Assembly (NCBI GenBank): GCA_029975745.1
Contig: JARKOL010000396.1
Coordinates: 1 to 45,983, forward strand
Direction of reading: 5' to 3'
From: Myxococcota bacterium
GTDB taxonomy: Bacteria; Myxococcota_A; UBA9042; DTJE01
DNA: 45,983 nt
Below, in pieces: positions 1 through 45,983 of the stretch (the first letter of the stretch is position 1; each line of letters opens with the position of its first letter). Under the pieces are notes generated by a model. The model ran no database searches. It saw only the letters and a list, made by a program, of their open reading frames with translations, and was not told where the DNA came from. The position numbers and the translations under genes are program-made.

Positions 1-101
1 ACACCTCTGGACATCCGCGTGATGCCCAAGTCGCTTTGAAGTCACGAGCGCGCCCAGCGAGCACGACTCCCGGCGGACGCCGTGGGGCGCAGCGGGCGGG
101 T

Positions 102-277
102 CGCCGCCGTCAAGCCGGCGGCGGGAGAGCTGCCTCAAGCGGCAGCAGTCCAGGGCGGGCGGCAGAGAGCTGTCTCAAGCGACAGCAGTCCAGGGTGGGC
201 GGCGGGAGAGCTGCCTCAAGCGGCAGCAGTCCAGGGTGAGCGGCTGGAGAGCTGGGGCAAGCCCCAACAAGTCCAGG
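102..277. repeat. Tandem hairpin repeat: five stem-loops with a shared NCAAGC loop; the last four have a ~41-bp period and are followed by AGTCCAGG
   Basis: CGCCGCCG-TCAAGC-CGGCGGCG (102-123), GCTGCC-TCAAGC-GGCAGC (129-146), GCTGTC-TCAAGC-GACAGC (169-186), GCTGCC-TCAAGC-GGCAGC (210-227), GCTGGG-GCAAGC-CCCAAC (251-268, one C.A mismatch). Confidence 0.85.
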
Positions 278-418
278 CCGGCATGCCCGGTACCCCAGCC
301 TTGCGCGACCAGGCCCCGATGATGAGGGGATGGGTCAGCACCCCGCTCCGTTGACCTGGTCGTGGCATCCCGCGTATGCTCGCCCCGCGGAATCGGTCGA
401 TTCAACAAGGAGTTCGTT

Positions 419-1798
419 GTGAAGAAGCTGCTGGTGCTGTTGGTCCTGGGGCTTCTGGCCTTTGCCGGACTGGGGATCGCGAACCTGCTGATCGGCACCC
501 CGACCGGAACGTCCCTGACGCGCAACGCTGCCCAGGATCCCGAATTCCTGAAGGTCGCGTTGACGCTGGAGCGCGCCTGCCTGAACTGCCACTCGGCGGA
601 AACGAGGATGCCGTTCTATGCCGCGATTCCCGGCGCCGGGCACCTGATCCGCCACGACATCGCGGTCGGGCGGGCGTACCTGGACATCACCGCGGACATG
701 AACGGCGGCGGTGGGGCGCCCGTTTCCGAGGTGGCGCTGGCCAAGACGGAATGGACGGTTCGCGAGGGCACGATGCCCCCGCTGCAGTACGTCGCCCTGC
801 ACTGGGACGCGCTGCTGTCGGCCGCCGAAGAGGACGCGCTGATGGCCTGGATCGCGGACACTCGGGTCCGCCAGTTCGCCCCCGAGGGCATGGCCCCCGA
901 GCTGGCCGGCGGCGTCGTTCGGCCCCTGCGCGCGTCCATCCCCACCGATCCGGCCAGGGTGGCCCTGGGCGAACGGCTGTACAACGACAGGCGCCTGTCC
1001 GGCGACGACACCGTGTCGTGCGCGACCTGCCACGACCTGGCCAAGGGCGGGGTCGATCGCCTGCGGTTCTCGAAGGGCGTGCGCGACCAGATCGGGCCGA
1101 TCAACGCGCCGACCGTGTTCAATGCGGCGCTGCAGTTCGCCCAGTTCTGGGACGGGCGTGCGGCCACCCTGGAGGACCAGGCGGACGGCCCGCCGAACAA
1201 CCCGCTGGAAATGGATTCGAACTGGCCGCAGATCCTGGGCAAGCTGGGCCAGGACCAGGCGTTCGTTGAGGCCTTCACGGCCGCCTACCCGGAGGGGCTG
1301 TCGAAGGCGACGATCACCCACGCCATCGCGGAGTTCGAGCGCACGCTGCTGACGCCCAACGCGCCGTTCGATCGATTCCTGGCGGGCCAGGCGGACGCGC
1401 TGGACGCCGACCAGCAGGCGGGATGGGCCCATTTCGCGAAGCGCGGCTGCACGATGTGCCACGCGGGCGAGCTGCTGGGCGGCCGCTCGTACGAGGCCGT
1501 GGGCCGCAAGGCCGACTACTTCAAGGACCGCGGCGAGCCGGTGACCGACGCCGACCTGGGCCGCTTCAACGTCACGAAGCACGAGCCCGACCGCTTCCGG
1601 CAGAAGGTGCCGACGCTGCGCAACATCGCCCAGACCGCCCCGTACCTGCACGACGGCACGGCGAACGACCTGGCCGCCGCCGTGGACATGATGGCGAAGT
1701 ACGAACTGGGCGTGACGCTGCAGCCGGGCGAAGGCGCGCGGATCGTCCGTTTCCTGGAATCCCTGACCGGCGAGTACCTGGGCAAGGCGGTGCAGTAG
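419..1798 (+). CDS. Cytochrome-c peroxidase (CCP/MauG family) with an extra N-terminal haem-binding domain
   Basis: Three CxxCH motifs (CLNCH, CATCH, CTMCH); N-terminal signal/TM segment; GTG start with an upstream AAGGAG. Confidence 0.9.
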   Translation: MKKLLVLLVLGLLAFAGLGIANLLIGTPTGTSLTRNAAQDPEFLKVALTLERACLNCHSAETRMPFYAAIPGAGHLIRHDIAVGRAYLDITADMNGGGGAPVSEVALAKTEWTVREGTMPPLQYVALHWDALLSAAEEDALMAWIADTRVRQFAPEGMAPELAGGVVRPLRASIPTDPARVALGERLYNDRRLSGDDTVSCATCHDLAKGGVDRLRFSKGVRDQIGPINAPTVFNAALQFAQFWDGRAATLEDQADGPPNNPLEMDSNWPQILGKLGQDQAFVEAFTAAYPEGLSKATITHAIAEFERTLLTPNAPFDRFLAGQADALDADQQAGWAHFAKRGCTMCHAGELLGGRSYEAVGRKADYFKDRGEPVTDADLGRFNVTKHEPDRFRQKVPTLRNIAQTAPYLHDGTANDLAAAVDMMAKYELGVTLQPGEGARIVRFLESLTGEYLGKAVQ

Positions 1799-1810
1799 CC
1801 GCCATTGGAC

Positions 1811-2971
1811 CTATCGCTTCAGTGCATGCTGGAGCAGCGGTTCCATTTCATCGGGCAGCAACGCAATCGGGTTCGCCTTCATGCTGCTGGCCTGGGTGGC
1901 GCGCCGAACGATGTCCGGAATGTCGGCGCCGGTCATGCCGTGGACGGACAGGGACGGCACGCCCAGTTCGGAGGCCAGCGATTCCAGCCAGGCGACCAGG
2001 TCGTCCGCGGTCGCCTTGGCCCGGCCCGTCAGGATCCGGGCGGCCTCGTCATAGCGGTTCAGCCCTTCCCCGCCGCTCCCCCGGGTCCGCAGCGCGGCCA
2101 CGTTCGCCCGACACACCGGCGCCAGCAGACGCGCGCAGACCGCCCCGTGGGGGGCGTTGAACGTTCCCCCGATCACCGCGGCGAACCCGTGGACCGCCCC
2201 CAGCCCCGCGTTCGCCAGCGCGATGCCCCCGAACAGGCTGGCCAGCGCCATGTCGGACCGGGCGGCGGCATCCCGCCCGTGGGCGCACACCCGACGCAGC
2301 GAACGCGCGACGCGCCCCAGCCCCTCGCGACACAGGCTGTCGGTCAGCGGATTCGCCCGGACCGACACGAACGGCTCCAGCAACTGGGTCAGGGCGTCCA
2401 TGCCGGTCGCCACGGTCACCGCTCGGGGCACCGACAACGTCAGGTCGGGATCCACCAACGCGATGCGCGGCAGCATCGACGGGCTGCGCAGGCTGGCCTT
2501 GACCCCGTGCTCCGGGCAGGACAGCACCGCGTTCCGCGTCACCTCGCTGCCGGTGCCCGCGGTCGTCGGGACGGCGATGCACGGCAGGGACGGTTTCGCG
2601 ATCGGCCGCCCCCGGCCGACCACCTCGATGTAGTCCATCGGGTCGCCGCCGTTGCCCAGCAGCATCGCCACGGCCTTGGCGGCGTCCAGGGCGCTGCCGC
2701 CGCCGAATCCGACGACCACCTCGCACCGCAGGTCCCGCCCCAGTTTCACCGCGTGGCGCACCGCATCGACCGACGGCTCGCCCGACACCGAACACGCCGT
2801 GCTTTCGATGCCCGCATCGATCAGGCGCTCGATCAGCAGGTCGGCCCGATGCGGCGTTCGACCGGTCACCACCAGGGCGCGCCGGCCCAGCGGCTTGGTC
2901 ATGCCGCCCACGTCGGCCAGGCAGCCGGACCCGAAACGGATCGTGGACGCGGTCGCGAAATCGAATGTCAT
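1811..2971 (-). CDS. Iron-containing alcohol dehydrogenase family protein
   Basis: GGGSALDAAKAVA, DALTQLLEPF and HGFAAVIGGTFNAPHGAVCA motifs typical of Fe-ADH. Confidence 0.9.
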   Translation of the reverse strand: MTFDFATASTIRFGSGCLADVGGMTKPLGRRALVVTGRTPHRADLLIERLIDAGIESTACSVSGEPSVDAVRHAVKLGRDLRCEVVVGFGGGSALDAAKAVAMLLGNGGDPMDYIEVVGRGRPIAKPSLPCIAVPTTAGTGSEVTRNAVLSCPEHGVKASLRSPSMLPRIALVDPDLTLSVPRAVTVATGMDALTQLLEPFVSVRANPLTDSLCREGLGRVARSLRRVCAHGRDAAARSDMALASLFGGIALANAGLGAVHGFAAVIGGTFNAPHGAVCARLLAPVCRANVAALRTRGSGGEGLNRYDEAARILTGRAKATADDLVAWLESLASELGVPSLSVHGMTGADIPDIVRRATQASSMKANPIALLPDEMEPLLQHALKR

Positions 2972-2988
2972 GGGGCCCCCCAATCGGT

Positions 2989-3279
2989 TCAATCCTCGAC
3001 GGACTGGAAACGCTGCGCGTGCCGGGGGCGTTCCATCATGCTCTCGACCGTTTCCTTCCACACGCGATAGTGCGCGGACTCGCGATGCGCCAGGACGGCC
3101 TCGTCGGAGCGGAAGACCTCGATCAACATGAAGCGGCTGGGGTCCTCGATGTGGCGGATCAGATCGAAGCGCGCGACCCCGGGTTCCTGGCGACTGTGAC
3201 GCACGTTTTCCATCGTGATGCGCTGGAATGCCTCGGCGGATTCCGGCTTGACGTGAACATCGACCAGCGTGACCAGCAT
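2989..3279 (-). CDS. Antibiotic biosynthesis monooxygenase (ABM) domain protein
   Basis: Small ABM-like fold: MLVTLVDVHVKPESAEAFQRITMENVRHSRQEPGVARFDLIRHIEDPSRFMLIEVFRSDEAVLAHRES. Confidence 0.85.
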   Translation of the reverse strand: MLVTLVDVHVKPESAEAFQRITMENVRHSRQEPGVARFDLIRHIEDPSRFMLIEVFRSDEAVLAHRESAHYRVWKETVESMMERPRHAQRFQSVED

Positions 3280-3426
3280 GGCGTCCTCCCGGGGTGGCGA
3301 CCGATATGCGCGATGTCGCTTGCAGGGAACCCGATTCGTGTCGCGCATGGTCTAGCCTGCCAGAATCGAAGGGGACGGGCAAGCCGGGTTGACATCGAGG
3401 CACGGCCGGTCAATCTTTTGGGAACC

Positions 3427-6243
3427 ATGGCAGGAAACCGACCCGACATGCCCGACGATCCCCACCTCGACCCCGCGATGGCCGCCTATGCCGAAGAGCA
3501 ACTGGAACGCTTCCGCCAGGACCCGAACGCGGTGCCGCCAGGGTTTCGGGAGTGGTTTTCGAATGTTCCCGATACCGGCCATCCCGTGGGCTCGGCCCCC
3601 AGGATGCCGCCCGGTCGGCTGTTCCAGGGCTCGACCACGCCGTGTCCGGACGTGGATATGCTGGTCCTGCAGGACCGGGTCGATCAGCTGGTCCGATCGT
3701 TCCGGGTGCGCGGTCACCTGGTGGCCGAACTGGACCCGCTGGGCGCGCCGCGACCCGAGCAGCCCGAACTGGACCCGGCCTTCTACGGATTGACCGAAGC
3801 GGACCTGGACCGCGAGTTTTCGACGCGCACCGTCGGCGGACCCGAGCGACTGACCCTGCGCCGGATCCTCGAGCGCCTGCGCAATACCTACTGTCGTTCG
3901 ATCGGCGTCCAGTTCATGCACATCGGCAACCTGGGGCTGAAGACCTGGCTCCAGGAACGGATGGAAGGCACCGAGAATCGCCTGGCCCTGACGCACGACG
4001 AGCAGGTGCGCATCCTGACCCGGCTGGCCGACGCCGAGATCTTCGAGGATTTCGTTCACAAGAAGTTCCTGGGGGCGAAACGCTTCAGCCTGGAGGGCGC
4101 CGAAACGCTGATTCCGCTGCTGGACCTGGCGTTCGAGCATGCGGGCGAGCAGGGCATCGACGAGATCGTGATCGGGATGCCGCACCGCGGACGGCTGAAC
4201 GTGCTGGCGAACCTGATGGGCAAGCGACCGCGGCAGATCTTCCGGGAGTTCCAGGACCGCGGCGACCGGGGACGACCGGGCGGCGACGTCAAGTACCACC
4301 TGGGCTTCGGCAGCGACTGGATCACCACGAAGGGGCGGCGGCTGCATCTGGCCCTGGCGTTCAACCCCAGTCACCTGGAGTTCGTCAATCCGGTCGTGAT
4401 GGGACGAACGCGGTCCCGCCAGGACCGTGTGGGCGACACGTGGCGTGCCCGGGGCATGGCCCTGCTGATCCACGGCGACGCGTCCTTCGCGGGCGAGGGC
4501 GTCGTCCAGGAAACGCTGAACATGTGCCAGTTGGACGGGTACACCGTCGGCGGCGTCCTGCACGTCATCGTGAACAATCAGATCGGCTTTACGACGCCCC
4601 CCGAGGAGGCCCGCAGCACCCCCTATGCAACCGCCGTGGCCCGAATGCTGGACATCCCGGTGTTCCACGTGAACGGCGAGGATCCCGAGGCCGTGGCCCA
4701 GGTGGTGCGCCTGGCGATGGACTTCCGAAGGGCCTACCAGCGGGACGTCGTCATCGACATGTACTGCTACCGCAAGCGCGGTCACAACGAGGGGGACGAG
4801 CCGGCCTTCACCCAGCCGGTCATGGTCCAGGCCATCGCCCGCCGGCCGACGGTTCGCGAGGCCTACACCGAACGCCTGCTGGCCCTGGGAGAGATCTCGC
4901 GTCAGCAGGCCGACGAGATCGCGGCCCGGCGACGCGCCGAGTTCGACGCGGAGCTGGCGGCGACGGACGAGGTGCCGGACGACCAGGAGCCGACGCCGGC
5001 GCGAGGAGCCTGGGCCGGCCTGGTCGGCGGTCCCGAGGCCGGGGTTCCCGATCCCGAGACCGCCGTCGATCGGGCGCGATTGCAGTCCGTCCTGGAATCG
5101 CTGGGAACCGTGCCCGCCGGGTTCCAGCCGCACCCGAAACTGCTGAAGTGGCTGGCTGGACGCGGCGAGATGGCCCGCGGCGAGCGCCCGATCGACTGGG
5201 CCGCCGCCGAGGCCCTGGCCTGGGGCACCCTGGCGCTGGAAGGCCACCGCGTGCGCCTCAGCGGCCAGGACGTGCAGCGCGGCACCTTTTCGCACCGGCA
5301 TGCGGTGCTGCACGACGCGCGCGACGGACGGAAGTACGTGCCCTTGCAGCACCTGGCCCGGGGGCAGGCCCCCGTCGAGCTCCGCAACAGCCCGCTGTCG
5401 GAATCCGGGGTGCTGGGTTTCGAATACGGCTACAGCCTGGACCAGCCGAACACGCTGGTGATCTGGGAGGCCCAGTTCGGGGACTTCCTGAACGTCGCCC
5501 AGGTCTACGTGGACCAGTTCCTGGCCAGCGCCGAAACGAAGTGGGGGCGGCTGTCCGGCCTGGTGCTGCTGCTGCCGCACGGGCTGGAAGGCCAGGGCCC
5601 CGAACACTCGAGCGCCCGCATCGAGCGCATCCTGGCGCTGGCGGTCGATGACAACCTGCAACTGGTCCACCCGACGACGCCGGCCCAGTTCTTCCACGTG
5701 CTGCGGCGACAGGTGGTCCGTCCCTGGCGCAAGCCGCTGTTCGTCATGACGCCGAAAAGCATGCTGCGCCACCCGGACATGGCATCCCCCCTGGACGAAC
5801 TGGCGCGCGGGCGGTTCCTGCGCATCCTGGGGGACACGCTGCCTCCGGACCGCCCCGTATCCCGGGTATTGCTGTGCAGCGGCAAGGTGTACTTCGACCT
5901 GGCCCGGGCCCGGCAGGCGTCCGATCGAAGCGACGTCGCCATCCTGCGGCTGGAGCAGTTGGCCCCGCTGGCGCCGGCCGAGATCCTGGCGGCACTGGCC
6001 CCCTACGCCGAGGGGACGCCGGTCGTCTGGGTCCAGGAGGAACCGTTCAACATGGGGGCACGCCGCCACGTGCGCGAACTGCTGGAGGGCGAGGTGGCCG
6101 CGCGCCACCCGCTGGGGTGGATCGCACGCCCGGCGTCGTCCAGTCCGGCCACGGGGTCCCACGCCGCCCACCAGCGGGAGCAGGATGAACTGGTTGCGCG
6201 CGCCCTGGACGAAGCCGTCCCGGGCGCTGGGGGTGTCGCATGA
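3427..6243 (+). CDS. sucA: 2-oxoglutarate dehydrogenase E1 component
   Basis: Full-length homology by eye ([82 protein letters not shown]). Confidence 0.97.
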
Positions 6244-7505
6244 TGCATGAACTGAAGGTGCCTGCCGTCGGCGAATCGATCACCGAGGTCCAGGTGCTGC
6301 AATGGCTGAAGGGCGAAGGAGACGCCGTCGCCGTGGACGAGCCGCTGGTCGTCCTGGAAACCGACAAGGCCACCGTCGAGGTGCCGTCGCCGGTCGCCGG
6401 CGTGCTGGCGAAGATCGGGGTGCAACCGGGCGAAACCGCGCGAATTGGCGATGTCCTGGGCCTGGTTCAGGCCGGCGCCCCCCGCCCTGCCGACCGCGCC
6501 GGGGCCTCGGACACGCCCCGGGTGATGCCCGCGGCGCGACGCGTCGCCGCCGAGCAGGGCGTGGACCCCGCCGCGGTAGTCCCCACGGGACCGGGCGGTC
6601 GCGTACTGAAAGAGGACGTGCTGCGGGCCACGACCGAACCGGCATTCCCGGGGAAGAACGCGACGGACGCGCAGGCCCATCCCCCGACCCATCCCCCGGC
6701 CCATCCCCCGGCCCATCCCCCGGCGCATCCCCCGGCGCATCCCCCGGCACCGCCCGTGACCCCGCCGCCCTCGGCGCCCGGGGCGCCGGACGTCGGGACG
6801 CCGCACCGGACCGACCAGACGGTCCCCATGACCCGGATCCGCAAGGTGATTGCCGCGCGCCTGGTCGAGGCCCAGCAGCAGGCCGCCCTGTTGACGACGT
6901 TCAACGAGATCGACATGGGCGCGTGGATGGACCTGCGGCGGCGACGCCAGGACGCGTTCATGACGCGCCATGGCGTCAAACTGGGCCTGACGTCCATCTT
7001 CGTCAAGGCGGTCGTCGAGGCGCTGCGCGAGGTGCCGCAACTGAACGCCGAGGTCCGGGGCGACGACATCGTCTACCACCGCTACTTCGACATCGGCGTG
7101 GCGGTTGGCGGCGGCCGGGGCCTGGTCGTGCCGGTCATCCGGGATGCCGACCGGCTGTCGTTCGCCGACATCGAGGGCGCGGTGGCGGACTTCGGGACCC
7201 GGGCCCGGGACAACCGGATCGACCTGGCCGAGCTGGCGGGAGGCACCTTCACGATCACGAACGGCGGCGTCTATGGGTCGCTGCTCTCGACCCCGATCGT
7301 CAACCCGCCCCAAAGCGGTGTGCTGGGGTTGCACGCCATCCAGGACCGCCCCGTGGCCCGCGACGGCCAGGTCGTGATCCGTCCCATGATGTACGTCGCG
7401 CTGACCTATGACCACCGCATCGTCGATGGCCGCGAGGCCGTCACGTTCCTGAAGCGGGTCAAGGACCTGGTGGAAGACCCCGCGCTGCTGCTGCTGGAGG
7501 CCTAG
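6240..7505 (+). CDS. sucB: Dihydrolipoyllysine succinyltransferase (E2)
   Basis: Lipoyl domain ([15 protein letters not shown]), E3-binding domain, catalytic domain ending [19 protein letters not shown] overlap with sucA. Confidence 0.96.
6675..6749 (+). repeat. 12-bp in-frame tandem repeat encoding a (A/T)HPP linker in SucB
   Basis: CCCATCCCCCGR-type units, about 6 copies, encode [23 protein letters not shown]. Confidence 0.9.
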
Positions 7506-7624
7506 CCTGTCGGCACGACCGCGGGCGGGACAGTCGTCATGGCGCCCGACCGCGAATTTCTGATAGAAGGAGCCCTGGTGTCCGCGCGGCGTGCGCGGGC
7601 CCGATTCATCCAAGCGAGGCGTTC

Positions 7625-9013
7625 ATGGCGACAAGACACGACCTGGTGGTGATCGGCGGCGGCCCGGGAGGCTACGTGGCGGCAATCCGCGCGGCGCAAC
7701 TGGGCAGGAACGTGGCCTGCGTCGAGCAGGAAGAGATGCTGGGCGGCACCTGCCTGCGCGTGGGGTGCATCCCCAGCAAGGCCCTGCTGGAATCCAGCCA
7801 TCGGTTCGTCGAGGTTCGCGACCACGCCAAGGAACACGGCCTGGTCGTCGGCGACGTGGGCTTCGATGTCGCGGCGATGCTGAAGCGCAAGGACAAGATC
7901 GTCAAGGGCCTGACCGGCGGCATCGCGGGACTGTTCAAGAAGAACGGCGTCACGCGGGTTGCGGGCCATGGCCGACTGGACGGCCCGGGACGAATCGTCG
8001 TCTCGGCGGCGGACGGCGGCGAAACGGTCGTCGAAAGCGAGGCCATCCTGATCGCGACCGGAAGCCGCTCGGCCGGCCTGCCGGGAGTCGCCGTCGGCGG
8101 CCGGATCGGCACCAGCACCGAGGCGCTGTCCTGGCCCGAGGTCCCCGGTCACCTGGTGGTGATCGGCGCCGGCTTCATCGGCCTGGAACTGGGATCGGTC
8201 TGGGCGCGCCTGGGCGCCAAGGTCACCGTGCTGGAGTACCTGGACCGCATCCTGCCCGGCATCGACGCCGGCATCGCGGATGCCGCCCGCAAGGTCCTGG
8301 CGCGCCAGGGCCTGAAGATGCGCCTGTCCACCAAGGTGTTGGCCGCACGGGACGAGGGCGACGCCTGCGTCGTCGAGGTCGAGGGAGCCGACCCGATTCG
8401 TTGCGACCGCGTGCTGCTGGCCGTGGGGCGCGCCCCGAACACCGAGGGGCTGGGCCTGGACACCGTGGGCATCACGGTGGACGCCAGAGGCCGCATCCCG
8501 GTCGGCGAAGGCTGGGCGACCTCGGCCCCCGGCGTGTTCGCGATCGGCGACGTGATCGGCGGCATGATGCTGGCGCACAAGGCCCACGAGGAAGGGGTCG
8601 CCTGCGTCGAGCGCCTGGTCACCGGCCATGGCCATGTGAACTACGACGTGATTCCAGGGGTCTGCTACACCGACCCCGAGGTCGCGTCGGTGGGACGCAC
8701 CGAAGAGGACCTGGCCGCCGCCGGCGTCGCGTACAAGGCCGGACGCTTCCCGTTCCGGGCCAACGGCCGCGCCATGACGCTGGGCTCCTACGAAGGCGAG
8801 GTCAAGATCCTGGCGGACGCGACCACCGATCGCATCCTGGGCGTTCATATCCTGGGACCGCGGGCAGGCGACCTGATTGCCGAGGCCGCGGCGGCGATGG
8901 AGTTCGGAGCCAGCGCCGAGGACCTGGCGCGCACCTGCCACGCCCACCCCACCCTGGCCGAGGTCGTGCGGGAAGCCGCCCTGGCCGTGGCCGACCGCGC
9001 CATCCACTTCTGA
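7625..9013 (+). CDS. lpdA: Dihydrolipoamide dehydrogenase (E3)
   Basis: GGGPGGYVAAIRAAQLG, GGTCLRVGCIPSKALL, HAHPTLAEVVREAAL. Confidence 0.97.
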   Translation: MATRHDLVVIGGGPGGYVAAIRAAQLGRNVACVEQEEMLGGTCLRVGCIPSKALLESSHRFVEVRDHAKEHGLVVGDVGFDVAAMLKRKDKIVKGLTGGIAGLFKKNGVTRVAGHGRLDGPGRIVVSAADGGETVVESEAILIATGSRSAGLPGVAVGGRIGTSTEALSWPEVPGHLVVIGAGFIGLELGSVWARLGAKVTVLEYLDRILPGIDAGIADAARKVLARQGLKMRLSTKVLAARDEGDACVVEVEGADPIRCDRVLLAVGRAPNTEGLGLDTVGITVDARGRIPVGEGWATSAPGVFAIGDVIGGMMLAHKAHEEGVACVERLVTGHGHVNYDVIPGVCYTDPEVASVGRTEEDLAAAGVAYKAGRFPFRANGRAMTLGSYEGEVKILADATTDRILGVHILGPRAGDLIAEAAAAMEFGASAEDLARTCHAHPTLAEVVREAALAVADRAIHF

Positions 9014-9046
9014 CGGCGCTCGGTTCGTTCTTCCCGAATCGCGGAT

Positions 9047-11992
9047 TCAGTCGCTGGGGGGCACCGAGATCTCGCCGGTCCCCCGAGTGGACCGCGCCTC
9101 CAGGATCCGCTGGATCTCGGCCAGCAGTTCCCGGGGCGAGAACGGCTTGCCCAGCAGGCGCACCCCCGGCGGCAGGACGGTCTGGCGGTCCAGCACGTCC
9201 TTCGGGTAGCCCGACACGAACAGAATGCGCATCTCGGGGCGCTGCTCCATCAGAGCCTTGGCCAACTGAGGACCGCTCATTCCCGGCATGACCACGTCGG
9301 ACACCAGCAGATCGATGGGGCCCGCGTGCGCCAGCCCGATCCGACAGGCCTCCCGAGGGTCCGACGAGGCCAGCGTGTGGTAGCCGGCCGCCTCGATCAC
9401 GCCGGACATCAGCGAGAACAGGCTGGCGTCATCCTCGACGAACATCACGGTCGCCGGCTCGCTGCGCCGGGGCGGCGGGGGCACCGTCTCGATCTCCTGC
9501 GTCGTGTGCTCGTACACCCGGGGCAGCAGCACCTTGAACGTCGCCCCGCGCCCGACCTCGCTTTCGACGGTGATGTGCCCCCCGCTCTGGCGCACGATGC
9601 CATAGACGATCGACAATCCCAGGCCCGACCCCTGGCCTTCGCCCTTGGTCGTGAAGAAGGGCTCGAACATCCGCCGCTGCGTTTCCTCGGGGATCCCGAT
9701 GCCCGTGTCCTGGAAGGCCATCATCACATGCGGCCCGACCGAAGCGCCCACGTGGCGACGCACGTAGTCTTCGTCCAGGACGATGTTGCGCGTCCGGATC
9801 GTCAGCCGCCCTCCCCCCGCCATGGCGTCCCGGGCGTTGACCGCGATGTTCGCGATCACCTGCTCGATCTGGGACCGATCCACCCGCACGTTGCCCAGGT
9901 TGTTGGCCGCCTCGACCTCGATGCGGACGTCCTCGCCGATCATCAGGGACAGCGCGCCGGCCATGTCCTGGATCACCCGGTTCAGGTTCACCACCGCCAG
10001 ACGCCGCACCTGCTTCCTTCCGAAGGCCAGAAGCTTCCCCGTCAGGCCCGAGGCCCGCTCGGTCGCCCGCACGACCTCGTTCAGCAGCGCGATGCCGCGT
10101 TCGCCCAGCGGTTCCTGCTGGAGCAGTTCGCAATACCCGCGCACGACCGTCAATTGATTGTTGAAGTCGTGGGCGATGCCCCCGGCCAGTTGGCCGACGA
10201 CCTCCATCTTCTGGGACTGCTGGAGCTGCGCCTCCAGGGACAGCCGTTCCTGGTCCTCCTGCCGCCGCTTCGTGTCATCGACGATGGTTCCGATGACCCG
10301 AGCCGGAGCCCCATTCGAGCCACGGCCGACCATCTTGCCCCGCAGGTTGACCCAGCGCTCCTGGCCATCCCGGGCGCGCAACCGCAACGACGTCTGGAAC
10401 AGGGGCGACCGCCCCTGGGCATAGTCCTCGAAATCCCGGAGCATGGCGGCCATGTCCTCCGGATGGACCCAGTCGCGCCAGGGCATCGTCCCCGAACCGA
10501 AATCCCCCGGGCCGTACCCCAGGATCTCCATGAAACGCGGCGAGGCATCCAGCCGATCCGTGGCCACGTCGTAGTCCCAGACGCCCTCGCCCGCGCCCTC
10601 CAGCGCGAACTTCCAGCGTTCCTCGCTGTCCTGAAGCGCCCGTTCCCACCGACGAATGTCGGTGATGTCCGTGAAGGTAATCAGGATGCAACGCTCGCCG
10701 CCCAGATCGATCAGGTCGGCGTTGAGCAGGGCGATGAACGAATCCCCGGTTCGGGTCCGCACGGTGATCTCGAGGTTGCTGGCACGCCCCTCGAGCGTCA
10801 GGGCCTCCACAAGCCGTTGCCGGTTCTGGGGGTTTTCGTACAGCCCCAGTTCGATCGCGTTGCGCCCCTGGGCCTCCTCGCGAGAGAAGCCGAACTTTCG
10901 AGTCCAGGCCTGGTTGACGTCGATGTGCCGACCATCCTCCAGCCGCGAAATCGCCATCATCGTCGGACTGGACCAGAACGCGGTGGCGAACTTGTGCTCG
11001 GAGGAACGAAGCGCGTCCTCGACCCGCCGCCGTTCCCCCAGTTCCGTCGCCAGTTCCCGTGCCTGGCGCCGAGTCTGACGCACCAGCCCGATCGTGATCA
11101 GCAGGCCGATCCCCAGCAGCAGCGCGATCCCCGTCAACACCCCGGACAGGTAGCGCTCCAGGAACAGGAACAGGCGCCGAGGCGGGTCGGGCTCCATCAG
11201 CCATTTCCGTTCGATGGCCTCCATTTCGCCGCTGGCCTTCAGATGCGCCATGCCTCGGTTCAGCATCTCGAGCAGTTCCGGACGGCCCTTGGCCACCACC
11301 AGGCCATAGGAGCGCGGCAGCAGGGGCGGCCCCGAAGGCACCAGATTGTCGTGGCGGTACCTGTCGAACGGCTGCCGGGCGGGGATCCGGGTGATCAGAC
11401 CGACATCGCCCCGGCCCCGCGCCAGTTCCGCCAGGACCATGGGTTCGCTTTCCACGCCGATGACCGCGGCGGCGCGCCCCCACTCCTCCAGGAACTCCTG
11501 GGTGTAGGCCTTGTCCTGGACCAGGATCCGCAGCCCCGCCAGGTCGTCCAGCGAACGGATCTCGCGTTCGTCCCGGCGGACCCAGGCCTGGTCCCACACG
11601 ATGGCGTAGGGCTCGACGAAATCCACCCGACGCGCGCGGCTTTCCGAGTGGTACATATCGGAGACGTCAAGGGTGCCATCGACCTCGAGTCCCTGACGCA
11701 TTGCGGCCCAGGGCCCCAGTCGGAACCGGACCTGGAACCCCATCTCGCGCCCCAGCGCGCGCATCAGGTCGATGTTCAGGCCGTGGGCGTCGCCGGACTC
11801 GTCCAGCCACTCGAAGGGGTAGAAGTCGTGGTCGCTGCCGAATACCACGACGGGCTCGTCGCCGACCGCGGTGCCCGGCCCGGCGTCGTCCGCGCGGGAC
11901 TCGGGCAACAGGCACGTCGCGACCACAAGGACCAGTCCGGCCGCGAATTTCGCCAGATTGGGCAGTCCGAACATCGGCCAACCCCGCCGCAA
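9047..11992 (-). CDS. Hybrid sensor histidine kinase: SBP_bac_3-like periplasmic domain, TM, PAS, PAS, HisKA/HATPase, C-terminal REC
   Basis: Signal peptide; [21 protein letters not shown] solute-binding start; [22 protein letters not shown]-box; [34 protein letters not shown]...[13 protein letters not shown] receiver. Confidence 0.93.
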
Positions 11993-12094
11993 ACGCCAGG
12001 ACCCTGAAGTGACGAGCGCAGCATAGCGCGAACGAACCCCGGCGAAAAGGGGCGGAGGGGCCCTCGGCGGGAGGAATGATTCCTGGACGATACT

Positions 12095-14842
12095 TCAGTC
12101 CAGGGTGGCCGGAGGAGCCAGGACGTCGTCCGGGTCCAACTGCTGCTTCAGGACGTCGGAGGCTTCCGCCAGAGGCCCCTGGTGCCCGCCCCCCTGGAAC
12201 AGCGCGACCAGATCGTCCGGAACCCGATGAATGTCCTCTCGCAGCAACACCCGCACCGTCGCGCCGTGGATCCCGAAGTGCGTCACGTGGACCTCGGGGC
12301 ACTCGGGAGACTGTTCCGCGCCGAAGCGACGCGCCAGGGCCATGACGCGGTCCATGGGCAGGAAGCACTCGTGGGAGGGGAAGCGCTTGGGCGGCGGCAG
12401 CAGCCGGTCCTCGGTGCGAATCGGTTCGGGATCCATGCCCAGGGGTTCCATCACGTCCCGGATCACCGCCAGCCCCCGACTGACGTGTCGCCGGGAACCG
12501 CCCATCTGCAGAACCACGCGAACCCGACGGCGGTTGCCCTTGGAGGACGGCGAGCGCAACACCATCAGCACCCATTCGGGCAGCACGTCCCGCGCCAGCA
12601 CCGTCCGGATGGCGGACATCGCGATTTCCGGGTCCTGGGTGCCGAACGCAACCGCCTCGCGCACGGCGGGCCACGGGAACACCCGAAAGCATGCGGCGGT
12701 GACGATACCATACCGCCCCCGGGCACCGATGAAGCAGTGCATCAGGTCCGGACCGGCGGACCGACGGGGCGCCGCGCGGGCGGAAAACGAGGTGCCATCC
12801 CCCAGGATCGCGGACAGGCCGATGCAGTTGTCGTGGACGGTGCCGTAGAGCGGACTGCCCGCCCAGGGGGACGCGGACGCCAGGTAGTCCCCCACGGACA
12901 GCGACAGCAGACGCCGCGGCACGAACCCCAGCGTGAACCCCTTTTCCCGCAGGAAGTTTTCCAGATGCACCATGGACATGCCCGTCTGGACCGTCACGGT
13001 GCCCGAAACCGGATCCATGTCGATGATCCGGTCCAGCAGGTCCAGGCGAATCGCCAGATCGCCCGAGGCGGGATCGCGGGGACGCCGCCGAACAATGGCC
13101 AGATCTCCAGCCTGGCTGAAGACCCGGCGCCCCGATCGCCTGGCGATGCGAAGCAGTTCCGAGATCTCCTCGGGAACCTCGGGCGTCACGATGGCGCCGT
13201 CCGCCACGCGATGGTCCCAGGCCAGCAGGGCATCCGGACGCACGCCGGTCGCCGGCATGTCGTCCTCGCCCTGGGGAACGGCCGGAACCGTCGTCGGATA
13301 CAGCTTCTGCGGATTCATGCGGAAGCCCGGATCCAGCGCCTGGCGCAGCGCCCAGAACAGGCGGCTGCCGCCCCGGAATTCCTGGTCGGTGAAGTCGCGC
13401 TTCGCCAGCCCGATCCCGCTGCCATGCGCCACGGTCGCCCCGGCCTTCATGGCGGCGCCGATGACTCGCGGCAGCGCCCAGTCGTACAGGTCCAGGGACC
13501 GGTCGGGCGTGCCCGCCATCCCCAGCAGGCGGAAGTGGCAGACGGCCCCTTCGCGGTAGGCGTTCGTGAAGAAGGCGGGCATCAGGACCCGGTGGCCCGC
13601 CGCCGCCCGAGCCTTCTGGTGGATCCGGGACAGGTCGCGCCACAGCCCGGTTACCGCCACCGTTTCGACGAAGCCGCCCGCCCCGAAGACCGGGGCGTCG
13701 TAGGGAAGCGGGTGCAGACGACGCCGGTACCAGTGTTCGCCGGGCTCCGGCCCCAGATCCAGCCCCGTCGCGCGGCCGATCAGGTCCCTGGCCTCGGCCA
13801 GGTCGTCGCGCGTCCGGTCCTCGTCCCCTTCGAAGCCGACGAAGAGCAGCGATGCCAGCGGCATCTGATCCAGCACCGTTCTGGCCGCCAGGGGATGCGC
13901 CAGCATCTGCCGCAACACCGGCCAGAGCATGGACTCCGCCAGCCCGCCCAGGTCCAGGTGGAGCAGGCGCCGCAGCATCTCGAGCGTCCGGGCGACTTCG
14001 AGGGATGTCGCCGAACCTCCGCTGCCGAAGTAGCTGACCAGCGTGTCGAAGGGGTCCATCAGCCGCAGCGCGGACGGCACCAGGCCATGCTGCATCACCC
14101 GGCGCATCGCCTCGAGCCCCATGTCCATTTCCATGAAGCGGAAGGCCCAGAAGCGTCGGGTCTGGGGCGCCGGTCGCACGCGCAGTCGAAGGCGCGCGAT
14201 GACGCCCAGCATCCCCTCGGACCCCAGGAAGAACTGCCGGAAGTCCGGCCCGCCGAACTCGCGGGTGGTCGAGTCGATGGTGACCAGCGTGCCGTCCGGA
14301 AGCACGACGTCCAGGGCCACCACCATGTCCTCGAACGCCCCGTACCGGGCCGAAAACCATCCTGCGGCGCGCGTCGCCGCCCAGCCGCCCACCGTGCCGG
14401 CTCCCGGCCACATCGGGCAGTGGCCCAGCGTGTAGCCGCGAGCGGACAGCGCGTCCTCGAGGACCGCGCCCGGCGTGCCGGCCTCGACCAGCACCGACAT
14501 CGACAGGTCGTCCACGTGGAGCACCCGGTCCAGGCGCGACAGGTCCAGGGACACGCCCCCCTCGACGGCGACCGTGCCACCGCAAATCCCCGTCCCCCCG
14601 CCGAAAGGCACGACCGGCACCTCGGCATCCCGGCAGGCCCCCATCACCGCGGCAAGCGTGGCCACGTCCGCGGGCCGAACCACGACGTCCGGCAACCCGC
14701 TGGGAGGCGCCGATGTGGCCCGAACCAGGCGGGACCGAGCCCACTGGTCGCCGGCATGACGGGCACGGTCCTGGAAGCGCGTCGAAACGGCGTCCACACC
14801 GGCCAGATCCCGCAAGCGATCAAGAAAGGCGGTGTCCGACAT
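12095..14842 (-). CDS. FAD-binding oxidoreductase with two tandem FAD-linked oxidase (PCMH-like) modules
   Basis: First module VVPFGGGTGICGGTVAVEGGVSLDLSRLDRVLHVDD...; second module LAIRLDLLDRIIDMDPVSGTVTVQTGMSMVHLENFLREKGFTLGFVPRRLLSLSVGDYLA. Confidence 0.88.
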   Translation of the reverse strand: MSDTAFLDRLRDLAGVDAVSTRFQDRARHAGDQWARSRLVRATSAPPSGLPDVVVRPADVATLAAVMGACRDAEVPVVPFGGGTGICGGTVAVEGGVSLDLSRLDRVLHVDDLSMSVLVEAGTPGAVLEDALSARGYTLGHCPMWPGAGTVGGWAATRAAGWFSARYGAFEDMVVALDVVLPDGTLVTIDSTTREFGGPDFRQFFLGSEGMLGVIARLRLRVRPAPQTRRFWAFRFMEMDMGLEAMRRVMQHGLVPSALRLMDPFDTLVSYFGSGGSATSLEVARTLEMLRRLLHLDLGGLAESMLWPVLRQMLAHPLAARTVLDQMPLASLLFVGFEGDEDRTRDDLAEARDLIGRATGLDLGPEPGEHWYRRRLHPLPYDAPVFGAGGFVETVAVTGLWRDLSRIHQKARAAAGHRVLMPAFFTNAYREGAVCHFRLLGMAGTPDRSLDLYDWALPRVIGAAMKAGATVAHGSGIGLAKRDFTDQEFRGGSRLFWALRQALDPGFRMNPQKLYPTTVPAVPQGEDDMPATGVRPDALLAWDHRVADGAIVTPEVPEEISELLRIARRSGRRVFSQAGDLAIVRRRPRDPASGDLAIRLDLLDRIIDMDPVSGTVTVQTGMSMVHLENFLREKGFTLGFVPRRLLSLSVGDYLASASPWAGSPLYGTVHDNCIGLSAILGDGTSFSARAAPRRSAGPDLMHCFIGARGRYGIVTAACFRVFPWPAVREAVAFGTQDPEIAMSAIRTVLARDVLPEWVLMVLRSPSSKGNRRRVRVVLQMGGSRRHVSRGLAVIRDVMEPLGMDPEPIRTEDRLLPPPKRFPSHECFLPMDRVMALARRFGAEQSPECPEVHVTHFGIHGATVRVLLREDIHRVPDDLVALFQGGGHQGPLAEASDVLKQQLDPDDVLAPPATLD

Positions 14843-14974
14843 CGCGTCTTGTCCCTCGAACGACAGGATTGTCAGTCTAGCACGCGTCGGCATGGGACCG
14901 AACCCCCTTCGGACGTTGCCGCGGGGCATCCTGAGCGCCGATCCACAAAGGATCATTCCCGCGCAAATCGACCC

Positions 14975-14991
14975 TTGACGCGCCGTGTCAA
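14975..14991. promoter_or_regulatory. Dyad operator-like sequence upstream of the PlsC-hydrolase fusion gene
   Basis: TTGACGCG-C-CGTGTCAA: 8-bp arms with one mismatch, 60 bp upstream of the start codon. Confidence 0.45.
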
Positions 14992-15050
14992 AAACCCGAA
15001 AGTACCGTGCGGCGGGGCGATATCCCCTCGGCCTGACAGGAGGATGCTGA

Positions 15051-16634
15051 ATGGAACGCTACGAACTGATGAACAAGGCGCTGATGCCGGTGGACATGCT
15101 CGTGGGATCCGGAGTGGACGTGCTGAAGCGGCACGGCCTGTACGACCCGATGAAGGACAAGCTCGCCAACGCGATGAAGACGGTGCTGCGCATGCAGTTC
15201 GACGCGCAGTACAAGCTGGAGGTGCTGGGCGAGGAAAACATCCCGGCCACCGGGGGCTGCCTGATCGCGTCGAACCACCGCTCCTGGCTGGACGCCCAGA
15301 TCCTGGCCGCCGCCCCGAAGCGCCGCCTGTACTTCGTCGCCAAGGCGGACTTCAAGGAATGGCCGATGCTGCGCCGCCTGATCGACCTGACCGACTCGAT
15401 CTACGTGTCCCGCGGCGGCGACAGCAAGGCGCTGGACGAGATCGCCCAGGCCGTGACCAACGGCAAGGCCGTCGTGATCTTCCCGGAAGGCACGATCCCC
15501 GGCGAAGAAGACATCCCGCGCTGGGAAGCCGAGGATGACACCGGCCTGCTGCGCGGCCACAGCGGCGTGGTCCGCGTCGCGCTGGCGACCGGCGCCCCGA
15601 TCATCCCCGTGGGCCTGTCCGGCACCGGCCGGGCGTTCCCGCCGGAAGCCTACCCGCGGATGGAGCAGTTCCCGCTGCCGAAGCCGACCCCGATCACGGT
15701 CAACTTCGGCAAGCCGATCACGTTCAAGCGGCCCGCCAAGGACCCGACCCGCGAGGACCTGGCCAAGATGACCAAGAAGGTCATGCTGGCGATCAGCGGC
15801 CTGATGGACCACAGCCGCGAGTTCGAGCCCATCACCGTGCCGATCCAGCGCAAGACCGAGCCGTCGTCGCTGCCGCGCTACGCGTACACCCGCTCGCCGT
15901 CCAAGAAGGCCGGCAAGGCGCCGGTGGGCGTGCTGGTCCTGCACGGATTCACCTCGGACGTGCATTGCGTCGATGCGCTGGTCAAGCCGCTGGATGCCGC
16001 GGACCTGCCCTACCGCTTCCCGATCCTGCGCGGCCACGGCACCAAGTACCAGGACATGGAGGGCGTCACCGCCGCCGACTGGTACGAGGACGCCGAGAAC
16101 GCGCTGCTGGACCTGTACAAGGAAGTGGACAAGGTCATCGTGGTCGGCCTGTCGATGGGCGGCCTGGTTTCCCTGGAGCTGGCGGCGCGGCACCGTGACA
16201 AGGTGGCGGGCGTGGGCCTGGTGGCCGCGGCGCTTCGTTTCGCGGACCCGATGGCATTCATGACCCCGATGATCGCCAAGTTCATCAAGTTCTGGCCCAG
16301 CCCGAAGGCCTACAACGACGAATCGTTGGCCGAAAAGGAGAACCGGAACTACCCGAAGTTCGCGACGTCCGCGTTCGCGTCGCTGTGGGACTACTCGCAG
16401 CGCATGACGAACATGCTGTCGTTCGTGAAGGCGCCGATCGTCATCCTGCAGTCCCGCAAGGACCAGGTCGTGAACCCCCAGGCGGCCAAGATCATCCACG
16501 ACAAGGTTTCGTCGAAGGACAAGACCCTGGTGTGGTTCGAGCGCAGCGGCCACGAGATGCTGCTGGACCTGGAAGCCCCCCTGGCGACCGAGACCGTGAT
16601 GACGTTCGTCAAGCGGATTGCGGGCTCGCTGTAA
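15051..16634 (+). CDS. Bifunctional protein: PlsC-type acyltransferase fused to an alpha/beta-hydrolase (carboxylesterase/monoacylglycerol lipase-like)
   Basis: NHRSWLD and FPEGTIPGEE acyltransferase motifs; VLVLHGFTSD, GLSMGGLVSLELA, GHEMLLD hydrolase motifs; AGGAGG RBS. Confidence 0.93.
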   Translation: MERYELMNKALMPVDMLVGSGVDVLKRHGLYDPMKDKLANAMKTVLRMQFDAQYKLEVLGEENIPATGGCLIASNHRSWLDAQILAAAPKRRLYFVAKADFKEWPMLRRLIDLTDSIYVSRGGDSKALDEIAQAVTNGKAVVIFPEGTIPGEEDIPRWEAEDDTGLLRGHSGVVRVALATGAPIIPVGLSGTGRAFPPEAYPRMEQFPLPKPTPITVNFGKPITFKRPAKDPTREDLAKMTKKVMLAISGLMDHSREFEPITVPIQRKTEPSSLPRYAYTRSPSKKAGKAPVGVLVLHGFTSDVHCVDALVKPLDAADLPYRFPILRGHGTKYQDMEGVTAADWYEDAENALLDLYKEVDKVIVVGLSMGGLVSLELAARHRDKVAGVGLVAAALRFADPMAFMTPMIAKFIKFWPSPKAYNDESLAEKENRNYPKFATSAFASLWDYSQRMTNMLSFVKAPIVILQSRKDQVVNPQAAKIIHDKVSSKDKTLVWFERSGHEMLLDLEAPLATETVMTFVKRIAGSL

Positions 16635-16656
16635 GGCCTTTCGCTCCCTGCCCCTT

Positions 16657-17253
16657 CTAGCGATTCACCACCGGCAGCGGCGGATCGAACCCCACGCGGG
16701 TTCCCGGCCCGATTCCGTGGTCCCGAGCCGAGAACGCCGGCAGCTCGACGACGAACTGGGACGCCTCCGACACGCCGCGCAGGTCCAGCGTCAGGGGACG
16801 GGCGTTCTCCACCACGCCCACGACGACGCCGTCGGCACCGATGAAGATCATGTCCAGGGCGATGTAGGTGTTCTTCATCCAGAAGCCCTGGGGTTCGGGG
16901 TACGGGAACACGAAGACCATGCCGTGCCCCGGCGCCAGGCTCCGCCGGTTCATCAGTCCGGTGGCGCGGGCGTCGGGCGTGGCCGCGACCTCGCACAAGA
17001 AGGTCGAAACGCGCCCGTCCGGATTGGCAAACGACGCCCGGGACTGCGCGACCGACACGTCCTGCTTCGTCATCGTCGCCTCCCGCGCCGCAACGGACTC
17101 CTCACCGCGCTCCGACGCCCCCTCGCGGGGCGCCTTTGCCGCCTGGGCAGGCACCGGGTTCTCGGCCCGACAGTCGATCAGCCACGCCAGGCAGAGGGTC
17201 ACCGCAACCCCCACCGCACCAACCCGTCCCATTCGCATCGTTTCCGCCTCCAC
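16657..17253 (-). CDS. DUF192 family exported protein
   Basis: ARATGLMNRRSLAPGHGMVFVFPYPEPQGFWMKNTYIALDMIFIGADGVVV is typical DUF192; N-terminal signal peptide. Confidence 0.9.
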   Translation of the reverse strand: MEAETMRMGRVGAVGVAVTLCLAWLIDCRAENPVPAQAAKAPREGASERGEESVAAREATMTKQDVSVAQSRASFANPDGRVSTFLCEVAATPDARATGLMNRRSLAPGHGMVFVFPYPEPQGFWMKNTYIALDMIFIGADGVVVGVVENARPLTLDLRGVSEASQFVVELPAFSARDHGIGPGTRVGFDPPLPVVNR

Positions 17254-17475
17254 GCGCGGCGACCCGGCCGCCCGGCCGCCCTCGCCTCCTCGGCCACCCC
17301 AGCCGCGGCTCCGGCGATCGACCGGTGCCGTGCCTCGGACCGGGGCCGCCCCATTCTACCGCCGTTCCGGGCGGGGGGGCCCCTTGCAAGATTTCAAAGC
17401 CGGTCCCGATTTGCCCGCAGGTCGCGGGTGTTCTACAATCCCGCAGACCGGGTGGAATCCCGAGGAGGAACGACC

Positions 17476-17814
17476 TTGGAGCACACATCTCCTGCGCAGT
17501 TCTTTCGCGACACGCTGCCCGAACGTCTGGCGCGAAACCCCGATCGCGCCAGGAAGATTGGTGGCGTCTTCGAGTTCGTCATCGAGGGCGACGGAGGCGG
17601 CGTCTGGACGCTGGACACCCAGGCCCCCCAGGTGCAGGAGGGCCCGGCCGTGAAGATGAACTGCCGAATCCGTATCGGGGCCGCGGACTTCCTGGAATTG
17701 CTGGCAGGCCGCCTGAACGAGATGGCCGCGTTTTCGGCGCGCAAGCTGAAGGTCGAAGGCAACATCGCGTTGTCCCTGAAGCTGCGCGACCTTCTGGGTG
17801 CGGCCGGCTGGTAG
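17476..17814 (+). CDS. SCP2 sterol-binding domain protein
   Basis: SCP2-like ...KMNCRIRIGAADFLELLAGRLNEMAAFSARKLKVEGNIALSLKLRDLL; probable TTG start after GAGGAGG. Confidence 0.82.
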   Translation: MEHTSPAQFFRDTLPERLARNPDRARKIGGVFEFVIEGDGGGVWTLDTQAPQVQEGPAVKMNCRIRIGAADFLELLAGRLNEMAAFSARKLKVEGNIALSLKLRDLLGAAGW

Positions 17815-17851
17815 CTCGTCCCCCGTTTGCCGTTTGCCGACCACGCAACTC

Positions 17852-18002
17852 GACTCATTTCGATACAGTCTCGATTTTGGACGTACCATATTGATACACG
17901 CATCAGGAATCGCGTCATTTCCCGGGCTGTTCGCCCTCCGACACCCTCGACGGACGCGCATTCGGCACTCGCTCCCCCCGCCCACCTGTATCACATCGAG
18001 AC
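17852..18002. promoter_or_regulatory. Candidate enhancer region: three copies of a GNNNC-N5-GATACA motif
   Basis: GACTC-ATTTC-GATACA (17852-17867,+), GTACC-ATATT-GATACA (17883-17898,+), TGTATC-ACATC-GAGAC (17987-18002, inverted). Confidence 0.55.
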
Positions 18003-18058
18003 ACCTCTCCGAAGCGCCATTTCACGACTTTCTTCACATTTTCAGCCTATTACGAATT

Positions 18059-18074
18059 TGGCACGCATCCTGCT
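18059..18074 (+). promoter_or_regulatory. Sigma54-type -24/-12 promoter
   Basis: TGGCACGCATCCTGCT against consensus TGGCACG-N4-TTGCW: one mismatch, with correct GG-N10-GC spacing. Confidence 0.75.
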
Positions 18075-18084
18075 AACAGATCTG

Positions 18085-18185
18085 TGTGCGTGTGATGAGG
18101 TTGACTCCCCAAACCTCCTTTTCTTTCATTACCCCCTTTAGTCTCTGGCCGGCCCTTCGGGGCCGGCCAGAGATGCACTTCTTTG
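18085..18185 (+). ncRNA. Putative sigma54-dependent small RNA (~90-100 nt)
   Basis: Starts ~12 nt after the -12 GC. 5' hairpin GAGGTT-GACTCCCCA-AACCTC (18097-18117) with a C-rich loop, then CTCCTTTTCTTTCATTACCCCC, then a strong UUCG hairpin. No credible ORF. Confidence 0.55.
18142..18173. terminator. Perfect 14-bp hairpin with UUCG tetraloop (terminator/stabiliser)
   Basis: TCTCTGGCCGGCCC-TTCG-GGGCCGGCCAGAGA; followed by TGCACTTCTTT, a weak U-tract. Confidence 0.75.
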
Positions 18186-18382
18186 ACACCTCGCGGGCCG
18201 AACGATCTTCGGCTCGTTGACTGATTCGCTCGGGGCCCGGGCCGTTCCCAACGATTCGAACATGATTTCGGAGGTCGATGGATGCGGCGCGACTGTGGAA
18301 CACCTCCGGCACACGGCCCGACCCCGCGCATTTTCGCAAGACACCCCTCAGCCCCGAATCTACCGCCTTGATTGTACCGGCA

Positions 18383-18398
18383 GTACCATTCTGATACA
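18383..18398 (+). promoter_or_regulatory. Fourth copy of the GTACC-N5-GATACA site, just upstream of the response-regulator gene
   Basis: GTACCATTCTGATACA; 14/16 identical to 17883-17898. Confidence 0.55.
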
Positions 18399-18431
18399 TT
18401 CCAGGGAACGGTGCCCCTTGGGAGGCGCTCC

Positions 18432-19850
18432 ATGGCTGCTCGTCGCATCCTGATCGTGGACGACTACCCGCAACTGGTCGAGTTCCTGACCGACCAGTTG
18501 ACCCGTGACGGCTACGAGGTGCTGACCGCCACCACCGGAGCCCACGCCATCCAGATTCTGAACGACGGCTTCACCGGCGTCATCCTGCTGGACGTCCAGT
18601 TGCCGGACGTCACCGGGCTGGACCTGTTCCAGAAGATCCAGGCGGTGCAGCCGCTGGCCCCCGTGATCTTCATCACCGCCCACGCCACGCTGAACCTGGC
18701 GGTCGAGGCGACGCGCGTCGGTGCGTTCGACTTCATCGCCAAGGGTTCCGACCTGATGAAGCGGCTGTCGGTGTCGGTCAAGAACGCGTTCAACTACCTT
18801 TCCATGACCGAGGAACTGTCGCACCTGAAGGGCGAGCGCGTCAGCGGCAACCCGTTCCCGGAGTTCCGCACGGTCACGCCGCGGATGCAGCAGATCCTGG
18901 AAACGCTCCAGTCGGTCGTCAACAGCCAGGTCACCGTGCTGATCGAGGGCGAGTCGGGCACCGGCAAGGAGGTCGTGGCCCGGGGCATCCACGCCGCGGG
19001 GTCGCGGCGATCGGGCCCATTCGTCGCGGTCAACTGCGCCGGCATCCCCGAGACGCTGCTGGAAAGCGAGATGTTCGGCTACGAAAAGGGGGCCTTCACG
19101 GGGGCCGTGTCCCGGCGGGCCGGCAAGTTCGAGGCGGCCCACGGCGGGACCCTGGTCCTGGACGAGGTGGGCGAACTGCCCAAGGCCCTTCAGGCCAAGC
19201 TGCTGCGGGTGCTCCTGGACCATTCGTTCGAGCGCGTCGGCGGCACCGAAACCATCACGGTCGATACGCGGATCGTGTCCGCGACGAATCGCGACCTGAT
19301 GCAGGAGGTCAAGAAGGGCAACTTCCGCGAGGATCTGTTCTACCGCCTGTCCGTGTTTCCGGTCCGGCTGCTGCCCTTGCGCGATCGACCGGACGACATC
19401 CCGATATTGGCCCAGCATTTCCTGCGCCGGTTCGCACGGGAGGAAGGCAAGGACATCCGCCAGTTCGAGCCGGCCGCCTTGCAGTTGCTGAAGGGCCAGA
19501 CCTTTCCAGGCAACGTCCGGGAACTGGAGAACCTGATCCGCCACGCGGTCATTGTGGCGCGCGGATACGAGATCACCGCGGCCGAGTTGGTGGCCACCCT
19601 GGGCAGCCACCGGGTCCCCGCGGGTACGAACGCCCAGACGGTCCTGTCGGGCGGGACGCTGACCCAGCGGATGGCGCGGGCGTTCCCGACCCTGGATTCC
19701 CTGGCTCCCATGAAGGACATGCAGGCGGCCTACGTCCAGCGAGCCCTGGACGTGTCCGACCGCAACATCAGCAAGACCGCCAGGGCGCTGGGCCTGGGAC
19801 GCGCCACCCTGTACCGGTGGATGCGCGGCGAGGAACCGTTCGATTCATGA
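18432..19850 (+). CDS. Sigma54-dependent NtrC-family response regulator (REC-AAA-Fis)
   Basis: REC with [19 protein letters not shown] Walker A; KGAFTGAV (GAFTGA loop); [22 protein letters not shown]. Confidence 0.96.
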
Positions 19851-19885
19851 CCGTCCGCGGATGCCGGACGGAGACGGAGGGGGCC

Positions 19886-22360
19886 ATGCGGGTACGAATC
19901 GGCTTGCTGGCGGTCGCGCTGGCCTGGGGACTGGCGGGGTGCTCGGGCGGCGACGGGACCGGGACCGACACCGGACGCGACGTGGTCGAGGACGGCGCCA
20001 CGACCGACCCGGGCCACGTTCCGGACGACGGAACCCAGGACGATGCGGTGGGGCCGGGCGACGAGGGCGTCCCGGATCCCGGCGAGGACCCGGGCCAGGA
20101 TCCGGACGTGCCCGCGGATGCCGAGGATGCGGTGGCCGGGGACGAAGGGCCCGACCCGGAACTGCCGGGCCACGACGAACCGCCGCTGACGCGCTGGATC
20201 GATCCGTTCATCGGAACCGGCGGCGGACTGGCCAACGTCGGCAGCGCCCTGCCCGGGGCCACGGCGCCGCTGGGTCTGATCAAGGCCAGCCCGGATACGC
20301 GCACGCGGTACGGCATGCCGACCTTCCAGCACTGCGCCGGCTACCACTACGGGGACGACCGGATCTACGGGTTCACGCACACCCACCTGCACGGCACCGG
20401 CGCGCCGGACTACGGAAACATCATGGTCATGCCCACCCTCGGAATGACCGAAGCCAAGACGAAGCTGTTCGGCGTCACGGCGCCGTTCACCCATGACGAC
20501 GAGATCGCGACGCCCGGCTACTACGCGGTCACGCTGCTGGACCCGTCCGTTCGCGTCGAGATGGCGGCCACCACGCGGTGCGCCCACCACCGATACACCT
20601 TCCTGGACACCCCCCAGACGGGCACCGTGGTCCTGGACCCGACGGCGTCCCTGGACGGCGGTCGGTCGAAGGGCGGCGCCCTGACGATCGACCCGGAAAC
20701 CGGCACGATCACCGGCTGGAACTGGGTCCACGGCACGTTCTCGGGACGCTACGGGGGCTTCCCGCTGTACTTCACGATGCGCTTCGATCGGCTGCCGGCG
20801 GCGCACGGCACCTGGCTGAACCAGCAGCTGGCACCCGGGCAGTCCCAGGTTTCCTCCGACGCCGACCCGTCGAACTATGGCGCCTGGTTCGAGTTCCCCA
20901 CGGGGACCGACCCGGTCGTCGAGTTCCAGGTATGCATCTCGACCGTGTCCATCGAGGGGGCCCAGGCGGCCCAGGACGCCGAGATGCCGGGCTGGGATCT
21001 GCAGGCGACCCGCGCGGCGACCCAGGAGGCCTGGGAACGCGAGATGTCGATGATTCAGGTCGAGGGCGGCACCGTTTCCGAAAAGATCATCTTCTACACC
21101 GCGATGTACCACGTCCTGCAGATGCCGACGATCTGGAGCGACGTCGATGGACGGTACCAGGGCTTCAAGAACACGATCGCCCAGGCCGACTGGACCTACT
21201 ACACCGACATGTCGTTCTGGGACACGTTCCGCACGCAGCACCCACTGCTGACGCTGGTCTGGCCCGATCTGCAGCGCGACATGATGCGCTCGCTGGCATC
21301 GATGGTCGAACTGGGCGGCTACGTCCCGAAGTGGCCGATGGGCGCGGGCGACACCGGCAGCATGATCGGGCAGCACGGCGCGACCGTCGCCGCCGACACC
21401 TGGCTGAAGGGCGTCCGGGACTTCGACATGGACACGCTGTGGCCCGCGCTGAAGCAGACGGCGGACGGCCCCCTGCCTCCGGGTTCGTACGGTGCGCGTG
21501 ACGGCATCCAGTCGTACCTGGAGCGGGGGTACGTGGCGGCGGACCCGCACTCGACGTCGGTGTCCAAGTCCCTGGAGTACGCGTTCAACGACTTCTGCCT
21601 GGCCGAGCTGGCCCGGGAACTGGGCCACGAAGAGGACGCCGCACGCTACGCCGCACGCGCGAACAACTACGTCCACCTGTGGGAACCCGAAACGAGGTTC
21701 TTCCGGGCCAGGAACGCCGACGGAACGTGGGTGGAACCGTTCGACCCGACCAACTTCTACCTGAGCGGCGGCCCGTACACCGAAGGGACTGCCTGGCAGT
21801 GGCTGTGGTTCGTGCCCCATGACGAGCCCGGCCTGCGCGCGCTGTTCGGCGGCGACGAGCCATTCCTGGAAAAGTTGACGGAATTCTTCGAGAAGTTTGC
21901 CGAGACGTTCAACTTCGAGATCCCGATGTACTGGTACTTTCACGGCAACGAGCCCGACCTGCACGCCCCCTACCTGTTCATTCGGGCGGGGCGACCGGAC
22001 CTGACCCAGAAGTGGGTGCGCTACATCCTGGACACGAACTACAAGCCGACCTTCGACGGCCTGATCGGCAACGACGACGCGGGCACCCTGTCGGCCTGGT
22101 ACGTGTTCTCGGCGGTGGGCCTGTACCCGTGGCCGTGCGTGCCGGGCTACTACATCACGACGCCGATCTTCGACCGCGCCACGCTGCGCCTGCCCGGAGG
22201 CGACCTGGTGATCGAGGCCCCGGGCGCCACGGGCGGGACGCGCTACATCCACTCGGCGACGTTCAATGGCGAACCCCTGGACACCCTGTGGATCGAACAC
22301 GACCGGATCGTCAACGGCGGCACGCTGACCCTGACCCTGGGGGACACGCCGGCCCCGTAG
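19886..22360 (+). CDS. GH92-family (alpha-1,2-mannosidase-like) lipoprotein
   Basis: Lipobox LAGC; Asp/Pro/Gly-rich linker; GH92-like WIDPFIGTGG, YTDMSFWDTFRTQHPLLTL, IGNDDAGTLSAWYVFSAVGLYPWPCVPGYY. Confidence 0.93.
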   Translation: MRVRIGLLAVALAWGLAGCSGGDGTGTDTGRDVVEDGATTDPGHVPDDGTQDDAVGPGDEGVPDPGEDPGQDPDVPADAEDAVAGDEGPDPELPGHDEPPLTRWIDPFIGTGGGLANVGSALPGATAPLGLIKASPDTRTRYGMPTFQHCAGYHYGDDRIYGFTHTHLHGTGAPDYGNIMVMPTLGMTEAKTKLFGVTAPFTHDDEIATPGYYAVTLLDPSVRVEMAATTRCAHHRYTFLDTPQTGTVVLDPTASLDGGRSKGGALTIDPETGTITGWNWVHGTFSGRYGGFPLYFTMRFDRLPAAHGTWLNQQLAPGQSQVSSDADPSNYGAWFEFPTGTDPVVEFQVCISTVSIEGAQAAQDAEMPGWDLQATRAATQEAWEREMSMIQVEGGTVSEKIIFYTAMYHVLQMPTIWSDVDGRYQGFKNTIAQADWTYYTDMSFWDTFRTQHPLLTLVWPDLQRDMMRSLASMVELGGYVPKWPMGAGDTGSMIGQHGATVAADTWLKGVRDFDMDTLWPALKQTADGPLPPGSYGARDGIQSYLERGYVAADPHSTSVSKSLEYAFNDFCLAELARELGHEEDAARYAARANNYVHLWEPETRFFRARNADGTWVEPFDPTNFYLSGGPYTEGTAWQWLWFVPHDEPGLRALFGGDEPFLEKLTEFFEKFAETFNFEIPMYWYFHGNEPDLHAPYLFIRAGRPDLTQKWVRYILDTNYKPTFDGLIGNDDAGTLSAWYVFSAVGLYPWPCVPGYYITTPIFDRATLRLPGGDLVIEAPGATGGTRYIHSATFNGEPLDTLWIEHDRIVNGGTLTLTLGDTPAP

Positions 22361-22473
22361 GCCCCGCACCGCGCCGGTCCGTTGCCCTTGCGGCGTCCCC
22401 CCCACAGCCACGAAGGCATCCGGAAGGCTTGTCGTCGGCCCAGGCATGCGCCCCGTCCCGGGCCCACCCTGCC

Positions 22474-23238
22474 CTACCGATCCGCGGACGTGGACTCGTC
22501 TTGACGGCTGGCGACCGGGCCGGCCTTCGGCGCGCCCCGCGTGGACATGCAGATGCGCAGGATGTACCAGGTCACCACCGGAACGTAGCGGAACGGCACC
22601 GTACCCCGCAGCATCGATCGGCCGGTGGTGCGTTCCCGCATCTGGACGGGCGTCTCGACGACGTGGAAGCCGAAGCGGTGCAGGGCAATCCGCACGTTGA
22701 CGTCCGGGTAGTCGCGGGGGGTGTTTTCGGCCAGGAATTCCAACGCGCGCCGGTTCATCAGGCGGAAGCCGCTGGTCGGGTCCTGGACGTCGGCATGGGT
22801 CAGCCAGCGCCCCACCACCGCGAACAGACGGATGCCCACGCGCCGCGGAAACGCCGGCTTGTAGCCGCAGGACGCCAGGTTGCGGGCGCCGACCACCACG
22901 TCCGCCCCGGCCCGCCGGGCGGCCTGGACCAGCCCCGGAATCTCGGCCGCGATGTGCTGGCCGTCGGCGTCCATGGTCACGGCCCACGAATATCCCTGGT
23001 CCAGGGCGTAGCGGTAGCCCGTCACCAGTGCCGCGCCATACCCCAGATTGACGGGATGGCTTTGCACGGCGGCGCCACGCTCGAGGGCGATCCGGGCCGA
23101 GCGGTCGGTCGATCCGTCGTCCACGACCACGACGGAAGCACCGGGTATCGCGGCCTGGATCTCGTCCAGCACCCCGGGAAGCGCGGCCTCCTCGTCGTGC
23201 GTGGGAATGATCACCAGGATGCGGTCGTCAGGCGTCAT
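22474..23238 (-). CDS. Glycosyltransferase family 2 (dolichyl/polyprenyl-phosphate mannosyltransferase-like)
   Basis: VIIPTHDEEAALPGVL, VVVDDGSTDRSA, AVTMDADGQH, DPTSGFRLMNRRALEFL. Confidence 0.92.
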   Translation of the reverse strand: MTPDDRILVIIPTHDEEAALPGVLDEIQAAIPGASVVVVDDGSTDRSARIALERGAAVQSHPVNLGYGAALVTGYRYALDQGYSWAVTMDADGQHIAAEIPGLVQAARRAGADVVVGARNLASCGYKPAFPRRVGIRLFAVVGRWLTHADVQDPTSGFRLMNRRALEFLAENTPRDYPDVNVRIALHRFGFHVVETPVQMRERTTGRSMLRGTVPFRYVPVVTWYILRICMSTRGAPKAGPVASRQDESTSADR

Positions 23239-24068
23239 GCCGAATCCCCCTGGCTGTCGGCATCCACCGCAACCGTCATCTGGCGAATCCGGGCCACCAC
23301 CTCCGGGGACAACAGGGCCGCCGTCTGCCGTTCGAACTGTCCGGGATGACAGATCAACTCCGTTGGACCGGGGGGCAGGTCCCGCAGCACGTCCATCCAT
23401 CGCTGGGCGTCGGCCGCGTCCATCGCCAGACCACGAACCTTCCCGACGGGTTCCAGCCCCTCGGCCCGCAGCTTCGGCATTGCCAGGTAGGACAACGCCC
23501 ACAGGACCCCGACCTTGGCCAGTTCCCGGGGGACCGCCCCCACCTCGGACCACGCCGCCCAGGGGGGCTGATCCGCGACGCGCACGCGTTCGATCCCGTA
23601 GCGTCGCGCCATGTGCAGCACCAGTTCGAACAGCCCCGGCAGCATGTGCAGGTGGAAGTGGCTGTTCACGTGCGTCGGCCGCAACCCGCCGGCCAGCCCC
23701 GCCTCGATCTGGCAGGTCCACTCGCGCTCGATGGCCTCCCGGCCGATTCGCCCGGTCAGGTAGCGCACCAGGAAGCGCCCGACCCGGGGGTCCAAGCGCC
23801 CCGACGGCCCCGACAAGCCGGGCACCCGATCCGGCGGGGACAACGGGCGGCCGTCCATAACGTTCAGATGAATACCGACGGCCACCGAGGGACGCGTCGC
23901 CAATGCCCGCAGGGCCTGGCCGAACACCGGCCCGTTCGTCACGATCGACACCGCGTTGACCGACCCGGCATCGATGCAGCGCAGGATGGCCTGGTCCCAG
24001 TCGGGCCGCATGCCCATGTCGTCGGCGCAGCAGATCACCCGGGTGCGGGCCATGTTCGCGTCAGTCAT
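23235..24068 (-). CDS. ChbG/HpnK (YdjC)-like carbohydrate deacetylase
   Basis: CADDMGM, HLNVMDGRPLSP, HVNSHFHLHMLPGL; ATGA overlap with the GT2 gene. Confidence 0.88.
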   Translation of the reverse strand: MTDANMARTRVICCADDMGMRPDWDQAILRCIDAGSVNAVSIVTNGPVFGQALRALATRPSVAVGIHLNVMDGRPLSPPDRVPGLSGPSGRLDPRVGRFLVRYLTGRIGREAIEREWTCQIEAGLAGGLRPTHVNSHFHLHMLPGLFELVLHMARRYGIERVRVADQPPWAAWSEVGAVPRELAKVGVLWALSYLAMPKLRAEGLEPVGKVRGLAMDAADAQRWMDVLRDLPPGPTELICHPGQFERQTAALLSPEVVARIRQMTVAVDADSQGDSA

Positions 24069-25476
24069 TGCCGACCCACCCGCGCACGAAGCGTCCCGTC
24101 TGGCGAATCCACAGGCCGGTGTCCCGCAGTTGCACGGACCGCAGCAGACGAACGACCGGCCGAAGCCGCAGGTAGTAGCGCGCGTACGCCAGACGGCGCA
24201 ACTGCTGAAGACGCGGTGCGGACAGCGTCGGCGTCGAAAGGACCGCCTGGTTGAACTCGAACCGGGCCCAGTCCCGCTCGATCAGCAGGCCTTCGCGCTG
24301 CGCCTGGTCCCACAGGGCGGTCCCGGGCATGGGCACGGCGCAATAGAACTGGGCGTAGTCCGGGTCCAGTTCGATGGCGTGGCGCACGGTCTCGTCGATG
24401 GTCTGGGGCGTCTCGCCGGGAATCCCCAGGATGAACTGCGCCAGCACCGGAATGCCGGCCTCGCGGGCGGCGCGCACGGCCTGACGCGCGTGGGCGACCG
24501 TCGTGCCCTTCTGCATCAGGTCCAGCATGCGCTGCGAGCCGGACTCGATGCCGAACGAGATCCCCACGCAACCCGACGCGGCCATGCGCCGCGCCAGCTC
24601 GGCGTCCATGCAGTCCACCCGCGAGTTGCACATCCAGCGAATCCCCAGCCGACGGCGGATCAACGCCTCGCACACCTCCAGGACGAAATCGCGATTCAGG
24701 GTGAACGTGTCGGACCACATCGTCACGTCACGCACCACGCCGCGGGCGGCGACGGCCTCGATCTCGTCCACGATGGATTCCGGGGACCGCAGGCGCAGCC
24801 GGCGTCCGTAGTACAGGTGCGCCGTGCAGTACGTGCAGCGATGCGGACAGCCGCGCGATGGAATGACCAGCGTGTACGGCCGATTGATGACCGGCAGCAC
24901 GTAGTCCGATTCGCGCAGCAGGTCGCGCGCCGGGGGCGCCAGGCGATCCAGATCCGCCATGAAGGGGCGATCCGGGTTGTCGCGCACCCCGTCGGGCGCC
25001 TTCCAGGACAAACCGGCAACCGTGCCCAGATCGCCGCCCGCCTGCAGCACCCCGGCCAGCGAGGCCACCGTGACCTCGGGTTCGCCCCGGACCACGGAAT
25101 CCAGCGCCGAGGATGCCAGCGCCCGCCCCGGCAACGCCGTCACGTGAACGCCGATTGCCGTGCGATGGACGTGGGAACGGGCGGCCATCCGGGCGACCGA
25201 CTCGCGGTCCACGTTCCAGGTGGGCGTGGCGACGTTGAAGACCACCAGTTCCGGCGCGAATGCGCGCACGAAGTCGTCCAGTTCGTCCTCGGATCCGCGT
25301 GCCACCGCATCGAAGATCCGGACGTCGTGACCGGCCGCCCGCAGTTCCCCGGCAATCGAGGGCAGGCTGATCGGAATCATGTGGTAGGCGAACGAGTCCA
25401 GTCGCTGCTCGCAGCGCCCCTCGCGGATGTAGCCTTTGCGACCAGGCCCTTCGGGGTTGACCAGCAGGACTCGCAC
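24061..25476 (-). CDS. B12-binding-domain radical SAM protein
   Basis: N-terminal MRVLLVNPEG... B12-like domain; SRGCPHRCTYCTAHLYYG (CxxxCxxC); overlaps the deacetylase gene. Confidence 0.92.
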   Translation of the reverse strand: MRVLLVNPEGPGRKGYIREGRCEQRLDSFAYHMIPISLPSIAGELRAAGHDVRIFDAVARGSEDELDDFVRAFAPELVVFNVATPTWNVDRESVARMAARSHVHRTAIGVHVTALPGRALASSALDSVVRGEPEVTVASLAGVLQAGGDLGTVAGLSWKAPDGVRDNPDRPFMADLDRLAPPARDLLRESDYVLPVINRPYTLVIPSRGCPHRCTYCTAHLYYGRRLRLRSPESIVDEIEAVAARGVVRDVTMWSDTFTLNRDFVLEVCEALIRRRLGIRWMCNSRVDCMDAELARRMAASGCVGISFGIESGSQRMLDLMQKGTTVAHARQAVRAAREAGIPVLAQFILGIPGETPQTIDETVRHAIELDPDYAQFYCAVPMPGTALWDQAQREGLLIERDWARFEFNQAVLSTPTLSAPRLQQLRRLAYARYYLRLRPVVRLLRSVQLRDTGLWIRQTGRFVRGWVGND

Positions 25477-25648
25477 GTCGTTCGCACCCCATCGTCCGCG
25501 ATTCGATGCCCCGAGGGGACAACACTGCCCACCAGGACGACCCGCGGCGGCCGAATCCGGCCGGCGGTATTATGGTAGGGAATCCGCCGACGCACAAGCG
25601 ACCCGACCGGACCAGGGCCGCCACGCATGACAACAGGGGGCGATTCGA

Positions 25649-26134
25649 TCAGCCGCGGCGCCCACCCGTCGCGGCCTTCCCGGCGACCTTGGCGGGGGTC
25701 CTGGCAGCAGCCGGCCCCTGGGGCTTGACCTCGGGCTTGACACGGACGGTGGCGGGTCGCTGGGGAGCCCCTGCGACCGGCGTTGCCGCAGGGCGCTTGA
25801 CCTCGGCAGGGGGAAGGTCGCTCGCAGCGACGTCCCTCGTGGCGGTGCTCGACGCGGCATCGTCCATCGCGGCGTTGTTCCCTGGGCCACGGCCTTTCGC
25901 CACGAGCCCGGGAGTCGGCTCCGAGGCCAGCGTGTCCAGGGCCTCCACAACCCCGGCAATCCGGCCATGCCCCAGGGCCAGAAGCCCGAGCGCCAGCGCT
26001 CGCACATCCCGGGGCTCGTACTCCGCCCGATCGGGCAGCCCGACCGCGTCCAGAGACTGCGCCAGCACGACGTGTGCCGATGCGTGATCGAAGCGGAGCT
26101 CGAACGCGGCCAGGATGTGGTGCCTGGGGATCAT
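25649..26134 (-). CDS. Hypothetical protein with Ala/Pro/Lys-rich C-terminal tail
   Basis: Open frame MIPRHHILAAFELRFDHASAHVVLAQSLDAVGL... with a low-complexity basic C-terminus. Confidence 0.55.
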   Translation of the reverse strand: MIPRHHILAAFELRFDHASAHVVLAQSLDAVGLPDRAEYEPRDVRALALGLLALGHGRIAGVVEALDTLASEPTPGLVAKGRGPGNNAAMDDAASSTATRDVAASDLPPAEVKRPAATPVAGAPQRPATVRVKPEVKPQGPAAARTPAKVAGKAATGGRRG

Positions 26135-26321
26135 CCGGATGCCTCCATCACGAAGCGGGACGCTGTCGCGGCAGCCTCCCCCGGAAGCCGCCGACGGTCT
26201 GCCGCACGGACCGGGAACCGCCATGCGCCAAGATCGTGGAATCATGCTAATGGTAGGACACGCTCGGCGCGGGTGCAATCGCGGCGCCGTTCGCCAGGTC
26301 CCGTGCCCATCCGGAGGTCGC

Positions 26322-27140
26322 ATGCCAACCCAGGAACTGGCGGCTCGCCTGGAACGCGTGGTTCGCGAGGCCGGTGCCTTCGTCGCCGCGGGGGCGACCC
26401 GCATCCAGGTGGTCGCGGGAACCCGACCCGACGACACCAACCCCCACACCGACCTGGACCGACAGACGGACGCGCTGCTGCACGACCGACTGCTGGCGTG
26501 CTTCCCGGAGGACGACCTCCCGGCCTACCTGACCGAGGAACGCGCCGACGACCCGGCCCGACTTGGCGCCCGCCAGGTGCTGATCGTGGACCCGATCGAC
26601 GGCACCCGTAACCTGTTGGCGCAACGCCCCGAGGCTTCGGTCAGCGTCGCCCTGTGGCGCGCGGGCGAACTGGTCTGGGCCTGCATCCACAACCCGTTCC
26701 GCGACTGGACCGTGACCGCCCTGCGAGGCCACGGCACGCGCCTGGACGGCCGGCCGGTCACTGTTTCGGGGTGTCGTGACGCCGCCCAGGCACGCCTGGT
26801 GATGTCCCGCCACGAACACGAATCGGGGCGCCTGGCCGCACTGGACGGTCGCGCCGCCTACCAGCCTCTGGGCTCGGTCGCGTACAAGATGGCCTGCGTG
26901 GCCGCGGGCGAGGCGGATGCGACCCTGACTGCCCACACGCGCTGCGAATGGGACCTGGCCGCGGGCGCCCTGCTGATCCGCGAGGCCGGCGGACGGGTGA
27001 CCGACGCCGCCGGACGGGAACTGGTCTTCAACCAGCCGGACCTGCGGATGGGCGGCCTGGTCGCCACGAACGGGTTCCTGCACTCCTGGGGTCTGGAGCT
27101 GGCGCGGGTATTGGCGACTAGTTCGGCAGGACGACGATGA
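26322..27140 (+). CDS. Inositol monophosphatase family protein
   Basis: VDPIDGTRNLLAQRPEASVSVAL and CEWDLAAGALLIREAGG motifs. Confidence 0.92.
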   Translation: MPTQELAARLERVVREAGAFVAAGATRIQVVAGTRPDDTNPHTDLDRQTDALLHDRLLACFPEDDLPAYLTEERADDPARLGARQVLIVDPIDGTRNLLAQRPEASVSVALWRAGELVWACIHNPFRDWTVTALRGHGTRLDGRPVTVSGCRDAAQARLVMSRHEHESGRLAALDGRAAYQPLGSVAYKMACVAAGEADATLTAHTRCEWDLAAGALLIREAGGRVTDAAGRELVFNQPDLRMGGLVATNGFLHSWGLELARVLATSSAGRR

Positions 27141-27405
27141 CCTCGCCCTCGCGGACGTAGCCCAGGTCCTCGCGGATGATCTTTTCCATCCAGACCTGGT
27201 CGTCCTGGGGCACCGAAACGACGCGGCTGAGTTCGACGTTCCGGGCGCGCAGCAGGGCGTTTTCCTGTTGCAGCGTGTCCAGTTCCGCCTCGAGTCCCGC
27301 CGCGCGGTCCCAACCCGCCGGGTGCAGATCGGACACCAGCAGCAGCGCGATGAGCCCTGCCGCGATCAGACCGACCACAACCTGGAGGATGCGTTTCACC
27401 ACCAT
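27118..27405 (-). CDS. FtsB/DivIC-like septum formation protein
   Basis: Short TM + coiled coil (LEAELDTLQQENALLRARNVELSR) + EKIIREDLGYVREGEVIVVLP, typical of FtsB/DivIC. Confidence 0.87.
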   Translation of the reverse strand: MVVKRILQVVVGLIAAGLIALLLVSDLHPAGWDRAAGLEAELDTLQQENALLRARNVELSRVVSVPQDDQVWMEKIIREDLGYVREGEVIVVLPN

Positions 27406-27616
27406 GGTTCGCGTTGGATACCACCCGCCGCGTGCCGATGTCAAGAAATTGTCACAATTCGGGTTGTTCGCCCGGATCGGCCGGCCGGGCGTTTCGACAC
27501 CGGGACCCAACCCTCCGCCGACCCGCCCGGGGCGCTGCGTCCGGCATTTCCGGCTTGACAAGGCCCGTCCCCTTGCCCATAATCCGCGTCGGTTCCGAGG
27601 TCCGTGACATTTCGTT

Positions 27617-27692
27617 TCCGGCTTAGCTCAGTCGGTAGAGCAGGCGGCTGTTAACCGCCGGGTCGGGGGTTCAAATCCCTCAGCCGGAGCCA
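27617..27692 (+). tRNA. tRNA-Asn (anticodon GTT), CCA encoded
   Basis: TCCGGCT acceptor / AGCCGGA; anticodon arm GGCGG-CTGTTAA-CCGCC; T-arm GGGGGTTCAAATCCCT; GCCA end. Confidence 0.96.
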
Positions 27693-27999
27693 ACACAAAA
27701 GGCGAACTTCCCCACGGCGGGGGATCGGTGCGCCTCGCGCGGGCGCGCGAGAACGGTGTACAAGCGTCGAATCTTGTGGGATTTTTCGGGGGCGTCTGTC
27801 AGGGCGTCGGCGGGGGTCTGTCAACCGCGGTCGGCGTCGAGAGCGCGCGGGGTGCTCTCACGAGGCCGAGAGCCGTGCAGAGCGGTTGACAACCCGAGAC
27901 CGCAAGTTGCGGTATATCCTGCGCAATCAGCCTGTCCTGTAGTGCAAACGGTAGCGGTTAACAACACGGGGCGTACCGGAACTATCGAGCGACAGTCCG

Positions 28000-29142
28000 C
28001 TACCGCCCCCGGATGTCGTGCCAGGCCCTGACAAGCGCCCGTGAAGCCACTTCGACCTCTTCTCCGGTCGTCCCGCGCCCCAGCGACAAGCGCACCGCCC
28101 CGAGGGCCGTCGCAGGGTCCAGCCCCATCGCGACCAGCACCCCGGACGGGCTCTCGCCGCCCTCGTGGCAGGCCGAGCCGGTCGATGCAGCAACCTCCGG
28201 CGCGGCCGCGAGCACCGTGCTTCCACGAACGCCCGGGAAGGAAACGTTCAGCGTGTTCGGAAGCCGCGCGGTCGGATGCCCGTTCCGCCGGATCCCCGGG
28301 ACCCCGACGCGCAGCCCCTCCCAAAGCGCGTCCCGCAGGCCGCGCACGCGGACCGCCTCGGCCTCCAGGTCGAGCCGGGCGAGTTCGCACGCGACCCCGA
28401 GCCCGACGATGTACGGGACGTTCTCCGTCCCGGGACGAAGGCCCCGCTCGTGGCCGGCGCCCAGCAGCACGGGTCCGATCGGCGTCCCGTTCCGGACGTA
28501 CAGGGCTCCGACTCCCTTTGGCGCATACAGCTTGTGGCCCGCGACCGACAGCAGGTCCACACCGAGGTCGTCCACGCCGACCGGCACCTTTCCAACGGCC
28601 TGCGCCGCGTCGGTGTGGACCCGCGCGCCCTTCTCGTGCGCCAGGTCCGCGAGCGCACGAATCGGCATCAGCGTCCCGGTCTCGTTGTTGGCGAGCATCA
28701 CCGTGACCAATGCCGTGTCGCCCCGGACGAAGGGCCGCGCGTCCTCCGGCCGGACCCACCCTTCCGGATCGACCGGGACCCGCGTGATCTCCCACCCGCT
28801 CCGCTCCAGCCTGTCGCAGGGGCGAGCGGTGGCCGGATGCTCGACCGTGGACGTCAGCACGTGACGCCGCCCATCGCCCGGCGCCCCGGCTGCCCCCAGG
28901 ATGGCGAGGTTGTTCGCCTCGGTCCCTCCCGACGTGAAGAGAACCTCGGCGGGTTCGCAGCCGAGCAGCGTTGCGACCTGTGCCCGCGCCCGCTCCACGG
29001 CCTCATGCGCGCGTCGGCCATACACATGGCCGCTCGAAGGGTTACCGAAGTGCTCGCGCAGGTACGGAAGCATCGCGTCCACGACCTCGGGGCGAATCGG
29101 CGTCGTGGCGTTGTGGTCCAGATAGATCGGGTCGCCGTTCAT
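28000..29142 (-). CDS. Cysteine desulfurase (NifS/IscS-like)
   Basis: YLDHNATTPIRPEVVDAM, FTSGGTEANNLAI, SVAGHKLYAPKGVGALYVR, ASTGSACHEGG. Confidence 0.94.
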   Translation of the reverse strand: MNGDPIYLDHNATTPIRPEVVDAMLPYLREHFGNPSSGHVYGRRAHEAVERARAQVATLLGCEPAEVLFTSGGTEANNLAILGAAGAPGDGRRHVLTSTVEHPATARPCDRLERSGWEITRVPVDPEGWVRPEDARPFVRGDTALVTVMLANNETGTLMPIRALADLAHEKGARVHTDAAQAVGKVPVGVDDLGVDLLSVAGHKLYAPKGVGALYVRNGTPIGPVLLGAGHERGLRPGTENVPYIVGLGVACELARLDLEAEAVRVRGLRDALWEGLRVGVPGIRRNGHPTARLPNTLNVSFPGVRGSTVLAAAPEVAASTGSACHEGGESPSGVLVAMGLDPATALGAVRLSLGRGTTGEEVEVASRALVRAWHDIRGR

Positions 29143-29152
29143 GGCCGCCTCG

Positions 29153-29680
29153 TCAAACGCTGAAGCCCAGGAACGCGCTGCACACCAGCACGACGACCGC
29201 GAACTTGAGGCACGTCTCGCACAGGGACTTGCGCCGGGCACGGAGGCCGAAGAACTCCTTTCCCTGCCCCCCGTCCGGCGTGGCTCCCGAGGCGAACCCC
29301 GCGAACAGGCTCCGCAGGCGCGGGTTGATCCGGAAGAAGATGACCCACATGATCGCGGCCATCCCGGCGACGGCCGCGAGTTTCAAGCCCAGGGCCACGT
29401 GGGCCACAACGTGCATGTCGCGGAACGCGCCGTGGAATGCCCAGTAGTTCATCGGCAACGCGATCCCCGTCAGGATCAGGGTGGCCATGAACGCCATGCA
29501 GTAGGGCGCGTTGCCCTGCAGCGTGTCCTCGACCACCTTGTCCAACTCGTAGTGCAGCTTCGGGCCGTACTGGCCCCGTTTCACGACGAGCGCCCGGTTG
29601 TAGAACGGGGCCGCCGCGCAACCCACCAGGGCGATGTTGTGCAGGGCCAGCAGCAGGGAGTGGACGATCTGTTCCGTCAT
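29153..29680 (-). CDS. Integral membrane protein of unknown function in the sulfur-trafficking operon
   Basis: Several hydrophobic segments, conserved-looking Cys residues; same operon as DsrE/NifS. Confidence 0.7.
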   Translation of the reverse strand: MTEQIVHSLLLALHNIALVGCAAAPFYNRALVVKRGQYGPKLHYELDKVVEDTLQGNAPYCMAFMATLILTGIALPMNYWAFHGAFRDMHVVAHVALGLKLAAVAGMAAIMWVIFFRINPRLRSLFAGFASGATPDGGQGKEFFGLRARRKSLCETCLKFAVVVLVCSAFLGFSV

Positions 29681-29692
29681 CAGGCACCTCCG

Positions 29693-30046
29693 TCAGAACA
29701 CCAGCACCTTGTCCGCAGCCAGCGTGGCCTCGGTCAACTCGTCCAGCGAACTGCGCCGGCACCCTTCCAGAAGTTCCTCCTGCCGCAGGCCACGGGCGTC
29801 CATGCACGTCCCGCACAACAGCAACGTGGCTTTGCGGTTGAGGAGCCCTTTCAGCATCTTCTCCAGGTTGTAGTAGCCGTTCGGGGTCTGCTGGCCTGCC
29901 TTCGCCGCCGACACGGCGTCCCCCATCAGGAACACGGTCACGTCCTGCCCCTCGTGGTTCTTCAGCAGGTTGGCCGCCAGCCGAACGCCGTTGAACGTAC
30001 GCTCGGTGCCGTAGGGCGGGTCGTTCAGAATGAACAGTGTCTTCAC
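29693..30046 (-). CDS. DsrE-family sulfur relay protein
   Basis: MKTLFILNDPPYGTERTFNGVRLAANL...VFLMGDAVSAA...LLLCGTCMDARGL. Confidence 0.9.
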   Translation of the reverse strand: MKTLFILNDPPYGTERTFNGVRLAANLLKNHEGQDVTVFLMGDAVSAAKAGQQTPNGYYNLEKMLKGLLNRKATLLLCGTCMDARGLRQEELLEGCRRSSLDELTEATLAADKVLVF

Positions 30047-30058
30047 GTCGGACCTCCT

Positions 30059-30739
30059 TCAGTGCGCCACGGATGCCGCCCCGATCTCCACCGGAAGCCC
30101 GGCGTCCCTCCACTCCGGGTAGCCGTCTGCCAGACGGACGGCCCGAAACCCTTTCGTCCGCAACAGCCGGACCGCCTCGGCGGCCAGGACGCAATACGGC
30201 CCCCGGCAATACGCAACCACCTCGCGCTCCAGCGGAATCTCGGACAGGTGCTGCTCCAGGGCCGCGAGGGGGACCGAGAGCGCCCCCGCGATGTGCCCGG
30301 CTTCGAACTCCTCGGGGGGACGGACGTCCAGCACGACCAGGTGGCCGGTGCGGGCGCGATCCAGCAGGACATCGCGGCGTACCGGCTCCAGGCCGTCGGT
30401 TCCCTGGAAGTAGTCCCGGACCAGCCGATCCACCTCGGCCAGACGCTGCTCGGCCAGGGTGCGCAGCGTCCGGTAGCCCGCCAGCACCATCGGGTCCCCG
30501 AGGCGGTAGAAGACCTGGAGCCCGTCCTTCCGGTGCGCCACGAGGCCCGCAGCCCTGAGCACTTTGAGGTGCCGCCAGGTGTTGGCAACGGACAGCCCGG
30601 TCTCGCGAGCCAGTGTCTCCACGTTCCTCTCGCCCTGAGCCAACACGTCGATGATCTCGATCCGCTTCGGGCTGCCGAACGCGCTGCCGACGCGGGCGAA
30701 CTGCTCGAAGAGAGCATCCTTGAAGTCACGTCCCTTCAC
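30059..30739 (-). CDS. ArsR-type HTH regulator fused to a rhodanese domain
   Basis: ArsR wHTH (LARETGLSVANTWRHLKVLRAAGLV) + rhodanese VVAYCRGPYCVLAAEAVRLLR. Confidence 0.93.
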   Translation of the reverse strand: MKGRDFKDALFEQFARVGSAFGSPKRIEIIDVLAQGERNVETLARETGLSVANTWRHLKVLRAAGLVAHRKDGLQVFYRLGDPMVLAGYRTLRTLAEQRLAEVDRLVRDYFQGTDGLEPVRRDVLLDRARTGHLVVLDVRPPEEFEAGHIAGALSVPLAALEQHLSEIPLEREVVAYCRGPYCVLAAEAVRLLRTKGFRAVRLADGYPEWRDAGLPVEIGAASVAH

Positions 30740-30860
30740 TTCATCACCTTTTCGAGTGATTGATCAAAGTTTTGAGCAGCCAGGGACCTGAGTCAATCAA
30801 GCTCAGAGATAGCCGTGGATATCCGGTTGGTTACCAATACAGTGATCGGGCACAATCAGT

Positions 30861-31304
30861 TCAGATGCGAAGCAGCGCGAAGACCCGTCGCTGCGCCCGC
30901 CAGTCCTCGTGGCGGACGACGGCCCGAAGCGACCGCTCGGTGACCGGGCTTCCGGCCTCCAGGAACAGCACCTCCTCCTGGATGTCGGGGGCCAGGAGCA
31001 ACAGGTCCATCACCTGGCTGACGCGGGCGCGGGTCCAGTGTAGTCGGCGGGCGACCTCGGCGCGGTCGACGATACGGCCGGCGTCGATCAGGCGCTGGAC
31101 GTGGTGCGCGAGAGCGAGCATGGCGGCTACGTTGGCAGGGCGCTTGCCGGTCCACGGGCCGAGGGCTGCAGGCCGCTCGGCCGGTTCCGGGACAGGCCCG
31201 GGCGCGAGGTCGTAGCGCCGCTCCCGCCGGACCCGGTGGAAACTGCCCCGGAAGACCACGGTCCCGCCCGGACCGCGCCCGTCGCCGTTCGGCTCGATCG
31301 TCAT
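30861..31304 (-). CDS. HTH protein associated with the recombinase
   Basis: IDAGRIVDRAEVARRLHWTRARVSQVMDLLLL helix-turn-helix; ATGA overlap with the recombinase stop. Confidence 0.75.
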   Translation of the reverse strand: MTIEPNGDGRGPGGTVVFRGSFHRVRRERRYDLAPGPVPEPAERPAALGPWTGKRPANVAAMLALAHHVQRLIDAGRIVDRAEVARRLHWTRARVSQVMDLLLLAPDIQEEVLFLEAGSPVTERSLRAVVRHEDWRAQRRVFALLRI

Positions 31305-32887
31305 CCCGCCACCCCCGCGAAGGCGCCCTGCCGACCCCCGCCGTTCCCGGCTAGCGATACGAGGTGCGCCTCGATCGTCCCGCTCGCCTCGTCCACCTCG
31401 ACGTGGTCCACAACGGCCCGGACGAGGCGGACACGGTTCTCCGGCGTCATCGCCTGCCACAAGTTCCCGAAGTCCCGCAGGGCCGCCGCGATCCAGTCTG
31501 CCTCAACCCTGGCGGCGGCCAGTGCGGCGAGCCGCGCGTCGATGGTCGCGAGGCGCTGCTCCCGGGTCGCCTGCTCGTCCACCAGCCCCTCGATCTGCTG
31601 CTCGATCGCCGCACGGGATACGGCGTTCCGGGTCCGCTGCAGGGACCGCGCGAGGCGAGCCTTCTCCGCGGCGACGCCCGCGATGCGGGCCGGAAGGCCC
31701 CGGCGCTCGACATCGAGGTCCTCGCGCTCCCGGTCCATTTTCGCGTGGATCGCCCGGACCACGTCCGCGGCCAGGGCCTTGCCCGCGGGGCCGGTGGTCG
31801 CCTCGCGGATCCGGTCGACCACGAAGGCCTCCAGTGCCTCGGCCGGCAGGGCCCGGGCAGGACAGGCGCCGCGCCCCTGCTTTTTCCGCGAAACGCATTC
31901 GTAATACCGATACTGCTTCCCGTGCGCCCGGGCCGTTGCCGGGGTCAGCGCAGCCCCGCACGAGGCGCAGCGCAACAGTCCCGTCAGCAGGAAGGTCGGT
32001 GTCCGGCGCCGGGCCTCGGGCCTGTCGGCGTCGTGGCGGGCGCCCAGGAGGGCCTGCACCCGCTCCCACGTCTCCCGCGGCACCAGGGGCTCGTGCTCGG
32101 CCTCGTGCAACTCGCCGCCAGAGGCGATCAGCCCGGCGTACAACGGGCACTTCAGGATGTGGAGCACGTGGTCCGTGCGCCAGCCCTTGCGTCGGGCCGT
32201 CTGCGGCCGGGGCGACCAGCCCTTTTCCGTCAGCGCCCGAATGACCCCCAGGATCGACCGCGTCGCCAGATACGCGTCGAACGCCTCCCGCACGACCACG
32301 GCCTCGACCTTGTTGACGACCAGCTTCTTGTCGCGCACTCCGTAGCCGTATGGGATCCGCCCCCCCGTCCACTTCCCCCGGCGGCGCGACGCGGCGATCT
32401 TGTCCCGCGTCCGTTCCACGATCATCTCGCGCTCGAACTCCGCGAAGCTCATGAGCATGTTCAGGGTCAGGCGACCCATCGCGTTCGCGGTGGAGAAGTT
32501 CTGGGTGACCGACACGAACGCCACGCCGTGCCGGTTGAACCGATCCATCACGGCGGCGAAGTCCAGCAGGGACCGCGACAGCCGATCGACCTTGTAGACG
32601 ACCACGATGTCGATCCGTCCCGCCTCGATGTCCGCCAGCAGGCGCTGGAAGGCCGGGCGCTCGGTGTTCGCACCGGTGTAGCCCGGGTCGATGTAGGCGT
32701 CCGGCAGCGCGCGCCACCCCAGGTGGGCCTGCGATTGGATGTAGCCCAGGCACGCATCGCGCTGGGCATCGAGGCTGTTGAACTCCTGCTCCAGACCAGC
32801 CGAGGTGCTCTTCCTGGTGTAGATGGCCGCCCTGACGACGGCCACCGGAGGGTCCCGCGTCAACGTTGTGGACCGATATGCTGCCAT
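31301..32887 (-). CDS. Large serine recombinase (resolvase + recombinase + zinc-ribbon + coiled coil)
   Basis: AAIYTRKSTSAGLEQEFNSLDAQRDAC, VVYKVDRLSRSLLDFA, CASCGAALTPATARAHGKQYRYYECVSRKKQGRGAC. Confidence 0.95.
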   Translation of the reverse strand: MAAYRSTTLTRDPPVAVVRAAIYTRKSTSAGLEQEFNSLDAQRDACLGYIQSQAHLGWRALPDAYIDPGYTGANTERPAFQRLLADIEAGRIDIVVVYKVDRLSRSLLDFAAVMDRFNRHGVAFVSVTQNFSTANAMGRLTLNMLMSFAEFEREMIVERTRDKIAASRRRGKWTGGRIPYGYGVRDKKLVVNKVEAVVVREAFDAYLATRSILGVIRALTEKGWSPRPQTARRKGWRTDHVLHILKCPLYAGLIASGGELHEAEHEPLVPRETWERVQALLGARHDADRPEARRRTPTFLLTGLLRCASCGAALTPATARAHGKQYRYYECVSRKKQGRGACPARALPAEALEAFVVDRIREATTGPAGKALAADVVRAIHAKMDREREDLDVERRGLPARIAGVAAEKARLARSLQRTRNAVSRAAIEQQIEGLVDEQATREQRLATIDARLAALAAARVEADWIAAALRDFGNLWQAMTPENRVRLVRAVVDHVEVDEASGTIEAHLVSLAGNGGGRQGAFAGVAG

Positions 32888-33432
32888 CACGCCACCTTCC
32901 TGGTCGCGCCCGACCGGGTCGCGAGCCCGAAGAAGAGGAAGCCGTTCCAGCCCGCGCCCGTGATCGCCTTCGCCACCGCGGTCAGGGTCCGGTACTGCAC
33001 GCCCCGGTGTTCGAAGCCTTCGTCGAGGACCGTCACGAGGTGCTTCTCGCCCCGGTGGACCTTGCGCAGCACCGTGCCAACGGGGGGCAGGCGCGGGTCG
33101 CGCTCCGTCGTGGCGGCCGGCGCCTTCGGGAAGACCGGCTGCGCTGCCTCCCGGGCCCGCCGTGTGATGTCCGGCAGGAAGCGGCCGTCCAGGATCTGCT
33201 CGATCCGATCCCGCGCCCGCTGCGACAGCCCGCCCTCGGCCACCTCCTGGATGCGCCAGGCCAGCCGCTTTCGCAAGTACGGCCCGTTCCGGGAGGCAGT
33301 CGGCGTCCCGTACAGGACCATCCACCGTTCCCGCAACTGCTCGACCGTCATGTCCTGCAGCGCGGCGAGCTGCGCCGGGACGTCCCCGAGCGCCGCCCGT
33401 GCCGCCCCTGCCCTGCCCTGCATCGTCCTCAT
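32887..33432 (-). CDS. DUF2924 domain protein (recombinase companion)
   Basis: MTVEQLRERWMVLYGTPTASRNGPYLRKRLAWRIQE... upstream of the serine recombinase. Confidence 0.85.
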   Translation of the reverse strand: MRTMQGRAGAARAALGDVPAQLAALQDMTVEQLRERWMVLYGTPTASRNGPYLRKRLAWRIQEVAEGGLSQRARDRIEQILDGRFLPDITRRAREAAQPVFPKAPAATTERDPRLPPVGTVLRKVHRGEKHLVTVLDEGFEHRGVQYRTLTAVAKAITGAGWNGFLFFGLATRSGATRKVA

Positions 33433-33716
33433 GTCGCCCTCCCGGTGTCGCGAGTCCCGGCGGGGTCCACGCGGCCCCGCTGCGTGACCGCATCAGGGCT
33501 CGGTTCCACAGGAAGAGCAAGGGAAGAATCCGCATCACTCCAAGGGCTTGCGTCGGTCCGGTTGACGCACGCGGGGTCCGCCAGGATCCGCGCCAGCAGG
33601 GTCGTCGCCAGCACGTCCACGACGTCCTCGCGCGAGGTGTCGCTCCACGTCGCGTCCCGGACCCAGCGCGGCGGGCGCCGCGGAAGCGTGCTGCTGGTGT
33701 TCCTGCACCCTGCCAT
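33429..33716 (-). CDS. Hypothetical small protein
   Basis: Open frame between TerL and the DUF2924 gene (MAGCRNTSSTLPRRPPRWVRDATWSDTSREDVVDVLATTLLARIL...). Confidence 0.5.
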   Translation of the reverse strand: MAGCRNTSSTLPRRPPRWVRDATWSDTSREDVVDVLATTLLARILADPACVNRTDASPWSDADSSLALPVEPSPDAVTQRGRVDPAGTRDTGRAT

Positions 33717-33718
33717 GG

Positions 33719-35773
33719 TCACCACCTGTCCCGACGCGGCCCCCGTCGCGTCCACCAGTCCGACATGTCTCCCAGGTAGGAGTCCCTGGCCTTGATTTCG
33801 TCCCGCCGGGTGCGGTTCCAGGGGTCCTTCGACCGCTTCACCGGCCGCCTCGGGGGCGGCGGCGCGGGGGGAGGCGCGGCGGGTGTCGGCTCGACCGCCT
33901 CGCCGCCCGCCTCGACCGGCACGGCGTCGGGGGGCACGACCGGCATTTGCACCGGCCCGACCGGGGCCTCCAGCCGCAGCCCGCCCATAACCAGGGAATG
34001 CGCCGCCGCCAGCGCGTAAACCATCGTGTCCCACACCTCGTTGCGCCGGCCCTCGGCCACCTTCTTCCACTCGATGACCGTGTTCCCCTTGCGGTCCCGG
34101 GTCCGGACCCGCCGCTCCGACGTGAGCTGGTCCAGGAAGTCCGGCACCGACGCCAGGATCCGGTCCGGGATGTGGACGTACTTCGGACCCGGGCGTGCCA
34201 CCCGCAGGTACGCGGCCAGGTCGTCCTTGGCGGGCGTCGCGTGAACCAAGAAGAACGGGGCACGCGACCTCCCCTTCCCCGAGTGCCGCACCTTCCGATC
34301 CCAGATCGCGCCCTTGGAGTCCTCGCCCTTGATCGCGTACACGTGCCAGCGCAGCCGCGGACGGCAGTACTCCAGCACCCGCTGCGGCAGGTACCCGGAA
34401 TCCACGCAGGTCGCGGCGGCCCGCAATTCCCGGCCGTCCCGCGTTCGCCACACCCGCCGCACCACCGCGTCGTTGCGGGCCCAGGCATCCTGGTCCCGCG
34501 GGTCGCTCAGGATCACCGCGTAGTCCAGGATCCACGCCTCCCAGCCCAGGCCCCAACCGACCGTGATCGTTTCAATTCTGTTGTCCTGAACGTCCGTCGC
34601 GCACGTGATCGTCCTCACGCCCTCGGGGATCGCCTCCCCCCAGTCGGGTTCGACCCGGTCGGCCAGCTCGTGGGCGTCGATGGCCTCGCCCGGTTCCGCG
34701 AAGACCTGGGCCAGGCGGACGTTCACGAAGGACCGCATCTTGTCGATGCTGCCCGTCTTCGCGACAGCGGTCGCGGCCTCCCATTCCGCCGCGACCTCGG
34801 CCCACGACAGCCAGCCGAGCGGCGCGTACAAGGCGTTGAGGTGGTAGCTCGTGATCAGCCCCCCGCCCAGGTCCGGACGCGACGCCACCCAACGGCCCGC
34901 GGGCAGGAAGACGTTCTTGTCGGTCTCGTCCCACGCGGCCCCGCAGTGCCGGCAGACGTACCGTGCCTCATCGGGCCGACCCGGGGTCCAGACCAGCCGG
35001 TACGCCTTCGTCTCGGCATCACGCCATTCGAGCGGCTGGAACTCCCCGCACCGGGGGCACGGCACGTGGAAGTACCGCTGGTCGCCGCGCTCGAACCACG
35101 AGTGGATCTCGGAGTCGTTCTCGACGGTCGGGGTCGAGCAGATGTACGCCTTACGGGCGGCCCCGAACGTCGTCTGTCGGGCCAGGACCAGGGACACGCC
35201 CGAGCCCTCGTATCCGGGGTTCTCCCGCCAGCGGTCGCACTCATCCATCACCACGAACTTCGCCGCCATCCGGCACAGGGCCGACGCGGAATGGGCACCG
35301 ACGATCCGGAGCCTACCCCCCGGGAACCACTTCCCCAGGACCGTCTCGTTCTTCTGGCGAGAGACCGCGGCGCGGACGCGGTCCCGCAAAAGCGGACTCG
35401 AGCTGATCATCGCGTCCAGCGAGTCCTTGCTCCAGTCCCGGGCGTTCAGATCGGTATCCAGGGCGACGAGCATCCGGGCCGGGTAGTAGCCTCCCGCGAC
35501 GGCCAGGATCCAGTTCTCCGCGATCGTCGTCTTCGCGCCCGCCTGGGCCGCCGCCTCGTAGACGACGACCTGGGCCGGATCGTCCGGGTGCAGCCGATCC
35601 TGGATCTCGACCACGTACGGCGTCAGCGCCGACGAGTACGTGCCCGGCACCGACGACGCCTCGGCCGGGATCATCCGGTTCGCCTCCGCAATGGCCGTGA
35701 TCGACAGCCTCGGCCGCGGCGCGACCGCGTCCGACCCGGCCCGGCGCATCTCCCGCAGCGATTCCTCCCACAC
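33719..35773 (-). CDS. Phage terminase large subunit, GpA-like
   Basis: YEAAAQAGAKTTIAENW, VVMDECDRW, CPRCGEFQPLEW...CRHCGAAWDE zinc-type insert, CVDSGYLPQRVLEYC nuclease region. Confidence 0.92.
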   Translation of the reverse strand: MWEESLREMRRAGSDAVAPRPRLSITAIAEANRMIPAEASSVPGTYSSALTPYVVEIQDRLHPDDPAQVVVYEAAAQAGAKTTIAENWILAVAGGYYPARMLVALDTDLNARDWSKDSLDAMISSSPLLRDRVRAAVSRQKNETVLGKWFPGGRLRIVGAHSASALCRMAAKFVVMDECDRWRENPGYEGSGVSLVLARQTTFGAARKAYICSTPTVENDSEIHSWFERGDQRYFHVPCPRCGEFQPLEWRDAETKAYRLVWTPGRPDEARYVCRHCGAAWDETDKNVFLPAGRWVASRPDLGGGLITSYHLNALYAPLGWLSWAEVAAEWEAATAVAKTGSIDKMRSFVNVRLAQVFAEPGEAIDAHELADRVEPDWGEAIPEGVRTITCATDVQDNRIETITVGWGLGWEAWILDYAVILSDPRDQDAWARNDAVVRRVWRTRDGRELRAAATCVDSGYLPQRVLEYCRPRLRWHVYAIKGEDSKGAIWDRKVRHSGKGRSRAPFFLVHATPAKDDLAAYLRVARPGPKYVHIPDRILASVPDFLDQLTSERRVRTRDRKGNTVIEWKKVAEGRRNEVWDTMVYALAAAHSLVMGGLRLEAPVGPVQMPVVPPDAVPVEAGGEAVEPTPAAPPPAPPPPRRPVKRSKDPWNRTRRDEIKARDSYLGDMSDWWTRRGPRRDRW

Positions 35774-35780
35774 CCTCTCC

Positions 35781-36386
35781 TCATCCGGCAGCGTCGAATC
35801 CAGTCGCCATCTCCTTCAGGATCACCTCGACCTCGACCTGCAGCGCGGCCCGGAGCGCCGTGGCATCCTGGCCCACCAACCGGTTCGCCAGGCGCAGGGG
35901 CATCGCCTCCAGCGTGGCCCGGGCCGCTGCCAGGGTGTCCGCGTACACCTGCACTGCCTGGGCCTTGGGGATCAGTTCCCCGGTGCGCTCCCGCAGCCTC
36001 AACTGTCCCAATTTCGCTTTCACGGCCTCGGACAAGACCCGGGCCCGCAGCAGTTTCCCGGCGTCCCCCGACACGCTGCCCAGGCTGGTGTCGCCCCGCT
36101 CCTCGAATCCCCGGTCCACCGGAGGGGCCGGTCTGCGAGGGGCAGTCGCCGGCGACTCGGGCAGCGGGGCCGCCCCCGCAAACACCCGGTCCGGCTTCCC
36201 GCCCCGCAACGGATCGCGGCCTCCGTTGACCCGGGCCACGGTCGCCGCCTGGTCGAGCGAACCGTCTGCCCGGCTCACCAGGAAGCCCTGGGCCCGCCAG
36301 CGCCGCACGGTCCGCTCGTTCACGCCGAGCACCTGGGCAGCCCAGGCGTCGCTAAACGTCCGGCCATCTCGCGGTTTCCCGGCCAT
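35781..36386 (-). CDS. Terminase small subunit, Nu1-like (HTH N-terminus)
   Basis: WAAQVLGVNERTVRRWRAQGFLV HTH; ARVLSEAVKAKLGQLRLRERTGELIPKAQAVQVYADTLAAARATLEAMPLRLANRL; directly upstream of TerL. Confidence 0.8.
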   Translation of the reverse strand: MAGKPRDGRTFSDAWAAQVLGVNERTVRRWRAQGFLVSRADGSLDQAATVARVNGGRDPLRGGKPDRVFAGAAPLPESPATAPRRPAPPVDRGFEERGDTSLGSVSGDAGKLLRARVLSEAVKAKLGQLRLRERTGELIPKAQAVQVYADTLAAARATLEAMPLRLANRLVGQDATALRAALQVEVEVILKEMATGFDAAG

Positions 36387-36390
36387 CCCC

Positions 36391-36606
36391 CTACCCTCGC
36401 TTCGCCCCGATGCGCTGCTGGACGCAGAGCCACACCGCGTCCTCCAGGACGGCGTCGGCCAGGTCCGTGCTCGACTGGCCCAGCCGCCTCCCCTGCACCA
36501 CCCGGCACAGCCGGTCCCTGACCCCGTCGCAGACCGCCCGGATCTCGTTCACGAGCCGGTCGCCCTCGTCCCCACGCACCGTTTTCGGCCCCTTCCTCGT
36601 TTTCAT
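36391..36606 (-). CDS. Hypothetical small protein upstream of terS
   Basis: MKTRKGPKTVRGDEGDRLVNEIRAVCDGVRDRLCRVVQ...; GGAGGTAGC RBS upstream on the minus strand. Confidence 0.6.
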   Translation of the reverse strand: MKTRKGPKTVRGDEGDRLVNEIRAVCDGVRDRLCRVVQGRRLGQSSTDLADAVLEDAVWLCVQQRIGAKRG

Positions 36607-36643
36607 CTCGCTACCTCCTTTCCGGGCATCCATCCCGGACGTT

Positions 36644-36679
36644 GATCCCGGGCATTCCGGGCATCCCGGACATCCCGGG
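36644..36679. repeat. 9-bp tandem repeat (about 4 units of SATYCCGGR) in the intergenic region upstream of the terminase genes
   Basis: GATCCCGGG-CATTCCGGG-CATCCCGGA-CATCCCGGG. Confidence 0.8.
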
Positions 36680-36787
36680 CGCAATAAATCAGGGTCCCCT
36701 GCTAGCGACTGCGGGCCGCGCGCCGTACCGGCGGCCGGCATCCCCCTCAGGAGGAACCATGCCGGCGGGGGGTACCGGTCCCCCGCC

Positions 36788-37291
36788 TCACCGCCGCCTC
36801 TCCCGCAAGGGATTCAGCACGGTCGGAAGCCACCGAGGCGACGCGTACCCGTTCACCGGAACCCGGCGCGCCCACGGCAGCGTCGGGATCTCCCCATCGA
36901 CCATGTAGACCAGCGGGATGCTTGCCCTGACCTCGATCAGCCCCGCTTCGTTGAGCGCCTTCACCGCGTCGATCAAGCCCTGCGAGACCTCGTTCCAGAG
37001 CAGGACGTTCCGGCCTGCGAAGAGGGCACGCTCGCCTCTCGCCCCGTCGATGTGCCGGCACAGTTCCACCCACGACGTGCCCGGACACCTGCGCACCAGG
37101 TCGAGCACGGCGCTCGCCATCGGGCTCAGTCCGGGCGGCACGCCGTCGGTCGTTCGCGGACTCGGACCAGGCTGGGCCGTGTTCCCGGAAGCCGCCCGCA
37201 CCGCCAGCATCCGTCTCGCCTTGTCCGGATCGGGTTCGTTCAGGGCCGCCGCGGCCCTCATGGCTATCGTTCTTCCGGTCGCATCGCTCAT
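36788..37291 (-). CDS. Hypothetical protein, possible winged-helix
   Basis: MSDATGRTIAMRAAAALNEPDPDKARRMLAVRAASGN...VLDLVRRCPGTSWVELCRHI... Confidence 0.65.
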   Translation of the reverse strand: MSDATGRTIAMRAAAALNEPDPDKARRMLAVRAASGNTAQPGPSPRTTDGVPPGLSPMASAVLDLVRRCPGTSWVELCRHIDGARGERALFAGRNVLLWNEVSQGLIDAVKALNEAGLIEVRASIPLVYMVDGEIPTLPWARRVPVNGYASPRWLPTVLNPLRERRR

Positions 37292-37348
37292 CGAACCACC
37301 TCCCTGCCCGAATCACCGGGCAACCGATTCCCCTGCGATCCCGGTTCC

Positions 37349-37644
37349 GTAGCACCTTGTAGCACCTCTGTGGCACTATCTTCTTCAATGATTTCGGTCG
37401 TGTAGCACCGTAGCACCTGTAGCACCCGGTTCCTCTCACGTGTGCGCGAGAGCACCCGTTTCCCCGGCCTTCCCTGGATCGAGAGAGATCCGTCCGTCAT
37501 TGCGTGCCTGTGGATCGCGACGGAAGTGCTACAACCACCACAAGTGCCTGTGCTCATTCGGGAAATGGCGTAGCACCCCGGTGCTACGGGCTTCACGGAA
37601 CTGCCGGTATTTCTTGACGTAACGCCGTAGCGCTTCGGTGCTAC
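37349..37644. repeat. GTAGCACC iteron-like array; candidate replication origin
   Basis: GTAGCACC at 37349, 37359, 37402, 37410, 37419, 37570; variant GTGGCACT at 37370; inverted GTGCTAC at 37526, GGTGCTAC at 37580 and 37637. Confidence 0.8.
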
Positions 37645-37670
37645 ACTCCCGCTACGATTTCCCATATCCC

Positions 37671-40600
37671 TCACGGCATCACCTCGTCGTCGGACTCCAG
37701 GCAGAAGACCGTCATCTTCCTGGGCTGTCGCGTCCCGGCCCCGCTTCCCGAAAGGTCGCAGCGGGCGTTGACGCTGTTCTCGACGAACCGGTCGCAGTCC
37801 TTGGCGACCGCCGTGAACCCGCTCGCCTCCATCCCCCCGAACTCCCGCGAGCCCCGCAGGAGCACCGAGCGCACGACGGTCTCGGGGTGGACCCACAGGA
37901 GCAGGTCCGGCCCGCGGCGCTGGACGAACACCCCGAGCCACGGGAATTCCAGGCGCCGCGACCAGTTGCCCTTCTCGACGTACGCATCGACCTGGGTAGC
38001 GAGCGTCGTCGATTCGCGCGTCGTGTGCCCCATCGAGGTCTCGACCGGCATCTCGAACGGCGTGTGGAGCAGCGCGTCGAGGAGGCGGTTTCCCTTGCGG
38101 TCGGCCTTGATGGAGCGGAAGTCGCCCGCCTTCGCCTCGGCGATGCGGCCGTGCATCTCGCGCCAGTCGAGCCCGAGCACCTTCGCGACCGCGAGGCAAG
38201 GCCAGACGTTCGACATCCAGCGGTCGTCGATGAGGCCCCGGCCGGGCAGGGTCAGGTCGTGCTGGATGTCCATGTAGGCCGCCCGCAGATCCTCGACCCG
38301 ATCGAGCAGGCCGAACACGATCGAACGGCGCAGTTCGTCGAGGTCCACACCGTTCGCCGCGATCCACCGAGGGACCGTGATCTCGGGCCCCTCCATCTTG
38401 CGCATGTGCCGGAGCTCGATCCGGAACCACCGATTCCGGTCTGCGTCCTTGGACCCGATCGGCTCGATGGACGCCGCGATGCACGCAACGGAAAGCGTGT
38501 CCTCCCGGGCGCCCTGGTCCTGGGTGCCGCGAAGGCGGGCCGCCGAACCGGTCGATGCCGTGCGCAGCATCCGCAGGATGCCGTCCATGCGTCCCTGGTG
38601 CCGGTCCTCGGACGGTTCGAACTCGTCCAGGAGGACGGTGCGGCTGCTGCCGGAAAACGCCCCGACGATCCCCGCGCTGGACGGGTCCGGGTTGTAGTAG
38701 CTTGTCGGCAGCAGGCCCAGCGGCAATCGCTTGTCCTTTCCGGCGAACCCCCCCTGCACCAGCAACGACTTGCCGGACTCGGTCTCCGCGTTGATGTGGA
38801 GGAGTTGCTTCGTGGGAAAGACCTGGGACCACGTCAGCGCGAACGGCAGCGTGGCCACGATGAACGGATCCACGCCGCTCTCGTGGTCCCGGAACTGCCA
38901 CCCGGTCGCGATGATCTGGAAGACGATGTCGAACGCCTCTTTCGCGGTGTAGCACAGCGGCAGGTTCAGGCGATCGGGCGTCCATTCCGGCGGCGCCCAG
39001 CCGTGGACGCGCTGCTTCGAAGTCAGGAGGTATCGATCGTCGATGATCGGGCTGTCCGCCTTGGCCCAGCGGCCATCGCGGTGGACCAGGCGCATCCTGG
39101 TATCCACCAGGGCAACGACCGGGCGGTCCCGCGTGCCCAGCGAGTGCAAGCCGTCGGCGATCTCCTGCAGATCCCATCGGGGTCGCAGGTCGGCGGCCAC
39201 GCGGCAGAGCGCACGGAGCATGGCCTGCGGGATCTGGCGGTCCTCGAGGGACGGCGCCCTCGTCCTCGCCCACTCCTCGACGTCCCCGAGTTCGGGGGCG
39301 AGGGCCGAGATGACCAGGCGGGGGGAGGAGAGCGCCACCTGTACCGGGACGCCATGGCGCTGCGAGTAGAGCGTCACGACCGTGCCGTCACGGGAATTGC
39401 GTTCGAGAAACAGCGGCAGGAACGGGGCCGTGGGACCGACCAGCGAATCGGCAAGCACGCCCGAGACGCCCTCGCCGCTCGCGGCCGGCGGGTCGCCCGC
39501 GGGGGTCTGCGCGTGCAGAGCGGCCTTCACCGCGCGATCGATCGCGGGCCGCTTCAGCCAGCGCCCGCACGCGGTACAAACCCGGTCGATCATCCCGGCG
39601 CGCTCGACCTCGTCGAAGCCTGCCAGATACGGGATCACCTCTTCCTGAACACGACGTCCCTTCGCACCCGCGTCGGGCTCTGCATCGATGGCGGCGAGGA
39701 TCCAGTTCAGGAACGAGGGAGCCCCTTCGACCACGGGTGCGAGGAACTCCCTCACCCGGGTCGTCGCCGCCTCGATTTCCGCTTCGGAAGGAGTCGAACC
39801 AGGCACCAGGAACGACCGCAACAGGTCGTTGGGGTCCTTGCTGTCGCTCTGGTAGGCGGGTCGGGCTACCCGGGCCACGGACCCGAGTCTGGCCGCGAAC
39901 GCCCGCGTCGCCGCCTCCCCGGCCGGGTCCGCGTCGAGCATCACGGTCACGCGTGCCAGGCCGTGCCGGTCGAGCAGCGTCCGGGCGGCCTCGTCGTGGT
40001 TCGCGGTCGCACCGAGCAGACCCACCGCGTCCAGGCCCGCTTGCCGCAGCGTCAGCACGTCGAACTCGCCCTCGCACACGACCACGTGGTCGCACCCGTG
40101 GCCCAGGCTTTGCAATCCATACAGAGGAGGGCACGGCACACCCGCGAGCTTCCGGTGCGCCAGGCCTTTGGGAACGTCGGCCCCGATACGCCGGCCCGTC
40201 AGCGACGCGACCTGCCCGTCCTCGAACACGGGGAAGACCACGCACCCGTACAGGATGTCGTACTCCCGACCGTCCCTGGACCGCGCCAGGAAGCCGACCT
40301 CACGGAATTGCTCCAGGGTGTGGGGCTTGGAGTCGCCTTCCAGAGCAGCGTGCGACTGGCCATGCGGCCAGAAGCCCAGGTGGGCGCCGCGGATCGTGTC
40401 GTCGAGGAACCCCCGGCCCCGAACGTACGCCAGGGCATCGGCACCCTTACCCGGGTCCCACAACCACTTCTCGGCCTGGGCCGCGATGTCGCCGAGGAGC
40501 CGGGCCGTGGTCCGCCGCTTCTCCTGCGTCGCGATCCAGGCCGGCGACGGCGGCACCAGGTCGATCCCCGCCTCCGTGGCGAGCGCCTGCAGCGCGTCCA

Positions 40601-40865
40601 CGAACGTCCCGCCATGCGCGTGCCGCCATGCGTCGAACACGTCGCCGTACGCGCCGCACCCGAAGCAGAAGAAGTGACCGTCGGGGTAGAGGTGGAGCGA
40701 GGGCGTCTTTTCGCCGTGCAGGAAGCAGAGCCCGACGAAGTGGCCGGCGCAGCCGTTCGGCTTGAGTTCGGTGAGACGTCCGACCACGCTGGCCAGGGAA
40801 ACCCGGCGCCGCACCTCGGCGACCACGTCGTGCGGTTCCGTGATCCCGCCCGAGAACCTACCCAT
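37671..40865 (-). CDS. Primase-helicase: CHC2 zinc-finger + TOPRIM + C-terminal P-loop domain
   Basis: CFLHGEKTPSLHLYPDGHFFCFGCGAYGDVFD (CHC2); VVVCEGEFDVLTLRQAGLDAV and VMLDADPAGEAATRAF (TOPRIM); NAETESGKSLLVQGG (Walker A). Confidence 0.92.
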   Translation of the reverse strand: MGRFSGGITEPHDVVAEVRRRVSLASVVGRLTELKPNGCAGHFVGLCFLHGEKTPSLHLYPDGHFFCFGCGAYGDVFDAWRHAHGGTFVDALQALATEAGIDLVPPSPAWIATQEKRRTTARLLGDIAAQAEKWLWDPGKGADALAYVRGRGFLDDTIRGAHLGFWPHGQSHAALEGDSKPHTLEQFREVGFLARSRDGREYDILYGCVVFPVFEDGQVASLTGRRIGADVPKGLAHRKLAGVPCPPLYGLQSLGHGCDHVVVCEGEFDVLTLRQAGLDAVGLLGATANHDEAARTLLDRHGLARVTVMLDADPAGEAATRAFAARLGSVARVARPAYQSDSKDPNDLLRSFLVPGSTPSEAEIEAATTRVREFLAPVVEGAPSFLNWILAAIDAEPDAGAKGRRVQEEVIPYLAGFDEVERAGMIDRVCTACGRWLKRPAIDRAVKAALHAQTPAGDPPAASGEGVSGVLADSLVGPTAPFLPLFLERNSRDGTVVTLYSQRHGVPVQVALSSPRLVISALAPELGDVEEWARTRAPSLEDRQIPQAMLRALCRVAADLRPRWDLQEIADGLHSLGTRDRPVVALVDTRMRLVHRDGRWAKADSPIIDDRYLLTSKQRVHGWAPPEWTPDRLNLPLCYTAKEAFDIVFQIIATGWQFRDHESGVDPFIVATLPFALTWSQVFPTKQLLHINAETESGKSLLVQGGFAGKDKRLPLGLLPTSYYNPDPSSAGIVGAFSGSSRTVLLDEFEPSEDRHQGRMDGILRMLRTASTGSAARLRGTQDQGAREDTLSVACIAASIEPIGSKDADRNRWFRIELRHMRKMEGPEITVPRWIAANGVDLDELRRSIVFGLLDRVEDLRAAYMDIQHDLTLPGRGLIDDRWMSNVWPCLAVAKVLGLDWREMHGRIAEAKAGDFRSIKADRKGNRLLDALLHTPFEMPVETSMGHTTRESTTLATQVDAYVEKGNWSRRLEFPWLGVFVQRRGPDLLLWVHPETVVRSVLLRGSREFGGMEASGFTAVAKDCDRFVENSVNARCDLSGSGAGTRQPRKMTVFCLESDDEVMP

Positions 40866-41097
40866 CGCGTCCGCTCCCCTCGGAATCGCCGTCCGTCACC
40901 GAATGGCCACTGCCCGCCCCGTCGCCCTGCTCCCGGCACGCATCCAGGAAGGCCCGGAAGTCCGACGCGGCCACCCGGCGGTTTCGCCCGAACTTGAACG
41001 ACGGCAGGGCGCCGCACCGGATCCGCCGCCACCATGTCAGGCGGCTCTCACCCGTCAGTTCCGCGAGCTGCTTCAGGCTCAACATCGGGTCGTTCAT
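40858..41097 (-). CDS. AlpA/excisionase-like HTH protein
   Basis: LSLKQLAELTGESRLTWWRRIRCGALPSFKFGRNRRVAASDFRAFLD, MerR/AlpA-like HTH. Confidence 0.82.
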   Translation of the reverse strand: MNDPMLSLKQLAELTGESRLTWWRRIRCGALPSFKFGRNRRVAASDFRAFLDACREQGDGAGSGHSVTDGDSEGSGRDG

Positions 41098-41139
41098 GAG
41101 CGCCTCCTGCGACCGCCGGGGGAAGGCCCGCTTGCAACG

Positions 41140-41164
41140 TCAGGATATGTCCGACACATCCTGA
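41140..41164. promoter_or_regulatory. Operator-like inverted repeat upstream of the AlpA-like gene
   Basis: TCAGGATATGTC-C-GACACATCCTGA: 12-bp arms, one mismatch. Confidence 0.65.
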
Positions 41165-41317
41165 GTGCCACCGTAACCACCTGTTATTGTTAGGATAGAA
41201 TCGTTCAGGTTCCCGGCCATTTCGTCCGGGTGGGCGCAGTTCGACCGCAAGGGCGGCGTGGATCCGCTGCCATCACAAAGGATTGCGGGAGGAAGGAAAC
41301 AGTTTTCCTACGGGGGA

Positions 41318-42058
41318 TTACGTCCGGACTTTCTTCCCACGGGCCTTGCGAACGCGGTCGGCAAGTCGCTGGAAACGCTCCCGTGGTTTCCTTTCCTCAA
41401 GGAACCGCCAGGGGATCGTCAGCATCAGCAGGATCGTCATCTCGTCGTGATCGAGGTCGCGTCCGTCCTGCTCCTTCAGGTCGTCCAAGGCCCCGACCAT
41501 CAGGCGCAGCGCCTGCGCGTGGCCCGTTCGCGGACGGCCGGCGCGCCCCGTCCGCGCTGCCGCGAACTTCGGAAGCCTCAGCGTCCAGGTGGCAAGCAGC
41601 CGGATCGCTTCGCTGACCTCCTGCGGCTGGTAGTTGCGAAGGCGCTCGCCCGTTGGAGTCGTGAAATCCCGCGCCACCCGGGCCGCGGCCTGCAACGCCT
41701 CCTGCGTCTGGCGCAGTCCCTTCACCACATCGGAGGACAACTGGTCCGCCACGTTGAATCCCAGGAGCGCCTCGCGCAGCCTGTCGGACGCGAGCACCTC
41801 GCTGACCTCGGGGCTTCGACCCACCCAGAAGGGTTCATGGATCGTGCCGTCGCTGTCCATGAACCCATCCCTCAGAAGGGATTCGACGGGGTACGAATCG
41901 CCGACCGAGCCCACGGGAGGAGGCTGCCCTAGGCTCAGGCCGGTCGTTCGTTCGAACTTCCTGAACAGACGCCGCCACTCGCGAGCCAGCTCGACAAGCT
42001 CCGGCGTCGGGCGGCAGTACCGATTGATCAGGCCTTCATGCCGTGGCTCCCCATTCAT
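41318..42058 (-). CDS. Hypothetical element protein
   Basis: Long frame MNGEPRHEGLINRYCRPTPELVELAREWRRLFRKFERTTG...; low-complexity basic end. Confidence 0.65.
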   Translation of the reverse strand: MNGEPRHEGLINRYCRPTPELVELAREWRRLFRKFERTTGLSLGQPPPVGSVGDSYPVESLLRDGFMDSDGTIHEPFWVGRSPEVSEVLASDRLREALLGFNVADQLSSDVVKGLRQTQEALQAAARVARDFTTPTGERLRNYQPQEVSEAIRLLATWTLRLPKFAAARTGRAGRPRTGHAQALRLMVGALDDLKEQDGRDLDHDEMTILLMLTIPWRFLEERKPRERFQRLADRVRKARGKKVRT

Positions 42059-42277
42059 GTTCGTGCTCCCGGCTTCATCGCCGGCACCGATGCATCCGCG
42101 GTGCCCGGCTTCGGATGGTAGCACGAGCGAGCCGACCCCCGGGCCCTCATCAGGCAGGCCGTCGATTGCTCACAACCCACTGATATAAAGCGGTTATTTC
42201 CCTTGCAATGCCCCGATCACAGAGCAAACATGACCTCACGAAGCGGGGGCAACCCGCTGAATTGTAAGGAGCAACAC

Positions 42278-42610
42278 ATGGGCAACGCGATGAAGAACCT
42301 GGTCGAGACGAAGGTCGAGAAGAGCCTGGGCGGCAACGCGGTGGACCTGGTGCTCCACTGGCGCGAGGCCGGGAGCCAATGGCGCCGCATCCAGGCCGAG
42401 ACGTACCGGATCGCAGCGCGCATTGCGGAGTGCAGCGAGGACGCCGGGTGGTGCGTGGACCCCCATGCCGACTGCGGGATCCTGGGCCACGGGCTGCTCG
42501 GGACCTACATCCGCCTGGAACTGGCCAACGGAACCGAGGCCGAGGCGGCGATGGCGAAGCGGGTGGCCATACGGGTCATCGAAGAGGCCATCGCGGACAG
42601 CAACGACTGA
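42278..42610 (+). CDS. Hypothetical protein, first gene of an ORFan operon
   Basis: AAGGAG RBS; MGNAMKNLVETKVEKSLGGNAVDLVLHWREAGSQWRRIQ... Confidence 0.7.
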   Translation: MGNAMKNLVETKVEKSLGGNAVDLVLHWREAGSQWRRIQAETYRIAARIAECSEDAGWCVDPHADCGILGHGLLGTYIRLELANGTEAEAAMAKRVAIRVIEEAIADSND

Positions 42611-42622
42611 AGGGGGTTTTCG

Positions 42623-42832
42623 ATGCGCGCAACGCACGAAGTCCAGGTCTGGAACCACAAGGGGTCATGGCGGACCCGCTGGTATGCCTGCGAGGTCATC
42701 GGCCGGCATCCCGCGCCGACCTCGTTCGTGGACGGCGGCCTGGTCGAGGACTGGTACGATGTCCGCGTGCGCGACGGGTCGGTCTACGAGTGGTGCAACC
42801 CCGAGTGCATCCGGGTCCGGACGGCCCGGTGA
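42623..42832 (+). CDS. Hypothetical small protein
   Basis: GAAGGGGG RBS-like; MRATHEVQVWNHKGSWRTRWYACEVIGRHPAPTSFVDGGLVEDWYDVRVRDG... Confidence 0.65.
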   Translation: MRATHEVQVWNHKGSWRTRWYACEVIGRHPAPTSFVDGGLVEDWYDVRVRDGSVYEWCNPECIRVRTAR

Positions 42833-42843
42833 AGGAGCCGACG

Positions 42844-43071
42844 ATGGACACGACGGGACTGAAGAGGCCGGTGGTGCGGCTGGTGGGCGAGGACGGGAAC
42901 GCCTTCGCGATCCTCGGGCGGGTCCGCCGGGCCATGCGCCAGGCCGGATGGCCGAAGGACGCGATCGACGGCTTCATGGCCGAGGCGACGTCCGGGAACT
43001 ACGACTACCTCCTCGCGACCGTGCTGGACCACTGCGACGAGCCCGCGGACGACAACGGGGAGCAGGACTGA
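42844..43071 (+). CDS. Hypothetical small protein
   Basis: GAAGGAG RBS; MDTTGLKRPVVRLVGEDGNAFAILGRVRRAMRQAGWPKDAIDGFMAEATSGNYDYLLATVLDHCDEP. Confidence 0.75.
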   Translation: MDTTGLKRPVVRLVGEDGNAFAILGRVRRAMRQAGWPKDAIDGFMAEATSGNYDYLLATVLDHCDEPADDNGEQD

Positions 43072-43382
43072 TGGAGGCGACGATGGACCTGAAGGTGTGG
43101 CGCCGGATGAACGAGGATGACGAGTGCCTGGAGGTGCAGATCGGGACGTGGCCCGAGGGAGCCCCACGAACGAGCCTGCTGGAGCCCGTCACGAGCGGTG
43201 GCTGGGCCGGGCACCACAACCGCCGCCTCCACCTCATCGTCTGGCAGATCGAACCGGCCGGGTGGCGTGGGATCGTGGCCGGGCCGAAGGGGTGCTTCGC
43301 GAACGACGACCTCGCCCCGACCCCGGAAGAGTCCCTGATCCTCGCTCTCCGCGCCTACCCCTTCGACCTCGGGAACCACTGA
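43071..43382 (+). CDS. Hypothetical protein
   Basis: TGATG coupling to the upstream gene; MEATMDLKVWRRMNEDDECLEVQIGTWPEG... Confidence 0.65.
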   Translation: MEATMDLKVWRRMNEDDECLEVQIGTWPEGAPRTSLLEPVTSGGWAGHHNRRLHLIVWQIEPAGWRGIVAGPKGCFANDDLAPTPEESLILALRAYPFDLGNH

Positions 43383-43459
43383 CCTTCCGTTGCCGTCGCA
43401 CCCTGCCGCTAGAATGCCATCGTCGAGAACGTCCCCGAACGCGTCGCGAGGTAGGGGCT

Positions 43460-43741
43460 ATGGAATGGGTGCTCGGCGGCCTCGAGGTCCTGGTGGTCGT
43501 GACGGTCCTGGCGTTCGCGGTGCTGGTGGTCCTTGCAGTCCTCTACGCGCTGTTTCTGGTAGGGGCTGTCGTCCACAGCATGCTCGCCCCGCTGTCCGAG
43601 GAGGACCGGGCGCTACGCGCCACCATCGCGGCGTTCAGGGAGAACGACAGGCGCGATCATCCCCACCCGGTTCGTCCGTCCAGTGGGTCGGGCCTGCTCC
43701 TCGGCCTGCTCCTTGGCTGGCTCTGGTGGGGCGACGACTGA
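43460..43741 (+). CDS. Small membrane protein
   Basis: N-terminal hydrophobic helices (VLVVVTVLAFAVLVVLAVLYALFLVGAVV) and a C-terminal hydrophobic segment. Confidence 0.6.
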   Translation: MEWVLGGLEVLVVVTVLAFAVLVVLAVLYALFLVGAVVHSMLAPLSEEDRALRATIAAFRENDRRDHPHPVRPSSGSGLLLGLLLGWLWWGDD

Positions 43742-43758
43742 CCTGGTTCGCCTTGGTC

Positions 43759-44064
43759 CTACCGCGAGAACGTGAGCGCAGCCCTCGCCATCGGAGCGCA
43801 GCCTTCGCAGTAGTCGCGTCCGTTGACCTGGATTGCGCAGAGGTCACGATCGACCGCCCCAAGGGACGCGGTCACGACGACCGACGGGACCAACGCCCGG
43901 GAGCAGCCGTCTCCGTCGCACTGCCGCCAGGGACAGATGCTCATCGGCTTCGCCTTCAGCGTGTCCTCGACGCCGCGGGCCAGTTCCGGGCCGTTCCTCG
44001 GGCGCAACCCCCTTGAAGGTGGCGCAGCCGCTAGACGGACCCACTCAGCCCTCGTGATTTCCAT
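43759..44064 (-). CDS. Hypothetical Cys-containing protein
   Basis: ICPWRQCDGDGC...CAIQVNGRDYCEGC suggests metal binding. Confidence 0.5.
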   Translation of the reverse strand: MEITRAEWVRLAAAPPSRGLRPRNGPELARGVEDTLKAKPMSICPWRQCDGDGCSRALVPSVVVTASLGAVDRDLCAIQVNGRDYCEGCAPMARAALTFSR

Positions 44065-44150
44065 GGAGACCCTCCCACTCTCGGCGAACGGAGGATAGGC
44101 AATCGGTCAGCCCCAGGCCCATCGGCCAGAGGGGAGGCAGGTAAGAGGGC

Positions 44151-44477
44151 TCAAGGTAGAGGCATCAGACAGCGCCCCCCGAGACCCGCGTAGCGGAGCG
44201 AAGGCGCGTCGTTGATGCGGCGCGACGACTGCAGGTTCGACGCGTCGGAGCGGAAGCCGCCGCCCCGCAACACGCGGTAGGAGCCGCTTGGCGAGACCCA
44301 CGCACTGCCGTCCGTCGGCGCTCCCGAGTAGTCTGAGTGCCACCAGTCCTCGACCCACTCCCATACGTTCCCTGCGATGTCCAGCGCCCCGCTCCACGAT
44401 GCTCCGGCCGGCATCGAGCCCGCCGGCTTCGTCCCGTCGACTCTGTCTCAGTCGGAGCCAAGCAAAATAGCGAACTT
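44151..44477 (-). pseudogene. C-terminal remnant of a formylglycine-generating-enzyme/SUMF1-like (FGE-sulfatase) protein
   Basis: TKPAGSMPAGASWSGALDIAGNVWEWVEDWWHSDYSG...YRVLRGGGFRSDASNLQSSRRI; in-frame stop (GSD*DRVDG) and no N-terminal domain. Confidence 0.8.
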
Positions 44478-44945
44478 CTGGAAGGGGGCGGATCGGTGCG
44501 TCCGGTGGGGGCGGGCCGAGGCGGCGTACATCCCCCGAAGGAACGCAGCGCGGCTCGCGACCGGCTCGCCGAAACGCTTGGCCGGCTGGTACCGGAATGG
44601 GACTGGATGCTTGCCAGGGCCGCGGACCGCGCGGTGAATTCCTGACCGGGTCCACCGAAACGCCGAACGCATGCCGACGTCCGTCTTGCAGCTTCCGGGT
44701 CTTTCACCACATGGTCTCGGATCGTTTCCTTTTCGTCGCGAGGCCGGCGGACCGCGTCCCGCGCGTCCCTACCCGGGTCGACGGCACCGATGTCCCGGTC
44801 ACGACCGGTCGGATCCGCCGATTCGTGACGGCACGCCCCATCCTGTCGTATCCTCGGGTTCGGGCGGGGGCGCGCAACCGGTTCGGCCCCCGCCTCCCGA
44901 TCGGGCCGTCCCGCGGACCCGCGGGCCGGGGAGGAGACGCGATTC

Positions 44946-45983
44946 ATGGCGATGCGCCCGACGACGCGACGGCTCCTCGGCGTCCTGGCGGTCCTCGCGC
45001 TGGCGACCGCGGGCGCCGGCCTGTGGGTCCGGCACCAGCAACGCCATCCGGTCGTCGTGGGGGCGTTCCAGGACCCGTTCCTTTTCCCGGACGGGACGCG
45101 CGTGCGGGACCGGGCCGACTGGCAGGCGCGCCGCGCGCAGATCAAGGACCAGTTGGCCCGCATCCAGTACGGGCGGATGCCCGGCCCTCCCCGCGCCATC
45201 GAGGTCGCGATCCATTCGACCCACAGGCGCGAGGACGGCAGCGCGTACGAACAGGTCGTCCTGACCGTCGTGCCCAACGGCCCCTTTTCCGACCGCCGCT
45301 TCTCATTCGGGCTGGACCTGTACACCCCCCCTGGCAGCGGGCCGTTCCCCGCGATCGTCAGCGTGGGGCCCGACGGCACGGGGAGTGCGGTTGCCAACCA
45401 CGTCCAGATCACGGGACGCGGGTTCATCTATGCGTGCGTCCACCACACCGACCTGGGCCCGGACACCGGCGGATTCGACCGCGTCGGACCGGCCCAGGCC
45501 GCGTATCCCGACCACGACTGGGGCAGCCTGGCGGTCTGGGCCTGGGGTGCGATGCGCGCCGCGGACTACCTGCTGGCAGAACCGTGGGTCTCGGCGGCCG
45601 ACGGCTTCCCCGCCGTCGATGCGACGTCCCTGATCGTCACCGGGCACTCGCGTCGCGGAAAGGCCGCGATGCTGGCCGGGGCTTTCGACGAGCGGTTCGC
45701 GCTGGTCGCGCCGAACGGCAGCGGGTGCGGAGGCGCCGGCAGCTACCGGGTTCGGGGCTTCCGTGCCGAGACGCTGGGAGCGATCACGTCCCCGGACCGC
45801 TACAAGGCCTGGTTCCAGCAGGACTTCGGCCGGTTCGCCGGACGCGAAGCGGACCTGCCCTTCGACCAGCACTTCCTGCGCGCGCTGGTGGCGCCGCGGC
45901 GGATCCTGTCGACCGACGCCACCGGCGACCTGTGGGCGAACCCGGTCGGCACCCAGGCGGTGTACGAGGCCGCCCAGCCGGTG
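44946..45983 (+). CDS. CE15-like glucuronoyl esterase / alpha-beta hydrolase, truncated by the window edge (absent from the supplied ORF track)
   Basis: Manual translation is open for 346 codons from ATG 44946: signal anchor, then ...DATSLIVTGHSRRGKAAMLAGAFDERFALVAPNGSGCGGAGSYR... Confidence 0.88.
   Translation, partial: MAMRPTTRRLLGVLAVLALATAGAGLWVRHQQRHPVVVGAFQDPFLFPDGTRVRDRADWQARRAQIKDQLARIQYGRMPGPPRAIEVAIHSTHRREDGSAYEQVVLTVVPNGPFSDRRFSFGLDLYTPPGSGPFPAIVSVGPDGTGSAVANHVQITGRGFIYACVHHTDLGPDTGGFDRVGPAQAAYPDHDWGSLAVWAWGAMRAADYLLAEPWVSAADGFPAVDATSLIVTGHSRRGKAAMLAGAFDERFALVAPNGSGCGGAGSYRVRGFRAETLGAITSPDRYKAWFQQDFGRFAGREADLPFDQHFLRALVAPRRILSTDATGDLWANPVGTQAVYEAAQPV

Follow-up and report, generated by a model that had tools for sequence, protein, structure and literature searches.

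An iteron array directly 3' of a primase-helicase gene: a candidate replication origin in a satellite-like element of a Myxococcota bacterium

The mobile element and its iteron array

We analysed a stretch of 45,983 nucleotides (the window) from a Myxococcota bacterium, the genome of which is an incomplete draft. Chromosomal homology on the left side was found to extend up to 30738, homology to a second resident element begins at 30883, and on the right side DNA repeated elsewhere in the host family starts at 42170-42174; the length of the mobile element was therefore put at ~11.3 kb (Table 1). Two further contigs of the genome carry the stretch 42170-42810 at ~80% identity, and in both the homology sets in at one and the same base; element DNA probably ends where this stretch begins, at 42170. 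Further left, those of the tested ORFs that could be identified encode host metabolism. Transcription of the element runs in the order HTH_17 protein, primase-helicase, array, 167-aa protein, 116-aa protein, small terminase (TerS), large terminase (TerL), DUF2924 protein and large serine recombinase. No capsid, portal or tail genes were seen among the genes examined; a large serine recombinase together with TerS and TerL, with no capsid genes found, is an unusual combination. A 268-aa protein (41321-42124), which had no family matches and no relatives in 12 host-family genomes, is likely to be element cargo.

The primase-helicase has a CHC2 zinc finger, a DnaG core and a Toprim domain at its N-terminus, followed C-terminally by a P-loop region (AETESGKS / LLDEFE) that was recognised by PHROGs families only and weakly matched by two phage primases. 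Searches with the helicase region returned no Pfam family (neither D5_N nor any other helicase domain), no PDB chain and no plasmid match, and no full-length relatives of the primase were found in viral or genome contigs. A winged helix in the C-terminus was not demonstrable, the mean pLDDT of the predicted structure (33) being too low for use.

Exact matching gave eight copies of GTAGCACC (six direct, two inverted) within 296 bp (37349-37644) and none elsewhere in the 46-kb window. The six direct copies described in the initial annotation were thus recovered, and the variant GTGGCACT and both near-palindromes that it listed were also present in the sequence; of its three inverted copies two are exact, while the third, GTAGCACT, carries one mismatch. 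The array occupies the 379-bp gap between the stop codon of the primase-helicase gene and the next minus-strand gene (36788-37291). Since the primase-helicase is encoded on the minus strand (40865 to 37671), the array lies directly 3' (downstream) of it, and the upstream position originally assigned to it was wrong. Spacings within the array are irregular and no gene was identified in it. It contains an AT-rich stretch (54% AT, compared with a window mean of 31% and a 99th percentile of 50%), and the AT-rich spacer of 35 bp that separates the doublet from the triplet is a candidate melting site.

We compared the array with chance expectation. The expected number of GTAGCACC copies per window is 0.58, and none of 100 shuffles reached the observed number. 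In 200 Markov shuffles the top non-overlapping 8-mer per 296 bp had 3-5 copies, as opposed to 8 in the array. The next-best 8-mer cluster of the window was a C-rich run with 6 copies (6678-6746); this cluster (6678-6748) sits within a dihydrolipoyl acyltransferase gene and is probably a linker coding repeat.

Table 1. Features of the iteron array and of the mobile element (window positions)
Feature	Position	Strand	Remarks
Exact GTAGCACC, starts	37349, 37359, 37402, 37410, 37419, 37570	+	exact matches
Exact GTAGCACC, starts	37580, 37637	-	exact matches
Iteron clusters as a whole (doublet, GTGGCACT, triplet)	37349-37426	+	
Iteron doublet	37349-37366	+	GTAGCACC
AT-rich spacer	37367-37401		35 bp, 57% AT (window mean 31%); between doublet and triplet
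Variant GTGGCACT	37370-37377	+	read from sequence
Iteron triplet	37402-37426	+	GTAGCACC
Inverted one-mismatch iteron GTAGCACT	37525-37532	-	
Inverted iteron pair GTAGCACC-CC-GGTGCTAC	37570-37587		
Degenerate inverted pair GTAGCGCT-TC-GGTGCTAC	37627-37644		nearest to primase stop codon (26 bp)
Mobile element, approximate extent	30739-42170		~11.3-11.4 kb; ends inferred from start of chromosomal/repeated host DNA
Recombinase-terminase module	30883-36785		82% DNA identity to C167 element
Large serine recombinase	31301-32896	-	start approximate
DUF2924 protein	32887-33432	-	
Large terminase	33719-35773	-	gpA type
Small terminase with HTH	35781-36386	-	phrog_57
116-aa protein	36391-36741	-	kept in second resident element (71% over 91 aa)
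167-aa protein	36788-37291	-	phrog_7134; last gene of swapped replication module
Primase-helicase, 1064 aa	37671-40865	-	Pfam, PHROGs, NCBIfam
HTH_17 excisionase-like protein	40858-41097	-	

A second resident element and known satellites

The second element resident in the same genome (L039, on contig C167) was compared with the window. Its DUF2924 protein, recombinase, TerL and TerS are 88%, 86%, 82% and 78% identical to those of the window, and DNA identity (82%) runs from 30883 to 36785 and then ends. Past 36785 L039 has another primase and helicase, with a shared stretch of only ~residues 371-458 of the window protein, and its array is built of a different 8-mer, GGGTAGCA, placed within the 3' end of the helicase gene; the two iterons have a GTAGCA core in common. 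Because identity ends at 36785 and both the replication genes and the 8-mer differ beyond it, the array was assigned to the swapped replication module and not to the packaging module. Judged by these alignments, it appears to travel with the replication genes and not with the small terminase.

We then set the locus beside known systems. In PICIs the origin directly follows rep on its 3' side and has two sets of iterons, one on either side of an AT-rich region; when cloned, a rep-ori segment is able to replicate (PMC6092414). The window shares both features of the PICI/SaPI pri-rep-ori region, namely iterons immediately 3' of the gene and two sets around an AT-rich region. It also resembles these elements in having a primase fused or adjacent to an initiator helicase, an excisionase-like gene just before the primase, a small terminase downstream and a length of ~11 kb. 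However, PICIs have a tyrosine integrase, whereas the window element has a large serine recombinase and its own large terminase, its helicase domain falls outside Pfam families and its host is probably former-deltaproteobacterial. The whole-element PICI trait of a tyrosine integrase with an AlpA-type excisionase was not found, though an HTH_17 excisionase-like gene is present. We did not class the element as a PICI because of its serine recombinase.

In the P4 record (X51522) the type-1 8-mers of crr are found directly 3' of alpha, and an annotated terminase gene is absent. P4 and the window are thus alike in having 8-bp iterons in an array directly 3' of the primase-helicase gene; in addition, P4 ori and the window each have a tandem pair bordering an AT-rich gap of 35 bp, with 83% AT in P4 ori and 57% in the window. 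P4 differs in its iteron (GGTGAACA), in the missing terminase annotation and in having a second site (ori) 4-5 kb away. A second GTAGCACC cluster, and with it the P4-type pair of ori and crr, was not found in the window element; neither was sequence similarity between the window and P4 helicase parts, nor an alpha-type D5_N/SF3 helicase domain. As both the P4 helicase family and the second iteron site were not found, the element was not classed as P4-like.

In SCCmec, Cch2 uses its C-terminal domain to bind direct repeats that lie downstream of its own operon (PMC7581432). SCCmec Cch/Cch2 resembles the window system in its self-loading helicase, in iterons downstream of the operon and in large serine recombinases as movers, and a C-terminal domain that reads the repeats is proposed here for the window protein. 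SCCmec differs in having no terminase genes, a separate polymerase-like primase and the iteron AAGTG.

Arrays behind other primase-helicases

To place the array among other loci, we scanned 32 loci that had been picked by a D5_N or DUF927 domain alone, taking as the 3' region the last 400 bp of the helicase gene plus up to 700 bp beyond and as a cluster at least 4 copies of one 8-mer. Clusters were found in the 3' region of 16 of the 32 loci, compared with 1 in the preceding coding region and 2 further downstream; some of the loci are mutually related and the count therefore overstates their independence. Many of these arrays begin 6-65 bp past the stop codon, and the first site of the window lies 26 bp past it.

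The locus L048, from a relative of the same class (genome G021), has recombinase and terminase genes related to those of the window and carries GCCGAACCT-type copies, a third kind of motif, directly 3' of its primase and before the terminase genes; relatives of this primase were not found in viral contigs. In L042 and L043, copies of ACCTCACC/ACCTCTCC form iteron-like arrays within the coding sequence, at the 3' end of the helicase gene (L042:6296-6431, L043:9399-9534). Their helicase genes are 82% identical, and most iteron copies differ coherently (ACCTCACC vs ACCTCTCC). In L040 an array of TGTTCAC copies lies 4 kb from the primase, on its 5' side. This TGTTCAC/GTGAACA array (L040:10880-11240, own genome) is nearly the P4 type-1 iteron; it has early genes of the minus strand on one side and, on the other, plus-strand genes that lead toward a small terminase, a layout resembling that of P4 ori. 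The small terminases of L039, L040 and L048 all belong to phrog_57.

Doublets or short arrays of GGGTAGCA were also seen in the host family (L042:7848-8148; L043:4091-4110 and 11014-11321; L329:2852-2944 and 9485-9504; further loci L330, L331, L333, L334 and L335). They lie near tRNA genes for Arg, Lys and Phe and where a related tyrosine integrase gene begins, and probably serve as arm-type sites of an integrase or as a second origin. We rejected them as common iterons of the host family, most being tied to tRNA genes and the tyrosine integrase; within the 3' end of the helicase gene of L039, a serine-recombinase element, the array is nonetheless built of GGGTAGCA.

Primase loci with no array, which the initial annotation had named as evidence against an origin, were encountered only among distant relatives: L045, L047, L049 and others encode ~1000-aa primases with the same DnaG-like N-terminal part, the only part shared, and have no array behind them.

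The same 8-mer was found elsewhere. In the alphaproteobacterial IMG/VR contigs L135, L142, L225, L227 and L229 an array of GTAGCACC directly follows the gene of a DUF927 helicase on its 3' side; PDB chains matched by this helicase are 8tch ('Pathogenicity island protein') and 5dgk ('Active helicase'). L135 had been found through a motif search, so the common 8-mer alone is no evidence of homology. All other GTAGCACC triplets in viral contigs were set aside as probable coding repeats; nearly all span 26 bp, which corresponds to a 9-nt period and hence probably to GGT-GCT-ACN (Gly-Ala-Thr) codons, unlike the irregularly spaced copies of the window. Both matches pursued for their non-9-nt spacing, L135 and L142, had the array directly behind a primase-helicase, but as close relatives they count as one case. 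What L135 and L142 share with the window is identical GTAGCACC iterons directly behind the helicase gene, some of them in triplets spaced 0-1 bp apart; they differ from it in the DUF927 helicase, a tyrosine integrase, portal and capsid genes and an AT-rich spacer of 25-26 bp. Profiles of the window C-terminus and of the DUF927 family of L135 did not match when compared, and the predicted structure of the L135 helicase family (mean pLDDT 39) was too low in confidence for use. Three more GTAGCACC copies occur just 3' of the integrase gene (L135:1306-1331), giving two sites, as in P4.

Within this family, the helicase cores of L228 and L229 are 76% and 74% identical to that of L135. Over the last 54 columns L229 keeps 74% identity and has kept the array, while L228 falls to 48% and has no array in 7.4 kb; the difference in divergence between core and C-terminus of L228 is significant (Fisher P = 7e-5). 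This single event points to the helicase C-terminus as the putative reader of GTAGCACC in the L135 family.

The origin reading and its alternatives

Taken together, position, architecture, the module swap with the resident element, recurrence behind unrelated primase-helicases and the joint loss of array and C-terminus support the candidate origin proposed in the initial annotation, and the true 3' position fits the PICI, SCC and P4 crr layouts better than the upstream one. From these sequence comparisons we consider it probable (roughly 0.8) that the array functions as iteron origin in a satellite-like element and that the element's own primase-helicase reads it with its C-terminus. It would serve as the replication origin of the ~11-kb element, or as a cis-required replication region like P4 crr. 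The primase-helicase would bind the GTAGCACC iterons with its C-terminal domain and assemble on the iteron clusters; the AT-rich spacer of 35 bp that parts the doublet from the triplet would be opened, the protein would load itself as helicase, and the DnaG-like domain would prime once the element is excised, so that replication would be episomal.

The strongest rival reading takes the array as a cosB- or pac-like site at which packaging starts and to which the HTH of the small terminase would bind, in the way that gpNu1 binds the R sites of lambda cosB. It could draw on the distance of ~1 kb from the array to the HTH-type small terminase gene downstream, on the near-identical small terminases of the window and L039, whose iterons share a core, and on the phrog_57 small terminases of the related L039, L040 and L048. 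We nevertheless regard it as unlikely: TerS lies in the 82%-identical module and the array in the swapped one, with GTAGCACC in one element and GGGTAGCA in the other; an array of this kind also occurs in P4, where no terminase gene is annotated; and the L135 family pairs the same GTAGCACC with an unrelated small terminase (phrog_83) ~5 kb from the array, whose loss there accompanies divergence of the helicase C-terminus. Even less probable is that the sites are operators and that the HTH_17 protein, or the initiator, acts through them to control how the terminase genes downstream are transcribed. The operon has no other sizeable gap than the one that holds the array, which is followed by the small genes and the terminase genes, and in iteron plasmids an initiator bound at its own iterons can also repress. 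However, an operator does not need as many as nine sites spread over 296 bp and grouped in two clusters with an AT-rich spacer between them, and a search with a sigma-70 consensus only gave no promoter-like site from 36700 to 38000. Control of transcription can in any case coexist with origin function.

Arm-type or accessory sites for site-specific recombination are suggested by the GGGTAGCA doublets that tyrosine-integrase elements of the host family have near tRNA genes and the integrase start, but the array sits inside the element, with over 4 kb to each of the proposed ends, and the mover of this element is a large serine recombinase, a type not known to use arm-type sites. We thus hold this reading to be very improbable. 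Least probable is a transcription terminator or structured RNA behind the primase gene. The 379-bp gap does fold better than shuffles as single-stranded DNA (z = -3.7), as expected from the inverted copies; five copies are tandem direct repeats, superfluous for a hairpin, and neither a terminator-like site nor an Rfam match was found.

The origin reading also raises a wider and tentative possibility, which we think doubtful at present: that unrelated primase-helicase initiators with different 8-mers use one origin geometry, tandem clusters behind their own gene around a ~35-bp AT-rich spacer, that the origin is swapped as a cassette with the initiator, and that the 8-mer reports the specificity of the helicase C-terminus. 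Examples of this geometry are P4 ori, the window element and several DUF927 and D5_N elements. In a first set of 17 arrays 19 of 55 long iteron gaps measured 33-39 bp (null mean 5.3, look-elsewhere P = 2e-4). The follow-up set gave weak confirmation (2 of 12 long gaps of clear arrays), for which reason the 35-bp spacer rule is kept as a hypothesis.

The arrangement is already known from phage satellites, and the window is a new example of it: a probable PICI/P4-style self-contained replicon in a lineage with little-studied satellites, carried by an element that has a serine recombinase and a terminase of its own. As the origin would lie directly behind the gene and the motif differs between elements, such loci would be ready-made initiator-origin pairs, useful for working out how a helicase C-terminus reads DNA. 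If the single geometry were true, the 8-mer behind such a gene would report the DNA specificity of its helicase C-terminus.
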